From Candidatus Laterigemmans baculatus (GTDB taxonomy: Bacteria; Planctomycetota; Planctomycetia; Pirellulales; Pirellulaceae): 64,000 bases of DNA. Every line of letters begins with the position of its first letter. Within the stretch, counting starts at the first letter, position 1. The stretch is from NCBI RefSeq assembly GCF_010367455.1, contig NZ_WRPR01000112.1, positions 62,001 through 126,000 on the forward strand. Reading direction: 5' to 3'. Positions 1-64,000 of the stretch are shown piece after piece. Below the pieces are notes generated by a model. That model did not search any database. It was not told the origin of the DNA and worked only from the letters and a program-made list of their open reading frames with translations. The translations under genes were made by a program, and so were the position numbers.

Positions 1-588
1 GCGGTTCGCGGTTGGATGCTCGAAGTGCGTGACGTCGGATTGCTGCCCGAGGGCGAAATGCATCGGCGAGCCGAGGGGACCACGATCTACGAGATGGCTC
101 AGGATCCGCAGCAGTATCCTGTCGAGCGAGTTCTGGCTATAGCCGAGCTGGCTTCGGATCGCCGCGAGAACCCGACGCAGGCATTGCTCGCCGCCACCGC
201 AGATCCCGATTCCGCCGTCCGCTACTGGGCGGTGCTCGGGCTGACGATTCGAGGCGAGGCGGTTGCCGAGGCGGCCAGCGCGACGCTGCTTGCCGCTCTG
301 GAAGATCGCTCGCCCGACGTCCGCGTTGCCGCGGCCGAAGGACTCGCCCGCTACGGCAGCCCCGAGCAGCGCGGCCGCGCTCTGCAAGTGCTGGCCGAGC
401 TGTCCGACGTTCGCGAGCACAGCGAATACACCGCGATGGCTGCCCTGAATGCCATCGAAGCGCTCGGCGAAACGGCCGAACCGGTCCGCGCCACCATCGC
501 CGCTCTCCCCAATACCTCCGGCCAAGAAGGGCCCCGAACCGAAAGCTACGTCGGACGATTGCTCAATACGATTAGGGGGGAAAGGTAG
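1..588 (+). CDS. HEAT-repeat protein, C-terminal part (probably the end of a sulfatase)
   Basis: The reading frame is open from base 1, so the gene begins outside the window; the first ATG at 16 is internal. The visible 195 residues start with a stretch resembling the segment just after the catalytic domain of planctomycete N-sulfoglucosamine sulfohydrolase-like sulfatases (EVRDVGLLPEGEMHRR), followed by at least three alpha-helical HEAT-like units (for example DSAVRYWAVLGL and SPDVRVAAAEGLARYG). HEAT tails on sulfatases are known in this phylum and probably mediate protein contacts. The catalytic part is not visible, so the sulfatase assignment is an inference from the junction sequence. The product is likely exported or periplasmic if that is right. 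Confidence 0.6.
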   Translation, partial: AVRGWMLEVRDVGLLPEGEMHRRAEGTTIYEMAQDPQQYPVERVLAIAELASDRRENPTQALLAATADPDSAVRYWAVLGLTIRGEAVAEAASATLLAALEDRSPDVRVAAAEGLARYGSPEQRGRALQVLAELSDVREHSEYTAMAALNAIEALGETAEPVRATIAALPNTSGQEGPRTESYVGRLLNTIRGER

Positions 589-914
589 CAGGTTTCAGGT
601 TTGAGATTTGAGAGTCCGGCAGGGGCCACGGAAGGACACGGAACGGCACGGAAAAGGGGGAAAGTCGTTAATAATTGTGCTCGTGCTCAGCGAAGCGGTG
701 CTCGTGCTCGTGCTCGGATTCAGGGGGCACCACGAAGGACACGAAGGAATCTGAAAGATCAGATCGATCAGACCTGAGATTTCCCATTTCCGGTTGCCGT
801 TCCTCCCCCTTCTTTTTCATCCGCGTTCTCCGTGCGATTCGCGGTCCCTCCCCTTTCCGTGCCTTTCCGTGTCCTTCCGTGGCCACCATTCGTGGTTTTC
901 CCTCAGGCCAGCTA
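589..914. repeat. Intergenic region with inverted 'CACGGAAGGACACGG' repeats
   Basis: No convincing gene is present. Near 617-657 there is a run built from the words CCACGGAAGGACACGG and GGCACGG, and near 853-885 the same words appear reverse-complemented (CCGTGTCCTTCCGTGGCC), so the region forms a large imperfect inverted repeat. Related copies occur near 43255-43375, 43812-43905 and 45183-45300. Short open frames here code only for repetitive peptides and are not believable proteins. Confidence 0.6.
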
Positions 915-3071
915 TTACGCTCCGATGGAGGCGAGGCCCATCAGCAGCGCGATGATTAGACCGACGACGACGATCGAGACGAGGACTCCGACGATGTCCT
1001 TCACGCTCGGCCGGGAGAATTCGAGCTGCGTGCCGGGGAACAGCCGCCGATCGTTGAAGCGGCTCGGGTTGCGATACGATTCTTCGAGCCGCTGGTGATC
1101 GACTGCCGGATCGGGATGCACTTCGGTCTTCATCTTGGCGTAGTAGCGGTCGAGCGTTGCCTCGGAGTTGCGCGGCGTGATGAAGCTGACCAGGATCAGG
1201 AACACGAACGGCAACAGGAGTCGCGAGGGGAGCCGCAGGGTCTCGAGCGTTGCCGGCGAGACCGCCGCCAAGTCGACTCCCAGCCCCCGGTAGACGAGGA
1301 AGTCGAGCCGCAGCGGTCCCTGCCCCTCGAGCGGTCCGGCTTGGCGTCGGACCGTCACGCGGGTATTGTCCTCTTCGTACTCTTCGACGACTTCCAGCTG
1401 CGGCTGGCCGACCGGCACCGTGCTGTCCCAGAAGATGGCCTGGCCCCCGCGCTTCGTCGTGAACTCGGCCTGCTCACCGAGCGCTGCGTTGGCCGGTTCG
1501 GTCCCGATCGCCTTGAGAACTTCGTCCAACCGTTCGGGATCCTGATAGCGCTCCCGGGCTTCGGCGACCGCTTGCTCCCAGGCTTCGTGCTGGGCGACAT
1601 CCGATGCGGTGACCGGCCGCGTCGTCGTGCGGGTCACTTCGTGCGTGGTGGTCGTCAGACGGGGGTCGGTGCGCAGCGACGGGGCGACCATCGGGAGCAG
1701 GGTCGGCAGGATGAAGAACAGTAGCGCTGAAAAACCGATCGTTGCCCAAACCGACGTGCGGTTGGCCCGCCGCCAATACATTCCGATCCAGAAGGGGGCG
1801 GCGAACAGAATTGGCAGCTCCACCGCCATCTTGAATTGCCCGAACACGTCGGCATAGGTCAGCGCCAGGCCAGCCGCGCCGATGATGATAATCAAGCCGG
1901 TCAGTCGGCCCACGGCGACATACTTTTTCTCTGTCGCATGCGGATCGATGTAGGCTGCATAGACATTGCGAACGACGAGCGCCGAAGTGACGATCATATA
2001 GGCATCGGCTGAGCTCATCATCGCTGCCAGCAGGCAGGCCAGCATCAAACCGACCAGCCCCAGATTCAGGGGGCCGAGGATCTCGCGGGCCGCCACGCCC
2101 CAAACGCGGTCCGGATCATTCGCGATCTCTGTGTTTCCGGCCAGCAGCGCGAGGGCGATCAATGCCGTCATCGCCCAGCCCACCGTGCAGAGCCGCTTCA
2201 GAAAATTGCCCACCAGCAACCCGACCCGCGCCTCATCCTCGCTCTTGGCCGAACCGCCGCCGGTAGCGATGAAGTGCGGCTGGACGACGATTCCCACCGT
2301 CACGAGGAGCGTCAAGGAGATGATGTAGTGCAACGGAAATTCGCCCGAACTCGGGCCAGCGAAGAGACTGAAGTAGTCTCCGGAGACCCGCTCGTGCATG
2401 ATCCGGAAGCCTTCCATCATGCCATCGCTAGTTGGATCGCCAAACTTTGCGACCAAAGCCTTCAAGCCGTAGGGGATCAGCAGCACCGAAAGCAGAATGA
2501 TGAAGATTCCCTGGATCAGGTCGGTCCAGTAAGCCGCGGTCAAGCCTCCCAGGACGCCGTAGATGATCACGATCCCCGCGATCAACGGGACCAGGATGTA
2601 TCGCAATTCGAGCCCGGCGTATTCCTCGATGCCAATCAAGGGGACCGCGAATTTGGCGACCGCCGAAAACATGGTCGACAAATAAAACATGTAAAAGACG
2701 ATCGCGAAGAGCGTATAAGCCGCTCCCAGGGAACGAGACTCATACCGTTCGACGAACCAGTCACCGAGTGTGAGATGTCGCATCCGGCGATACCAGACCG
2801 CCACGATCCAGTACAGCGGAGTGACGAACAGCCACATCAGCGCCGACCAAACTCCGCTGAGCCCGCTGGTCCATCCGGTGCGGCCGACCGTCACCGGCTC
2901 GTGAGCTCCGGTGCCGGCACCAAAGGCGGCGAACGTCTGCAGCAATTTGCCGAAGCCGCGGCCTCCCATGAAATAGTCTTCCTGCCCCTTCACACGCCGC
3001 ATCGCCCATATCCCGATGCCGACCATCGTGCTGAAGTAAAGCACCAAAACGATGTAGTCGAGAATTTGCAT
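915..3071 (-). CDS. Sodium:solute symporter (SSS) family protein
   Basis: A 718-residue integral membrane protein with many hydrophobic helices and the N-terminal organisation of the SSS family (MQILDYIVLVLYFSTMVGIG, then a VKGQEDYFMGGR-type loop and an aromatic/glycine-rich second helix). SSS proteins import sugars, amino acids or organic anions with sodium; the substrate cannot be read from sequence. A hydrophilic stretch of roughly 130 residues near positions 505-635 separates two late helices and is larger than in classical members. The ATG at 3071 was chosen because the 29-codon upstream extension is encoded by a palindromic repeat (3117-3185) and lacks transporter character. Confidence 0.88.
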   Translation of the reverse strand: MQILDYIVLVLYFSTMVGIGIWAMRRVKGQEDYFMGGRGFGKLLQTFAAFGAGTGAHEPVTVGRTGWTSGLSGVWSALMWLFVTPLYWIVAVWYRRMRHLTLGDWFVERYESRSLGAAYTLFAIVFYMFYLSTMFSAVAKFAVPLIGIEEYAGLELRYILVPLIAGIVIIYGVLGGLTAAYWTDLIQGIFIILLSVLLIPYGLKALVAKFGDPTSDGMMEGFRIMHERVSGDYFSLFAGPSSGEFPLHYIISLTLLVTVGIVVQPHFIATGGGSAKSEDEARVGLLVGNFLKRLCTVGWAMTALIALALLAGNTEIANDPDRVWGVAAREILGPLNLGLVGLMLACLLAAMMSSADAYMIVTSALVVRNVYAAYIDPHATEKKYVAVGRLTGLIIIIGAAGLALTYADVFGQFKMAVELPILFAAPFWIGMYWRRANRTSVWATIGFSALLFFILPTLLPMVAPSLRTDPRLTTTTHEVTRTTTRPVTASDVAQHEAWEQAVAEARERYQDPERLDEVLKAIGTEPANAALGEQAEFTTKRGGQAIFWDSTVPVGQPQLEVVEEYEEDNTRVTVRRQAGPLEGQGPLRLDFLVYRGLGVDLAAVSPATLETLRLPSRLLLPFVFLILVSFITPRNSEATLDRYYAKMKTEVHPDPAVDHQRLEESYRNPSRFNDRRLFPGTQLEFSRPSVKDIVGVLVSIVVVGLIIALLMGLASIGA

Positions 3072-3116
3072 CGGAGTACCAGAGAAGGCGGGTGGGAGGT
3101 GGGACGGGACAGCCAA

Positions 3117-3185
3117 TCGTTTAACGGCAAGCCGAAGGCGACTGCTTTTCCGAAACACCGACGCCTTCGGCTCGCCGTTAAACGA
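3117..3185. repeat. 24-bp inverted repeat with a 21-base loop
   Basis: The arms 3117-3140 and 3162-3185 are reverse complements with one mismatch; they start TCGTTTAACGGC and are separated by 21 bases. The element sits just upstream of the symporter start. A partial copy of one arm lies at about 12645-12669. It is one of several dispersed palindromic families in the window. Confidence 0.85.
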
Positions 3186-3239
3186 CCGAGTTTACTCTCC
3201 GTCGCAGCCGGGTTGGGTCGGTTGGCAACGGTACCGCGC

Positions 3240-3279
3240 AAAAAAAATGCAGCGAAGACCGTTGGTGTCTTCGCTGCAG
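3240..3279 (-). terminator. Rho-independent terminator of the small lipoprotein gene
   Basis: Read on the minus strand there is a 12-bp perfect stem (ACTGCAGCGAAGAC pairing around a short loop) followed directly by eight T residues. It lies 30 bases downstream of the lipoprotein stop, in the right orientation to end that transcript. Confidence 0.88.
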
Positions 3280-3308
3280 TGTTGCGCTAGCGGTCGGGGA
3301 GAGGAGCG

Positions 3309-3479
3309 TTAGGCGCCCGGCTCCTCCGACATGTCCACGCCTTCGAGCCCCGCGTCAGGATCCTCGGACATCGGCACGCCCTGCGGTTCCGACTCCACGC
3401 CACCGCAACCGACCAGCGGAACTGCGACCAGCGTCAGGCAGAACACCAGAGAAAACGTTTTAAGCATGTGTCGCGTCAT
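3309..3479 (-). CDS. Small putative lipoprotein
   Basis: A 56-residue product starting at the ATG at 3479 (a second ATG at 3467 is also possible). It has a basic start, a hydrophobic stretch and a lipobox LVGC followed by GG, so signal peptidase II cleavage and lipid anchoring are predicted. The mature part is about 30 acidic residues with two similar segments (PMSEDPDAGLEG and DMSEEPGA). Planctomycete genomes hold many such tiny lipoproteins of unknown function. A strong terminator follows, supporting a real transcription unit. It lies just downstream of the DUF1559 gene on the same strand. Confidence 0.65.
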   Translation of the reverse strand: MTRHMLKTFSLVFCLTLVAVPLVGCGGVESEPQGVPMSEDPDAGLEGVDMSEEPGA

Positions 3480-3591
3480 CAAAGTCCTTCTCCACGATTC
3501 AGAGTAATTGCCGATACACTCGATGGGGCTGGCGGGCCGCCCCGGCACAGTATAGCCGGGGCAAGCCGCCATGGGACCGGCCTAGGCGAGA

Positions 3592-4674
3592 TCAGGGGAA
3601 CTGCGCCACCATGCCGTCGCTGATTCCGCCGAGGTGCCGCCAAAGCACGATGTCGATGGTTTCCCCCACGAACCGGACCGAGCCGTCCCCGACCGCGACT
3701 TGAACACCACCCGGATGCAAGCTGCGGGCAGCATGCATGGCATCGCCGCTGTTCGAGTGGCAGTCCCAAAGCTTGGAGTTCGGGGCCATCAGCGTCGTGA
3801 AGGTCATCGACGAGGGGTGATAGCCTCGCAGCCACGTGTTACCCCGGGCGCGAGAACTGCTCGTGTCGTGTGAACCAGTGCCGCAACCGTTGTCGTTGGC
3901 TACGGCAGCGAGGTCGCCCGTTACGGGTGTAATCGCGTATCCGCTTTGCGATCGCAATGACGAGTTCACTGCAAGCCGAGGAAAGCCAATGACGCTCTCG
4001 GCCAAGGCGACGGTGTTGGACAGACCGTCAGTGACCGAAGCAAAGGTTGTCGTTTGGCCACGGACTGAGGAACTATTGGACATTTCCGTGAACATTCCCA
4101 AGCAGTTTGAACCGTTCACGGTAGTACCGGAGTCGGGTCCGACCGAGGCGAAGTAGTTGATGTGAGCCCACCCGCTACTCGCCGGACTGCCGCTGACTCG
4201 AGTCCCATCCGGAGCGGTCCATGCGACTCCCCCCATTCCGCCGTCGCTCGGGCACCGGAAGCTGGGGACGACGGTCAGTCGCGCAACGTCGAAGTTGCCA
4301 TTGGGTTGAAACGAGTCGTCCCACCAGTAGGGAATGGTGTAGTCGAGGTTGTCATGCAGCGGTTGTTGCTCCATGAACGGCAGCACGCGAGCCGCCCAGT
4401 TGATGTTGTTGGTGTTCCAGGTGGAGGTTCCCGTCGCCGTGGCCAGCACGCTGTCGCGCACCCGCAGCGGAGGTAGGGCCTGGTAAACGTCGTGGTAGTT
4501 GTGCAGCGACAACCCGAGCTGTTTCAGGTTGTTCGAGCACGACATCCGCCGAGCCGCTTCGCGAGCTGCCTGCACCGCCGGGAGCAGCAGTCCCACCAGC
4601 ACGCCGATGATCGCGATCACCACGAGCAGCTCTACGAGCGTAAAGCCGCGCCGAGTACTTCTCGATGCATCCAT
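3592..4674 (-). CDS. DUF1559 domain protein with type IV pilin-like N terminus
   Basis: A 360-residue protein that begins with a type IV prepilin-like N terminus: RRGFTLVELLVVIAIIGVL around residues 8-26, where prepilin peptidase would cut before the phenylalanine and methylate it. It continues with the family signature AAREAARRMSCSNNLKQLG and ends with the C-terminal H-x9-DG type motif (HPGGVQVAVGDGSVRF). This is the DUF1559/SBP_bac_10 family, massively expanded in Planctomycetes and of unknown function; the N-terminal helix suggests membrane insertion by a type II secretion or pilus-like machine. The gene appears monocistronic, with about 110 bases to the lipoprotein gene. Confidence 0.93.
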   Translation of the reverse strand: MDASRSTRRGFTLVELLVVIAIIGVLVGLLLPAVQAAREAARRMSCSNNLKQLGLSLHNYHDVYQALPPLRVRDSVLATATGTSTWNTNNINWAARVLPFMEQQPLHDNLDYTIPYWWDDSFQPNGNFDVARLTVVPSFRCPSDGGMGGVAWTAPDGTRVSGSPASSGWAHINYFASVGPDSGTTVNGSNCLGMFTEMSNSSSVRGQTTTFASVTDGLSNTVALAESVIGFPRLAVNSSLRSQSGYAITPVTGDLAAVANDNGCGTGSHDTSSSRARGNTWLRGYHPSSMTFTTLMAPNSKLWDCHSNSGDAMHAARSLHPGGVQVAVGDGSVRFVGETIDIVLWRHLGGISDGMVAQFP

Positions 4675-5026
4675 CTAAAGACCTCAAAAATGAAAGAAGG
4701 AAAAGGTCGCGGAAGAAGGCTTCGCCAAATGGCCGGTGTGGTCGCATCGGAAGCAGTCTGCCGCGGACAAGGGTGGGGCGGCACGGAGAATCCGGAAAGG
4801 AAAATAGGCCGCTGAGCGCCCTATCAGAAGTGCGAGCGGGTTACAACCGCGGTCGCAGAAGCCAGGCCCGCAGTGGGGTCCGACGTCGTTTCTAAATCCG
4901 GAAGATCCTCACAACCTAGATCCCCATCTACTCGGTTTTACGCCAGCCGAGAGTAGGGGTCAACAAAATTCTGGGGCAGCGAACGCTGCTAAAGGGACTG
5001 CTACGGCGTCTTAAACCGCCATGCGC
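4675..5026. other. Intergenic region without recognisable gene
   Basis: About 350 bases between the DUF1559 gene and the cytochrome gene. The part next to 4674 should hold the DUF1559 promoter. An imperfect hairpin (CTACTCGG and CCGAGAGTAG) near 4928-4958 could be a terminator for the cytochrome gene but lacks a clear T-run. I see no RNA gene or protein. Confidence 0.4.
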
Positions 5027-6175
5027 CTACTCGCGAACCCGGATCCAGTGGTCGGTGAACGAGAGCCCCGGCACGATCTGGCTCTTGGGCATGTGGCACT
5101 CGATGCAGGAGGAATCGAGCGGCTCCGCCGAGCAGGGAGCGGCCCGCTGCGAGGCGAGCGGCCGGGCATGCGCGGCCGCTGAATCGGAGGCGACGCGATC
5201 CAGGATCGCTGCGGGCGAAACGTCTCCATGGCACTGCCGGCACTGGGCATTGAAGTACTCCGGTGCGGTCCGCGTCGGCAGGTGGGGATCGTGACAACTG
5301 AGGCAATCGAAGCGGGGAAAGCCCTCCCCCTGCTCCGGATCGTTGGCGACTTTAAAGCACGGGCTCAGGGCGAGTCCGACCGGAGCGAAGCGAACCAGGT
5401 GGGTGTGGGCGGGCGTCAGCTCGTCGGGCGTGAACTCATCGACCCGGCGATGGCACTCGCCACAGCGATTGATCGACTCGAGCGGACTCAGCTGGTCCCA
5501 GTCGACTCCCAAGGCCAGCTCGCCGTCGGAGGCAGCATGGCGGGCTGCCCCGGGATGGCACCGCGAACAATCGAGATTGATCACCGCGTGCTCCAGCTCC
5601 ATCCGCCCCTCGGGCTGCGGCAGCCAGCTGGCGTGACAGCCGAAGCAACGCTCGGTCTCGGCGGCGTCGTGGTGCAGCCCGAGCGTCGGTGGACCATCGG
5701 CGATCCGGTCGCTGCCGGGTGTGCGGCCGATGCTGCCGTCGCGGAACCACGAGACGTGCAGCTGGGTCAAGTTGGGACGGCCGTCGAGATCCGGGTCGAT
5801 CGAAACTGGCGTCAGCGCATGCTGCCCCGAACCAAAAATCCAATCGACTTCGATCGCGAATGGGACGTCGTCGGCGGCGAACCACAACTCGTCGCCGATC
5901 GACTCGAAGCGAAACCGCCGCCCTTCGAGCTCCACCGAGCGGCCCGCGAACCGGTCGAGCCACTCGGAGCCAGCGACGCGATGCAGCGTCCGCGCATGGG
6001 GAGCGGTGGCAAAGTCCTCGACCACTCCCGGATGGCACTCGGCACATGTCTGCGTTTTGACCAGCTCGGTCTCGGCTGCGACCACGGGACCAGGCAGCGT
6101 CGCCGCGTGGCTCCACCAGATCGCTCCGGCGATGATCAGCCCCAGGGCCAGGAAGGTCAGTGCCGCGGTCTTCAC
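5027..6175 (-). CDS. Seven-haem c-type cytochrome, membrane anchored
   Basis: The product of 382 residues contains seven CxxCH haem-attachment sites (CAECH, CFGCH, CSRCH, CGECH, CLSCH, CRQCH, CIECH). It starts at GTG 6175, whose first bases overlap the stop of the upstream gene (GTGA), indicating translational coupling. An N-terminal hydrophobic helix (LTFLALGLIIAGAIWW) is a signal anchor, so the haem domains lie in the periplasm or paryphoplasm. Between the first and second haem is about 120 residues with no haem motif. The family resembles multihaem electron carriers of the cytochrome c554/NapC-NrfB-like group; the partner is unknown. The coupled membrane protein upstream is a candidate partner. 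Confidence 0.88.
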   Translation of the reverse strand: MKTAALTFLALGLIIAGAIWWSHAATLPGPVVAAETELVKTQTCAECHPGVVEDFATAPHARTLHRVAGSEWLDRFAGRSVELEGRRFRFESIGDELWFAADDVPFAIEVDWIFGSGQHALTPVSIDPDLDGRPNLTQLHVSWFRDGSIGRTPGSDRIADGPPTLGLHHDAAETERCFGCHASWLPQPEGRMELEHAVINLDCSRCHPGAARHAASDGELALGVDWDQLSPLESINRCGECHRRVDEFTPDELTPAHTHLVRFAPVGLALSPCFKVANDPEQGEGFPRFDCLSCHDPHLPTRTAPEYFNAQCRQCHGDVSPAAILDRVASDSAAAHARPLASQRAAPCSAEPLDSSCIECHMPKSQIVPGLSFTDHWIRVRE

Positions 6176-8550
6176 TGTTCTGCATCCTCCATCCGGTACT
6201 GGACCAAGATGCGAAGGTTCGGCGGGAGCGGACGAGCCGTGAGGCTGCGGCCGAGCTCCTGGGCGAACTCGTGCTGGCCGCTCTCGATCGCCCAACACAC
6301 CCAAGCGTAGGCGAGTTGCGGGTGGGGGGAAACCGCGGCGGCGGGCGGCGGCGCTGCGGAGCGGTGAGCTTGCTCGCCAGCTGCTTGCAGGGCTGCCGCG
6401 GGGCCATCCGCCCAGTAAACCCGCAGCTGGCTGAGTAGCGTGCGTTTCGCCTCCGTCTCCTGCTCGTCGGCGTCCACTTCAGGCGGTTCTGCGGGCTTGG
6501 TTGCGGCTGCGAGCAGGGCGCTGGGCCGGCCGAGCCGCGGTGGGTCGCGAGGCTCGAGCTGTTCGATGTCGCTGCTCTGTGCGGCCCAGTCCCGCAGCCA
6601 ACTCGCTTGGCCGGCGACCCGCCGTTCCTGGTGAGCCAGCTCCTCTTGGCAGTGGCGGATCTCGGCTTCGATGGCCCCGCTCTGCGGCCACCGTTGGCGG
6701 CCGACGAACAGCACCCGGAGGGCGGCGTAATGGAGCTCCATGGCTCGAAACGTGCGAGCTTGCCGGACGAGCAGCGACTCGCCGACGGCCGTTTCCCGCA
6801 GCCCAAACAGGTCGCGGTCGAACTCCGATCCGCTCGAGGGAGGAACGACGTAAGTCCACGGATCGAGATTGACCAGTTGACGGTAGCGAAGCACGGCGAG
6901 CAACTGGTCGGCGTACGCTGCGTCCCCTGCCCGGGCATAGGGGATCACGGGCGAGTCGAGCGAAAGCGGCTTCCAAATCGTCGGCTCGAGGGCTCGGACA
7001 AGCTCAAAACGATCGCTCGAAATGCACAGCAGCGACGTGTTGCGGAGCTGCAGGGCGAGCCAAAAGCCGCCCGGCGAGCGATCTTGCCGCCAGTACCGCG
7101 TCTGCCGGCCGGTGCGCAGGTCCACGAGCAAATGCTGGTGCTCGGCCAAGCGACCGCCGATCAAAGCTCGGCTCGGGACGTCCTGCAGTCGCAGGCCGGG
7201 CCTGTCACTCACCGGAGGAAGCGTCCAGGCCAACATCCCCCCGCTGCGGACATCGTCAGCGAAGGCAGTCCCCGCCGGACGCGTCTCGGCCAGGGCAATC
7301 TCCAGCAGCCGAGGGTCGAGCCGGGCGTCGATGCCCCAGCCGAGCGAGTCGAGCCGCCCGCTGAAAAACATCGCGAGGATCAGAGCGGCGGCGGTCGCAA
7401 GGGCGACTCCAGCACCTTGCGAACTCTTGCCGTCGTGGTGCTCCGAGGCGATCCGCCAGCGGTCGACCAAATCGCTCGCCAGCCACGCGATCGCGAGTGG
7501 GACGTTGGCCGCCGAAAACCAGGCGAGACCCTGCACGAACAGAAATTGGACAGCGCGGGTGCGACGTTCTCCCGACACCGCTCCCAGGGGGATCGAGCCC
7601 AGCCGCGCAGCCCCGACGCACCGCGCGAGCCAAAGGAGCGTCAGGATGAGTAGCGCGAGCGACGGAAAGCCCCAGGCGGCGCTCGGCAGCGGTGCCCAGG
7701 GCGTCTGCTCGAGCACCGCGGGCGAAACGGTCGCGGCTGGAAATAGCAACCGAACCGAGTCGGACCAGGCTCCCAGGCCTCGAGGATTAAGACTGCCGGC
7801 AACCCCCGCGACGAGCAGGGCGAGCGAGCCGAAGCGGAACGTCAGGGATTGCCTCAGCAGGGTCGCAGTGGTGGCGGTGACCAGCAGCAGCCCGGCCCCC
7901 AAACCGATTCCCCCGCCCAAGTTGCCCCAGGCGAAAAACAGCAGCCCGAGCCATGCCAGATGGCGCCGCAGCAATGGCTGCGCGGCGGCGAGCTCCTGGC
8001 GATCGGAGCGTTGCTCGGCGATCAGCGACCGGGCCCTGCTCGACCACGCCATGAGGAGCACGATCGCGATCACATCAAACCCGCCCGGGAGTGGGCTAAG
8101 TGCCGGGGAAATCGCCAGCAGTGCCAAGCCGCCCGTGAGCAAGGCTTCGAATCGCCCGGCTGCAATCCAACGCCAGGCCAGGAAGGTCACGATGGCGAGG
8201 CGAGCCACCATCAGACCGCCGGCCCCCAGAGCCGCGTACAGCAGATAGCCGGGGACGCCGCCGAGCCAATCCGCTTCCCGCGCCGTTTCGAGCGTCAGCA
8301 GGTCCGCGCTCGGCTGCACCGAACCGAGCAGGACTTGGCGGCCCCGGCTCAGCTGCCACCACAGATCCTCGCTGCAAATTGGCTGCAGCGCCGCAACCGC
8401 GGCGACGCTCAACGCTAAAACCAGCCCCAGAAGGTCGAGCCGCCGCTGCGTTTTGCTGGGAGTCGTGTTGGCCGCTGAACCAAGATCGGACGCCGAGGCT
8501 CGGGCCGGTGCGGACCGTCGAGCTTTTGCGGATCGCTGCGGCTGGGCCAT
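6172..8550 (-). CDS. Large polytopic membrane protein of unknown function, coupled to the cytochrome gene
   Basis: A product of 792 residues from the ATG at 8550. After a basic, low-complexity N terminus it has roughly ten hydrophobic segments (first LLGLVLALSVAAVAAL), interrupted by a motif EDLWWQLSRGR that resembles the acidic loop after the first helix in GT-C-like membrane proteins. The last 350 residues are soluble, with helical and possibly TPR-like segments. This is compatible with the planctomycete family of uncharacterised integral membrane proteins distantly like glycosyltransferase family 39, but I cannot assign an activity. It overlaps the seven-haem cytochrome by four bases, so the two are probably made together. 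Confidence 0.7.
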   Translation of the reverse strand: MAQPQRSAKARRSAPARASASDLGSAANTTPSKTQRRLDLLGLVLALSVAAVAALQPICSEDLWWQLSRGRQVLLGSVQPSADLLTLETAREADWLGGVPGYLLYAALGAGGLMVARLAIVTFLAWRWIAAGRFEALLTGGLALLAISPALSPLPGGFDVIAIVLLMAWSSRARSLIAEQRSDRQELAAAQPLLRRHLAWLGLLFFAWGNLGGGIGLGAGLLLVTATTATLLRQSLTFRFGSLALLVAGVAGSLNPRGLGAWSDSVRLLFPAATVSPAVLEQTPWAPLPSAAWGFPSLALLILTLLWLARCVGAARLGSIPLGAVSGERRTRAVQFLFVQGLAWFSAANVPLAIAWLASDLVDRWRIASEHHDGKSSQGAGVALATAAALILAMFFSGRLDSLGWGIDARLDPRLLEIALAETRPAGTAFADDVRSGGMLAWTLPPVSDRPGLRLQDVPSRALIGGRLAEHQHLLVDLRTGRQTRYWRQDRSPGGFWLALQLRNTSLLCISSDRFELVRALEPTIWKPLSLDSPVIPYARAGDAAYADQLLAVLRYRQLVNLDPWTYVVPPSSGSEFDRDLFGLRETAVGESLLVRQARTFRAMELHYAALRVLFVGRQRWPQSGAIEAEIRHCQEELAHQERRVAGQASWLRDWAAQSSDIEQLEPRDPPRLGRPSALLAAATKPAEPPEVDADEQETEAKRTLLSQLRVYWADGPAAALQAAGEQAHRSAAPPPAAAVSPHPQLAYAWVCWAIESGQHEFAQELGRSLTARPLPPNLRILVQYRMEDAEQ

Positions 8551-8689
8551 GGGATAACTGACGGGGTGACGCACGACCAGCCGCCGCGCCTGGATTTTCG
8601 CATCCTTCGAGCCGTCGGCGCGAGCCTCGGGCTCAATCCGGTTTGCGTCCTGAAACAACATCGCATTGTAGCGGCGATGGACTGCGGGT

Positions 8690-8736
8690 TCGATCCGTTC
8701 GCCGACGCGACCGAACCCGCGGCTAGCGCCGTCGGC
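8690..8736. repeat. Fragment of palindromic repeat family B
   Basis: The sequence ACCCGCGGCTAGCGCCGTCGGCTCA at the right end matches the right end of the full-length family B elements at 42479-42610 and, inverted, 47718-47850. Only this end is recognisable. It sits between the membrane protein start and the sulfatase stop. Confidence 0.65.
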
Positions 8737-8763
8737 TCACCGCGACGCTGCATGGCTGACGGC

Positions 8764-10308
8764 TCAGCGGGTGGCCGCGACGTCGGTCACCCCTGGGATG
8801 GTGATCGGGAACCGCTCGTTCTCCGCCGTTTCTCGTCGGAGAATCTCCTTCGCCGCGGCGATGATTTCCTCCTGCTCGGCAGCGATGTCCTGCGACTCCG
8901 CCGGGTCGCGGCGGAGGTTGTAGACCTCCCAGTTTCCGGGCTTGTTGGAATGCAAGTTCTGCCGAACCACTTTGAAGTCTCCGATCCGTACCGCCACTTG
9001 TCCGCCATACCCGGTGAAGACCCAGACCATCGGCTTCCGCGACTCCGGAGCCGGTTCTCCATTGATCACCGACCAGATGCTTTCACCGTCCAGATTCGCC
9101 GGCCTCGACAGTCCCGCCGCATCGCACAGCGTGGGGAACCAATCGGCAAAGTAACTCGGTGCCTCTTCAACCGTGCCAGCCTGGCTTCCGTCGGGCAGGC
9201 GAACGATCATGGGCACGCGGATGCCTCCTTCATAAACGCTTCCCTTATAACCTCGCAGCCCCGCGGTGCTATTGAAGAATTCGCCGTCGACTCCTCCCAC
9301 GTGGAATCGCGGGTCGTTGCCTCGCGGATGAGTTGTCCCATTGTCGCTCGTGAACACGACGAGCGTCCGGTCGGCGACTCCCGTTTTTTCCAGCGTGGCC
9401 ATCACTCGGCCCACGTAGCCATCGAGGTCCGAGATCATCGCTGCGTAGCCCGCTCGGGGACGCGGGTGGGGAAGATATCCATTTTGGCCGCGGTAGGCCT
9501 TATCATCCCAGGCCTCGGGGAATTTTTCGACCGAATCCTTGGGCGGGTGCATTGCCACATGCGGCTCGGTGAAGGGGAGATAGAGAAAGAAAGGTTTGGA
9601 TCGGTTCGCTTCGATGAATTTTTCCGCCTCGGCGATCATCAATTTCGGCGCGTAGGTTTCGCCGATCCAGTCCTCGAGCCGAACTTCGCCCTTGGGTTGT
9701 TTCTGGTGTCCAGGGATCGGATTCTCGTTGATCACGATCCGTTCGCGGTTTCGCCACAAGTGAGGTGGGTAGAAGCTGTGGGCGACGCTTTGGCAGTTAT
9801 AACCGAAGAACAAGTCGAAACCTTGGTCGTTCGGATCTCCACTGCTGCCGACCGGACCGAGTCCCCACTTTCCCATTGCGCCGGTCGTGTAACCTGCCTC
9901 GCGAAACGCTTCGGCGATCGTGACGGCTTCAGCCGAGATGGGATACTGCCCTTCATCGAATTGCGGAAGAACTTTGGGGGCGGAAAGATTGCTGCGAATT
10001 TCCGCATTGCCCAGGTGCCGTCCCGTCAAAAGCACGCAACGAGCTGGAGCGCAGACGGGCGCGCCGGTGTAGTGCTGAGTGAAGCGAACGCCTTGAGCGG
10101 CCAAGCGATCGATGTTCGGAGTGGGGATCTTCTCCTGGCCATAACATCCCAGCTCACCCCAGCCGAGATCGTCGGCCAAGATAAACACGACATTCATGCG
10201 AGCGCGGTCAGCGCTGTTCGTCTCGCTCGCACGCGATTCGTCGGCACAGGCGTCGCGGCCCAAGCAGACGCCTAGAAGCAGAATTGCAATTGCGGTCAAA
10301 CAACGCAT
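8764..10308 (-). CDS. Sulfatase (arylsulfatase A type)
   Basis: This 514-residue exported enzyme hydrolyses a sulfate ester. The signal peptide is followed by the metal-binding start NVVFILADDLGWGELGCYG and the modification motif C-A-P-A-R at residues 86-90 with downstream LLTGRH; the cysteine would be converted to formylglycine by a sulfatase-modifying enzyme. Other family marks are GKWGLG near 150, the FTSDNG motif and a C-terminal region that binds the sugar. The substrate is not evident; planctomycetes use such sulfatases on sulfated algal polysaccharides. It is transcribed alone, with a family A palindrome in its 5' region at 10367-10437. Confidence 0.94.
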   Translation of the reverse strand: MRCLTAIAILLLGVCLGRDACADESRASETNSADRARMNVVFILADDLGWGELGCYGQEKIPTPNIDRLAAQGVRFTQHYTGAPVCAPARCVLLTGRHLGNAEIRSNLSAPKVLPQFDEGQYPISAEAVTIAEAFREAGYTTGAMGKWGLGPVGSSGDPNDQGFDLFFGYNCQSVAHSFYPPHLWRNRERIVINENPIPGHQKQPKGEVRLEDWIGETYAPKLMIAEAEKFIEANRSKPFFLYLPFTEPHVAMHPPKDSVEKFPEAWDDKAYRGQNGYLPHPRPRAGYAAMISDLDGYVGRVMATLEKTGVADRTLVVFTSDNGTTHPRGNDPRFHVGGVDGEFFNSTAGLRGYKGSVYEGGIRVPMIVRLPDGSQAGTVEEAPSYFADWFPTLCDAAGLSRPANLDGESIWSVINGEPAPESRKPMVWVFTGYGGQVAVRIGDFKVVRQNLHSNKPGNWEVYNLRRDPAESQDIAAEQEEIIAAAKEILRRETAENERFPITIPGVTDVAATR

Positions 10309-10366
10309 GGAAGTTCTCGCAGGGTGGGAGGGAGGTGAAGGGAGTGCTTACTATCGCGGGCTCTCC

Positions 10367-10437
10367 TCAGCCGCCACGCGCTAGCGTCCGGTTCGAGGGC
10401 GTCGCGAGGAACCGTGGGCTAGCGCCCGGCGGCTGAT
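10367..10437. repeat. Palindromic repeat family A copy
   Basis: An imperfect inverted repeat of about 71 bases: TCAGCCGCCACGCGCTAGCG at one end and AGCGCCCGGCGGCTGA at the other. Further copies lie at 23334-23446, 39816-39919, 55153-55357 (interrupted) and 59321-59392, with a half copy near 12602-12638. Confidence 0.85.
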
Positions 10438-10487
10438 CTATGCTCTGGTGCTACGGGCGTACTGGGGCTCTGTCACAACAGCCAGTT

Positions 10488-12401
10488 TTACCGCGACGCG
10501 TCCACGGTTTCTGCGGGGATCACCGGCAGGATGATGCGGCTCGGATGCGTCGCGTCGTGGTAGATCGTCTGTGTCGCCGTCTTTATCAGTCGGTGGCGAT
10601 TGAGGGGCTCGCCGCTGTTGGGATTGACATCGAAACGGGGGAAGTTTGAGCTCGAAATATCGACTCGAATGCGATGTCCTTTTTTAAACACATTCGACGT
10701 CGGGTAGAGCTTGATCGTGAACTCATACACCTCGCCCGGCTCCATGAGCTTTTCTTCTTTCAGCGATTCGCGGAACCGCCCCCGGACGATGCCATCGCCG
10801 ATGTTCAAGTCGAAGCCTCCCGGCCATTCGGCGCTGGGTGGATAGACATCGATCAATTTTGCGGTGAAGTCGGTATCGACCGCCGAGCTCGAGGCGTGCA
10901 GGCGGACTTCAATCTCACCAGTCACTTCGAGATCTTCTTGGAGTGGTTCGGACTGGAAGACGAGGACGTCGTTCCTCGCTGAGAGAGGAATTGGATCGAA
11001 GAAATTCCAGACGTGCGGTCCACCTTTCTGATCCCATGCTCCTTGGAGGAGGATGTCGTTGTGGGAGGAAATGTTACCGCCGATCGTAGGGACGGGATCG
11101 TTGGGATCGAATTGGAACTGGGTTGTCGAGGAGTCGCCCTTGGGTGGTTTGGTGGCCAGTCCGCCGTCGCCGTGGAGGTAGTAGTCGGTGTAGACGGTGC
11201 GGGCGAGCGGCCATTCGTGCTCGTCTCGCCAATACCCGCCATGCTCGATTCGGCCTTGGTCGTCCTTGCCGCCGTCGCCGGTTCCCATCACGAAGATTCG
11301 CACCGGAGTGGCGAACGGAGCTTCTTTGCCGACCGCATTATCGATGCCTTTGAGCCAATGGTCGTACCATTCCTTGCGCCATGCCCACTGGTCGGCGATC
11401 GCCGCGTCGCGACCAAAGGAAACTTGGCCGTGGGTGTAGCTCGACTGCCGACCATGAATCCACGGACCCATGATCATGTAGACCGGGCCCTTGATGGTTT
11501 TGCTGAGCGCTATGAAGTTAGCCGTGTTGTTTCCGGCCCAGGAGTCATACCAACCCGAGACGAGATAGACCGGGATGTCTTTGTATTTTTCCGGGGCGTC
11601 GACGATGTTGTTTTGCGCCCAAAACTCATCATTGGCTCCATGCTCCATGGCGGAGATCAGCCACTCCTCATACTCGGACGAAAGTTTGAGCGGCGTCATG
11701 CCGCGGCGTGTGGGAAGATTCCGAAGGTAGGTGAAACGCTGGTCGGCCATCTCTTTAAGGACTTCGGCGGTTCCCGGGTCCGTCGCTGCGTTGCTGCCAC
11801 GACCGCCATTCAAAAAGATCCAGTTCCAGAATCGCATCTCGAACGCACCGGCGTTCCGCAGGCTCTGGCGGCCGAGGTTCGACATCGCATCGACCGGGAT
11901 CACCGTCACGAGTTCGGGAGCGCCGGCCAGCGCCATCGCGTGCTGGGTTCCGCCGACGTAGGAGGTGCCAATCATCCCGATTCGGCCGTTGGACCAGGGC
12001 TGCTCACCGATCCAGGCGGCGCAGTCCACGCCGTCGCGGCCGTCGTCGGTCAGCATGTGCCAGACGCCTTCGGATTTATAGCGGCCTCGCGTGTCTTGGG
12101 CGACGAACACGTACCCGTGCGTCGCGTAGTAGACGCCGGCCGTCTCGGACCCGTCCTTGTTGTAAGGAAGCCGCGTGAGGATCACCGGCAGCGCTTCTTC
12201 GACCGGTTTGCCGTTCTTTGCCGGACGATAGATATCGGTTGCCAAGCGAACCCCGTCTCGCATCGGGACCATCACGTCGCGCTCGACGATGAAGTCCGCG
12301 GCCTGAACCGACGGCGGCGTCGTCCACGAAGGACCGATCCAGGCCTGGATCAAGAGGAGCGTGAACAACACGCAGGGACGGAACACCAATCGATGAGGCA
12401 T
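10488..12401 (-). CDS. CocE/NonD family hydrolase (X-Pro dipeptidyl-peptidase-like)
   Basis: The product is a 637-residue secreted serine hydrolase. A signal peptide (about residues 1-34 from the ATG at 12401) precedes the family start DVMVPMRDGVRLATDIYRP. The alpha/beta-hydrolase domain holds the nucleophile elbow GTSYVGG and the region HGRQSSYTHGQ, and the C-terminal jelly-roll domain is typical of X-Pro dipeptidyl-peptidases and CocE esterases, ending with DATHPSRIILPVIP. The family cleaves acyl esters or amides, in some cases beta-lactam or cocaine esters; the natural substrate here is unknown. The ATG at 12401 is preferred to upstream starts because those add a basic non-signal extension. 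Confidence 0.9.
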   Translation of the reverse strand: MPHRLVFRPCVLFTLLLIQAWIGPSWTTPPSVQAADFIVERDVMVPMRDGVRLATDIYRPAKNGKPVEEALPVILTRLPYNKDGSETAGVYYATHGYVFVAQDTRGRYKSEGVWHMLTDDGRDGVDCAAWIGEQPWSNGRIGMIGTSYVGGTQHAMALAGAPELVTVIPVDAMSNLGRQSLRNAGAFEMRFWNWIFLNGGRGSNAATDPGTAEVLKEMADQRFTYLRNLPTRRGMTPLKLSSEYEEWLISAMEHGANDEFWAQNNIVDAPEKYKDIPVYLVSGWYDSWAGNNTANFIALSKTIKGPVYMIMGPWIHGRQSSYTHGQVSFGRDAAIADQWAWRKEWYDHWLKGIDNAVGKEAPFATPVRIFVMGTGDGGKDDQGRIEHGGYWRDEHEWPLARTVYTDYYLHGDGGLATKPPKGDSSTTQFQFDPNDPVPTIGGNISSHNDILLQGAWDQKGGPHVWNFFDPIPLSARNDVLVFQSEPLQEDLEVTGEIEVRLHASSSAVDTDFTAKLIDVYPPSAEWPGGFDLNIGDGIVRGRFRESLKEEKLMEPGEVYEFTIKLYPTSNVFKKGHRIRVDISSSNFPRFDVNPNSGEPLNRHRLIKTATQTIYHDATHPSRIILPVIPAETVDASR

Positions 12402-12466
12402 GGCGCGCTGGTTCCGAGATATGGGTGGGAGGCGGGAGGTTGCAACAGACGTTCGGCTAATCATTA

Positions 12467-12706
12467 CCCTCCCCCCGGGAGGGTCGGGCTCTTAGGCCCG
12501 GGGAGGGCCAGCTGAATCCATGTTCGCTCCGGGTTCTGCGTCTCGCATCGCCCTCCCCGCTCGTTCCTCGCGACCCTCCCGGGGGGAGGGTGTCGTTGAG
12601 GTTTCGGAGAACCGGGGGCTAGCGCCTGGCGGCTGATCAAACACAGTCGCCTTCGGCTTGCCGTTAAACAATGTTGCAGCGAACGGACTGCTATGGAACG
12701 CTCAGT
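12467..12706. repeat. Intergenic region made of three repeat families
   Basis: From 12467 to 12591 there is a family C inverted repeat (ACCCTCCCCCCGGGAGGGTC at the left, GACCCTCCCGGGGGGAGGG at the right, with GGCCCGGGGAGGGC between). At 12602-12638 there is half of a family A palindrome and at about 12645-12669 one arm of the element at 3117-3185. There is no gene. A second full family C copy lies at 30555-30648. Confidence 0.75.
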
Positions 12707-14347
12707 TTAGTTGAACGTGCGCAGCAATTTGCGGCCGAGGAACAGATTCCAGATCTCCTCGGTGCCGAGCGGGCGTTGGCGGCCCTGCGTCGGGTGGTCG
12801 ATCACTTCCAAGCCATCGGTGACGACCAGGCAGGCGGTCTCGTCGCGGACTGCGCGGGCGACGAGGGCATGTTCGTCCAAGATGAAGCCGAGCAGTACCG
12901 GCTCGAGCTGTTCAAAGCCCATGCGGTCGAGGTGCTCGACCAGCGGTTTGGCCAGCCGCTTCTGGGCCGCGTTCCAGCGTTCGGCGGGAACGGTGAAGAT
13001 GTCTTCGTGCTCGGCTTGCCAGCCGGCGTAGATTGCATAGATGTCGTCGACCGGCAGATCGGCCACATCGGCTCCGACGGCGTGGACCATCGGCCCGGTG
13101 ATCCCGACGTTCGAGTAGTTTCGCTCGCCCAGGTTGTATTCGAAGCGGACGAGGAAGCAGTCGGTCGGCGATGCGTAGCTTGGCCAGTACAGCGTCCGCC
13201 GATCGATGACTTCGACGGCCGTGGGCGGCACCGCCATCTGCTGGGGCTGCGAAAGCCAGAGCGCCATCTCGGCTTCGGCCCGCGCTTCGTCGGTCGTGTA
13301 CTCTTCCGCAATTGCGTCGGCGAAGCCCAGTTCCTCGGCGTAAGCCATCACGCGGAGCCGGGTCGAAGGTTCAGCGGCGAGGGCCAGCAAGCGTTCGCGG
13401 CCTTCCTCGTTGCCAAGGCGCGCGAGCGCACCGGCCGCTTCGCTTTGGACGCGGCGATGGGCCAGCTCCATGGCTTGATTCAATTTGGGGATGGCTCCCT
13501 CCCAGCCGATCAAGCCAAACGCGTCGCAGAGCGAGACCGCCAGCGCCACCGCTTCGGACAAGACCTTCTGAACCTCCTCGACCGTGCTGCCAAAACTCCT
13601 CGGGTCCTCTTCGAATTGCCCGAGTCGACCGGAGACCCCACCGAGCAGCGCCGCGAGCGTCTCGCCTCGACTGCTTCCCGGATGTTCGCTGACGCGACCG
13701 GTGCGAGTTAGAAAGTTGGCCAAGTCGAGGATCGGCGCGGCGGCACTGGGGTGGGAAAGTGCATCGAAGGCGGCGGGAAAGAAGTCGCTCGGCTCCCAGT
13801 CGCGATGCTGCATCAGCGGGCTGAGCACTTGTCCCACCGCCATCCAGTCGTCCGGTGGTGAGGTAGCCAGCAGCTCGGCGAGCATCTGCAGCGACGCGGC
13901 AGTTCGGGCCGCCGCTAGCAGATACAGCAGCAGATGGCGGTTGGGAGTCCGCTCGGGGAGGGACTGGGCGAGGGTGCGAATCGCGGCCGGGTCGATCTTC
14001 GCCAGCACCGATCCGCGGCTGGAGCCCGGCGTCGTTTCCTCCGGCGAGCTGCTCGAAGAAGGCTCACGTGAAGGTTCGGGCGTCGCCGTCGCGGGGGCGT
14101 CGCTTGCGGCCGGCTCACTGGCAACCGCCCGCGCGGCGAGCTGCTGCAGGACGCGGAGCAAACCGCCCAGGATCGCCGGGTCGGAGGAGTCCAGCCGTTC
14201 GGCCCGCTCCCGCAATTGGATGATCAGGTCGGGGAGCGATGCCGGTTCGGCCGCGGCAAGTTGTTGAAGCGTCGCCCCGGCTGCAACGCGATCGGCGTCG
14301 GCCCCGAGCAACGATTGCACGGCCTCGGAGATTTGGATTTCGGACAC
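12707..14347 (-). CDS. HEAT-like repeat protein of unknown function
   Basis: A protein of about 546 residues if the GTG at 14347 is used; a TTG at 14380 is possible and no ribosome-binding site decides it. The N-terminal third is helical and has a Ser/Pro/Glu-rich linker near residues 90-120. The middle has HEAT-like units, most clearly ALARLGNEEGRERLLALAAE. The last 180 residues form a distinct conserved domain (EYNLGERNYSNVGITGP, LPVDDIYAIYAGWQAEHEDI), not recognised. No signal peptide or membrane helix is visible, so a cytoplasmic scaffold is likely. It points away from the divergent acyltransferase gene. Confidence 0.6.
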   Translation of the reverse strand: MSEIQISEAVQSLLGADADRVAAGATLQQLAAAEPASLPDLIIQLRERAERLDSSDPAILGGLLRVLQQLAARAVASEPAASDAPATATPEPSREPSSSSSPEETTPGSSRGSVLAKIDPAAIRTLAQSLPERTPNRHLLLYLLAAARTAASLQMLAELLATSPPDDWMAVGQVLSPLMQHRDWEPSDFFPAAFDALSHPSAAAPILDLANFLTRTGRVSEHPGSSRGETLAALLGGVSGRLGQFEEDPRSFGSTVEEVQKVLSEAVALAVSLCDAFGLIGWEGAIPKLNQAMELAHRRVQSEAAGALARLGNEEGRERLLALAAEPSTRLRVMAYAEELGFADAIAEEYTTDEARAEAEMALWLSQPQQMAVPPTAVEVIDRRTLYWPSYASPTDCFLVRFEYNLGERNYSNVGITGPMVHAVGADVADLPVDDIYAIYAGWQAEHEDIFTVPAERWNAAQKRLAKPLVEHLDRMGFEQLEPVLLGFILDEHALVARAVRDETACLVVTDGLEVIDHPTQGRQRPLGTEEIWNLFLGRKLLRTFN

Positions 14348-14442
14348 GTTTTGCAATTCGTCTGAGCGTTTCGGGCACAAGCGAATATACGTCCGGCAAG
14401 CTGCAGCCGGGAGGCCCCTGTGGCTTCAGGTGGCCCAATCCA

Positions 14443-14463
14443 TCACCCTCCCGGCGGGAGGGT
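14443..14463. repeat. Short family C palindrome
   Basis: ACCCTCCCGGCGGGAGGGTG, an almost perfect palindrome matching the end of family C elements. It lies between the divergent HEAT-like protein and acyltransferase genes. Confidence 0.6.
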
Positions 14464-14515
14464 GAAATCGAGGGCCGATATCTGCCCCCTCCCCCGATTC
14501 TGGTCTTGATTTGCC

Positions 14516-14526
14516 GGGAGGATTTG
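14516..14526 (+). promoter_or_regulatory. Strong ribosome-binding site candidate before GTG 14527
   Basis: GGGAGGA at 14516-14522 is an excellent Shine-Dalgarno match and lies four bases before an in-frame GTG at 14527. Clear sites are scarce in this window, so it bears on the acyltransferase start: it favours GTG 14527 over the ATG codons at 14554 and 14587. Confidence 0.5.
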
Positions 14527-14586
14527 GTGAGTGTGCATGGCGAATGGCCACCGATGCTACCAGCCTCCCTCGCCCGGTTCCGTGGT

Positions 14587-16026
14587 ATGACTCAGGCCCG
14601 CCCAGCCCCTGCCGTAACGACTCCGCCCGCCAGTGCCTCAGCCAGCGAGCGGCTGGCGGGTTTCGATCTGCTGCGGGTTGGGGCTGCGGTGGCCGTCGTC
14701 GTTCTGCACGCCACGGCTCCCTACTTGGCTCACCCGATGCCCGGGCTGACTTGGCCGGTGTTCGACCAGCCGAGTGCGATTGCCGACGCGGTGGGATGGG
14801 GGATCGAGCTGTCGATCATGCCGCTGTTCTTGATGATCGCAGGACTCTTCGCACTTCCTTTGTGGCAGCGGCACGGCGACCGCGGATTCGTGAAACATCG
14901 GGCGGTGCGGTTGCTCGGGCCGTTGGCTTTCGCCGCCGTGCTGATCCTGCCGATGGACTTGTACACGTGGCTGCTCGGCTGGGTCATCGAAGGGCAGATC
15001 GCGCTGCGCAAGATGCGGAGCCTGAAATTCGATCCCGGCGTCGACGATGGGTTGTGGGGGCTCAGCCACCTGTGGTTCCTGCACTATCTGTTCTTCTACT
15101 GCGTCGCCGCGGTCGCCGCCGTGCGGGCAGCGCGGTGGTTGGGCTCTGTCAGAAAACCTCGCCCCTCACCCCAACCCTCTCCCCCGCGATTCGCTGCGCG
15201 GCGGGGGCGAGGGAGCCTAAGGAGTCGGCGGACGAGCTCGCTGGTCGGGATGCTAGCGGGGCTCGCGCTGGTGGGCTGGGTGACGCTGGCCGCGGTCCCG
15301 GAAGTGGTGTTCGGTTTTCAGCACGCCTTCCTGCCCGTTCCCTCGAAGTGGATTTACTGTGGAACGTACTTCGTCGGCGGATTGCTGCTCGCGGCTGAGC
15401 CCCGGTTTCTCGAGTGGACGCGGCGGTGGGCGTTGCCGCTGACCCTAGGCGGCTTGGCCGCGACCGCGGTCGGGGTGGGACTCGGCTACGGATGGCTCGA
15501 AGGCCGCGGTGGAGTCCCGCTGCGGTTGCTGGCGACCGCTGTGACGGTCGTCACCGCATGGACGTTGTCGCTCGGGCTGGTCGGTTGGGCGTCCCGCACG
15601 ACCACGCTTCGCCCGAGCTGGATCGGAGGTCGTCGCCTGCGCTATGCCGCGGCCGCTTCGTTTTGGGTCTACCTGATCCATCACCCGGTGATCGGTCTGA
15701 TCCACATCGACTTGAAAGTCTACGCCCCGCAGTTGGCACCGGAGCTGAAAGTCGTGATCGCGACGGCCGTTGCGCTGTTGTTTTCCGGGCTCACGTTCGA
15801 GGTGCTCGTCCGCCGCTCACCGGTGGCTCGTTGGCTGGGGACCCCTTCGGAGTTTCGCAAGGGCTCGCGGCACAAACGCCCCGGATCGGGCCACAGCTCC
15901 GAGTCTCGTGGAGAAGCAGCCGAAGCGGCCGCGGCGTCCACCGTGGCGTTTGGGGGGCTGGCAGATAGCGGCGGGTTGGCAGATAGCGGGGGGCTACCAA
16001 ATCACCTCGCCAAGCCCGCCGCGTGA
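14587..16026 (+). CDS. Acyltransferase family 3 membrane protein with an embedded repeat
   Basis: This 479-residue membrane protein (499 if it starts at GTG 14527) O-acylates a sugar or envelope component. It begins with the family pattern RLAGFDLLRVGAAVAVVVLHAT, including the conserved R/H pair of acyltransferase-3 proteins, followed by about ten transmembrane helices; LWFLHYLFFYC and VYLIHHPVI are further family marks. After helix WFLHYLFFYCVAAVAAV the loop PSPQPSPPRFAARRGRG is encoded by a G/C palindrome of the family seen at 20735-20928, which suggests a repeat inserted in frame (15147-15231). The extreme C terminus is low complexity and overlaps the fhcC end by 33 bases, tail to tail. 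Confidence 0.82.
   Translation: MTQARPAPAVTTPPASASASERLAGFDLLRVGAAVAVVVLHATAPYLAHPMPGLTWPVFDQPSAIADAVGWGIELSIMPLFLMIAGLFALPLWQRHGDRGFVKHRAVRLLGPLAFAAVLILPMDLYTWLLGWVIEGQIALRKMRSLKFDPGVDDGLWGLSHLWFLHYLFFYCVAAVAAVRAARWLGSVRKPRPSPQPSPPRFAARRGRGSLRSRRTSSLVGMLAGLALVGWVTLAAVPEVVFGFQHAFLPVPSKWIYCGTYFVGGLLLAAEPRFLEWTRRWALPLTLGGLAATAVGVGLGYGWLEGRGGVPLRLLATAVTVVTAWTLSLGLVGWASRTTTLRPSWIGGRRLRYAAAASFWVYLIHHPVIGLIHIDLKVYAPQLAPELKVVIATAVALLFSGLTFEVLVRRSPVARWLGTPSEFRKGSRHKRPGSGHSSESRGEAAEAAAASTVAFGGLADSGGLADSGGLPNHLAKPAA
15147..15231. repeat. Family D palindrome inside the acyltransferase gene
   Basis: The stretch holds CCCCTCACCCCAACCCTCTC followed by CCCCCGCG, a short loop, and CGGGGGCGAGGG, the same words found in the two intergenic copies at 20735-20928. 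Its left edge carries CTCTGTCAGAAAACC, close to the terminal repeat of the MITE-like element at 55171-55298. No stop codon is introduced in the acyltransferase frame. Confidence 0.75.
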
Positions 16027-16857
16027 CAAGTCGCCGAGACTCCGCAGCCATCCGCCGTCCCAGCGACGCTGCTCGATGGCCGCCGCGGTCTCGGTCCCTG
16101 CACCACGTGCGAGGTCGTCCAACAGCAGTTGGAGGAACCCGCTCGGAGCGGCTGTCGGCGGGGTGAAGCACGGGGGACGCACCGGCGGGGGTGGATCGGC
16201 GGCTGAGGGAGTCGCGGCGGAGGCGGAGATCGCAGCGGCAAGGATCAGGATCGTCCCTCGCCGCATCGCGAAGCCGAGATCGGTCGAGTCGACCCTTCCG
16301 GCGGCGATCGTGCCGGCGACCATTTCCCATCCGCAGCGGGGGCCGGCTTGTCCACCGATGAGGATCGTGCCCCGCCGCATGCGGTGCCCGGTCGCCGCGG
16401 CTGCATTGCCCTGGACCACGACGCGACCGCCTCGCATTCCTGTCCGTTCGCCGCGGAGGGGGCCGCCGAGCGCTTCGCCCGCGTCGCCTGCGATTTCGAT
16501 GACTCCGCCGCGCATTCCCGAGGCGGCCAGGGCGCCGACGGAGCCTTGCACGCGGACGATTCCGGCCGACATGCGGCGACCGAGCTGAGCTCCGGCCGAG
16601 CCTTCGACGACCAGCTCGCCTCCGGCCCAGGCGGTGCCGATGCCGTCGATGCGGCGGCAATCGCCTTCGAAGCCGAGCTTCTCATCGGCCCGCCCCGCGA
16701 CGTCGAACCACGTCGCCACATCGGTCGCTTGGCAACCGATCCGTAGCGGCAGCCGCCGAATCTGGTCGGTCGAGAGCGGGCCGAGGCGTTCGAGCGTGAG
16801 CGAGGAGACGTCGAGCGCTGTGGGAGGCGTCGACCGCAGCCGGAGGGTCAGCGTCAT
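15994..16857 (-). CDS. fhcC: Formyltransferase/hydrolase complex subunit C
   Basis: This is the homologue of formylmethanofuran dehydrogenase subunit C (287 residues). The central part is a right-handed beta-helix built from repeated GG/GxxMRxG turns (GRRMSAGIVRVQG, GMRGGVIEIAGDAG, RMRRGTILIGGQAG), as in the C-terminal glutamate-synthase-like fold of this family. In the bacterial Fhc complex subunit C is structural and holds the methanofuran-like carrier chain. Its ATG overlaps the fhcD stop by four bases (ATGA), placing it last in the fhcB-A-D-C operon. A Pro-rich linker and a helical tail of about 60 residues follow the beta-helix. Confidence 0.9.
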   Translation of the reverse strand: MTLTLRLRSTPPTALDVSSLTLERLGPLSTDQIRRLPLRIGCQATDVATWFDVAGRADEKLGFEGDCRRIDGIGTAWAGGELVVEGSAGAQLGRRMSAGIVRVQGSVGALAASGMRGGVIEIAGDAGEALGGPLRGERTGMRGGRVVVQGNAAAATGHRMRRGTILIGGQAGPRCGWEMVAGTIAAGRVDSTDLGFAMRRGTILILAAAISASAATPSAADPPPPVRPPCFTPPTAAPSGFLQLLLDDLARGAGTETAAAIEQRRWDGGWLRSLGDLSRGGLGEVIW

Positions 16858-17750
16858 GCGAGCACCTCGTGGAGATCAAAGCAGTGGCGTCCGAGCTTGC
16901 CGCCGTAGTTTCCGGCGGTGATCTCCAGTAACCCTCGCTCGCCAGCCGCCTCGCAGGCTGCGTGGATCCCGACCCGCATCGCTTCGGCGACTGCTCCCGG
17001 CGTGAGCCCATCGATGACGACTTCCAGGACCGCGTTGCTCCGCGCATCCAAGCCGGAGTCGACGGCGCCGCGGAGCGTGGGGCAATAGGCCTCGTTGACC
17101 GAGGCGACCAGCGCCGGGTACTTCGATCCGACTTTGGATCCGCTTCGCGTCGCCCCGCCTGCAAACGGGGTGATCACGTCGGGGAGCGGGCGGATCGCCG
17201 CCACGGCGGCCCGGCAGGCGAGCGCGACGACTTCGATCGACTCGCCAATTAGAAAAAAGTTGCCGCCGCCGACCGCATCGACGCGAGCCGTGTCTTCTTC
17301 ACACAGGAACTCGCCATCCATCACGGGCACCCGCCAGTACCGCCGGCCGCCGATCGATTTCGAGATCTGATAACCGTCGCCGAAGTAGCGGAGAGTGCGG
17401 CCAAGGGGGACCCGCTTCTCACCATCGATTCCTGCGAACAGGGCGGTCGTCGGGCAAGTCAGTACGCACTGGCCGGCCCGCAGCGGGAGCTGCTTTTCGA
17501 GCGACTGGCCCGAGACGCCGAAAGCCAGAATCGCGACTCCCGGACGATGGTCCGGTGTTTCCTCGGGCGCTAGTTCCCGCTCGACCGCGATCTCGATCCC
17601 GCAGCCCACGACCGACGTTCCGAAGCCGGTCATCGCCGCCGCCGCGTCGCGAGCCCAACCCATATCGGCAGCGGTTACGATGACCCGAGTCGCCTTCATG
17701 TCGAAGGCTTCGGCAAATGTCGGAGCGATTGTTACGGAGCGGATTTGCAT
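16854..17750 (-). CDS. fhcD: Formylmethanofuran-tetrahydromethanopterin formyltransferase (subunit D)
   Basis: The 298-residue protein is the Ftr homologue that transfers the formyl group between tetrahydromethanopterin and the methanofuran-type carrier in the Fhc complex. Recognition rests on the N terminus (TFAEAFDMKATRVIVTA), the region LTCPTTALFAGI and GGATRSGSKVGSKY near residue 200, all typical of Ftr. The ATG overlaps the fhcA stop by one base (TGATG) and its own stop overlaps the fhcC start. In methylotrophic and planctomycete bacteria the complex works in oxidation or detoxification of formaldehyde-derived C1 units. Confidence 0.93.
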   Translation of the reverse strand: MQIRSVTIAPTFAEAFDMKATRVIVTAADMGWARDAAAAMTGFGTSVVGCGIEIAVERELAPEETPDHRPGVAILAFGVSGQSLEKQLPLRAGQCVLTCPTTALFAGIDGEKRVPLGRTLRYFGDGYQISKSIGGRRYWRVPVMDGEFLCEEDTARVDAVGGGNFFLIGESIEVVALACRAAVAAIRPLPDVITPFAGGATRSGSKVGSKYPALVASVNEAYCPTLRGAVDSGLDARSNAVLEVVIDGLTPGAVAEAMRVGIHAACEAAGERGLLEITAGNYGGKLGRHCFDLHEVLA

Positions 17751-19450
17751 CAGCGGCAGGGATGGATCTCGGGGCGGGAGAGGATCGATGAGGCGAGTTC
17801 ATCGTCGCTGATTCGGAGCGAACGCATCGACATCCCACCAGCGGCGGCGAACCGCTCGGCCAGTCGACTTTGTAGCCCCGGGTCGATCGCCGGACGGACC
17901 GTGTGCGTGATCGCTGCGTCGACCGAATCGACCAACCGACCGTCGCGGACGACCAGTTTCCCTCGGCGAAAGACATGCGTCGGACGGGCGAACATGGCTT
18001 CGATATCGTCGTCAGGCCGATAGACCGTCACGTCCGCGACCGCTCCAGCCGAGAGGTGCCCCAAGTCGCCGAGCCCCAACAGGTCGGCCGGTGCGGCGCG
18101 AGTCATCGTCGCGATGTCCCGTAGCGTGTACTGGCGGTCGAGTCCGCTCAATTGGCTCGCGGCGGCCGCATCGGAATGGATTTCCGCCAGCGCCGTGGCT
18201 CGGAACGAGCGGTCCATCAGCAAGCGGATCAAGTGCGGATACGTGGTGAAGGGTCCGCCGTTGGGATGGTCGGTCGTCAGGAACACGCGACTCGGATCGT
18301 CGACCATCAGGAACAACTCCAAGCCGATCGCCCATTGCAATGCGTTCACATAGCGGCGATGGCGATAACGGAAGGGGACCACGCCGCAGCCCGCTTCGCA
18401 CTCGATGTCGAGGATTACGCTCTTGCGAGGAGTCGCCCGGCCGGTCCCTTGGAATTGGTGCATCGTGTCGGCGGAGATCGTGACGGTCTGGCCAAACATC
18501 ACTTGCCCGACATCGATCGTCACGTTGGGGTTTTCCGCCACCGCCTTGGCCACTTGTTCGGCTCCCGAGGAGAAGCCCAGCGGTCCCTCTTTCCCGTAGC
18601 TGTGGAACTGCACGTGGGTTAGATGGATGCGGTGACCGTCGGCGGCCCGGATCGTTTTTAAAGTCGATTCGATGTTCCCGGCGACGCCGAGATTGCTGCC
18701 GTGGACGTGCAGCGGGTGCGGCAAGCCGATCTCTTCGACGGCTCGAGCCAGTCGCCGAATCACTTCTCCGGGCGTCACGCCGTAAGTCGGATGGGGATCG
18801 TCGACATCCAACATCCGCTGGTTGTACTTGAACGCATTGATCCCTCCGGCGTTGACGACTTTCACGCCGATGCACTGCGTCGCGGTGACCATGAAGGCGA
18901 CGTAGGCATTGATCAGCGATTGCTCGACACCATCGCGAAGCATTCCGAGCAGCACGTCGTCGTTGCCGAGGATCACGTATCCGCCGGTGTCGATCAGCGG
19001 CGTGTCGGCCAGCTCGGCATGGGCGCCGCGGGCATTGCTCGGCAGCACCGCCGGTTCGAAACAAGCCGTGTAGCCCATTTCGATGTAGCGGCGGCCGGCG
19101 ACCGGCGCTGAGGGCAAAAAGCCATCCGGACCGTTCCAGAGAAGCCCGCCCCCCTGTTGTACTCCGTGGCCCACCGCTTCTCCGCGGGGTCGCTCGGCTC
19201 GGTAACCAGCGGCGAGCAGCTCGGGGAGCAGCATCCGGGCGATCGTCGTCTTGCCGCCGCCGATGTGCGTGTGCAGGTCGATCGCTCCGGCCATCACCAC
19301 GTGGCCGCTCAGATCGTAGCGGACGTCGACTTCGCTGGGCTGGGGGACGTCGCCCCGCAGGCGTCCGTCCTCGATGTACAGATTGCGAATGTCACCCGCC
19401 CAATTCTGCCGCGGATCGTAGACCGCGCCGCCCGCTAATTCGATCAGCAC
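17750..19450 (-). CDS. fhcA: Formyltransferase/hydrolase complex subunit A
   Basis: A 566-residue amidohydrolase-fold protein, the subunit that releases formate in the bacterial complex. The metal-binding start is DLHTHIGGGKTTIARMLLPE (HxH at about residues 55-57), with further likely metal histidines in LTHVQFHSYG and a late aspartate in FLTTDHPNGGPF. The GTG at 19450 is chosen: it overlaps the fhcB stop by seven bases, gives the family start LIELAGGAVYDP and avoids a 244-codon extension that runs antisense-like through fhcB. Downstream the stop shares one base with the fhcD start. Other H4MPT pathway genes (fae, mch, mtdB) are not in the window. Confidence 0.94.
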   Translation of the reverse strand: MLIELAGGAVYDPRQNWAGDIRNLYIEDGRLRGDVPQPSEVDVRYDLSGHVVMAGAIDLHTHIGGGKTTIARMLLPELLAAGYRAERPRGEAVGHGVQQGGGLLWNGPDGFLPSAPVAGRRYIEMGYTACFEPAVLPSNARGAHAELADTPLIDTGGYVILGNDDVLLGMLRDGVEQSLINAYVAFMVTATQCIGVKVVNAGGINAFKYNQRMLDVDDPHPTYGVTPGEVIRRLARAVEEIGLPHPLHVHGSNLGVAGNIESTLKTIRAADGHRIHLTHVQFHSYGKEGPLGFSSGAEQVAKAVAENPNVTIDVGQVMFGQTVTISADTMHQFQGTGRATPRKSVILDIECEAGCGVVPFRYRHRRYVNALQWAIGLELFLMVDDPSRVFLTTDHPNGGPFTTYPHLIRLLMDRSFRATALAEIHSDAAAASQLSGLDRQYTLRDIATMTRAAPADLLGLGDLGHLSAGAVADVTVYRPDDDIEAMFARPTHVFRRGKLVVRDGRLVDSVDAAITHTVRPAIDPGLQSRLAERFAAAGGMSMRSLRISDDELASSILSRPEIHPCR

Positions 19451-20613
19451 CGATCGGTCCTCCGCAGTTGGAGTTCCCCGAGAACCTCCGCGGCCGAAGG
19501 AAGCCCGCGGTCGAGCAAGGCGTGCAGCGGCAGGCATACCGCAGCGTCGCCACGGTAGGTGCTGGAGGCGAAATCGACTCCCGGAACACCGGCGGGAAGA
19601 TAGACGTCGGCTCGCTCGGCCAGCTCCGCGTCGGCCATCCCCAGGACGATTAAGAAGGTGTCCTCCAGCGGCGGAGGTGGCGCCGTCGGGTACGGCTGCA
19701 GCCAGAGCGTGAGCTCGGCCGGAGTCGAGTTTTCCAGCAACTGCGGAGCCCCGCTGCCGAAATCGACGGGTCCGGAAAACCCGCTCAGCCAAGTCGACAC
19801 GCTCCGCAGCGTGGTGTCGCTCGCCAACGAGACCAACACCGCTCGCCGCTCGCGGTTCAACTCTGTCGAGAGTCCGACGAGGGTTCCGGCGGCCAGCGGG
19901 TCGAGCGCTTCGGAGGACCACAGCCAACCGCTGTAGGTGGCGTCGGCGAGCCACGTCGCGATGCCGCTCGAGTCGGTTTTGCCCACCCGCAAGGCTCCCC
20001 TCGCTTCGGCGAGCAGGCGATGCAGATCGCCGCGGGCGACTTCGATGTGCGTGTATCGCTCGCCCGGTAGGCCCGCGATTCGAGACTCGCCGAGCGAGAG
20101 GAAGCGGCGGCGGGCCCGCTCCCCGACACGGGCGGGTGGGGCGGGACTTGGGGCAAGGAAGCGTTCGACCAGTCGCGGGCACTCGTCGGACGGATCGCCG
20201 AGGAGCACGACCGAGTCGGCACGCTGGGAGAGCTCCGCAAGGGTCGCCGCGACGACTCCCTCGCGTTCGATGGCTCGCCGCATCGCGGCGGAGGAAACGG
20301 ATTCGGCGGCATCGACGACGCCACCGCAGGCCGCGGCCAAGCGGACAGCCGCCCGCGCGGTGGTGATGTCGATGATCGTGCCGCTGATCCGCAGGCTTGC
20401 CGCGCCGGCGACGCGGTCAGCGATCGACTCGGCCAGCACCGAGGCGGTCCGCCAAGCGGCGAGGCTGCTGAGCCGTGCGGACTCCGCAGCAACGCCTGCG
20501 AAACCCGCGTGGGCGCGAGGGCAATCGACTTCGTGCGGAACCAAGTGCGTCCCCTCAGCCCGGACGACCAGATCGTCGCAGCGCAGCGGGCAAAACGGAC
20601 ACGTGGCGAGCAT
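19444..20613 (-). CDS. fhcB: Formyltransferase/hydrolase complex subunit B
   Basis: The 389-residue protein is the homologue of the molybdopterin-binding subunit B of formylmethanofuran dehydrogenase. It starts with the cluster motif LATCPFCPLRCDDL, typical of FhcB/FwdB N termini; later pieces such as VVLLGDPSDECPRL, TYRGDAAVCLPLHALL and VDFASSTYRG match the family. In bacterial Fhc complexes this subunit is thought to have lost the redox role, since the complex works as hydrolase. The ATG at 20613 gives the conserved N terminus; upstream codons are in repeats. First gene of the overlapping fhcBADC operon. Confidence 0.9.
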   Translation of the reverse strand: MLATCPFCPLRCDDLVVRAEGTHLVPHEVDCPRAHAGFAGVAAESARLSSLAAWRTASVLAESIADRVAGAASLRISGTIIDITTARAAVRLAAACGGVVDAAESVSSAAMRRAIEREGVVAATLAELSQRADSVVLLGDPSDECPRLVERFLAPSPAPPARVGERARRRFLSLGESRIAGLPGERYTHIEVARGDLHRLLAEARGALRVGKTDSSGIATWLADATYSGWLWSSEALDPLAAGTLVGLSTELNRERRAVLVSLASDTTLRSVSTWLSGFSGPVDFGSGAPQLLENSTPAELTLWLQPYPTAPPPPLEDTFLIVLGMADAELAERADVYLPAGVPGVDFASSTYRGDAAVCLPLHALLDRGLPSAAEVLGELQLRRTDRC

Positions 20614-20701
20614 CGGCGGGCTTTGGCGAGAGCAGGAACGGAGAGGGGAGCCCCAATGTAGTTTCCTGGGCTCATGCCATGTAGGCGCCGTGGACCAACC
20701 A

Positions 20702-20928
20702 CCACCCTCCCCCCGGGAGGGTCGGGCAGTTTCTAGCCCCCTCTCCCCCGAAGGGAATCGCGGCAATCGCTAGACCTTCACCCCCGAACATTTTCGCGAT
20801 TCTCTTTGGGGGAGAGGGTTGGGGTGAGGGGGTCTTAGCGGCTGGCAACCGGCCCCCTCACCCTAGCCCTCTCCCCCACGGCTTGGCTGCAGAACTTTCG
20901 TTCGCAGCCAAGCCGCGGGGGAGAGGGG
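20702..20928. repeat. Two adjacent family D palindromes plus a family C piece
   Basis: This 456-base gap (20614-21069) holds no gene. A family C piece lies at 20702-20722. A hairpin follows at about 20735-20830, with CCCCCTCTCCCCCGAAGGG pairing with its complement around 20808-20820. A second hairpin lies at 20852-20928, with CCTCACCCTAGCCCTCTCCC at the left and GGGGGAGAGGGG at the right around the stem GGCTTGGCTGC/GCAGCCAAGCC. The rest should contain the divergent promoters of fhcB and the phosphorylase gene. Confidence 0.75.
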
Positions 20929-21069
20929 ACCGGAAAACTGCACGACCCCTGGGGGGAGGGCGATGTTTGAAGGTTCGCCCCCCTCAACACCGCCGGGGCG
21001 AGGCTTCTATGATAGCCGCCACACCGTGGCTCGCCCGACCGCTTCTGACCCTCCGGATGGTTCTTCGCC

Positions 21070-21909
21070 ATGCTCGATCTGTACGACAAAGTTACCGAAG
21101 CCGCTGCGTTCATCCGGTCGCGATGGAGCGGGACGCCGCAGACCGGGCTGATCCTCGGAACCGGGCTTGGTGGGTTGGCCGCGGAGATCGAGACCGAAGC
21201 GACGATTTCCTACGAAGAGATTCCGCACTTCCCCAAGTCGACGACGACCAGCCATCGCGGACAACTGGTTTGCGGGAAGCTCGACGGCGTGCCGGTGATC
21301 GCGATGGAAGGCCGGTTCCACATGTACGAGGGATATCCGCTGAAGCAGATCACGCTGCCGATCCGCGTCTTCAAGGCACTCGGGGCCGAGATGCTGGTGG
21401 TCAGCAACGCCTGCGGAGGCTTGAACCCGAATTACAACTGCGGCGACATCATGTTGATCGAGGACCAGATCAATCTGATGGGGGACAATCCGCTGATCGG
21501 AATCAACGACGATCGCCTCGGGCCGCGGTTTCCTGACATGTGCGAGCCGTACGACCAACGGATGATCGACGTCGCGCTGGCGGTCGCTCGCCGCAACGAC
21601 ATCGTGGCCCACAAGGGTGTGTTCGTGGCGGTGGCGGGTCCGAATTTGGAGACGCGAGCGGAGTACCGTTACCTGCGAACGATCGGTGCCGATGTGGTGG
21701 GCATGAGCACGGTGCCGGAGACGATCGTGGCGGTTCACAGCGGGTTGAAAGTCATTGGGTTCTCGGTCGTCACCGACATGTGCTTGCCCGACGCGCTCAA
21801 GCCGGCCAGCGTCGAAGAGATTATCGCCGTGGCCACTCGCGCTGAACCGCAGCTGACTCGCTTGGTCCGCGAGACGATCGCCCAGGTCAATCAAGTTCGC
21901 ATCGCCTGA
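21070..21909 (+). CDS. Purine nucleoside phosphorylase, class I (Asp variant)
   Basis: A 279-residue cytoplasmic enzyme that splits purine nucleosides with phosphate. Family marks are the phosphate-binding loop LILGTGLGG near residues 28-36, GRFHMYEGYPL, VSNACGGLN and GPNLETRAEYR with the base-binding glutamate. The position equivalent to Asn243 of human PNP is aspartate here (SVVTDMC), a change that in engineered human PNP relaxes specificity towards 6-aminopurines; a preference for adenosine is therefore possible but is an inference. A paralogue follows 20 bases later on the same strand, so the two are an operon. Confidence 0.93.
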   Translation: MLDLYDKVTEAAAFIRSRWSGTPQTGLILGTGLGGLAAEIETEATISYEEIPHFPKSTTTSHRGQLVCGKLDGVPVIAMEGRFHMYEGYPLKQITLPIRVFKALGAEMLVVSNACGGLNPNYNCGDIMLIEDQINLMGDNPLIGINDDRLGPRFPDMCEPYDQRMIDVALAVARRNDIVAHKGVFVAVAGPNLETRAEYRYLRTIGADVVGMSTVPETIVAVHSGLKVIGFSVVTDMCLPDALKPASVEEIIAVATRAEPQLTRLVRETIAQVNQVRIA

Positions 21910-21929
21910 TTCGCAGGTCCGCTCGACAG

Positions 21930-22817
21930 ATGATGATCGATTGTCGGATTACCGAAGCGGCCGCCGCGATCCGTGCTCGCATCGGCGATCGGATTCCTCG
22001 CGCCGCGGTGATTCTTGGAAGCGGCCTGGGAGGTTTCGCGGCGGCCATCGAGAATTCGCGATCGGTTCCCTTTACGGCGATTCCACACTTTGCCTGCAGC
22101 ACCGCTGCGGGGCATCGCGGCGAGATCGTCGCGGGCGAGTTCGGCGCTCAGCGCACGCCGATCGTGGCGATGGCCGGTCGCCTGCACTGCTATGAAGGCT
22201 GGTCGCTCGACCAAGTCACTTTCCCGGTCGCCGTCCTGGCGGCGCTCGGAGCGGAAGTGTTGATCGTCAGCAATGCGGCGGGAGGGTTGCACGCCGATTT
22301 CTGCGTCGGCGACATCATGGTGCTCCGCGACCACATCAACCTGCTTCCCGGCTCGAGGGGCGATGGCCGGCCTGGCGTCGCGGCGGTGGACGCCTGCGGA
22401 TACCGGCCTCGCACCGCTCGGGCGGACGCGGTCTACGACCCGGAGCTGGCCCGCGTGGCGCTTGACGCGGCAGAGCAAGGGGCGTTTGCCGCCTACCACG
22501 GCACTTATCTGGCGACGCTTGGCCCAAATTACGAGACCCGCGCCGAGTACCGGATGATGCGGCACTTCGGCGCCGACGCGGTGGGAATGAGTACCGTACC
22601 CGAAGTCCTCGAAGCGAGCCGCCGAGGGATGCGAGTGTTGGCGCTGTCGATGATCAGCAATCTAGCCTTCCCCAAAAACTGGGCTGATCCCACCGCCCCG
22701 CAGCCCACCGATCACGAGCATGTGCTTGAAGCCGGCGAGCGGGCGGAGCCAAAGCTGCGAAGGATCATCGAAGAAGTGCTCCACGCGACTCAGGCGGCGA
22801 GGACGCTCGTGCAGTGA
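21930..22817 (+). CDS. Purine nucleoside phosphorylase, class I (Asn variant), tandem paralogue
   Basis: The 295-residue product (ATG at 21930 or, one codon later, 21933) is clearly related to the preceding gene and keeps ILGSGLGGF, GRLHCYEGWSL, VSNAAGGLH and GPNYETRAEYRMM. Here the specificity position is asparagine (MISNLAF), as in classical inosine/guanosine phosphorylases. The pair may thus have divided 6-oxo and 6-amino purine salvage. Its last 28 bases overlap the end of mscL on the other strand. Confidence 0.93.
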   Translation: MMIDCRITEAAAAIRARIGDRIPRAAVILGSGLGGFAAAIENSRSVPFTAIPHFACSTAAGHRGEIVAGEFGAQRTPIVAMAGRLHCYEGWSLDQVTFPVAVLAALGAEVLIVSNAAGGLHADFCVGDIMVLRDHINLLPGSRGDGRPGVAAVDACGYRPRTARADAVYDPELARVALDAAEQGAFAAYHGTYLATLGPNYETRAEYRMMRHFGADAVGMSTVPEVLEASRRGMRVLALSMISNLAFPKNWADPTAPQPTDHEHVLEAGERAEPKLRRIIEEVLHATQAARTLVQ

Positions 22818-23215
22818 CCGCAGCGGCGGGCTTTGATCGGAATCTCCATCTGGCACTCCGGGCACGTCTTGGTGGTCGGCGAGGGGGTCTCTGGGCTCGC
22901 TTCGAACTGGCGGCGGATGCGGTTCATCAGCTTGACGACCAAGAACAGCGCGGCGGCGATGATCAGCAGGCTGATCAGCGAGTTGATGAATAATCCGTAC
23001 TGGATCGCCACCGGTTCGTCGCCCGGGACCGGGAGGTTGACCGCCAACTCGGAGAAGTCGGCGCCGCCGGTCAAATAGCCAATCGGGGGCATGAGAATAT
23101 TGTCGACCATTGATTTGACGACCGCTCCGAAGGCAGTCCCGATCACGATCCCGATCGCCATGTCGATCATGTTGCCGCGGAGGGCGAACTCCCGAAACTC
23201 TTTCAGCATGCTCAT
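22790..23215 (-). CDS. mscL: Large-conductance mechanosensitive channel with C-terminal zinc ribbon
   Basis: A 141-residue channel that opens on hypo-osmotic shock. The N-terminal amphipathic helix and first transmembrane helix read FREFALRGNMIDMAIGIVIG and the pore segment continues GTAFGAVVKSMV; the second helix is FINSLISLLIIAAALFLVV. Instead of the usual short charged C-terminal bundle, the protein ends with two CxxC pairs, CPEC and CGHC, separated by ten residues, forming a likely zinc ribbon in the cytoplasm. Its coding end overlaps the second phosphorylase gene by 28 bases. Confidence 0.93.
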   Translation of the reverse strand: MSMLKEFREFALRGNMIDMAIGIVIGTAFGAVVKSMVDNILMPPIGYLTGGADFSELAVNLPVPGDEPVAIQYGLFINSLISLLIIAAALFLVVKLMNRIRRQFEASPETPSPTTKTCPECQMEIPIKARRCGHCTSVLAA

Positions 23216-23259
23216 CGATTCTATCCTTGTCGTGATTGACGGCCCGTTCGCATGTCTGC

Positions 23260-23446
23260 TGAGCCGCAGGCGCTAGCCTCGGGCCTCGTGGCGTTCAAAG
23301 TCGCGACAGAACGCCGCGAAACGGTGGGTCAAATCAGCCGCCACGCGCTAGCCCGGATTATTCATCAGCCGCCGGGCGCTAGCCCCCGGTTCTCGAAAAC
23401 GCCGCAAGAACCGGACGCTAGCGCGTGGCGGCTGATGAATAATCCG
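23260..23446. repeat. Composite repeat: family B left end plus nested family A palindromes
   Basis: TGAGCCGCAGGCGCTAGCC at 23260 is the left end of family B. From 23334 to 23446 two family A units are nested: the outer one ends with GGATTATTCA and its complement TGAATAATCC, the inner one is a full A palindrome. The same order of parts is found at 39746-39919. This is most of the 441-base gap between mscL and the permease; the remainder (23447-23656) shows no gene. Confidence 0.8.
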
Positions 23447-23656
23447 AACTAGCACCCTCGGATTCCCCGGCGGCTATCGTCTCAATGAGATTTATAGACG
23501 CAAGCGGCGGTCTGCAAGGGCGAGCGAGCTGCGAACGGCCCGGCTTCCCCCCCTTTTCCCCTGAGGCGATAGAATGCCCCCTGCCCCTTCCCCACCAGCT
23601 GCTGCCCGCTGACGCCCTCGCGAGGCGCTTCTCACGCTCGAGCGAACTGCTGCTTC

Positions 23657-25198
23657 ATGACTTTGACGTTGATCTTCGTAGCTGTGTTACTGCTGGTGGG
23701 CGTGCTGCTGCGGATGTACGTACCGCTCTTTCGCTGGCTCTACATTCCCGCTTCCGTGATCGCCGGGAGCATAGGGCTGGCGATCGTCAGCTATGCAACG
23801 CTGGGAGTCACCTTCGCGGATTCTGATGTGCAGCGGTGGGGCGTGCGGGTCGACCAAACGCTCCAGTCGTGGCCGGGCTGGCTGATCGCGGTGGTGTTTG
23901 CCGGGTTGCTGCTGGAGCGTCAAACGGGCCTTCGCGGCGAGAATGTGCGGCGGGCGCTTCGCGAAGGTCTGATGGTCTGGATCATCGTCCTCGGCCAGAC
24001 CGCGACGGGATTGCTGATCACGTGGCTGTTGATTCGCCCCTTCTACGACTTGCCCAACTCGATCGGGATGTTGATCGAAACGGGATTCGCCGGCGGCCAC
24101 GGCACAGCCGCGGCGATGGGGCAAGTCTTCACCCATCCGGAGATCGGACTGGCCGCTGGACGCGATCTGGGAATGCTGATGGCGACCGCCGGATTGGTTT
24201 ACGGAATCGTCTCGGGAATCGTGTGGATCAACATCGGGGTCCGAGCCGGCTGGGTTTCAGCGACGGTTGCAGATTCCGCAGCGGCGTCGGGCCGCAGTGG
24301 CGTGGCGGCTCCACCGGTCGAGCGGACGCCGATCGGGTACTCGGTGATCGACCACGACGTGCTCGATCCGCTGCTGCTGCAGATGGTGTGGCTGGCCTTG
24401 GCGTTTGGAATCGGGCTGGGGCTGCAAACGCTCGTCGGCCTCGCGGCGGAAGAGATCGATCGGGTCTGGATGGCGCCGGCAGCAGCGTCATCGGCGGCCC
24501 CCGAGGTTGCCGCGGACGATGCCGCTCCCTCGGGGGCAGTGGGAGACTCGGGCGAAGCGGGCGCGACCCAAGCGGGAGAGGCGGAGCTCGGGCGGCGGAT
24601 GAACGTGGTCGCCGCGCTAGGCAGTTTCCCGCTGTTCATCTACACCTTGTTCGGAGGCGGGATCGTGCGGCTCGTGCTCCACCAGAGCGGCCGGGGCGAT
24701 TGGATCGACGCGGCGAGTCTGCAGCGGCTTACGGCGGTGGCGATGGACATCCTGGTCGTCGCGGCGATCAGCTCTCTGGACTTGATTGCGGTGGCCAGCC
24801 TGTGGGTCCCGTTCACCTTGTTGTTTATCGGCGGGGTGGTTTGGACGGCGATCTGCTTGCTGGGAATTTCGAGGCGCGTTTTGCCCCGCGAGCACTGGTT
24901 CGAGCTGGGGTTGATCAACTACGGAATGTCGACCGGAGTGACGGCGACCGGGTTTGTGCTGCTGCGAATCGTCGACCCCGAGCTGCGGACCGCCGCGGCG
25001 GAAGATTATGCGTTGGCCGCTCCGCTCTCCGCCCCTTTCATCGGCGGCGGTGTGCTGACGATCGCCCTGCCGCTCTTGGTTCTCGAGAGGGTTCCAATCG
25101 CCGCGACGGCGGTCGGGCTCGCAGCGGTCGTCGCCGGGTTGATCTGGTACGGAGTGAGAATCGCCAAGCGAGCGCGAGGACTGAGTACTGAGCACTGA
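23657..25198 (+). CDS. GltS-like sodium:carboxylate (glutamate) symporter family protein
   Basis: The product has 513 residues and about ten to twelve transmembrane helices. The motif GFAGGHGTAAAMG near residue 150 is the hallmark of the sodium/glutamate symporter GltS, and the first half (FLVGVLLRMYVP... and an amphipathic QTATGLLITWLL) agrees. A hydrophilic, Ala/Glu-rich loop of about 50 residues near 280-325 separates the two halves. Transport of glutamate is known for GltS; planctomycete members may use another anion. There is no obvious operon partner; waaA converges on it from the right. Confidence 0.8.
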   Translation: MTLTLIFVAVLLLVGVLLRMYVPLFRWLYIPASVIAGSIGLAIVSYATLGVTFADSDVQRWGVRVDQTLQSWPGWLIAVVFAGLLLERQTGLRGENVRRALREGLMVWIIVLGQTATGLLITWLLIRPFYDLPNSIGMLIETGFAGGHGTAAAMGQVFTHPEIGLAAGRDLGMLMATAGLVYGIVSGIVWINIGVRAGWVSATVADSAAASGRSGVAAPPVERTPIGYSVIDHDVLDPLLLQMVWLALAFGIGLGLQTLVGLAAEEIDRVWMAPAAASSAAPEVAADDAAPSGAVGDSGEAGATQAGEAELGRRMNVVAALGSFPLFIYTLFGGGIVRLVLHQSGRGDWIDAASLQRLTAVAMDILVVAAISSLDLIAVASLWVPFTLLFIGGVVWTAICLLGISRRVLPREHWFELGLINYGMSTGVTATGFVLLRIVDPELRTAAAEDYALAAPLSAPFIGGGVLTIALPLLVLERVPIAATAVGLAAVVAGLIWYGVRIAKRARGLSTEH

Positions 25199-25209
25199 GT
25201 ACAGAGGCG

Positions 25210-26493
25210 CTAGTTCGCGGCGGGCAGAATCTTTTCCAGGTGCTCGAGCGTGCGATTCGTCGCGCCTTGATGCCGCTCGATGACTTCGCGAGCCGCGGCT
25301 CCCATTCGCTCGGCTTGCTCGGGGGTGGCGAGCATCCGCGCGACGAATTCGACCAGCGCGTCCCGGTCGGTGACGACTTCCGCGGCTCGGGCTGCGAGCA
25401 GCTCCTCGACGATGTCGCGGAAGTTGCGGGTGTTGGGGCCAAAGCAGACGGCCGCTCCGTAGCCAGCCGGCTCGAGCATGTTTTGCCCACCGCGGCTTCC
25501 CAAGCTGCCGCCGACGAACGCCACGGTCGCCAGTCCCCACCAGCTGCGGAGTTCGCCGATCGAGTCGACCAGGACCACGGTGCGGGGGTCCCATTCACGA
25601 GCGGGAGCGGCCAGCTCGCTGCGGCGGCGGCAGAGGAAACCGTGCCGCTGGATCTCCGCGGCCACTTCGTCGAACCGTTCGGCATGCCGCGGGACGAGGA
25701 TCATCCGCAGTTCGGGAGACCGCTCGAGCAGCGCGGCGTAGGCCTCGAGCGCGACTGCTTCCTCACCGGCTTGGGTGCTGCCGGCGACGAAGATCGGCTG
25801 TTCGGGAGCGGCGGCGACGAGGCGGCGGAAACTGCGAATCGCCTCGGTCTCTCGGCTCAGCGGCGCGTCGTCGAACTTGGTCGAACCGGTCACCGCGATC
25901 GCGGCCGGATCGGTCCCGAGCCGCGCAAAACGGTCGGCGTAGGTTTCGTTTTGGGCGGCGACCAGGCTGAGCCGGGCGAAGGTCGGAGCGATCAGCGGTC
26001 GCAGACGCTGGTAACCGCGGAACGACGTCTCGCTCAATCGCCCGTTGATGACGGCGACCGGGATCCCGTGCCGCTTGGCTTGGCGAATCAGGTTGGGCCA
26101 GACTTCCAGCTCGGCCAAGACGAGCGCGTCGGGACGAACCGTTCGCAGCGAGCGCTCGACCGCCCAGCTGAAATCGAGCGGGCAGTAAAACACGTGCTCG
26201 GGCGGAAACCGCTTGAGGGCCAGCTCGTATCCGGTCGCCGTCGTCGTGCTGACGACGATCTCCAGGTCGGGCCGTCGCTCGCGGAGCCGAGCGACGAGTC
26301 CGCCGAGCAGATTGACTTCGCCGACACTGACGGCGTGGAACCAGACTCGCGGCCGCGTCGGCTCAGGAAGTTCGACCCGTCCGCGGAGCTTGGCCTGCCA
26401 GCCGCGGCGGTACTTGCCCTGCCGGATCGCTCGCGAAGCCAACACCGGCGAGGCGAGCAGAATGGCGACCAGGTAGACGAGGTTCAGCAGCAT
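25210..26493 (-). CDS. waaA: 3-deoxy-D-manno-octulosonic acid (Kdo) transferase
   Basis: This 427-residue GT30 enzyme adds Kdo to lipid A at the inner membrane. Evidence: the N-terminal membrane helix, VWFHAVSVGEVNLLGGLV (family motif HAxSVGE), STTTATGYELA, and the C-terminal donor-site region GQNMLEPAGYGAAVCFGP. The ATG at 26493 gives the right start; upstream codons overlap secA in another frame. The gene lies 10 bases after secA, so they share a transcript. It shows that the organism makes Kdo-containing lipopolysaccharide. Confidence 0.93.
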   Translation of the reverse strand: MLLNLVYLVAILLASPVLASRAIRQGKYRRGWQAKLRGRVELPEPTRPRVWFHAVSVGEVNLLGGLVARLRERRPDLEIVVSTTTATGYELALKRFPPEHVFYCPLDFSWAVERSLRTVRPDALVLAELEVWPNLIRQAKRHGIPVAVINGRLSETSFRGYQRLRPLIAPTFARLSLVAAQNETYADRFARLGTDPAAIAVTGSTKFDDAPLSRETEAIRSFRRLVAAAPEQPIFVAGSTQAGEEAVALEAYAALLERSPELRMILVPRHAERFDEVAAEIQRHGFLCRRRSELAAPAREWDPRTVVLVDSIGELRSWWGLATVAFVGGSLGSRGGQNMLEPAGYGAAVCFGPNTRNFRDIVEELLAARAAEVVTDRDALVEFVARMLATPEQAERMGAAAREVIERHQGATNRTLEHLEKILPAAN

Positions 26494-26503
26494 CGGCGGA
26501 GAG

Positions 26504-30205
<3,702 letters not shown>

Positions 30206-30673
30206 CGTCGTACCTGATACGCCCTGTGGCCGAACGCGCCCGGGGGCGGATCGACTCCGCCGACCACGTTCGAATCAGCGTGTGCGTCCCGCTTCAAAAA
30301 CACCGGCGGAAGGCAGGGCGAACACGCGTCCATGCGCGGCGGCGGAAGGCGTTGATTGGGCCCAGGGAAGGGAAAATGCCGTGCGACGCGGGAGACGCGG
30401 TCGATATACGGCTGGATAAATCGCGTAAGTCTCCAGTTCCGTTAAAGTTATGCCTTTAGGCAATGTGGGTCAACCGTGATCCGGCGACCCCTCCTTAACG
30501 GCATATCTGCTTTAACCGGAATCGGCTCTGCCGGGAAACCTGTTCTTCACCATGACCCTCCCGCCGCGAGGGTCGGGCTCTTCAGCCCGGGGAGGGCCAG
30601 CGGAGCACCCTCCCCGCCCGTTCCTCGCGACCCTCCCGGGGGGAGGGTGTCGTCCGAGTTTTCCGGCCAGTGC
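30206..30673. repeat. Intergenic region with a family C palindrome
   Basis: The inverted repeat at 30555-30648 (ACCCTCCCGCCGCGAGGGTC at the left, GACCCTCCCGGGGGGAGGG at the right, GGCCCGGGGAGGGCC inside) is a full family C copy, near-identical in plan to 12467-12591. The remaining part next to 30205 should contain the secA promoter. I see no gene or RNA. Confidence 0.7.
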
Positions 30674-32413
30674 CTAATCGGCTTTTCCCGGTTTCGCATC
30701 GGGATGGCAATAGCAGCTCGCGACCGGAACCACGTCGGCTCGGGCCCAGGCCTGCTCGACCCGTGCGGCCAGCGCTTCGAGTTCGCTCGCTTTTTCCTGC
30801 CGCGTCGCCGCATCCAGCTCGTTTTGAGTGGCGAGCTGGGCTTCGAGCGACTGTTGCAACCCGAGCAGCGACCAGGCGTTGTTCGGGTGCCGCACCAAGT
30901 CCTCGCGGTAGACCTTCTCGGCTTCGGCAAACTGGCGGTCAGCCATCAGCAGGGCTCCGAGCGCGTGGCGGACCGGTTGCATCCAGCCGGGGGGCTCGTC
31001 GTAGCTAAGCGCCTCTTCGAGCGCCACCGCGTCCCGGAGCAAGGCGAACGCCCGCTCTCGGTCCCCCTCGCGGAACGCCAGTTCGCCAGCGGCCATCGTG
31101 GCAGCCACGGCGACGACATCGCGGGCCGAGTTGTTACCGACCTTCCACTCGTCGCTGAGCTCGGGGGCGATTTTTTTTAAGGCTTCGAGTTCTTCTTTGG
31201 CTTGGGGGATTTTGCCCAGGGCGGAAGAGGCTACCGAGCGGGCGAAGTGGCGCTCGGCCCGGCTCAGCAGCCGCCAGGCAGGGGGCTCGGGTTCAGCCAG
31301 AATCTCTTCCCACTTGCCGAACCGCAGTAGGACGTGCAGCCCGGTCGGCATGAATCCGTCGGCGATCACCACGTAGTCGCGAAGGAATTTTTCGGGGATC
31401 TGTTGCTCGATTTTTCTCGCCGCATCGAGGGCCGTCGCGTACCGTCCCTCCATCATCGCCGCGTAGGCCAGGAAGTGGATGTTGTGGAGGAAGTACAGGC
31501 TATAGAACTCGGGGGAAGGCGCCTTGGCGAAGTAGCGTTCATCGGCGGCGATCGCCCGCTCGTTCGCCGCCGCCGCGTCGCGATACCGCCCGGTGCGGAT
31601 GAAGATGTGCGAGGGCATGTGAACCAGGTGCCCGGAGCCGGGGACGAGACGCTCGGCCGCCGCGGTTCCGCGTTCCGGCCACGGCGAAGCCTCGATGGCG
31701 TGGATGTAAAAGTGGTTCGCACCGGGGTGCTGCGGCGCCTGGGCCAACGTCCGCTCCAGAACCGCCAAGATCTCCAGCACTCGGCCTTTCGGTTCCGCGT
31801 CGCCGGTCCAAAGGTCCCACGGCTGGAGGTTCATCAGCGACTCGGCGTACAGCGCTCCGACATCGGGATCGTTGGGAAAGCGATGCCAAACCCGCTCCAT
31901 CGCATCGGCGTAGCGCTGGTCGAGCGGCCCGCGATCCTCCGGAGCGGGCCAGGCATAGCGTGTGGCGACCGCTTCGACCAAACCCCGCTCGACCTCCGTT
32001 TCATCGTCCAGCGCCGCCACGGCCCGCTGGGCCGCCTGGTGGGCCAATCGGCTCTGCTCCTCGCCCATCTGCGGATTGTTGATGTGCAGGCCGCGCCCGT
32101 AGGCCGAACCCCAGAGGGCCATGGCGCAGTCCGGATCGAGCTCGGCGGCCCGCTCGAACGAGCGAATCGCCTCGTCGTGGTTGAAGCCATAGAGCAACTG
32201 GATCCCCTGGTCGAACCACTGCTGCGCTTCAGGGACCCGCGTCGTCACCGGCCTCGCATAGCCGCTGAAGCCGGGGTACAGCACCGCCGGGGGAGACGCC
32301 GCGGGAGACGGTTGAGCGGGATCTTGTGCGACGGTCGGTGGCGCTAAGCCAGCCAAGCAAAACGTGGTCGTCGCGCAGACGCGAAACCAATAGGACACTC
32401 GCCAACGAGACAT
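30674..32413 (-). CDS. Exported TPR protein
   Basis: The 579-residue product has a signal peptide (basic start, hydrophobic core, cleavage likely after VAQ near 30) and then tetratricopeptide-like units: WFDQGIQLLYGFNHDEAIRSFERAAELDPDCAMA near 60-95 is a classical TPR, followed by more degenerate ones near 240-330 (APQHPGANHFYIHAIEASPW) and 430-520. Related planctomycete proteins hold helix pairs with unknown ligands; peptide binding in the periplasm is a reasonable guess. The gene stands alone, with repeat elements on both sides (30555-30648 and 32484-32692). Confidence 0.78.
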   Translation of the reverse strand: MSRWRVSYWFRVCATTTFCLAGLAPPTVAQDPAQPSPAASPPAVLYPGFSGYARPVTTRVPEAQQWFDQGIQLLYGFNHDEAIRSFERAAELDPDCAMALWGSAYGRGLHINNPQMGEEQSRLAHQAAQRAVAALDDETEVERGLVEAVATRYAWPAPEDRGPLDQRYADAMERVWHRFPNDPDVGALYAESLMNLQPWDLWTGDAEPKGRVLEILAVLERTLAQAPQHPGANHFYIHAIEASPWPERGTAAAERLVPGSGHLVHMPSHIFIRTGRYRDAAAANERAIAADERYFAKAPSPEFYSLYFLHNIHFLAYAAMMEGRYATALDAARKIEQQIPEKFLRDYVVIADGFMPTGLHVLLRFGKWEEILAEPEPPAWRLLSRAERHFARSVASSALGKIPQAKEELEALKKIAPELSDEWKVGNNSARDVVAVAATMAAGELAFREGDRERAFALLRDAVALEEALSYDEPPGWMQPVRHALGALLMADRQFAEAEKVYREDLVRHPNNAWSLLGLQQSLEAQLATQNELDAATRQEKASELEALAARVEQAWARADVVPVASCYCHPDAKPGKAD

Positions 32414-32483
32414 CGCGTGCTCCTTGGAAATGAGATGATCGCGGCGCTGCGAAAAATCCTCAGCCCGAAGGGCTCGAACAGAA

Positions 32484-32692
32484 CAGCCCAGGGCAGAGCG
32501 TCGCGGCGAAGCCGCAGAGCGCCGCCCTGGGTATCGGAGCGCACCAGTGCGCCAAGCCCTGAAGGGGCGATACAGGCTCGGACGCGTGGAGCGGAGGTGT
32601 GTTTCGCCCTTTCAGGGCTTTTGGGTGCGCGGGACACGCGTGACCCAGGGCGTCGCTCTGCGGCGTTGCCGCGGCGCTGTGCCCTGGGCTGG
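32484..32692. repeat. Long inverted repeat (family F)
   Basis: Between 32414 and 32815 no gene is seen; most of the gap is one imperfect inverted repeat. The left arm starts CAGCCCAGGGCAGAGCGTCG and contains GCCCTGAAGGGGCGATACAG; the right arm contains CGCCCTTTCAGGGC and ends GCGCTGTGCCCTGGGCTGG. Arms are about 60-70 bases with the apex near 32585. A short family C piece lies at 32777-32795. Confidence 0.75.
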
Positions 32693-32815
32693 ATTGTTTG
32701 GGCCCCTGCGGGGCGGGAAGACTTGAGCAGAAGGCTACGCCCTCTCCACTTCGCCCAAAACTTGGCATTTTCGTCAGCCCTCCCGGGGGGAGGGTGACGC
32801 TGGTGGCGGTTGCCG

Positions 32816-35359
32816 CTACTCCGCTGGTTGGCTGGGACTGGTCCAGCGGATTTGGTCGCGGTTGAGTTTTGCTTCCCATTTTTTGATTCCCGCGGAGCGG
32901 CGGGCGGGCGTGTCGTAGTCGGCTCGGAAGTAGAGGCTGGTGCCAGTGATCTGGCGGAGCGTCTCGGTGGCAAGGGCCCGCACTGACATCGCGGGATGGT
33001 CGAGCATGGCCACGAGCGTGGCGTCGCCTCCCTCTTCGAGCTGGGTGTTGGAGAAGCCTTGCAGCAAACGCAGGACCTCATCGGCCGCTTCGCCTTCGAG
33101 CTCGCTCGCTGCCCGCGCGACGATTGCCGCCGACTGCGGGCCACGATCGACGAACTGGATGAGCGCGTCGACCAGCTCCGGCCAGTAGGTCCGCTGCGCG
33201 GCCCGGTTGAGCACGCCGCTAGGGCCGAAGTAACTGTCGGGCATGCCCAGGTTCAGCAGCGTGCGGGCGGCCAGGGCTGCCACTTCTTCCCGCCGGTAGC
33301 TGACAGCCTCGCGGAGCGCCAGCTCGACCGGTTTCTCCGTGGCCAGCAGTTCGACCAAGCCGCTGCGGGCGGTCGCTTCGATCGACGAGACGCTCTCCTC
33401 GGGCGGATCGAGCCACGCGGGGATGCTGCTCGGCACGTCCACTCGGCGCTCGCCGGCCGCAGTGATTCGGAGCCGCTCGCCGGTGGCCAGCGGGGTGGCC
33501 TGGTCGTCGCCGAGCGGAATCCACTCCAGGTCGCTCTGCGCCGACAGCAGGCTCAGCACCGCCGTGCTGTTGGCCGCAACGCCGGGATCGGTCCCGCTCG
33601 GACGGCGAAAGTCGACCGAGACCGCGGCCGTCGCCCCGGCTTCGCTGAGCGTCACGATGCCACTGCCGGCGGGGGTGGCCAAAAGGATCTCGACCGGGCC
33701 ATGGATGGAGGTGATCAGAAGGCGGCCAAAGTCGACCGTCACCGCTGGCAGTTCCTCCGCATTGCGGGAATCGACGCGGACGGCGGTCGGGCCGATGAGG
33801 GTGATTTCAGCGCCGGCATCGAGCGTGACGAGGCTGCGGAAAGTGGGGCTCGAGACGAGCACCGTGCCGCTCGCGATGTCACTGTCGGTGAAGAGGCGGC
33901 CCCAGATCCCGCTCTGGGGATCCTGGGTCAGCAGCAGCCCGCCGTCGTTCTCGATCCGACCGATCGCCCCGGCGGCATCCGCTTCGGCGGCCGCCGCATC
34001 GAGCATCGCCGAGGGGTCGAGCTCCGTCCCCTCTCCGTTGGATCCACTGGCCGAGGGGCGCGGCGAGGGACGCGGCGAGGGGACCGGGGGCGCTTCGGAA
34101 GTTGCTTCCGCCGCCGCGGGTTCCCCGACCGGAGCCGGAGGAGCCCCTTCGGTGACCTCCATCACGTCGGAGTCGGCGGGCCGGGACGCGGGGCGATCGG
34201 CAGTGGGGGGCTGTGAATCGCTCGGCACCGGCGGCGCCTCCGACGCGGGAGCCAGTGGCGGGGCTTCATCCGACTCGAGCGGTGCGTCGCTCGGCAGCGG
34301 CGGTGCGGCATCGGTGGCGGGAACCTCCAGCACGTCCGGTCCGGCGTCGCCGGGGAGCGGAGGGGCTTCGGAGGTGGGTGACTCGGAGGCGGGAGATTCG
34401 GAGGCGGGAGATGCGTCGGTGGGCAATTCGCTCGGCGGGGGCGGAGGTGCCGCGGGAGAGGCGACGATGCCCAGGTCGTCCTCCTGGGCGAGTTGCTGCT
34501 GATCGATCGCGTCGCCGGCGGGACGCCGCGCGAACGGCTCAAAGACGCGGGTGAGCACGAACAGGAACGCGGCGGTCAGTGCGAGCGAGACCAGCCAAGG
34601 AGCGATCCGCGAGGGGCGGCCGCCGGAGAGGAAGGGGCCCATCGCTTCGAGTGCTTCCCGCGAGCGGTCACCGGCCATCGCCGTCCGCGACAGGGGAGGC
34701 TGCGGCTCGTTCCGCTTGGGGCGACCGCGGTTCTTGCGAAGGGCGGCCGTCGCAGCGGCAAGCGTGGCATTCAGGTCGGCCGCCCGCGACGGCTTGGCGT
34801 CGACCGGGAGCTTCGTGGCGAGTGGGCCCGCCTCTTGCGGCAGGTCGGCTTCCTGCGGCAGCCGCGTCGTCGCGTCCGAGACCCCCGAATCGGCGGGCCC
34901 CACCGGCGTGATCGATCCGGCGGCCAGGGGAGCATCGGCCGCCGCCGCGTCGCCGGAACTCGCCGCCGACTCTCGATTCGGCCGCTGCGCGTAGATCCGC
35001 TGGCGCAGGGGACTCGGGACGACGGCCGGTTCGCCCAGCGCGATCGTCAGGATCTGGTGGCTGGCGGCGACCTCGGCTAGGTGCTCGTCCGAATCGATGC
35101 ACTGGCGTTCGACTTCCGCGGTCGCTTCGGCCGCGAGGGTGCTGTCGAGATACTCGGCGACCGCGTTCGCGTCATCGGTCGGGCCGACCGCGTTGGCCGA
35201 AGGGGCATCGATTTGTGGGTGGGACAGCAACCGCTCGATGCGGCGGACCAGTTCGCTGGCCAGGCTGCTTTGCTGGACTTTCTCACCGAGCGCCGCTTCG
35301 TCGGCCGGGTCGAGCGTATGGTCGAGGTAGGCGAGCAGGGTTCGCAGGGTCAGCCGCAT
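32816..35359 (-). CDS. Anti-sigma/FecR-like membrane protein with low-complexity linker and HEAT-like tail
   Basis: A protein of 847 residues from the ATG at 35359 (six residues upstream is an alternative). The N terminus (LRTLLAYLDHTLDPADEAAL) looks like the start of anti-sigma factors and other planctomycete regulators; a single transmembrane helix lies at about 245-265 (LVSLALTAAFLFVL). Outside the membrane is a long Pro/Ala/Ser/Glu-rich linker with repeated SPASE units at about 305-320, then a FecR-like beta region (FTDSDIASGTVLVSSP, AVTVDFGRLLITS), and a helical end with HEAT-like features. No partner sigma factor is adjacent. The function is inferred only from this organisation. Confidence 0.6.
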   Translation of the reverse strand: MRLTLRTLLAYLDHTLDPADEAALGEKVQQSSLASELVRRIERLLSHPQIDAPSANAVGPTDDANAVAEYLDSTLAAEATAEVERQCIDSDEHLAEVAASHQILTIALGEPAVVPSPLRQRIYAQRPNRESAASSGDAAAADAPLAAGSITPVGPADSGVSDATTRLPQEADLPQEAGPLATKLPVDAKPSRAADLNATLAAATAALRKNRGRPKRNEPQPPLSRTAMAGDRSREALEAMGPFLSGGRPSRIAPWLVSLALTAAFLFVLTRVFEPFARRPAGDAIDQQQLAQEDDLGIVASPAAPPPPPSELPTDASPASESPASESPTSEAPPLPGDAGPDVLEVPATDAAPPLPSDAPLESDEAPPLAPASEAPPVPSDSQPPTADRPASRPADSDVMEVTEGAPPAPVGEPAAAEATSEAPPVPSPRPSPRPSASGSNGEGTELDPSAMLDAAAAEADAAGAIGRIENDGGLLLTQDPQSGIWGRLFTDSDIASGTVLVSSPTFRSLVTLDAGAEITLIGPTAVRVDSRNAEELPAVTVDFGRLLITSIHGPVEILLATPAGSGIVTLSEAGATAAVSVDFRRPSGTDPGVAANSTAVLSLLSAQSDLEWIPLGDDQATPLATGERLRITAAGERRVDVPSSIPAWLDPPEESVSSIEATARSGLVELLATEKPVELALREAVSYRREEVAALAARTLLNLGMPDSYFGPSGVLNRAAQRTYWPELVDALIQFVDRGPQSAAIVARAASELEGEAADEVLRLLQGFSNTQLEEGGDATLVAMLDHPAMSVRALATETLRQITGTSLYFRADYDTPARRSAGIKKWEAKLNRDQIRWTSPSQPAE

Positions 35360-35490
35360 CGGAGCTTTCGGGGGCACGAGACATCGGGAGGCGGTTTCGA
35401 TTGGGACCGTTGTCCCTCTCTTTGATTAGTGCCGCGGAGGCTCCCGATCCGTGCAACAAATTTTCCGTTTTCCCCAAAAAGTATTTCCAC

Positions 35491-35904
35491 TCACTCCCGC
35501 CGCATCACGCGGTAGGCGAGCAGGCAGAAGGCGGAGATCTGGGCCGAAGCGAGCGTGATCGGGTCGAGGGCGCGGAGGTACACCATCAGCGTCGCCAGCA
35601 GCCACGTGCCCTGCCCAGCCGACTCCAGTTCCTCCTGACGACGGATCAGGTCGTTGATCGTTTTGCCGGGATCGGCGACCGGGAGCGGAGTGCCGTCGAT
35701 CCGCTTCCAAACCCCTTCCTCTTTCTTCCAGCCCGGCGGCCAAATTTCGCTCGGCCCGCTGCGTCGCTCCCAAGCCGGGTCGAGAACGACCTCGGAGCGG
35801 GAGGTCGAGGGAGCGGTCTCGGCCGCGAGCGGAACCGCCGCCAGGCCGGCGCCCAGCAGAGCGAGTCCCAGAGCCGAGGATCGAAGTGCAAGTGCCACGC
35901 GCAT
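35491..35904 (-). CDS. Small exported protein with a C-terminal membrane helix
   Basis: A 137-residue product with a good signal peptide (LALRSSALGLALLGAGLAAVPLAA) and a second hydrophobic segment near the end (ITLASAQISAFCLLAYRVM). Between them is a Trp/Glu-rich segment (PSEIWPPGWKKEEGVWKRID) and a likely short coiled coil (RRQEELESAGQ). No family recognised. It is 131 bases upstream of the large membrane protein on the same strand, so co-transcription is possible. Overlapping frames on either strand are less convincing. Confidence 0.6.
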   Translation of the reverse strand: MRVALALRSSALGLALLGAGLAAVPLAAETAPSTSRSEVVLDPAWERRSGPSEIWPPGWKKEEGVWKRIDGTPLPVADPGKTINDLIRRQEELESAGQGTWLLATLMVYLRALDPITLASAQISAFCLLAYRVMRRE

Positions 35905-35926
35905 CGAAGGGTTGGAGGAGAGGAGG

Positions 35927-35961
35927 GAGTACTGAGTACTGAGTACTGAGTACTGAGTACT
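35927..35961. repeat. Heptanucleotide tandem repeat (GAGTACT)5
   Basis: Five perfect copies of GAGTACT (35927-35961) followed by a broken sixth. A shorter related run (ACTGAGTACTGAGCACTGAG) is at 25181-25200 near the end of the GltS-like gene. The rest of the gap 35905-36353 shows no gene and no other structure. Confidence 0.9.
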
Positions 35962-36353
35962 GAGTGCAGGGGCCGGGCCACGGGTCGCGGAAGGACTCGG
36001 CCGAAGTTTCTGGGCTCTCGCCTAAGCCCTCTCGTCCCAACGCTTTACCTTCGCCCGGAGGGCTGTTGGCGGGAAGTCCGCCTGTTGCCTGCCCGCCCCA
36101 TTCCTCCGGGGGTGGTGGAGTTGCTGGGGAACGCGTGTGGCATTTTCGCCACACCGGCCACCCGGGGCGAGTGGGAGCGGTTCGGTTCGGGGCTGCGGTT
36201 TTTGCCGCTGGCGATTTGCCGCTCTGGCAATGGCAACCTAGGTTTGCTGCGGACAGCCGGAGCATCCGCCGTGGGCGGGTGTCACGGCGGTGACCCGGTG
36301 CTCGGTTCTCCCGCGCGCGATCCCCCGACTCTTTCTGCACTGCACGAGAACTC

Positions 36354-37262
36354 ATGTCGACTTTTGCTGAACCGATCACGTTGGACTCCGTTCTCACTTC
36401 CGCTCAGCTTCCCGCGTTGCCGCAGAGCGCGATCGCGCTGTTGCAGCTTTCCCAGCAGGGGGACAAGGGGCCCGCGGACTTCGCCAAGCCGATCGAAGCC
36501 GATGCGGGATTGATGGGTCAGGTGCTGCGGTTCGTCAACTCGTCGTACTTCGGTTTCAGCCGCGAGATCGGCAGCATTCAGCAGGCGATCACGCTCGTGG
36601 GCGTCCGCTCGATCACGAATTTTGCGCTCTGGAGTGCCGTCTTCAGTGTGATCCCGAATCCGAAGTTCGGTCGATTTGATTTGAAGGGGCTGTGGCAGGA
36701 CTCGTTGCGGCGGGCGCTGTTCGCGCGGCGGCTCGGCAAGGAGTTGAAGTTGCCTGAAGCGGAAGACTTGTTCGCCGGAGCGCTGCTGCAGGACATGGCG
36801 CTGCCGCTGCTGCTCAAGCAGCTGCCGGACGACTACGAACGGTTGATCGCCCGCCGCGAAGCCGAGGGCATGCGGCTCAGCTTGCTCGAGCGGGAGGCGT
36901 TTGGCTGGGACCATGCCGAAGCGGCGGCGGTCTTGGCGCGGAACTGGAAATTGCCGGAGTCGTTCGCCGAGCTGATCCAGAACCACACGCACCTCGAGCG
37001 GTTGCTGGCCGCTGGCACGGCCGCTCAGGGACCGGTCTGCGTCGCCCTGGCTTCGCTGTTGCCGAGCACGGTCGACCAGGCATGGCCCGAGCGGGCGATG
37101 CTGCTCGACGGCTTCGAGCGGCTCTCCGGCGAATCCGAAGCGAGCCTGCTCGGGTTGCTCGAAGAGACCGACGCCGCGGCGGTCGAATTCGCGCCGCTGC
37201 TGAAGCTGCCGACTCCCAAACGCTCCTTGGCCGAGCACTGGCGGACCGCCGGGGACTTGTGA
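36354..37262 (+). CDS. HDOD domain protein
   Basis: A 302-residue protein that is mostly one HDOD domain (related to the HD phosphohydrolase superfamily but without its metal residues). It starts LPALPQSAIALLQLSQ and has the typical core GLMGQVLRFVNSSYFGFSREIGSIQQAITLVGVRS at about 45-85. HDOD proteins act as non-catalytic signalling or scaffold modules, often with cyclic-di-GMP or two-component systems; no such gene is beside it here. The stop is at 37262 and the acyltransferase/ligase gene follows after 116 bases on the same strand. Confidence 0.88.
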   Translation: MSTFAEPITLDSVLTSAQLPALPQSAIALLQLSQQGDKGPADFAKPIEADAGLMGQVLRFVNSSYFGFSREIGSIQQAITLVGVRSITNFALWSAVFSVIPNPKFGRFDLKGLWQDSLRRALFARRLGKELKLPEAEDLFAGALLQDMALPLLLKQLPDDYERLIARREAEGMRLSLLEREAFGWDHAEAAAVLARNWKLPESFAELIQNHTHLERLLAAGTAAQGPVCVALASLLPSTVDQAWPERAMLLDGFERLSGESEASLLGLLEETDAAAVEFAPLLKLPTPKRSLAEHWRTAGDL

Positions 37263-37378
37263 GCCGACCTCCGCGGCCACTACCGTTATCGATTCGGGCG
37301 AGCCCCTCGAGTTGGGAGCTCGAGGGGCGCGAAGGGTTGACACAGCCTGGGTAACACGATTGCGGATGGCTCTCAGCG

Positions 37379-39709
37379 ATGGACTGGTGGATTGTAGGGG
37401 GGATCTTGCTGATCCTCGCGGTGCTGATCGCGGCGGTCGTCATCGGATTTTTCGTGTTCCCCCGCCGCACCGTGCGGGCGGTCTTCAAACCGCTGCTCTG
37501 GATGCTCTACCGCAAGCGGTTGGTGGGGCTCGAGAATCTGCCCCGCACCGGCGGCGCCTTTATCGTCGCCAATCACGTCTCCTGGATCGATGGGATCCTG
37601 ATCCTCTGGATGCTCCCGCGGAACGTGCGGTTCATCGTCGACGGCGGAAACTTCAACGGCGGATTTATGGAGCGGCTGGCCGGCGCGTTCGATACGATTT
37701 TGATGTCGCGGTCACCGAAATCGATCGGACGGGCTCTCAGGATGGGACGCGACGCGGTCCGCGATGGTGATCTGGTGGGGCTGTTCCCCGAAGGCACGTT
37801 GACCCGCAGCGGGATGTTTCAGGGTTTTCGTCCCGGGCTGTCGAAGATGCTCAAGGATCGTCCCGGGCCGGTCGTTCCGGTGTGGCTCGATGGGATGTGG
37901 GGCAGCATTTTCAGTTATTCCGAAGGCCGCTTCTTTCGCAAGTGGCCGCGGGACCCCCGCCGGATCCTGACGCTGCACATCGGCGAGCCGCTGCCGGCCG
38001 AGACGCCGCTGCCCCTCATTCGATCGCGGCTTGCCGCCCTCGGAGCTGAAGCGATGAAAGCACGATCCCAACGCACGCGAGTCCTTCCCCGCCGCCTTCT
38101 CCGCTCGTGGAAACGCCGCGGCAATCGGTTGAAGGCGGCCGATTCGACCAAGGTCGAAGTCAGCGGTCGCGAGCTGCTGCTGCGGACGCTGGTGCTCCGC
38201 CGCGTGCTCGCACGGGAGCATCTGGGCAACGATCAGTGCGTCGGACTCCTGCTGCCGCCGAGCGTTGCGGCCGTAGCGTCCAACGTCGCGCTCAGCTTCG
38301 ATCGTCGCGTCGCGGTCAATCTGAATTACACGGCGACCAGCGACACGCTCAACGCGTGCATCGCGACGGCCGGGATCCGCAAGGTGCTGACCAGCCGCAA
38401 GTTCATGGAGAAGTTCGATTTCCAGCTGGATGCCGAACTCGTCTACCTCGAAGACATCCGCCCGCAGGTTCGCAGGAGCGACAAACTCGCCGCCGCGGTG
38501 GCGACCTACGCCACTCCGAGTTGGTTGCTCGAACGGGTCCTCGGGCTGCAGAAGATCAAACCCGACGATCTGCTGACGATCGTCTTTACCTCCGGCAGCA
38601 CCGGCACCCCCAAAGGCGTGATGCTGTCGTACGCCAACATCGGTCACAACGTCGACGCGATCGACGGAGCGATCCGCTTGAACGACCAGGACGTGGTCCT
38701 CGGGATCCTGCCTTTCTTCCACTCGTTCGGATACTCGGTGACGCTCTGGGGAGCGATGACGCTGTCGCCGGCCGCCGTCTACCACTTCAACCCGCTCGAT
38801 GGCCGCACCGTGGGCAATCTCGCGGAACGCTACAAGGCGACGGTGCTGCTCGGCACGCCGACGTTCCTGCGGGGCTACCTCCGGCGGATTCCCAAGGAGC
38901 AGTTCGCGTGGCTCGACGTGGTCGTGGCCGGAGCGGAGAAAATGCCGCGGGACCTGTTCGAGGCCTTCGAAACTCGCTTTGGCGTCCGCCCGATCGAAGG
39001 CTACGGTGCGACGGAGCTGAGCCCGCTCGTCTCGGTCAACATTCCCCCCACGCGATCGCATGCCAAGTACCAGCCCGATCGCTGCGAAGGTTCGGTCGGT
39101 CGGCCCGTGGCGGGCGTCGCGGCTCGCATCGTCGATCCCGAAACGATGGAGGAGATCCCCGGCGACGCGCAGGAGGGGATGCTGATGATCAGCGGACCGA
39201 ACGTGATGCGGGGCTACATGGGGCGGCCCGATCTGACGGCGGAAGTGATTTTCGATGGCTGGTACCGGACCGGTGACATCGCCCGCATCGATAGCGATGG
39301 CTTCATCCATATCACCGGGCGGCAGAGCCGGTTCTCGAAGATCGGCGGCGAGATGGTTCCCCATCTTCGCGTCGAAGAGGAACTGCTGCGGCTGATTGCC
39401 GAGGGGGGCGAGCCGGAAGAGGGAGATGCCGAAGAGGGCGAACGCCCGCTGTTGGTGGTGACTTCGGTCGCCGACCAGCGGAAAGGGGAGCGGCTGATCG
39501 TGCTCCACCGGCCGATTTCCCAAACCCCCGAACAGCTCCGCGCCGGGCTGATCGCCGCCGGATTGTCGAACCTCTACCTGCCGGCGGTCGATGCCTTCTT
39601 TGAAGTCGAGGACGTGCCGTTGCTCGGCACCGGCAAGCTCGACCTCAAGGGAGCCCAGCAGCTGGCCGAGCAGCTCACGGCCGACCGAGGCGTCGCGCAG
39701 ACGGAATAG
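37379..39709 (+). CDS. Fused 1-acylglycerol phosphate acyltransferase and acyl-AMP ligase (Aas-like)
   Basis: The product of 776 residues resembles Aas: an N-terminal membrane helix, a PlsC-type acyltransferase domain with the motifs NHVSWID (HX4D) near 65 and FPEGT near 140, and a C-terminal AMP-forming ligase with FTSGSTGTPKGV near 405-416 and a YGATELSP adenylate motif near 545. Such fusions activate fatty acids to acyl-ACP and re-acylate lysophospholipids at the inner membrane. Domain order and length match the E. coli protein (about 719 residues). The gene appears to be monocistronic or to be read with the HDOD gene. Confidence 0.92.
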   Translation: MDWWIVGGILLILAVLIAAVVIGFFVFPRRTVRAVFKPLLWMLYRKRLVGLENLPRTGGAFIVANHVSWIDGILILWMLPRNVRFIVDGGNFNGGFMERLAGAFDTILMSRSPKSIGRALRMGRDAVRDGDLVGLFPEGTLTRSGMFQGFRPGLSKMLKDRPGPVVPVWLDGMWGSIFSYSEGRFFRKWPRDPRRILTLHIGEPLPAETPLPLIRSRLAALGAEAMKARSQRTRVLPRRLLRSWKRRGNRLKAADSTKVEVSGRELLLRTLVLRRVLAREHLGNDQCVGLLLPPSVAAVASNVALSFDRRVAVNLNYTATSDTLNACIATAGIRKVLTSRKFMEKFDFQLDAELVYLEDIRPQVRRSDKLAAAVATYATPSWLLERVLGLQKIKPDDLLTIVFTSGSTGTPKGVMLSYANIGHNVDAIDGAIRLNDQDVVLGILPFFHSFGYSVTLWGAMTLSPAAVYHFNPLDGRTVGNLAERYKATVLLGTPTFLRGYLRRIPKEQFAWLDVVVAGAEKMPRDLFEAFETRFGVRPIEGYGATELSPLVSVNIPPTRSHAKYQPDRCEGSVGRPVAGVAARIVDPETMEEIPGDAQEGMLMISGPNVMRGYMGRPDLTAEVIFDGWYRTGDIARIDSDGFIHITGRQSRFSKIGGEMVPHLRVEEELLRLIAEGGEPEEGDAEEGERPLLVVTSVADQRKGERLIVLHRPISQTPEQLRAGLIAAGLSNLYLPAVDAFFEVEDVPLLGTGKLDLKGAQQLAEQLTADRGVAQTE

Positions 39710-39713
39710 ACTT

Positions 39714-39990
39714 TGAGCCGTAGGCGCTAGCCTCGGGCCCCTTAAGCCGTAGGCGCTAGCCTCGGGCCTCGCGGCGGTGCGTTTTCCGCTGCAGGATCTG
39801 CCGTTCGTCCGGTCATCAGCCGCCACGCGCTAGCCCGGATTATTCATCAGCCGCCGGGCGCTAGCCCCCGGTTCCCGAAAACGCCGTGAGAACCGGACGC
39901 AAGAAGCGTGGCGGCTGATCGAGAAGTCGGGCTACCGCGCGCCGTCGGCTGCAGAACCCGCGGTTAGCGCCGTCGGCTCAGGGTTTTCTG
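39714..39990. repeat. Composite repeat cluster (families B and A)
   Basis: Two B left ends in tandem (TAGGCGCTAGCCTCGGGCC) lie at 39714-39768, a nested family A composite at 39816-39919, and a B right end at about 39950-39975 followed by GGGTTTTCTGACGGG, which matches the terminal repeat of the element at 55171-55298. No gene is present. Confidence 0.75.
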
Positions 39991-39997
39991 ACGGGAG

Positions 39998-40951
39998 CTA
40001 CTTCTCGCGGCGGGCCACGAAGGGAATTTCTTGTCGCGGTGCGGCGCCGAGCCGAGTTCCGGCGCGGCGGGCGACATCGACCACCGCGGTGGCGAAGGCG
40101 CGGCGCGTGGCCGGCTCGATCGTGTCGAGCTCGAGCGCCAGGTCGTGCATGGCCGACGGATTCTGCTCCGAGGCCTGCGACACTTGGGAGATGAATCGGG
40201 CGGTTTCGACAAAGTTGTGATCGGCGGTCCGGCCGATCAACCCCGACAGAGTACGGGCGATCAAGTCCGCGCCGAGGCTGTCGAGCTGGATGAAGCAGTC
40301 GAGGGTTCCGGTGACGGTCGTTCGCCCTCCACTCCCCTCGGCATAGCGGCTTTGCAGCACGAACACCGCGTTGCCGGTGATCGGTCGCGGGGCGAGTGTG
40401 CCGGTATAGCTGCCGCTGGCTAAGAACACGTGCGTCGTCGCATCGCCGTAGACGAGGTCGATCGTGCACTCGGTTCCCGCCCGGTCGTCGGCGGCCAACT
40501 GGTAGGGACCGAGCCGCCGGGTCTGGACCTGCGAAACGTCCATTCGCTGCCAAATCCCCACGAGCACTTCCGGATTGCGGACCAGGAAGATGAACATCTT
40601 CGGGTCGCAGTCGATCGCCTGCGTCGGGAGCCGGCGGTAAAGCGTCGGCGAGTCGACGATGCCGCGGATCCGAGCGGCGGCCGGAGCGGTCAACCGGTCG
40701 TAAGGGATGACGCCCCCACCCGCGTGGGCCCGGTTGCCAGCGTGGGCCTGGTTGCCAGCGTGGGCCTGGTTGCTGGGGTGAAGCTGGCTGCTGGGGCCAC
40801 TGGCCAGCCGCTGGCGGGCCTCGCCCGGCCCTTGGGCCGGAGCGATGGTCGCCGTGGCGAGGGTCGCTACCAGCGAAACCGCGGCCAGCGCCACGCTTCG
40901 GCAGGAGAGACGCGCTCGGCTGGAGACCAGCGGAATGTTGCGGCGCAGCAT
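39998..40951 (-). CDS. Secreted protein of unknown function with an Ala-His-Ala-Gly repeat
   Basis: A 317-residue product (ATG at 40951; an ATG at 41002 would add 17 residues). A signal peptide (SVALAAVSLVATLATATIA) is followed by three copies of an 18-bp DNA repeat encoding AHAGN(Q/R), an unstructured spacer, and a conserved globular part (DCDPKMFIFLVRNPEVLVGI and LGPYQLAADDRAGTECTIDLVYGD) whose closest type is a planctomycete-specific exported family. No enzyme motif is seen. It is divergent from pgk. Confidence 0.6.
   Translation of the reverse strand: MLRRNIPLVSSRARLSCRSVALAAVSLVATLATATIAPAQGPGEARQRLASGPSSQLHPSNQAHAGNQAHAGNRAHAGGGVIPYDRLTAPAAARIRGIVDSPTLYRRLPTQAIDCDPKMFIFLVRNPEVLVGIWQRMDVSQVQTRRLGPYQLAADDRAGTECTIDLVYGDATTHVFLASGSYTGTLAPRPITGNAVFVLQSRYAEGSGGRTTVTGTLDCFIQLDSLGADLIARTLSGLIGRTADHNFVETARFISQVSQASEQNPSAMHDLALELDTIEPATRRAFATAVVDVARRAGTRLGAAPRQEIPFVARREK
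40723..40776. repeat. Three-copy 18-bp tandem repeat in coding DNA
   Basis: CGTGGGCCTGGTTGCCAG occurs three times with single changes, then a decayed copy. It encodes the AHAG-type repeats of the secreted protein at 39998-40951 on the opposite strand. Confidence 0.85.
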
Positions 40952-41228
40952 GCGAACTCCCCAGGCGAATCGGCCCTGCAGGCGAATCGGCCGGCGAGCC
41001 ACACGCCGACGCGAGCCCCAGGGGGGCGTCCGTGGTGCGAACGCTCGGCTCGCAGCCCATCCGCCGCTCGATAACTCTATTTCGGCCAGCGACTCGGTTC
41101 GTGTCCAGTGAAAACGGGCTCCGCCTCCCCTCGTAACGATCGGGTGGATCTCGATAATCGCAGCAGCGACGCACGCGTCTCCTGGTTTGCATCCCGCACC
41201 CCCGAAATAGATTCAGGAATCCCGCCCC

Positions 41229-42416
41229 ATGGCTAAGAAGTCCATCGATGCCGTCGACGTAGCCAACCAAGCCGTGCTGATGCGCGTCGACTTCAACGTC
41301 CCGCTCGACGAGAACCAGCAGATCACCGACGATCGCCGCATCCGGATGGCGCTCCCCTCGATCCGTTCGGTGCTCGACCGAGGCGGCAAGTTGATCCTGA
41401 TCAGCCACTTGGGTCGTCCCAAGGGGGAAGGCAACGACAGCAAATACAGCTTGGCACCGGTTGCCGAACGGCTCGGGGAATTGCTCGACCAGAAAGTTCA
41501 GTTCGCGAGCGATACGGTCGGCGACGATGCGCGAGCGAAGGTCGCCGCATTGAACTCGGGCGAGGTCGTGGTGCTCGAAAATCTCCGCTTTCACAAAGGC
41601 GAGCAGGCAGGCGACGCGGAGTTTGCCGCCGAGCTTGCGAGCATGGCCGATGTGTACTGCAACGACGCGTTCGGAACCTGCCACCGCAAAGACGCGTCGA
41701 TGGTTGCCGTCCCCGAAGCGATGCAGGGCAAACCGAAAGTCGTCGGGCACTTGGTGGCGAAGGAGATCGAGTACCTCAGCGACGTGATGGCCAGCCCCGA
41801 GCGGCCGTTCGTGGCGATCGTCGGGGGCGCCAAGGTCAGCGACAAAATCAAAGTCATCCACAACCTGCTGGAGATCTGTGACAAAGTCCTGATCGGCGGG
41901 GCGATGGCCTACACCTTCTCGCTCGCGCGGGGCGGGAAAGTCGGCAAAAGCTTAGTCGAGCCCGACAAGACGGAGCTGGCTGCTGAGCTGATCGCCCAAG
42001 CAGGCGACAAGCTGGAGCTGCCGATCGACACCCACTGTGGAGACGATTTTAGCCCCAATTGTAACAAGCAAGTCGTTGCCGCTGGCGAAATCCCCGAGGG
42101 CTGGGAAGGGCTCGACATCGGTCCCGAGACTGCGAAACGCTACGCGGCGATCATCCGCGACGCCAAGACGGTCGTCTGGAACGGGCCGATGGGGGTCTTT
42201 GAAATGCCTCCGTTCGACGAAGGAACCAAGACTGTCGCCCGAGCGATCGCTGACGGAAATTCGACCAGCATCATCGGTGGCGGAGATAGCGCAGCGGCGA
42301 TCGAGCAACTCGGTTTCGCCGACGCGGTCAGCCACGTCAGCACCGGCGGCGGAGCCTCGCTGGCGATGCTCGAAGGCCAGCGGTTCGCCGCCGTGGATTT
42401 GCTCGACGAGGCGTAA
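41229..42416 (+). CDS. pgk: Phosphoglycerate kinase
   Basis: This is the glycolytic/gluconeogenic enzyme converting 1,3-bisphosphoglycerate and ADP to 3-phosphoglycerate and ATP; 395 residues is the usual length. Markers are [15 protein letters not shown] at 15-29 (substrate loop with Arg, Asp, Asn), [11 protein letters not shown] near 58-68, FHKGEQAGD, and the C-terminal nucleotide-binding [11 protein letters not shown]. The gene stands alone, about 230 bases from the divergent secreted-protein gene. Confidence 0.97.
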
Positions 42417-42478
42417 GGCAACGCCAGAGCGGCTTTTTTGAAAACCGCGGCTGACGCTGCCAGTTTTTGCATCCGCTG

Positions 42479-42610
42479 TGAGCCGTAGGCGCTAGCCTCG
42501 GGCCCAATCCGTTCCGCGCCATGAGGCAGTATCACGCTGCAGCGGCGTTCAACCACGAGGTCGATCCGTTCGGCGACGCGACGGAACCCGCGGCTAGCGC
42601 CGTCGGCTCA
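42479..42610. repeat. Full-length palindromic repeat, family B
   Basis: This 132-bp element begins TGAGCCGTAGGCGCTAGCC and ends GGCTAGCGCCGTCGGCTCA, so its ends are inverted repeats, with a less conserved centre. The copy at 47718-47850 has the same parts in the opposite orientation. It fills most of the gap after pgk (42417-42735). Confidence 0.85.
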
Positions 42611-42735
42611 AGGGGGATCGACGGCGCGCGACTTGCCGCGTGAGCGTCGGCGGGACTGGAACGCCAGCGGCCGAAAGGATCCGTCCTAGGGGGTCGCTGG
42701 CAGGCGAAACCGACGCGAAGAGGCAGAGGGAGAGA

Positions 42736-42948
42736 ATGAACGGTTGGCGGGCGATGCTGCGGCTGCTCAAACAGCAGGGAGGAGAGCTGACGATTCGCTA
42801 CGACTCGCACCGGCGGTGCTTCCGGATCGTCGTCAACGAAGGCTCGCGCGGGCTCAGCCAGTGCGTCTCGGAGGAGGATGCTGAGTTCGCCGAATTCGAC
42901 ATGCTCGACGAAGTCGCTGGGGATATCGCCTACAAACTCTCCCGCTGA
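42736..42948 (+). CDS. Small conserved-type protein, 70 residues
   Basis: The preferred start is the ATG at 42736, preceded by GAGGGAGAG as ribosome-binding site; a GTG at 42640 would add 32 low-complexity residues. The product is charged, with LLKQQGGELTIRYDSHRRCF and SEEDAEFAEFDMLDEVAG, no signal or membrane segment, and no recognised family. Its proximity to the inverted repeat and tRNA-Leu downstream is probably incidental. Function unknown. Confidence 0.55.
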   Translation: MNGWRAMLRLLKQQGGELTIRYDSHRRCFRIVVNEGSRGLSQCVSEEDAEFAEFDMLDEVAGDIAYKLSR

Positions 42949-42954
42949 GCCAAT

Positions 42955-43027
42955 TAGTCGCCTTTCGCTCCGCGAAAGATGTGAACATGCTCAGCTTGCG
43001 CAACTTTCGCGGAGCGAAAGGCGACTA
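42955..43027. repeat. Perfect 24-bp inverted repeat with a 25-base loop
   Basis: Arms 42955-42978 (TAGTCGCCTTTCGCTCCGCG...) and 43004-43027 are perfect reverse complements. It stands between the small protein gene and the terminator of the tRNA gene. It has the same architecture as 3117-3185 but a different sequence. It lacks the T-run of a terminator. Confidence 0.92.
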
Positions 43028-43044
43028 TGGTCGCGCCCGCGCAT

Positions 43045-43076
43045 AAAAAAAGCTGACCCGTTTCGAGGGTCAGCTT
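43045..43076 (-). terminator. Rho-independent terminator after tRNA-Leu
   Basis: On the minus strand an 11-bp stem (AAAGCTGACCC pairing with GGGTCAGCTTT around a CGAAAC loop) runs into seven T residues, starting eight bases after the tRNA 3' end. Confidence 0.9.
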
Positions 43077-43083
43077 TCGCCAG

Positions 43084-43167
43084 TACGGATGAGAGGACTT
43101 GAACCTCCACGGCCTTGCGGCCACTAGAACCTGAATCTAGCGCGTCTGCCAATTCCGCCACATCCGC
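43084..43167 (-). tRNA. tRNA-Leu, anticodon CAG
   Basis: The minus strand folds as an 84-base class II tRNA: acceptor stem GCGGATG/CATCCGT, D arm with GGCGGAATTGGCAGACGC, an anticodon stem CTAGA/TCTAG around the loop TTCAGGT (anticodon CAG, reading CUG leucine codons), a long variable arm TGGCCGCAAGGCCG and a T arm GAGGTTCAAGTCCTC, then discriminator A. The CCA end is not encoded. A terminator follows directly, so it is probably transcribed alone. Confidence 0.95.
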
Positions 43168-43254
43168 GTGCGAGTGAGAAAAGTTACTCGATCACCCATT
43201 CCTCTGCAAGGCAGGATCGGCGGAGTCCGGGAGCCGGTGTCCGGTATCGGGGGG

Positions 43255-43375
43255 AACCACGAAGGACACGAATTAAACGAATGGTAGCCACGGAAGGACA
43301 CGGAAAAGGGAGGGACCGCGGATAGCACGGAGAACGCGGATGAAAGGGGATTCCGAAACCCGTGTCCTTCGTGGT
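43255..43375. repeat. 'CACGGAAGGACACGG' repeat copy
   Basis: Between the tRNA and the rhodanese gene. The words CCACGGAAGGACACGG, GCACGGAGAACGCGGATGAA and the near-inverted CCGTGTCCTTCGTGG recur as at 589-914. No protein is credible here. The DNA from 43376 to 43445 is a run of short GCAACTCGC and CCGGCAAC copies. Confidence 0.6.
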
Positions 43376-43449
43376 TTATTCCTTCCCCGCAACTCGCAAC
43401 TCGCAACTCGCCACTCGCCACCGGCCACCGGCAACCGGCAACCGGCGAA

Positions 43450-43782
43450 TCAGTAGCGGGGGATGCTGGGGTCGATTTGCTGGCTCCACTGGTCGATGCC
43501 CCCGGCCATGCTCTGGGCTTGTTCGAAGCCGTTTCGGCGGAGGAACTGGGCGACCTGCAAGCTGCGGCCGCCGTGATGGCAGTGGACGACGATCCGGCGA
43601 TCGCGGTGCGGTTCGAGTTCCTCGAGCCGTTCGCGGAGTTCGCTCATCGGCAACAGCGTCGCTCCAGGGATTGCCGCCGTTTCGTACTCGTCCGGCTCGC
43701 GGCAATCGAGAAAGAAGAAGGGCTCGCGGTTCTCCTGCATCGAGGAGACCGAGGCAACGTCGATTTCAGTCGGTAGAGACAT
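43450..43782 (-). CDS. Rhodanese-like domain protein
   Basis: A single-domain rhodanese of 110 residues from the ATG at 43782. The N terminus PTEIDVASVSSM leads to FFLDCREPDEYETAAIPGA and the active-site loop VVHCHHGGRS with the catalytic cysteine; it ends GGIDQWSQQID, typical of single-domain sulfurtransferases. It would carry persulfide sulfur in the cytoplasm, for instance to thiolation enzymes such as MnmA; that link is only a family-level possibility. The gene is downstream of the cyclase on the same strand, with a repeat copy at 43812-43905 between them. Confidence 0.9.
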   Translation of the reverse strand: MSLPTEIDVASVSSMQENREPFFFLDCREPDEYETAAIPGATLLPMSELRERLEELEPHRDRRIVVHCHHGGRSLQVAQFLRRNGFEQAQSMAGGIDQWSQQIDPSIPRY

Positions 43783-43811
43783 CGGGGGCAGATTTGGGCT
43801 GGAGGGTGGAA

Positions 43812-43905
43812 GGAGCCACGGAAGGACACGGAACAGCACGGAAGGAAGGGACCATGAAAGGCAATCCTTCCATGCGCTTCCGTGTCCTTCCGTGGCCTCC
43901 CCGGC
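43812..43905. repeat. 'CACGGAAGGACACGG' repeat copy
   Basis: Contains CCACGGAAGGACACGG at the left and its complement CCGTGTCCTTCCGTGGCC at the right, an inverted pair like that at 617-885, lying between the rhodanese and cyclase genes. Confidence 0.65.
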
Positions 43906-43914
43906 TCGCCGGTT

Positions 43915-45072
<1,158 letters not shown>

Positions 45073-45182
45073 CACGCTGCGGGTGGCGGGGAGGAAAGGC
45101 GATTCGGAGATGCACCGTTGTTGTAACCCAAATCGGCTCGATTCCGAATCCTGGCGCCATTGTACTCGCCGGTAGGAAGCGG

Positions 45183-45340
45183 AAGACGGGCCACGGAAGG
45201 ACACGGAAGGGCACGGAAGGGCACGGAGGAAGACGGGCCACGGAAGGGCACGGAAGGAGAGGGGGCACGGAAGGAGAGGGGGCACGGAAGGAGAGGGAAG
45301 GATCGGGAAGGATCGGGAAGGATTGGGAAGGATCGGGAGG
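45183..45340. repeat. Purine-rich tandem repeats upstream of the MoxR gene
   Basis: The family with CACGGAAGG words runs into tandem arrays: three perfect copies of a 17-mer GGCACGGAAGGAGAGGG at 45247-45297 and four copies of a 10-mer AAGGATCGGG (one base change) at 45298-45337. The plus strand is almost all purine. It lies in the 388-base divergent gap between the cyclase and MoxR genes. Confidence 0.85.
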
Positions 45341-45460
45341 CGGTTGGGTACCGGTTCGCCCGCTGGCGTGGGGGGCGATACAATCGGGTCCGCGTCGCCG
45401 CACTCCGCCGGCTCAGGTCGCTTGGACCTTTTCGATCCTCCGCCGAGTTCTCCTTCTCAG

Positions 45461-46468
45461 ATGACTACCGTCGCCGAAACCCTGCAGCAGCAGGCGGAGG
45501 AATTCCGCACCCGTTACGCGGCCGTCCGCGAACAAATTGGCCGCGTGATCGTGGGGCACGAAGAGGTCGTGCAGGGCGTGCTGACCAGCATGTTGGTCGG
45601 CGGGCACTGCCTGCTCGAGGGCGTTCCGGGGCTCGGTAAGACGATGCTGGTGCGGACGCTCGCCGAGACGCTCGACCTCGGATTCTCGCGGATCCAGTTC
45701 ACGCCGGACTTGATGCCCGCGGACATCTTGGGAACGAACTTGGTCGTCGAGGACGAGCAGGGTCGCAAGACGTTTGAGTTCCAAAAGGGCCCGGTGTTTA
45801 CGCAGATCCTGTTGGCCGACGAGATCAACCGGGCGACGCCGAAGACCCAATCGGCGCTGCTCGAAACGATGCAGGAAGGAACGGTGACGGTCGCCGGCAA
45901 TCGGTTTGTGCTGGACCGCCCCTTCTTGGTGCTGGCGACTCAGAACCCGATCGAGCAGGAAGGCACCTATCCGCTTCCCGAGGCTCAGCTGGACCGGTTT
46001 CTGTTCAAGCTGGTCGTCGGCTACAGCACCCGCGAAGAGTTGTCGGTGATTCTGGACCGGACCACGCGGGGCGAGGTGGTCGAGCCGGAGAAGGTGATGG
46101 ATGGCCGCGAGATCCTCCGCTGGCAGCGGCTGGTCCGCGACGTGATCCTCTCGCCCCACGTGCAGGACTACATCGTGCGGCTGACGCTGGCGACCCATCC
46201 CGAGGGGCCGCAGGCGTTGCCGATCACGAACCAGTACGTCCGCTGGGGGAGCAGCCCGCGGGGAGCGCAAACGATCGCTCTGGCCGCCAAAGTCCGGGCA
46301 CTGCTTGGGGGCCGCTTCAACGTCAGCTTCGAAGACGTGCGGCGGGTATACTTGCCAGCGATGCGGCACCGCGTGCTGGTGAACTTCGAAGCCCAGGCCG
46401 AGGGGGTCGAAGCGGACGCGGTCCTGCTGGAGCTGCTGGAGAAAGTTCCCGAGCGGGCCGATGCCTGA
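45461..46468 (+). CDS. MoxR family AAA ATPase
   Basis: A 335-residue AAA+ protein starting at the ATG at 45461. It has EGVPGLGKTMLVRTL (Walker A), LADEINRATPKTQSALLETMQE (Walker B with sensor context) and TQNPIEQEGTYPLPEAQLDRF, all hallmarks of the MoxR RAVA/MRP subgroups. These ATPases act as chaperones for metal-containing or VWA-domain proteins, usually beside a DUF58 gene. Here the next gene is rplM, with no DUF58 partner in between. Upstream lie purine-rich tandem repeats. Confidence 0.93.
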   Translation: MTTVAETLQQQAEEFRTRYAAVREQIGRVIVGHEEVVQGVLTSMLVGGHCLLEGVPGLGKTMLVRTLAETLDLGFSRIQFTPDLMPADILGTNLVVEDEQGRKTFEFQKGPVFTQILLADEINRATPKTQSALLETMQEGTVTVAGNRFVLDRPFLVLATQNPIEQEGTYPLPEAQLDRFLFKLVVGYSTREELSVILDRTTRGEVVEPEKVMDGREILRWQRLVRDVILSPHVQDYIVRLTLATHPEGPQALPITNQYVRWGSSPRGAQTIALAAKVRALLGGRFNVSFEDVRRVYLPAMRHRVLVNFEAQAEGVEADAVLLELLEKVPERADA

Positions 46469-46623
46469 GTTGCCCTTGTCGATCTCGGACGCGGTCAGTA
46501 AACTTCGCGATTCCTTCGGGCTACCGGTGCCCCGCGTGGAGCAATCGACCTCCGCGGACCGACGACTGGCGTTCTCCCGAAGCAACCGAACATTTAGCCG
46601 TATACGAACCGCATCGGTGCGAG

Positions 46624-47082
46624 GTGCCGACCGTGATTGGACAGAAAACATTCGTCGCCAAGCCGGGCCAAGTGGAGCAGAAATGGCACGTGGTCGATGG
46701 CACCGATCAAGTGCTCGGCCGCCTGGCTAGCGACATCGCGATGATCCTGATGGGCAAACATCGCCCGGAATACACCCCGCACGTCGACTGCGGTGACTTC
46801 GTGATCGTCACGAACGCCGAGAAGATTAAGATGACGGGCAACAAGATGGATGTCCGCCACTACACGTGGTACACCGGATATCCGGGGCTGCGGCTGGAAA
46901 GCTACGGCGATCGCCAGGCTCGCAAGCCCGAGGATCTGATCTACCACGCCGTTCGTCGGATGCTGCCGAAGAACAAGCTGGCGACGCAGATGCTCAAGAA
47001 ACTGAAGATTTACGCGGGTCCGGACCACCCGCACCAGGCTCAGCAGCCGCAGCCGCTGGAAAACATCGGCAAGCGGATCTGA
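46624..47082 (+). CDS. rplM: Ribosomal protein L13
   Basis: L13 of the large subunit, 152 residues from the GTG at 46624 (a second GTG at 46633 is nearly as good). The sequence carries KTFVAKPGQVEQKWHVVDGTDQVLGRLAS, HRPEYTPHVDCGDFVIVTNAEKI and the end HPHQAQQPQPLENIGKRI, standard for L13. It is followed by rpsI after 87 bases, the usual L13-S9 pair. A GTG start with no strong ribosome-binding site is notable for a ribosomal protein. Confidence 0.96.
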   Translation: MPTVIGQKTFVAKPGQVEQKWHVVDGTDQVLGRLASDIAMILMGKHRPEYTPHVDCGDFVIVTNAEKIKMTGNKMDVRHYTWYTGYPGLRLESYGDRQARKPEDLIYHAVRRMLPKNKLATQMLKKLKIYAGPDHPHQAQQPQPLENIGKRI

Positions 47083-47169
47083 GCAGCCCCGGTTTTCTCC
47101 GCTGATTCTCGCCGAAACCGGCTCCCCTCCATCCATCCCGCTTCGTATTCGTAGAATTCTCCAGAAACC

Positions 47170-47583
47170 ATGGTCGCAGTCAAAAAAGACAAGATCAGCG
47201 GCGATGCCCTCGGCACCGGCCGTCGTAAATCCAGCGTCGCTCGCGTCCGCGTCCGTCCGGGCAGCGGTAAGATCACGATCAACCGCAAGCCGATGGAAGA
47301 ATATTTCGTCAACGAGCAGGACCAGCGGGCGATCGTCGATACGCTGGCGGTCGTCGAGCAACGCAACAACGTCGACGTGCTGGTCCGCGTCAGCGGTGGC
47401 GGCTTGACCGGCCAGAGCGGAGCGGTCCGCATGGGATTGGCGCGAGCCTTGGTCAGCTTCAACGAATCGCTGCACGATCCGCTCCGCGACGGCAATTACC
47501 TGACTCGCGATTCCCGCATGAAGGAACGCAAGAAGCCGGGTCTCCGCGGTGCCCGCCGCGGCGTCCAGTTCAGCAAGCGGTAA
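47170..47583 (+). CDS. rpsI: Ribosomal protein S9
   Basis: S9 of the small subunit, 137 residues: GTGRRKSSVARVRVRPGSG, ISRKPM-like INRKPMEEYF, VSGGGLTGQSGAVRMGLARAL and the invariant C terminus RRGVQFSKR, whose last Arg contacts the P-site tRNA. It lies behind rplM in one transcript that ends at the terminator at 47615-47650. Confidence 0.97.
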   Translation: MVAVKKDKISGDALGTGRRKSSVARVRVRPGSGKITINRKPMEEYFVNEQDQRAIVDTLAVVEQRNNVDVLVRVSGGGLTGQSGAVRMGLARALVSFNESLHDPLRDGNYLTRDSRMKERKKPGLRGARRGVQFSKR

Positions 47584-47614
47584 CGCCCGCCCTGTCGAAC
47601 CTGTCGAACAACGA

Positions 47615-47650
47615 ACAGCCCCCGCGAATTTGTCGCGGGGGCTGTTTTTG
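47615..47650 (+). terminator. Rho-independent terminator of the rplM-rpsI operon
   Basis: A 14-bp stem AACAGCCCCCGCGA with loop ATTTG and its complement TCGCGGGGGCTGTT, followed by TTT, 31 bases after the rpsI stop. Confidence 0.9.
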
Positions 47651-47673
47651 TTGGCACAACAGCCGCGTAGCGG

Positions 47674-47965
47674 CGACAGAGAATAGCCAGGGGCGTGAGC
47701 CCCAAGCAAACTCCATTTGAGCCGCAAGGCGCTAGCCGCGGGTTCCGTTGCGCTGCCGAACGGCTCGAGCTCGTGTTTAACCGCCACTGCAGCGCAACGT
47801 CTTGCTGCGGCGCGGAGCGGATTGGGCCCGAGGCTAGCGCCTACGGCTCAACGGAGACGCGAAAGCGCGTCCTGGGGCTCGCGCCCCAGGCTATTTTCTG
47901 TCGTCCCTCCGGGACTGGAGAGTCAGCCTGGAAAGGCTGACGTACGGAAAGGCTGACGTACTTCC
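47674..47965. repeat. Nested repeats between rpsI and the M16 protease gene
   Basis: Arms at 47674-47703 (CGACAGAGAATAGCCAGGGG...) and 47874-47903 are imperfect inverted repeats. They flank a full family B element at 47718-47850, inverted relative to 42479-42610. At about 47928-47959 there is a direct repeat GGAAAGGCTGACGTAC. No gene is present. Confidence 0.8.
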
Positions 47966-50716
47966 TTACTCGGCTTTCTCGGCGGCCTTGAAATCTCCGG
48001 CGATCGAGATCACGAGGGTTTGCGGATCGATGTACTCGCCGATCACCTTATTGACCTCTTCGAGCGTCGCATCAGCGATCTGCTGTTCTTGGTCCGCGTA
48101 GAATTCCATCGTGCGGTCGTTGAACAGCGTCGTGATTAGCAGCGTGGCAAGGCGAGCGTCGTCGGTCCGAGCCACCGTCTGCTGCTGCAGGTAGCCTTCC
48201 TTGGCGCGGGCCAATTCGTCTTCGGTGATCCCCTCGGTCTGGATCTTCTTGAGCTCCTCGGCGATCACGCTGAGCAGCCGGTCCTTGTTTTCGGGGTTCG
48301 AGATGGCGTAGACGCCGAGTTCCGCTCGTTCGTCCTTGGCCGAGGCGCTCAGGTAGGTCCCGACGCCGTAGGACAAGCCTTCCTGCTGCCGAACACGATT
48401 GCCGAGCCGACTACTGAGCGAGCCGCCGCCGAGCACAAAGTTGCCCAGCACCAATTCCGGATAGTCAGGGTCGTTGTCGCTGAGCGCGTAGTGCTGGGAG
48501 GCGAAGTAGACCGCGTTCGCTTTGTCGGGCGTCTCGATCACATTCGTCTGACCGGCGATGTCGGTGTGAGCCGGGCGATCGATCCGGGTGTATTCGATCT
48601 CGGTTTCCCAGTCTGCGAGCGCTTCGGTCAGTTTGGTTTGAACCAGTTCCGGCTCAAAATCACCGACGACCGCCAGCTCGCCTGCTTGGCTGCTGAAGAA
48701 TTCCGTGTACAGCGCTTTGACGTCCTCGATCGAGACCGAATCGAGCCGCTCGAGTTCCTCTTCGAGCGTCGGCACGTAGCGTACGTCACCCGACGGGTAG
48801 GGCGAGAGGGCGCGGCGGGTCGCGAGGGCCGCTAGCGCCTGCGGGTCCTTCTGGGCCTGCTCGATGACCGACTTCGTCTGCCGCCGAACCACCTCCAACT
48901 CACTGGCTTCGAACCGCGGGCGGCGAATCACGTCGTGCAGCAGGTCGAGCATTTCGGGGAGGTGTTTGCGCTGCGTCTTGACCTGGATCTGCAGCACTCC
49001 GAGTTGGCCGCTAATCCGCAGCTCCGCCCGCAGCCGAGTCAGTTCGTCCTGCAGCTCCTGATAGGTGTGCGACTCGGTCCCGCGGCTCATCAACGTGGGC
49101 AGCAGTTCGCTCGCCGGGACTTTGCCCTCAAGCGATTCGGCGTCGCCGTACCGCAAGGTCAGCATCAGCGAGACGCTTTCGTTCCGCGTCTGCTTCGGCA
49201 GGAAGGCGTATTTGATTCCCTCGGTCAGCTCCCCACGCGTCGTTCGCTGTTCGATGTTTTGGGGCGAGGGATCGAAGGCTTCGCCCTCGGCGACCGATTC
49301 CCGGCCTTTGTAATCCGCCAGCAAGGCATTCAAGTCGGGCGCTTCGGGAATCGAAACCCGCTCGGCCTGTTCGGTGGGGATGAAGAGTCCGGCGGTGCGA
49401 TTGTTGCGAACCAGGTACCGCTCGGCGACCTCCTGGACTTGCTGCTGGGTGAGCGCTTCGACGGTGTCGCGGAACAGGAAGTACAGCCGCCAGTCGCCTT
49501 GGGCCGCCCACTCGGTGAGGGCAACGGCGAGGCGATCGGTCGAGGCCGCTTCGAGTTCGCGCTGTTTGAGGATCTGCTGCTTGGCCCGTTCGAGTTCCTG
49601 CTCGGTGATCGGGTTGTCCTTGAGATCTTGCTCGAGCGTGCTGATCAGGACCTGCCGTGCTTCCTCGATCGACTTGTCCTCGGGGACTTGGGCGGCGGCG
49701 ATCAGCAGGCCGGGGTCATGGTAGGCTCGGGCGAAGGCGTAGATGTGGCTGGCGAGTCCGGTTTCGACCATCTTCTGGTACAGCCGTCCGCTCGGCTCGT
49801 CGCCGAGGATCAGCGTCAGGGCGCGGGCCGCGGCGAAATCGGGATGGCTGCCACTGGGAATGTGGTACAGCGAGCCGACCGCTTGAATGTTGCCGACGCG
49901 GCGAAGCACCACCGTCCGTTCGCCGTCCTGTGGCGGCTCGGTCGTGTAGGTATCGTCGATCGGTTCTTCGGGAACCGGCAGAGCGCCAAAGTATTTTTGC
50001 AGGTAGTCGAGCGCCGTTGCGGGCTCGAACTTTCCGGCGACGACGACCAGCGTATTATCGGCACGGTAAAACTTGCGGTAGAAATCGCGGAGCCGGTCGA
50101 CCGGCACGCGCTCGATATCGCTGCGGTTTCCGATCGTGCTCTTGCCGTAGTTGTGCCACTCGTAAGCGGCTGCGGTCATCCGCTGCAGCAGGATGCTGAA
50201 GGGATCGTTCTCGCCACGCTCGAACTCGTTTCGCACCACCGTCATCTCGCTCGCCAGATCCTCGCCGCGGACCAGGCTGTTGACCAGCCGGTCGGCTTCG
50301 AGCCGGATGGCGAACTCGAGGTTCTCCTCCGAGGCGGGGAGCGTTTCGTAGTAGTTCGTGCGGTCGACCCAGGTCGTCCCGTTGAATCGGGCACCGCGGT
50401 CTTGCAAGACTTTGGGAACATCGGGATGGCTCGGCGTCCCTTTGAACAGCATGTGTTCGAGCAGGTGGGCCATCCCGGCTTCGCCATAGCCCTCGTGCCG
50501 AGAGCCGACGAACACGGTCATGTTGACCGTCACGACGTTCTTCGACGGGTCCGGGAAGAGCAGCACGCGGGTGCCGTTCTCAAGGACGTATTCGCTGATG
50601 CCTTCAATTTCGGCTACTTTCATCGGCTCTTCCGCGTAAACATGATGCCAGGATGACGCACACCAGAGCACGGCGATCGCAGTTCCAAAGACAGTTTGAT
50701 TGACCCAGCTCTTCAC
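47966..50716 (-). CDS. M16 family zinc protease with two domains (pitrilysin-like)
   Basis: A 916-residue exported protease. The GTG start at 50716 gives a signal peptide (SWVNQTVFGTAIAVLWCASS); the next codons upstream are in another frame of the Rieske gene region. The first M16 domain holds the inverted zinc motif HLLEH at about residue 85 (HxxEH) with the third ligand glutamate about 75 residues later in NEFERGEN. The second half (from about 500) is the inactive-type M16_C domain, and a further pair follows, ending QTLVISIAGDFKA. Such proteins degrade peptides outside the cytoplasm. The 3' neighbour is a repeat-filled gap. Confidence 0.92.
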   Translation of the reverse strand: MKSWVNQTVFGTAIAVLWCASSWHHVYAEEPMKVAEIEGISEYVLENGTRVLLFPDPSKNVVTVNMTVFVGSRHEGYGEAGMAHLLEHMLFKGTPSHPDVPKVLQDRGARFNGTTWVDRTNYYETLPASEENLEFAIRLEADRLVNSLVRGEDLASEMTVVRNEFERGENDPFSILLQRMTAAAYEWHNYGKSTIGNRSDIERVPVDRLRDFYRKFYRADNTLVVVAGKFEPATALDYLQKYFGALPVPEEPIDDTYTTEPPQDGERTVVLRRVGNIQAVGSLYHIPSGSHPDFAAARALTLILGDEPSGRLYQKMVETGLASHIYAFARAYHDPGLLIAAAQVPEDKSIEEARQVLISTLEQDLKDNPITEQELERAKQQILKQRELEAASTDRLAVALTEWAAQGDWRLYFLFRDTVEALTQQQVQEVAERYLVRNNRTAGLFIPTEQAERVSIPEAPDLNALLADYKGRESVAEGEAFDPSPQNIEQRTTRGELTEGIKYAFLPKQTRNESVSLMLTLRYGDAESLEGKVPASELLPTLMSRGTESHTYQELQDELTRLRAELRISGQLGVLQIQVKTQRKHLPEMLDLLHDVIRRPRFEASELEVVRRQTKSVIEQAQKDPQALAALATRRALSPYPSGDVRYVPTLEEELERLDSVSIEDVKALYTEFFSSQAGELAVVGDFEPELVQTKLTEALADWETEIEYTRIDRPAHTDIAGQTNVIETPDKANAVYFASQHYALSDNDPDYPELVLGNFVLGGGSLSSRLGNRVRQQEGLSYGVGTYLSASAKDERAELGVYAISNPENKDRLLSVIAEELKKIQTEGITEDELARAKEGYLQQQTVARTDDARLATLLITTLFNDRTMEFYADQEQQIADATLEEVNKVIGEYIDPQTLVISIAGDFKAAEKAE

Positions 50717-50856
50717 GGTTTTAATCCTTCGTGGTAGCAGCAATGCTTCGGCCGGCGATTCCCAGCGAAGCCCCCGATTGTACCGCGATGCGGCATTCGC
50801 CGGGACTCCAGCCACCTTCCCCTCACTCCGTGCGTTTTGTTTTCGGGAGCCGTTCG

Positions 50857-51210
50857 ATGCAGCCCACTTCCAGAGATCCATCCGCGTCGGGCGAAGCGGC
50901 GCAACCGCCGCGCTGGGTCCCCGTCGCGGCTAGTGACGAGCTGCGCGAAGACGTGGGAATCGAACGGGCGGTCGAAGGACAGCTGCTCGCCCTCTTCCGC
51001 CACGGCGGCCAGGTTTATGCCATCGAGGCGCTGTGCGCCCATCACGGTGGTCCCTTGGCCGAAGGACAGGTGGTCGGGGGATGCGTCACCTGCCCCTGGC
51101 ACGGCTGGCAGTACCAGCTGGCCGATGGAGTCCATACGGGGAGCGGCACCCCATTGATCGGTTCGTACCCGGCGCGGGAGGTCGAAGGGCGGATCGAGGT
51201 GCAGATTTAG
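50857..51210 (+). CDS. Rieske [2Fe-2S] ferredoxin-like protein
   Basis: The 117-residue soluble protein carries both cluster motifs: CAHHGG (Cys and His ligands) and CPWHGW (Cys and His ligands), matching small Rieske subunits such as NirD-type or biphenyl dioxygenase ferredoxins. It presumably passes electrons to an unlinked oxygenase or reductase. The ATG at 50857 was preferred over GTG/ATG codons further upstream, which are encoded by the opposite M16 leader region. Its last four bases overlap, tail to tail, with the GspF-like gene. Confidence 0.9.
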   Translation: MQPTSRDPSASGEAAQPPRWVPVAASDELREDVGIERAVEGQLLALFRHGGQVYAIEALCAHHGGPLAEGQVVGGCVTCPWHGWQYQLADGVHTGSGTPLIGSYPAREVEGRIEVQI

Positions 51211-52244
51211 AACTGCGTCGCCTCGTGCATCGCTCCGAAGACCCGAAAAGCCATCCGCAGGATCAGCGTCACCAGCACAACGACGACCAGCACCCAGATC
51301 ACGACCGTCGCGAGACCAGCGATCGTGCGGACCGCGACCTTGGCCCGTTCGTCGTACTGGGAGGCCAGCGAGGCGAGCGACTCGGCGTCGGTGCCGGAGA
51401 TCTCGGCGACTTCGATCGAATTGAGGAATTCACTGGGGAAAATCTCGGTCTTGGCCAGTGCCTCGCCGAGCGATTGACCGTGCTGAATGGCCCGCGTTGC
51501 CGTCTTCGTCTCCGAGCGGTAGTAGTCGCTGCCGGTGCTGTCCATCGCCAACGAGACGCTCTGCATCGGGTCGAGGCCGGCGTCGAGAGCCATGGCCAAC
51601 GTCCAGCAAAAACGGGCCAAGGTGATCGTCTGGATCGCCGGGCCGAGCTTGGGGATCAGGTAGAAGAGCGGAATCGCCGCGTGCAGATTCAGCAAGTTGT
51701 TGCGGATCGCCAATACGATCAGCGCGATGGTCCCGAAGAATAACCCCACGAACCCAAAGTAGATCATCAAGCCGCTGGTCCCGCGGAGCCCGAACCCGGT
51801 CGGATCAAACGACTCGCCGCCGCCGACCGGCTGCAGCATTCCCAAGATCCAGATCAGCAGCGCGATCACGAGGATTGCGGCGATCAGTTGCAGGGCGGGC
51901 CACGCGATCCCGATCAAAAACATCCGTCGCGTCGAGAGCTGCGTCTGGTAGTGCTCGGCCATCAGCAACATCGTCCGCTCGAGGCGGCCGGTCTGCTCGC
52001 CGACGCGGACCATCGAGAGCAGCAGCTTGGGAAAATACTTGGGTCCCGACTGCTGCATCGCGTCGGCGAACGAGGAGCCTTCGGCAACCGCATCGGCCAC
52101 CCCAGCCATGACTTGCTGCTGGCGGCTGTTGCCGTAGCGCGATTCGGCGCGACAGAGCGAGACGATATCGACGCCTGCGCGAAACGCGGTCCCGAAGCGG
52201 CGGCAGAACTCCATGGCTGCCGCCAGACCCATGCGGCCCGCCAT
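51207..52244 (-). CDS. Type II secretion/pilus assembly inner membrane protein (GspF/PilC-like)
   Basis: A 345-residue protein with two GspF (T2SF) domains and three transmembrane segments (RRMFLIGIAWPALQLIAAILVIALLIWIL; LMIYFGFVGLFFGTIALIVLAI; and IAGLATVVIWVLVVVVLVTLIL at the end). GspF proteins form the inner-membrane platform of type II secretion and type IV pilus machines. A characteristic PilC motif lies near 75-95 (KYFPKLLLSMVRVGEQTGRLE). Its ATG shares one base with the stop of the upstream TlpA-like gene, which suggests coupled synthesis. Other secretion genes are not adjacent. Confidence 0.9.
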   Translation of the reverse strand: MAGRMGLAAAMEFCRRFGTAFRAGVDIVSLCRAESRYGNSRQQQVMAGVADAVAEGSSFADAMQQSGPKYFPKLLLSMVRVGEQTGRLERTMLLMAEHYQTQLSTRRMFLIGIAWPALQLIAAILVIALLIWILGMLQPVGGGESFDPTGFGLRGTSGLMIYFGFVGLFFGTIALIVLAIRNNLLNLHAAIPLFYLIPKLGPAIQTITLARFCWTLAMALDAGLDPMQSVSLAMDSTGSDYYRSETKTATRAIQHGQSLGEALAKTEIFPSEFLNSIEVAEISGTDAESLASLASQYDERAKVAVRTIAGLATVVIWVLVVVVLVTLILRMAFRVFGAMHEATQF

Positions 52245-53788
52245 CAGGCCCCCGAATCTCCAGTAGGAGCGGCATCGCCAGCAGGAGCTGCGTTGTCGGC
52301 AGGAGCTGGCTGGTCGCTCGCTTCGGCGGGCTGCTCGTCAGCCGCTTTGGGATTGGCCTCGGCGTCGCCCTTGGGTTCGGCGACCTCTTCGGGCTCGTAG
52401 ATCCGCCGGCCGGCGAGCAGCGTCTCCAGCTCTTGCGTGAGCAGCGCGGTCGATTCGTTGGCGTCGAAGCCGACGTGGACCGCTTCGACGCGGCCCCCTT
52501 TGCCGATCAGCACGGTTTGGGGAATCGCGGTTGCGGCATAAGCCGAAGCGATCTCTCCTTCGGGATCGAGCAGCACGGGCATCGCCAACTCGCGATCCTC
52601 CAGGAACGTCTCGACCGCTTCGCGATCTTCGCTGACGTTGACCGCATAGAACTTGACCTTCTTGCCCTCGAAGCTGCGGGCCAGTTCGGCCATTTTGGGC
52701 ATCGCTTCGACGCACGGGGCGCACCAGGTGGCCCAGAATTCGAGGACCACCACCTCGTCGCTTTGGCCGCCGATCGTCACCGCCTCGCCCTCGACGGGTT
52801 GGGCTTCCAGCTCCGGAGCCGGTTTGCCGAGCAACGGGTGCGGCCCGGCTTCGCTAGCCTGCAGCAGGTAATCGGCGATCGAATCAAACTTCTCGGCGCC
52901 GGTCGGCGGCTGGTAGGTGAACAGCTCGGGAGCGAGCTTCGGGTCGACCTCCCAGCCCTCGAAGTCGTAGCGGATCGAGAACGAGTAACCCTCGGGGACT
53001 TCCAGGTCGTTCGCCTTGGTGATCATCTCGGTCATGTCGATCAGCAGCGTCAGCGGACGCGGCCGGTCGTCGGCGGCGATCGAGAGGGTCCAGTCCATTC
53101 CTTCCCGCCGCTTGGCCCGAACTTGCACGGCCGGAACGTCGCCGACCGGTTCCCGCCCGACCAGTTCGACCGAGACGACGTTGTTGAGCAGCGAGACCGA
53201 GGGATCGACCCCCGCAACGCTCAGCCACAGCATTGGCTCGGGCTGCGGGCCGAGCTGGATTGGCATCGCCGAAACGAGAGCGGCGAGCGATTCGGGAGCG
53301 TCGGTCTGGACATACGCTTCGGGCGACAACTGGATATTCAGCTGCTGGCCGCCCGACACGAAGCGGACCGCTTCGCTCTCGAATTTTGCACTCAGGGCGA
53401 TCTTGTTCGGCACGACCGAGGCAATTTGAAAGAGTCCTTCGGTGGTGCCCAGCACTTCGTCAGCGACGGCCGAGGTGACGGTCATCTTGACCGTCGCTCG
53501 GAGCGATTCGGCCGCCGCGATCCGCCGCACCATCGGGGCCACGGCCGCCCGCACTTCGTCGCTGATCTTTGCCGCTGCCGGTGCCGCCGCATCGGCGGGG
53601 GCTGGTTGCTCGGAAGCCGGCGGCTGCGCGGGCTGCGCCTGCGTGGGGGCGGCGTCGTCTTGGGCCAGCGTGGTAGAGGCTTGGCCGACGAACAGTGGTC
53701 CAGCGAGCAGCGGGACGACGAGCAGCTTGGCCCAGAGGTGGCGGGAGGCGCGCCGGACGGGGGCGGTGGGTGGGCAGGATTTCCGCAT
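52244..53788 (-). CDS. Exported DUF2092-like protein with TlpA thioredoxin domain
   Basis: The 514-residue product has a signal peptide (residues 1-40, ending LAQ), a low-complexity linker, a domain of about 240 residues resembling DUF2092/LolA-like lipoprotein-binding folds (RRIAAAESLRATVKMTV), and a C-terminal redoxin domain with the active site WATWCAPC near residue 352 and YAATAIPQTVLIGK. The thioredoxin domain should face the periplasm and reduce disulfides or cytochrome haem-site cysteines. A linker rich in Ala/Pro/Asp closes the protein. The stop is coupled to the GspF start. Confidence 0.85.
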   Translation of the reverse strand: MRKSCPPTAPVRRASRHLWAKLLVVPLLAGPLFVGQASTTLAQDDAAPTQAQPAQPPASEQPAPADAAAPAAAKISDEVRAAVAPMVRRIAAAESLRATVKMTVTSAVADEVLGTTEGLFQIASVVPNKIALSAKFESEAVRFVSGGQQLNIQLSPEAYVQTDAPESLAALVSAMPIQLGPQPEPMLWLSVAGVDPSVSLLNNVVSVELVGREPVGDVPAVQVRAKRREGMDWTLSIAADDRPRPLTLLIDMTEMITKANDLEVPEGYSFSIRYDFEGWEVDPKLAPELFTYQPPTGAEKFDSIADYLLQASEAGPHPLLGKPAPELEAQPVEGEAVTIGGQSDEVVVLEFWATWCAPCVEAMPKMAELARSFEGKKVKFYAVNVSEDREAVETFLEDRELAMPVLLDPEGEIASAYAATAIPQTVLIGKGGRVEAVHVGFDANESTALLTQELETLLAGRRIYEPEEVAEPKGDAEANPKAADEQPAEASDQPAPADNAAPAGDAAPTGDSGA

Positions 53789-53967
53789 CGGTCTGGAGGT
53801 CCTCGAAGGTGGAGTGGCTTAGCTGCAGCGGCAAGTGTTCATTTCATGATAGGCGCGGTGGAAAGCCGGGTCGACCGACCGAGCTTGACTTCCCCGGCAC
53901 GCCCGCAGTAGCTTCGAACGCAATCGGACGGATTCCATTTAAAAATTGCCAACGGAAGGCTTTTACC

Positions 53968-55122
53968 ATGTCGGGTCCCGTCGCCGGGGTGCCGCTGCTC
54001 GATATTGCACGCGGAAACTCCCCTCTTCGCGAAGAATTCATCGAGGCGCTTGCGGGCGTCATCGATAGCGGCCGTTTTCTGTTCGGACCCGAGGTGAGTG
54101 AGCTGGAGCGGGAGGTCGCTCGGCTGAGCCAAGTCGACCACGCGATCGGCTGTGCTTCGGGCAGCGACGCTCTGCTGTTGGCCCTGATGGCGCTCGACAT
54201 CGGTCCCGGCGACGAAGTGATCGTCCCCAGCTTTACCTTCTTTGCCACCGTCAGCTGCGTTACGCGGCTCGGCGCCACGCCGGTGTTCGCCGACATCAAC
54301 CCGCGGACTTTCAACATCGATCCCGCGGCGATTGCCGCAGCGATCACTCCGGCCACGCGAGCGATCATCCCGGTGCACCTGTTCGGCCAGTGCGCCGAAA
54401 TCGACGCGATCTGCCGGCTGGCGACTCAGAAAGACATCGCGGTCGTTGAAGACGCCGCCCAGGCGATCGGAGCGGCCTACCACAGCCGGGCCGCTGGGAG
54501 TTGGGGCCAGATCGGTTGCTTCAGTTTCTATCCCACCAAGAATCTCGGCGGGATGGGGGACGGCGGGATGTTGACCGCCACGGACGCGTCGATGGCCGAG
54601 CGGCTGCGGTTGTTCGCCGCCCATGGGATGCAGCCTCGCTACCACCACCGCGTGGTCGGGATCAACAGCCGCTTGGACACGTTCCAAGCTGCCGTGCTGG
54701 GGGTGAAGATGAAGCATCTGTCGGTCGCCGTGGCGGCTCGTCAGGAGAACGCCGCCCGCTACACCGAAATGTTCACCGACGCCGGCCTGGACGAAGCGGT
54801 CGTGCTGCCGGCGGTCGATCCGCACGCCTACCACGTCTGGAACCAGTACGCGATCCGCATCGAGGCTTCCCAGCGCGACACGCTTCGCCAGCACTTGGCG
54901 GCCGACGGGATCGGCAGCGAAGTCTATTACCCGATCCCCGTGCACGCCCAGGCTTGCTACGCCTCGGAGCCGTGGAGCCGAGTCGAGTTGCCCGAGACCG
55001 AGCGGGCGGCCCGCGAGATCCTCAACTTGCCGATCTTCCCGGAACTGACGGCCGAAGAGCAGGAGCGGGTGGTGGCGTCGATCGGCAGCTTCTTCGCCAA
55101 GCAAAACCGGGCCGCAGCCTGA
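53968..55122 (+). CDS. DegT/DnrJ/EryC1/StrS family aminotransferase
   Basis: A 384-residue PLP-dependent enzyme that typically transaminates keto-sugars for surface glycans. The lysine that binds PLP is in SFYPTKNLGGMGDGG near residue 190; other family motifs are SGSDALLLALMAL, PSFTFFATVSC, PVHLFGQCA and DAAQAIGAAY. The ATG at 53968 was chosen since earlier codons overlap the leader of the divergent TlpA gene. The specific nucleotide sugar cannot be told. No other sugar-nucleotide genes are adjacent. Confidence 0.92.
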   Translation: MSGPVAGVPLLDIARGNSPLREEFIEALAGVIDSGRFLFGPEVSELEREVARLSQVDHAIGCASGSDALLLALMALDIGPGDEVIVPSFTFFATVSCVTRLGATPVFADINPRTFNIDPAAIAAAITPATRAIIPVHLFGQCAEIDAICRLATQKDIAVVEDAAQAIGAAYHSRAAGSWGQIGCFSFYPTKNLGGMGDGGMLTATDASMAERLRLFAAHGMQPRYHHRVVGINSRLDTFQAAVLGVKMKHLSVAVAARQENAARYTEMFTDAGLDEAVVLPAVDPHAYHVWNQYAIRIEASQRDTLRQHLAADGIGSEVYYPIPVHAQACYASEPWSRVELPETERAAREILNLPIFPELTAEEQERVVASIGSFFAKQNRAAA

Positions 55123-55152
55123 GTGTATGTCAGCCTTTCCAGGCTGGCACTA

Positions 55153-55357
55153 TCAGCCGCCGGGCGCTAGGCGCGGTCAGAAAACCCTGAGCCGACGGCG
55201 CTAGCCGCGGGTGCGGCAGCGAAAATTCCGGGGCTGCGAGGCCCGAGGCTAGCGCCTACGGCTCAAAAGACTGAAATCACTGGATTTTCTGACAGGGCCT
55301 AGCCCCCGGTTCCCGAAAACGCGGTGACAACCGGACGCAAGAAGCGTGGCGGCTGAT
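55153..55357. repeat. Family A palindrome interrupted by another element
   Basis: Compared with the intact copy at 39846-39919, this copy matches TCAGCCGCCGGGCGCTAG up to 55170 and resumes at 55299 with CTAGCCCCCGGTTCCC, ending GTGGCGGCTGAT. The 128 bases between are the element described at 55171-55298. Confidence 0.85.
55171..55298. mobile_element. Putative 128-bp MITE-like element with CTAG target duplication
   Basis: The left end GCGCGGTCAGAAAACCC and the reverse complement of the right end GCCCTGTCAGAAAATCC agree at 14 of 17 positions. CTAG flanks both sides (55167-55170 and 55299-55302), as a 4-bp target duplication would. Inside is a family B palindrome (CGGCGCTAGCCGCGGG ... CCGAGGCTAGCGCC). 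It carries no protein, so it needs a transposase elsewhere. The same terminal words TCAGAAAACC occur at 15148-15160 and, inverted, at 39977-39988. Confidence 0.65.
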
Positions 55358-55371
55358 GGGATGAGAAACGT

Positions 55372-55413
55372 AAAAAAAGCTCGCCGGGCCCGAGGGCTCG
55401 GCGAGCTTTTTTG
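55372..55413 (-). terminator. Bidirectional Rho-independent terminator after trxA
   Basis: A stem GCTCGCCG/CGGCGAGC with A6 before and T6 after on the plus strand, so it can terminate on both strands. It lies 28 bases after the trxA stop and also downstream of the aminotransferase gene. Confidence 0.88.
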
Positions 55414-55441
55414 TTTCTTCGCAGCGTCTCGCGACGGCTCC

Positions 55442-55768
55442 TTAGGCTTTGACCGAGTCGAGCGCTTCTTGCAGTTGGGCCTTCGGCCGCACTCCCACAA
55501 ACGTCTCGGCGACTTCGCCCCCTTTGAAGACCAGCAGCGTCGGAATGCTGCTGACGCCGTACTTCTGCGCGGCTTGCGGGTTGTCGTCGATGTTGACCTT
55601 GCCGATTTTGACTCCGGGATTGTCGCCGGCCAACTCGTCGATCATCGGAGCGATTTGCCGACAGGGGCCGCACCACGGTGCCCAAAAATCGACCAAGACC
55701 GGGCCGTCGGCTTGGAGCACTTCGGCGTCGAAATTGGAGTCGGTAAACTCCTTCACGTTTCCTGCCAT
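55442..55768 (-). CDS. trxA: Thioredoxin
   Basis: A 108-residue thioredoxin with the active site FWAPWCGPCRQIAP near residue 30 and the cis-proline loop VSSIPTLLVFKGG near 75, otherwise standard. The ATG at 55768 is preferred to a TTG one codon upstream. It reduces cytoplasmic disulfides for enzymes such as ribonucleotide reductase. It is monocistronic, with a terminator after it. Confidence 0.96.
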   Translation of the reverse strand: MAGNVKEFTDSNFDAEVLQADGPVLVDFWAPWCGPCRQIAPMIDELAGDNPGVKIGKVNIDDNPQAAQKYGVSSIPTLLVFKGGEVAETFVGVRPKAQLQEALDSVKA

Positions 55769-55963
55769 CAAATCACCTCAAGAACGGTTGCAGTGCCGCC
55801 GCACCACCGGGGAAAGGAAATCGGTCGCGATTGCATCCGTAAGCCGGCGGCTGGGTTGCGTTTCACATTCGTTGCCGAATGCAGGATTGTAGGAACCTCC
55901 CGGGCGCTGTCAATTTGACGCACGGCCGATCCGAGCAGCAGTGTAAGCATTCGGCGTGCCACC

Positions 55964-55999
55964 AACAAAAACAGGCGTCCCCGCGATGGGAACGCCTGG
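55964..55999 (-). terminator. Rho-independent terminator after the 50-residue gene
   Basis: On the minus strand CCAGGCGTTCCC pairs with GGGGACGCCTG and is followed by TTTTTG, 26 bases after the stop at 56025. Confidence 0.82.
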
Positions 56000-56024
56000 A
56001 TGGATTTTCAATGCTGCGAGCGGT

Positions 56025-56177
56025 TTAGCGGAGACCGATGAGCATCCCGACCGCCGGCCGAGCTTCGCTGGTATTCCACAGCTGGGGCAGATACCGCCGC
56101 ATTTCGATCGTCATCGCGATCACGGCCACGGTCATGAACACCACGCTCAGCAGCAGCATCACCGTGTAAATGTCCAT
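56025..56177 (-). CDS. Small single-helix membrane protein (50 residues)
   Basis: The product from the ATG at 56177 has one strong transmembrane helix (VMLLLSVVFMTVAVIAMTIEM) and a short soluble tail rich in Arg and Pro. It lies 34 bases downstream of the coiled-coil membrane protein on the same strand, with a good terminator after it, which supports a real gene. It could be a partner of that protein in the envelope. No family is recognised. Confidence 0.65.
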   Translation of the reverse strand: MDIYTVMLLLSVVFMTVAVIAMTIEMRRYLPQLWNTSEARPAVGMLIGLR

Positions 56178-56211
56178 GCCCCGTTTACGGGCCGGGCCGC
56201 GGGCGCCTGGG

Positions 56212-57051
56212 TTACTGGATATTTGTGTCGACACGGTCGCCTTTCTGAATGGGGCCTTCGAGGTACGGTTCGAGGATTTCCGCGACGGCCCGATCGGGCT
56301 GAGTTCGCCGCACGAGCAGTTTGCCGATGTAGCGGCCGCCGCGGGTGACGTGCAGGGTGTGTCCGTCCCGCAGCCCTTCGTCGTAGCCGATCGAGATCTC
56401 GACCAGCTTCGCCGGGCGGTTGACGACCAGCACCACGCCATTCCGCTCCGGCGGGGCTCCGTCGAGCGGGTCGTTCACGTTGATTCCGCGGGCGTCGAGC
56501 ACTTCCTTGTACCGCGAAACGTCGCTGACCAGCTGCTCGTTCCGCTCCTGTTCGGTCTCGAGCAAACCGATCGCCTGGTTGTATTCGTCGGTCAGCTTCA
56601 GCGAGCGAGCGAACAGCTCGTCGCGCTCGGTCCGCTCGGCAATGATCCGTTGCTCGAGATCCTTGTTGGCTTCGGTCAGCCGCGAGAGTTGCTCGGCGCG
56701 ACTGCGATCGGTTTGCACCAGTTCGTTGTTGGTCGCCTGCAAGGCCTGGACAGTTTGCTCGCTGTTCTGCAGCTGCTGGCGAAGCTCGTCCAACTGGGTT
56801 TGCAGAGCGGCCAAGGCGGTCCGCCGAGCGACCTGCTCGCGGGCCAACGCCTCTTCGGTCCGCTGACGCGAATCGCGGAGCTGCTGGTTGGTCTGCTCGA
56901 CCAGTTCAACTTGGTGCTTCAAGCCATTCACCGGGTCGAGCACCTCGTCGCGCCAGTTGCGGTGCGAAGCATTGGCAACCAGCGCCAGGACCATGAAGGC
57001 CAAGGAGAGGCAGACCAGGATGGTCGAAAAGATTTTTCCCAGGAAAGTCAT
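56212..57051 (-). CDS. Membrane-anchored coiled-coil protein
   Basis: A 279-residue protein with an N-terminal transmembrane helix (FSTILVCLSLAFMVLALVA) and then a coiled coil of about 120 residues (NQQLRDSRQRTEEALAREQ and following heptads). The C-terminal 75 residues form a small domain, with DGHTLHVTRGGRYIGKLLVRR, suggesting a short beta structure. It is likely an envelope structural or adaptor protein with the helix in the cytoplasmic membrane. The gene stands with a small membrane protein downstream. Confidence 0.75.
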   Translation of the reverse strand: MTFLGKIFSTILVCLSLAFMVLALVANASHRNWRDEVLDPVNGLKHQVELVEQTNQQLRDSRQRTEEALAREQVARRTALAALQTQLDELRQQLQNSEQTVQALQATNNELVQTDRSRAEQLSRLTEANKDLEQRIIAERTERDELFARSLKLTDEYNQAIGLLETEQERNEQLVSDVSRYKEVLDARGINVNDPLDGAPPERNGVVLVVNRPAKLVEISIGYDEGLRDGHTLHVTRGGRYIGKLLVRRTQPDRAVAEILEPYLEGPIQKGDRVDTNIQ

Positions 57052-57295
57052 CGATTACCAGCTCAAATGGATGAAGTTTCCGGCATCGCCGGCAGCCCGT
57101 ACCACGCTTTAGATCGGCTCGCGGCGGACAAGGGGGCAGCCACGGATCGCTCGCTCAAGCGGCACCAAGCCCGCAGTGCCGCTCGGGCAGCGAATCCGTA
57201 CCCGTTAAATATAGTTGCCGATTTTTTACAGTGTCAACGAAAACGGGCGATTTCGGCGTTTTAATGAGAATAGGGGGTCTGGCGTACGGGGCCGG

Positions 57296-58180
57296 TCAGG
57301 GCGAATCGTCGGGGCCGAGCGAGCGGATCTGCTGGAGGAACGTGGACATCGACGGCGTTCGCTTGCTGACTTCCGGTTCCATGCAGCCCATGATCGCCCG
57401 GGCGAGAATCGGGTTCAGATCCGGACGGTACTGGAGGATGTCGACCGCTTCGGCCGTATCGTGCTGCAGAGCGGCGCGGCCGGTCGTATCGCCCGAGGGC
57501 CAAGGGAACTCAAAGGTGGTGACGCAGTAGGCGGTGACGCCGAAAGCGAACACGTCGACCCGCTGGTCGGTGACGCGGCGGCGGACGATCTCCGGAGCCA
57601 TGTAGAGCGGCGTCCCGGTCCGGTTACCCGGTTGCATGAAGACCCCTTTGGCTGGGACGGTCAGCCCGAAGTCGATCAGCTTCAGCCCCGTAATGCCTGG
57701 CAAGCAGATAAAGTTCCGCGGGCAAACGTCGCGGTGAATGTAGCCCTGGGCGTGCACGTACTCGATCGCTTCGGCCATCTGGCGGATCAGCATTAAACGC
57801 TTGCCGCGAAGCTGATCCTCGGCCCGTTTTTGGACCAGTTGCTGCAGCCCGGGGCCTTCGATGAACTCCATGATCAGGTAGTGCTGACCCTTGGTCGTCA
57901 TCCCCGCTTCGTACGTTTTCATCACCCGGGGGTGGTCCATCTCGAGAGCGATTTGGCCCTCGGTCGGTTTTCCTTGGCCTTTGAAGCGGGCTTCGAAGAG
58001 GGCGAACTTCTCGGGGTCGCAGAGCTTGAGCGCGACGATCCGGCCATCGGTGCGGTCGCGGACGACGCTGACGTCCCCCATCGTGCCGCTGACGCTCGAG
58101 CGGAGGCGCTCGAAACGCGCCTCGACGTCCAGCTTCTTCTGTGACTTGAAAACCGAGCGAAGAGAATCGAGAAAGCTCAC
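57296..58180 (-). CDS. Ser/Thr protein kinase with altered catalytic loop
   Basis: The 294-residue protein starts at GTG 58180. It keeps VALKLCD (ATP-anchoring lysine), HRD and DFG motifs, GTPLYMAPEI (activation segment end) and a C-lobe to about residue 285. The catalytic loop reads HRDVCPRN, with cysteine where canonical HRDLKPEN kinases have lysine, and the glycine loop is degenerate (SGTMGDVSVV). Activity is uncertain; it may be weak or structural. There is no membrane helix or sensory domain. It lies 24 bases downstream of accD, so it probably shares its transcript. Confidence 0.88.
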   Translation of the reverse strand: MSFLDSLRSVFKSQKKLDVEARFERLRSSVSGTMGDVSVVRDRTDGRIVALKLCDPEKFALFEARFKGQGKPTEGQIALEMDHPRVMKTYEAGMTTKGQHYLIMEFIEGPGLQQLVQKRAEDQLRGKRLMLIRQMAEAIEYVHAQGYIHRDVCPRNFICLPGITGLKLIDFGLTVPAKGVFMQPGNRTGTPLYMAPEIVRRRVTDQRVDVFAFGVTAYCVTTFEFPWPSGDTTGRAALQHDTAEAVDILQYRPDLNPILARAIMGCMEPEVSKRTPSMSTFLQQIRSLGPDDSP

Positions 58181-58204
58181 GCGCGTGGATCCTGCAGGGA
58201 AAGA

Positions 58205-59116
58205 CTACTTGCCACAGTAATCGATCGCGCGGGCGATTTCGCTCTTCAAGTTTTTGCGGGTCACGATCCGGTCGATGTAGCCGTGTTCGAGCAGAAATTC
58301 GCTGGTTTGGAAGCCTTCGGGGAGTTCAATGCCGATCGTCGCCTTGATCGTCCGCGGGCCGGCGAAACCGATCAGCGCTTTGGGTTCGGCAAAGACCAAG
58401 TCGCCGAGCGAAGCGAAGCTGGCGGCGACCCCGCCCATCGTGGGATTCGTCAGCACGCTGATGAACAGTCCCCCGGCCTGGTCGTACCGGGCAAGCGCCG
58501 CCGAGACTTTGGCCATCTGCATCAGCGAGAGGATACCCTCGTGCATCCGCGCCCCGCCGCCGGAGCCACTGATGATGATCAGCGGCATGTTCTCGCGGGT
58601 CGCCCACTCGATCAGCCGGGTGAGCCGTTCGCCGACGACCGATCCCATGCTCCCCATGATGAAGGCCGAGTCGGTGACCGCGAACGCGACCCGCCGGGCG
58701 CGAATCATCCCGGTGCCGGTGATCGCCGCGTCGGTCAGTCCGGTCCGTCGCTGCTCGGACAGCAGGCGCTCGGAATATCGCTTGCGGTCGGCGAACTCGA
58801 GCGGATCGGTCGGCCGCAGATGCTCGTCCATCGGCTCGAAGGTCCCCTCGTCGAGGACCTGGGCGATCCGCTCTCGAGCCGAGACGTAAAAGTGGTGCTC
58901 GCACTTGGGGCAAACATTCGCCCGCCGCTCGACCTCTTTGCGGTACACCGAGGCGGAACAGCCTGGACACTTGATCCATAGCCCCTCGGGAACTCCCCGT
59001 TTTTTAGGGGAGGTCGCGGAGCCATTTTCAGCTCCGTTCTCCGCGGCGGAAGAAGAACCATTCACCGCGTCGAGGTTCGACGAAGCAGACGAAGAGGGGT
59101 TGTCGACGGTCGCCAT
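58205..59116 (-). CDS. accD: Acetyl-CoA carboxylase carboxyltransferase subunit beta
   Basis: A 303-residue subunit of acetyl-CoA carboxylase that transfers CO2 from carboxybiotin to acetyl-CoA with AccA. The N-terminal zinc finger has CPGC and CPKC, then [21 protein letters not shown] and the GFAGPRTI oxyanion loops of the crotonase fold. It has the usual length with an extra charged N-terminal stretch. The kinase gene follows 24 bases later. Confidence 0.96.
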
Positions 59117-59320
59117 GGCAGCAGTCGGAGTTTCCAGCTAGCGCGGTAGAGGATCGAAAACGCAGGATCGCCTCAAGTGTCGGCGAGCGGCCCGCAAGAG
59201 GTCAAACCCAATGCGGGCGTTTCTGCCCCAAGCTCGATTGTTAAACCAGTGTATCTTGAACCCGTGCCCGGTTCTGCGGCAATTTCGCGACGCCCACTCG
59301 CCGCCGGGCCGGAATCTTCA

Positions 59321-59392
59321 TCAGCCGCCACGCGCTAGCGTCCGGTTCGCACGGCGTTTTCGGGAACCGGGGGCTAGCGCCCGGCGGCTGAT
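59321..59392. repeat. Palindromic repeat family A copy
   Basis: TCAGCCGCCACGCGCTAGCG at the left, GGCTAGCGCCCGGCGGCTGA at the right, about 72 bp. It lies between accD and the prfB end. The rest of the gap 59117-59438 has no gene. Confidence 0.88.
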
Positions 59393-59438
59393 TTTGCCAT
59401 CTACCAACGCAATGCGGTACTGCCGTTCAGCGCGCCCC

Positions 59439-60582
59439 TCACTCGGCCGCTCCGGCTTTCTCCGAGGCTTGGCCGTCGACTTCTCCGTCGCGGGCTCGCC
59501 ATTCGAGGTAGCTGTCGAGGAAGCCCTGCAACTCGCCTCCGTCGAGCACGGCATGGAAGCTGCCCGCGTAGTGCCCGGTCCGCGCGTCCTTGACCCGCTG
59601 GTCGGGATGCAGGAAGTAATTGCGGATTTGGCTGCCAAAACCGGTGCGGGCCCGCTTGGCATATTTGTCCGCCTGTTCGGCCTCGCGGCGTTCTTCCTCG
59701 ATTCGGGCCATCCGAGCCCGCAGCATCTTCCAGGCCGTGGCCCGGTTCTGGTGCTGGCTCCGTTCGCTCTGGCAGGTGGCGACGATTCCGGTCGGGATGT
59801 GCGTCAAGCGAATCGCGCTGTCGGTCTTGTTGACGTGCTGACCCCCTGCTCCGCTGGCCCGAAAGCGGTCCTCGCGGACATCCTTTTCGTGGATTTCCAC
59901 CTCGACCGAGTCGTCCAGCTCTGGAGAAACCGAGACGGCTGCAAAGCTCGTTTGGCGTTTGCCTTCGCTGTTGAAGGGGCTGATGCGGACCAACCGGTGC
60001 ATCCCCTCCTCGCCCTTCAAGTATCCGTAGGCGAGCGGCCCGCGGACGGCGATCGTGGCGTGGTTGATGCCCGCTTCCTCGTTGTCCTGGCGGTCGAGCA
60101 ACGAAACGCTGTAATCGTGGCTGGCGGCCCAGGCCGAGTACATCCGCAGCAACATCTCGGCCCAGTCGTTGGCGTCGGTGCCGCCGTCGCGGGCGTTGAT
60201 CGTCAGCAACGCGCCGGCGTCGTCATTCGGTCCGCTGAGCAGCGCTTTGAGCTCCAGCGCGCTCAGCACCTCCTCGAGCCGCTCGATTTCGCCCCGGACT
60301 TCCCCGACCAACTCGGGCTCCTCTTCGGCCATCTCCAGCATCGCTTGCAGGTCCTCGGCCGCTGCAAACGCTTCGCCCATCGGACCGGTAAGTCCCTTGA
60401 GCCCTTTCAGCTGAGCGACCGTTGCCTGAGCCCGTTCCTGGTTGTTCCAGAAATCGGGTTGCCCCATCCGCTGCTCGATCTCGTCGACGAGCTGACGCTT
60501 GTTGGCGTAGTCAAAGACTGTCTCGGAGAGAGGCCAAACGATCCTGAATCTCGGCGGCGCGGTCGTACAGTGCAGATTCCAT
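59439..60582 (-). CDS. prfB: Peptide chain release factor 2 with programmed +1 frameshift
   Basis: RF2 ends translation at UGA and UAA. The start is the ATG at 60582; 23 codons run to CTT (60516-60514), then an in-frame TGA (60513-60511) followed by C. Shifting +1 gives CTT-GAC-TAC and continues in the second frame to the stop at 59439, for 380 residues. The later part has the peptide anticodon SPF in RISPFN and the GGQ motif GAGGQHVNKTD. The site matches the classical autoregulatory CTT TGA C. The Shine-Dalgarno-like stimulator upstream is weak here (CCGAGA). It is divergent from mnmA. Confidence 0.93.
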
Positions 60583-60793
60583 GAAAAGCCCGCTGCGAAA
60601 GAATGGGGGGAAGTGGAGTGGAGCAGCCCGTGCGGAGAAGTCTCGAGTGTCGAACTCGAGCGACCTACGTTACGTTGAATATAGCGAAAGGGATCGCCCA
60701 CCCAACGGGGTCAACTGGCCAACGGGGTCAACGGGGCAACTGGCCAACAACTCCCACCTCACCCACTCTCCTCCACTCGACGCACGACAGAAC

Positions 60794-61948
60794 ATGGCAC
60801 GGATCGTATTGGCAATGAGCGGAGGGGTGGACAGCAGCGTCGCTGCGCACCTGCTCCGCGAGGCGGGACACGATCTGGTCGGCGTGTTCATGCGGCACGG
60901 CGAGGAATCGGTCGAAGCCTGCCGGAGCGACGACGGCGGCGCTTCGCCACTGCTGCCGATCCTCCACGGGAGGGGGGCTGGGAGTGGGAGAGCCGATCAC
61001 AAACAGGGTTGCTGCAGCGCTTCGGATGCGGCCGATGCGCGGCGGGTCGCCGACGCCCTGGGGATCCCGTTCTACGCCCTCAACCTGCAGAAAGATTTTC
61101 GCCGCATCGTCGATTACTTTGTCGACGATTACACCCGCGGGCGGACTCCGAACCCGTGCGTGATGTGCAACAACTGGATCAAGTTCGGGCGGTTGTTCGA
61201 GTATGCCGACGGGGTCGACGCCGATTTCGTCGCCACCGGCCACTACGCCCGGATGGGGCGCGATTCGCAGGGCCGAGCGATGCTGCTTCGCGGTCGAGAC
61301 AGTTCCAAGGACCAGTCGTACGCCCTGTTCGGCGTCGAGGCGTCGAGGCTCGAGCGGATGCTGTTGCCGGTGGGAGATTTTGAAAAGAGCAAGATCCGCA
61401 GTCGCGCCGCTGAACTCGGTCTGGGAGTCGCCGAAAAGCGGGACAGCCAAGAAATTTGCTTCGTGACCTCCGGGCACCATTCGGAGTTCGTCCGCAGCCG
61501 TCGCGGCGCCGATGCCCCGTCGACTGCGGGAGAAATCGTCACGACCGATGGCCGCACGGTCGCCGAGCACGCGGGGATCGAAGGCTTTACCGTCGGCCAA
61601 CGCAAAGGCTTAGGCGTGGCGCTCGGCGAGCCGCATTTCGTGGTCCGCATCGAACCCGAAACCCGGCGGGTCGTGATCGGCGACCGCGAGGCGCTGCTCC
61701 GTCCAGGGCTGCTCGCCAACGAGGCCAATTGGCTCGTCGATCCCCAGGAACTGCCGCCGCGGTGCGAAGTGCAGATTCGCTATAACGGGGAGCCCCAAGC
61801 GGCGACCGTGACGCTTGACGTTGCCGACCCCAGGCAGTTCACGGTCGAGTTTGAGCAGCCGCAAGCGGGGGTCGCCCCCGGCCAAGCAGCGGTCGTCTAC
61901 TCGGGCGACCGCGTCCTCGGAGGCGGTTGGATCGAGCATTCGCTGTGA
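60794..61948 (+). CDS. mnmA: tRNA-specific 2-thiouridylase
   Basis: The product of 384 residues adds sulfur to U34 of tRNAs for Lys, Glu and Gln. The PP-loop is AMSGGVDSSVAA at residues 7-18; catalytic cysteines are in TPNPCVMCNN and QEICFV; and GHYARMG follows. The start ATG at 60794 gives the ATP-binding N terminus; codons upstream are low complexity. An insertion of about 35 residues after FMRHGEE (rich in Gly, Ser) is longer than in E. coli. The upstream gap holds direct repeats TGGCCAACGGGGTCAAC. Confidence 0.95.
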   Translation: MARIVLAMSGGVDSSVAAHLLREAGHDLVGVFMRHGEESVEACRSDDGGASPLLPILHGRGAGSGRADHKQGCCSASDAADARRVADALGIPFYALNLQKDFRRIVDYFVDDYTRGRTPNPCVMCNNWIKFGRLFEYADGVDADFVATGHYARMGRDSQGRAMLLRGRDSSKDQSYALFGVEASRLERMLLPVGDFEKSKIRSRAAELGLGVAEKRDSQEICFVTSGHHSEFVRSRRGADAPSTAGEIVTTDGRTVAEHAGIEGFTVGQRKGLGVALGEPHFVVRIEPETRRVVIGDREALLRPGLLANEANWLVDPQELPPRCEVQIRYNGEPQAATVTLDVADPRQFTVEFEQPQAGVAPGQAAVVYSGDRVLGGGWIEHSL

Positions 61949-62015
61949 GCTGACGTACGTTTGAAATGACTGCCCCCCTCCCCAATTAGCCAGTGCACCG
62001 GAAAGCCGATTTTCG

Positions 62016-62942
62016 ATGGGTCTGTACGATCGCGACTACAGCCAGTTTGACGACGGAGGCGAGCCTCGCTTCGGAGGCCGGCTGGCGAGCCACCCCGCCT
62101 GGTTGATCATCCTGGTCATCAACGTAGCGGCCTTCCTGATCAACGGGTTGTTCTTCAACCGCAGCGACTCGTTGACGACGACCCTCAGCGTCCACGACGA
62201 GACGCTGTACCAGCCGTGGATGTGGTGGCGGTGGTTGACCTACGGTTTTGCCCACGGCGATTTGAATCACATCTTCTTCAACATGCTCGGGTTGTTCTTC
62301 TTCGGGTCGGCGATGGAACGGCGCTTGGGGAAGGCGGAGTTCACTCGCTTTTATCTGTTGGCGATCGTCGCCGGCGGCGTCGTCTACTCGCTGCTGACCG
62401 CTCTGGCAGCAGCCGGAGCCGATGCGCCTCAGGTCCGCTCGTTGATGCTCGGAGCCTCGGGAGCCGTGGCGGCCGTCACGATTCTGTTTTGCTTTTGCTA
62501 TCCGCACGCCAAGATCCTGCTGTTCTTCGTACTCCCGGTCAAAGCCTGGATCGTCGGCGTGTTGTTCGTGGCGATGAACCTCTTGGGAGCCCTCGGGGGA
62601 CGCGGCGAAGCCCAAGTCGACTCGACGGCGTTCGAAGTCCACTTGGCTGGGGTCGCATTCGCCGCGGCGTATTACCTCGGCGGCTGGAATCTCGGGACCG
62701 CGCTGCCGGACTGGCTGGGAGGATCTTCAGGAGGTTCTTCAGGAGGGTTCGCTGGCGGGCTGCGGGACCGGTTCCGCTCGCGGCCCAAGCTGCGGTTGCA
62801 CGACCCGGACAAAAAGCTCGCCAAGGAAGCGGCCGAAGCGGATCGCATCCTCCAGAAGATTCACGATTCGGGCGAAGCGAGTCTGACTGCCGCCGAGCGT
62901 CGCCTGCTCGAACGCTACAGCCGACGCATTCGCGGGAAGTAA
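62016..62942 (+). CDS. Rhomboid family intramembrane serine protease
   Basis: A 308-residue protein with six or so transmembrane helices. The serine of the GASGAV motif near residue 150 and the histidine in FEVHLAGVAFAAAYYLGGW (about 210) form the expected dyad; WRWLTYGFAHGDLNHIFFNMLGLFFFG is the usual second-helix pattern. The C-terminal 80 residues are a charged soluble tail (SGGSSGG linker, then a helical end). It cleaves within or near membrane helices; the substrate is unknown. The downstream cytochrome gene starts two bases after its stop. Confidence 0.93.
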   Translation: MGLYDRDYSQFDDGGEPRFGGRLASHPAWLIILVINVAAFLINGLFFNRSDSLTTTLSVHDETLYQPWMWWRWLTYGFAHGDLNHIFFNMLGLFFFGSAMERRLGKAEFTRFYLLAIVAGGVVYSLLTALAAAGADAPQVRSLMLGASGAVAAVTILFCFCYPHAKILLFFVLPVKAWIVGVLFVAMNLLGALGGRGEAQVDSTAFEVHLAGVAFAAAYYLGGWNLGTALPDWLGGSSGGSSGGFAGGLRDRFRSRPKLRLHDPDKKLAKEAAEADRILQKIHDSGEASLTAAERRLLERYSRRIRGK

Positions 62943-62944
62943 GT

Positions 62945-64000
62945 TTGAATCCCCCCGACCTTCATTTTGCACCGCTCGCTCGCCTTGCCTATCAGGTCGA
63001 GCGGTCTCAGCAGCGCCGTCGGGCCCGCTCGCTCCGTCGGTTGCGGAGGCGCGGGGTCGCTCACTGGATCTGGATCGCCGCCGCCTCGCTGCTGCTCGTC
63101 GCCGCGGGCGTATTCGCGGATTACTGGCGGACGCTGCCGCCGGAGACGGTGGCGACCTACGTCGGCCGCTCCGCGTGCATCGATTGCCACCAGGAAGAGG
63201 CGGCCGCCTACGACGGTTCGCACCACGACCTGGCGATGGATTTGGCGACCGAGGCGACGGTCCTCGGAGATTTCAACGATGCGACGTTCGAGCATCACGG
63301 GATCGTCAGCCGCATGTTTCGCGACGGTGAGCGGTTCCTGATCCACACCGAAGGCCCCGACGGCGAGATGAGCGACTTCGAGATCAAGTACGTCTTCGGG
63401 GTCGAGCCGCTGCAGCAGTACATGGTCGAGTTCGATCGCGACGCTGCGACGCCCGAGAATGCCGACGCCCGCGTGCAGGTGCTGCGGATCAGCTGGGATA
63501 CCGAACGGGGCGAGTGGTTTTACTTGGCGCCTCCCGATGTCGATGAGAAGCTCGCCCCGGAGGACGACCTGCACTGGACCGGCATCGCTCAGCGCTGGAA
63601 CACGATGTGCGCCGACTGCCACTCGACGAATCTCGTGGCCGGCTTCGATCCCAAAGCGAACCGCTATCACACCACGTTTTCCGAGATCGACGTGAGCTGT
63701 GAAGCGTGCCACGGTCCGGGCAGCACGCACGTGACGCTGGCCCGCCGCAAATCGCTGTTCTGGGACCGGCACCTCGGCTACGGACTGGCGACGCTCAAGG
63801 GGGAAAGCAACGAGCCGCAGATTCAGGCCTGCGCCCCGTGCCACAGCCGGCGTGGGCCGATCGCTCCTGGTTTCCAGCCCGGCAACCAGTTCTGCGACTT
63901 CTATGATCCGTCGCGGCTCAGCGAGACGCTCTATCACGATGACGGTCAGATCTTGGATGAGGTGTATGAGTTTGGCTCGTTCACCCAGAGCAAGATGTAT
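62945..64000 (+). CDS. Multihaem c-type cytochrome, partial at the window end
   Basis: The frame is open to base 64000. The start TTG at 62945, two bases after the rhomboid stop, is the only start that gives the full signal anchor (HWIWIAAASLLLVAAGVFAD at about residues 40-59). Four haem sites are seen so far: CIDCH, CADCH, CEACH, CAPCH. Between haems one and two the sequence matches the planctomycete multihaem/TPR cytochrome family (TFEHHGIVSRMFRDG, WDTERGEWFYL). The haem face would be periplasmic. The TTG is low-frequency but fits the coupled position; upstream of it there are no better starts. Confidence 0.78.
   Translation, partial: MNPPDLHFAPLARLAYQVERSQQRRRARSLRRLRRRGVAHWIWIAAASLLLVAAGVFADYWRTLPPETVATYVGRSACIDCHQEEAAAYDGSHHDLAMDLATEATVLGDFNDATFEHHGIVSRMFRDGERFLIHTEGPDGEMSDFEIKYVFGVEPLQQYMVEFDRDAATPENADARVQVLRISWDTERGEWFYLAPPDVDEKLAPEDDLHWTGIAQRWNTMCADCHSTNLVAGFDPKANRYHTTFSEIDVSCEACHGPGSTHVTLARRKSLFWDRHLGYGLATLKGESNEPQIQACAPCHSRRGPIAPGFQPGNQFCDFYDPSRLSETLYHDDGQILDEVYEFGSFTQSKMY

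Follow-up and report, generated by a model that had tools for sequence, protein, structure and literature searches.

A palindromic repeat of a planctomycete-like genome split by a probable miniature element with IS5-family ends

At one place in the 64,000-nucleotide stretch analysed here (the window; G000:C24:62001-126000, from genome G000 of 5.76 Mb in 153 contigs), a copy of a 74-bp palindrome, family A, extends over 55152-55357 and is broken after GGGCGCTA by another sequence. What is this segment, and how could it have come to lie inside a repeat? Reading the sequence, we find CTAG at both junctions, and the inverted ends of the segment are equal at 14 of 17 positions; in this the preliminary description of the DNA was correct. 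The segment is, in our view very probably, a non-coding miniature element (MITE) that shares its ends with an IS5-family (IS427-like) insertion sequence (IS) and that inserted at a TA in the family A copy, presumably mobilised in trans by an IS transposase. The features are collected in Table 1. Convergent genes border the host copy: on its left is a plus-strand frame ending at 55122, by eye resembling a DegT-type aminotransferase, and on its right a minus-strand frame (55442-55771) that by eye resembles a thioredoxin. Between these genes and to the right of the insert, 55374-55412 reads by eye as an inverted repeat with a T-run behind it, a terminator-like arrangement.

Table 1. Features of the split repeat, related features in the window, and places elsewhere in the genome where two MITE families meet
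Feature	Position	Strand	Basis or remark
Interrupted family A palindrome, left part, ending in GGGCGCTA	55152-55169	+	sequence reading, joined-site alignment
Probable TA target duplication, left copy, inside the CTAG target	55168-55169	.	judged from copies at non-CTAG targets
Probable MITE, 130 bp, hairpin type B, GG...CC	55170-55299	+	sequence, BLAST, end-motif search, copy survey
Left terminal inverted repeat GGCGCGGTCAGAAAACCC	55170-55187	+	sequence, end-motif search
Internal hairpin B, GCTAGC once per arm	55188-55265	+	DNA fold
Right terminal inverted repeat, minus-strand GGCCCTGTCAGAAAATCC	55282-55299	-	sequence, end-motif search
Probable TA target duplication, right copy	55300-55301	.	sequence; TA reading from non-CTAG copies
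Interrupted family A palindrome, right part	55300-55357	+	sequence reading, joined-site alignment
Intact family A copy, empty-site reference, 74 bp	39846-39919	+	sequence, BLAST, joined-site alignment
Remnant: partial B hairpin and one terminal repeat GGGTTTTCTGACGGGAGC	39950-39998	-	extent by eye
Remnant: one terminal repeat GGCTCTGTCAGAAAACC and a different G/C-rich filling	15143-15200	+	sequence
Abutting ends of both MITE families	G000:C139:21760-21794, C78:42609-42643, C120:16117-16151		examples

Uninterrupted forms of the split site are found both in the window and beyond it. When the two flanks were joined in silico with a single CTAG kept, the product matched the intact window copy without gaps (96.6% over 59 bp), which upholds the earlier proposal that this copy displays the empty site. 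Within a 1.447-Mb sample, about a quarter of the genome and non-random because its contigs were partly picked for matches, the joined site gave 80 junction-spanning BLAST matches (77 distinct places, 60 ungapped), and the uninterrupted form has at least 53 BLAST matches, counted with the best 40 of 364 candidates scored. Family A shows no evident target duplication of its own in 70 copies, identical 2-bp flanks occurring in 2 of them and 3-bp flanks in 1. Its copies (for example, window 39834-39919) share an asymmetric left flank with a consensus of about CCCGGATTATTC, and no right consensus appears in the 70 copies; a consensus on the left alone, together with the lack of an evident duplication, suggests that family A is a longer or directional element.

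The ends of the inserted segment recur throughout the genome. At up to three mismatches, TAGGCTCTGTCAGAAAA has 267 genome matches (129 + 138) against 7 (3 + 4) for a reversed control; exact TCAGAAAACCC occurs 42 + 35 times against 1 + 0; and a 16-base version of the end is found 113 times in the 1.447-Mb sample against 7 in the control. These reversed-pattern controls rule out chance likeness of the ends. We take the terminal inverted repeats to be 15-18 bp long, with the consensus GGCTCTGTCAGAAAACC, and judge from the sequences that they are probably those of an IS5-family (IS427-like) IS. In the own-genome loci examined, which were enriched for these elements and from which L264 and L276 were left out, there are 54 distinct copies with two ends, 60-340 bp apart. 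TA lies directly outside both ends in 23 of the 54; in the remaining 31 a clean TA is missing from at least one side, because the bases of the border or the end have changed or the register is uncertain. The targets of the 23 TA-bordered copies are CTAG (15), CTAT (3), CTAA (2), TTAG (1), TTAA (1) and CTAC (1). Over 146 distinct ends from the enriched loci, the bases found outside are, in order, G 63%, C 62% (T 21%), T 68% and A 82%, and the outside trinucleotide reads CTA at 63 ends, CGA at 15 and TTA at 13.

The empty-site comparison was applied to other copies as well. End pairing at up to 8 mismatches kept 44 pairs, of which the 36 at up to 6 mismatches were taken and 8 dropped; in the 1.447-Mb sample, 10 of the 36 joined sites have at least one spanning empty-site match and 26 have none. 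The window element resembles bacterial MITEs in being short, multi-copy, bounded by inverted ends and free of a transposase gene, and it has both a target duplication and empty sites. Folded as DNA, the whole 130 bp reaches -43.2 kcal/mol (z -6.7; 0 of 200 shuffles as good). The GCTAGC hairpin noted earlier is present, with the motif lying in the arms and not at the centre as first supposed. Similarly, words related to the ends do occur elsewhere in the window, as had been reported, but at 15149-15158 and 39982-39991, each with one end recognised only. By eye, the filling of the remnant at 15143-15200 resembles a 120-bp element at G000:C38:14287-14406. As for timing, the transposition had been called recent, which these data do not support: the ends of the window copy are partly decayed, and its nearest copy is 97% identical over 123 bp (128-bp BLAST query, best 40 of 305 candidates).

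The two junctions at this locus leave the length of the target duplication ambiguous, because at a CTAG target a TA duplication around an element with G...C ends and a duplication of all four bases give identical letters. This left room for the first reading, a 128-bp segment with a 4-bp CTAG duplication. Copies at non-CTAG targets separate the two. If the G and C belonged to the target, they should vary there; instead, the inner G on the left and inner C on the right, next to TA, are kept in 5 of 5 IS copies in the related genome G029 and in 7 of 8 informative MITE copies in the own genome. A TA duplication fits this constancy, and we accordingly read the insert as 130 bp. The IS427 group points the same way: of 11 members in the table excerpt of PMC3281130, 10 duplicate 2 bp and a single one 4 bp. 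We regard the 4-bp duplication as improbable; the duplication is most likely TA, with CTAG being the preferred target joined to the element's own end bases.

An IS with closely similar ends is present in the same genome. It lies at G000:C100:175308-176263 (956 bp), has the ends GGCTCTGTCTGAAAACCC...GTAGTTTTCAGACAGAGCC and stands between CTA on one side and TAG on the other. The two frames in it, P0001 (DUF4096, PF13340) and P0002 (DDE_Tnp_1, PF01609), hit the NCBIfam IS5 model NF033580 consecutively (2-115 and 116-255), both above cut-off, which identifies an IS5-type DDE transposase. The second frame is offset by -1, and an A6G5 run ahead of the first frame's end is a possible frameshift site joining both frames. 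The ends of this IS, the sole copy found in the genome, read TGTCTGAAAA in place of the TGTCAGAAAA of the commonest MITE end. The mismatch is a single base, as it is in G029; the actual mobiliser may therefore be lost, unassembled or another element. P0002 has no further match in the own genome at 0.001. Other DDE_Tnp_1/DUF4096 genes (L248, L250, L252, L253) were considered as mobilisers and rejected, as no end pair occurs in the stretches examined around them, L252 having a lone match with 4 mismatches. By eye, the MITE filling and the IS interior have nothing in common beyond the ends.

The linkage of these ends to a transposase extends to related genomes. Among 40 genomes including the own, 9 have a P0002 match at 1e-20 or better, and 20 contain the end motif when 2 mismatches are allowed. 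Thirteen of these 20 have a single match and 2 have two, which is the control level; the motif is clearly above controls in G000 (188), G009 (79), G013 (32), G029 (28) and G035 (10). G029, which belongs to the same order and consists of a single contig, has 14 homologous transposase loci; at 12 of them both ends are present, separated by 939-940 bp, and one end is recognised at the other 2. All 12 two-ended copies are bordered by YTA and TAR, with TA on both sides as in a 2-bp duplication, and 5 lie at non-CTAG targets. G009 has 79 end matches (4 in the control), yet no transposase match at 1e-20. At 12 further transposase loci in other genomes an end pair is found at 2 only, one in G007 (942 bp apart, 1 and 3 mismatches) and one in G011 (920 bp apart), where 4 mismatches on each end point to a different end family. 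Blastopirellula marina DSM 3645 contains a 942-bp IS with exact MITE ends (19 of 19 letters), so that here the ends match those of an autonomous element; its transposase shows 66% identity along 157 aa, and about 0.6 kb further on there is a 121-bp MITE bounded by these ends and by CTAG. The end motif CTAGGCTCTGTCAGAAAAC is present in 12 named stretches of other genomes, 11 from planctomycetes or Phycisphaerae and one from Buttiauxella, an indirect sign that the genome studied here is planctomycete.

These results have mechanistic implications. The transposase of an IS5-family (IS427-like) IS would be made by joining two frames and would bind the MITE ends in trans; the MITE would then insert at TA, mostly inside CTAG, with duplication of the TA. 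At this locus it would have landed in a family A copy between two convergent genes. Matching ends, TA or CTAG borders, empty sites and ISs whose ends are identical or almost so all support the earlier suggestion of a nonautonomous element moving in trans, a movement that we infer. On the other side stand the one-base mismatch of the own IS, the many end matches of G009 beside no transposase match at 1e-20, the few end pairs at the 12 further loci, a filling unlike the IS interior, and the copies with imperfect TA borders, CGA ends or joined sites lacking a spanning match. That suggestion had been offered with the caution that copies might have inconsistent ends and that no transposase might have matching ones; the excess of end matches over the control and the partner IS speak against both.

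Could recombination between repeats instead have amplified or exchanged the family A copy and the MITE together, with no need for a separate transposition at this locus? Both are high-copy, and the same A site is occupied in the same orientation at G000:C95 (L012) and G000:C131 (L025). Judged by eye, however, the host A copies at these loci are not the same in sequence, and at L011 the orientation is opposite. Furthermore, the 15 of 147 first-family ends that lie in A-like contexts do so at several different CTAG positions, and other copies (26 of 36) lie in DNA without a repeat match. Amplification as a composite is thus an unlikely account of this locus. Less probable still is that these are REP-like palindromes moved by a tyrosine transposase of the RAYT/REPIN type, with the end likeness arising otherwise. 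In its favour, the fillings form stable hairpins, and family A is a high-copy palindrome lacking an evident flanking duplication; against it, DDE IS elements with the same ends occur in three genomes and a TA duplication is present, which is not a known trait of REPINs.

If separate insertion at TA is accepted, the distribution of targets bears on why the MITE lies in a repeat. In the 1.447-Mb sample, 336 of 1102 CTAGs belong to families A or B or lie no more than 10 bp away from a copy; the two families span about 12 kb. With about 30% of examined CTAGs in palindromic repeats A and B, the element would often land in repeats, its own kind included. A repeat match was found at 10 of the 36 tested insertion sites, so that, on this rough comparison with 336 of 1102 CTAGs, nesting is at about the chance level for a CTAG-seeking element, and a preference for repeats beyond their CTAG content was not found. 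It is our guess that genes are spared through insertion into repeats.

The fillings between the ends are diverse. When hairpin classes were assigned by short motifs at up to 3 mismatches, the 54 two-ended copies comprised 25 with hairpin B, 25 with hairpin C (the CCCTCCCCCCGGGAGGGT type), 1 with both and 3 with neither. These copies range from 75 to 328 bp, and some contain tandem duplications. Among 49 B hairpins (at least 70% of the length, 1.447-Mb sample), ends are found on both sides of 12, on one side of 21 and on neither side of 16, which indicates that B occurs also without recognisable ends. Other fillings stand behind first-family ends in relatives, of about 100 bp in G009 and of 130 and 250 bp in G013, and in planctomycete MAGs (about 160 and 215-222 bp). 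The partner end is missing at no fewer than 15 of 30 loci of relatives under the limits used, and none of 9 in G035 has one. In G013, the elements of about 250 bp at L288 and L294 appear by eye to be the 130-bp MITE of that genome split by a segment of about 120 bp with an inverted repeat that contains CCTAGTCCGTC.

One possible reading, which we put forward tentatively and rate somewhat below even, is that the ends are a carrier for interchangeable, unrelated REP-like hairpins: B, whose arms contain CTAG; C, with abundant CCCTCCCC/GGGAGGG; one further type; and a hybrid of B and C, with other fillings in other planctomycete lineages and with repeats growing by nesting. Because hairpin B and family A contain the preferred CTAG, each B insertion would add landing sites, and growth by nesting would follow. 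The data do give a case in which several unrelated hairpins stand behind one set of transposon ends and in which repeats offer sites for further insertions. They also link a large repeat set of a planctomycete-like genome with a transposase of the IS5 type and with a rule of target choice.

Set beside known systems, the elements form a new family within a familiar class, the bacterial MITEs, and go with an IS5-family element; interchangeable fillings and nesting are what is unusual about them. Like the IS427 group as characterised in PMC3281130, the partner IS has a two-frame IS5-type DDE transposase, ends of about 15-18 bp and a 2-bp duplication; the copies found here are longer (939-956 bp against 832-865 bp in the 11 group members tabulated there), and the miniature elements here carry no gene. 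RUP of Streptococcus pneumoniae is likewise a MITE with IS ends, TA in its target and a frequent location inside other mobile elements; it differs in going with IS630-Spn1, and the excerpted account in PMC2229807 makes no mention of modular fillings. MITEPye1 of Paracoccus yeei is also a short, hairpin-forming, non-autonomous element between direct repeats, but the excerpt of PMC11578231 describes it as IS1182-related and of low copy, with 1-3 per chromosome. GTAG/CGTC-tagged REPs, as described in the excerpt of PMC3733652, are likewise hairpins of high copy number, and Planctomycetes are one of the phyla from which they are reported; they differ in being linked to tyrosine transposases. In the open-licence literature searched, we recognised no description of the repeats reported here.

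A second high-copy MITE family, seen in the own genome, has the ends CTGGACAGCGCCACTTT (for example G000:C120:15947-16133, L103; also L091 and L098). Its ends number 98 genome-wide against 0 in the control. Four complete copies measure 187, 187, 122 and 113 bp, and three have identical 4-bp borders (CTAG, CTAG, TTAG); of 49 ends, 28 are at CTAG, 8 at TTAG and 8 at CTAA, targets of the form YTAR. Many of the places listed for this family are separated from the end of their contig by about 70-150 bases, and the assembly thus breaks within it. At five transposase loci tested for an IS with CTGGACAGCGCCACTTT ends there is no pair; in relatives the search was for the motif only. Of the 98 second-family ends, at least 20 directly abut a first-family end at one common CTAG or TTAG, by the positions listed, which for the first family are those with 0 or 1 mismatch; in the loci examined, which were enriched for such cases, 20 of 52 do so. 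This abutting of the two families looks to exceed what target frequency alone would lead one to expect. The second-family end motif is also abundant in the relatives G035 (38 + 39) and G016 (31 + 36), and in G014, G021 and G024, with controls of 0-1.
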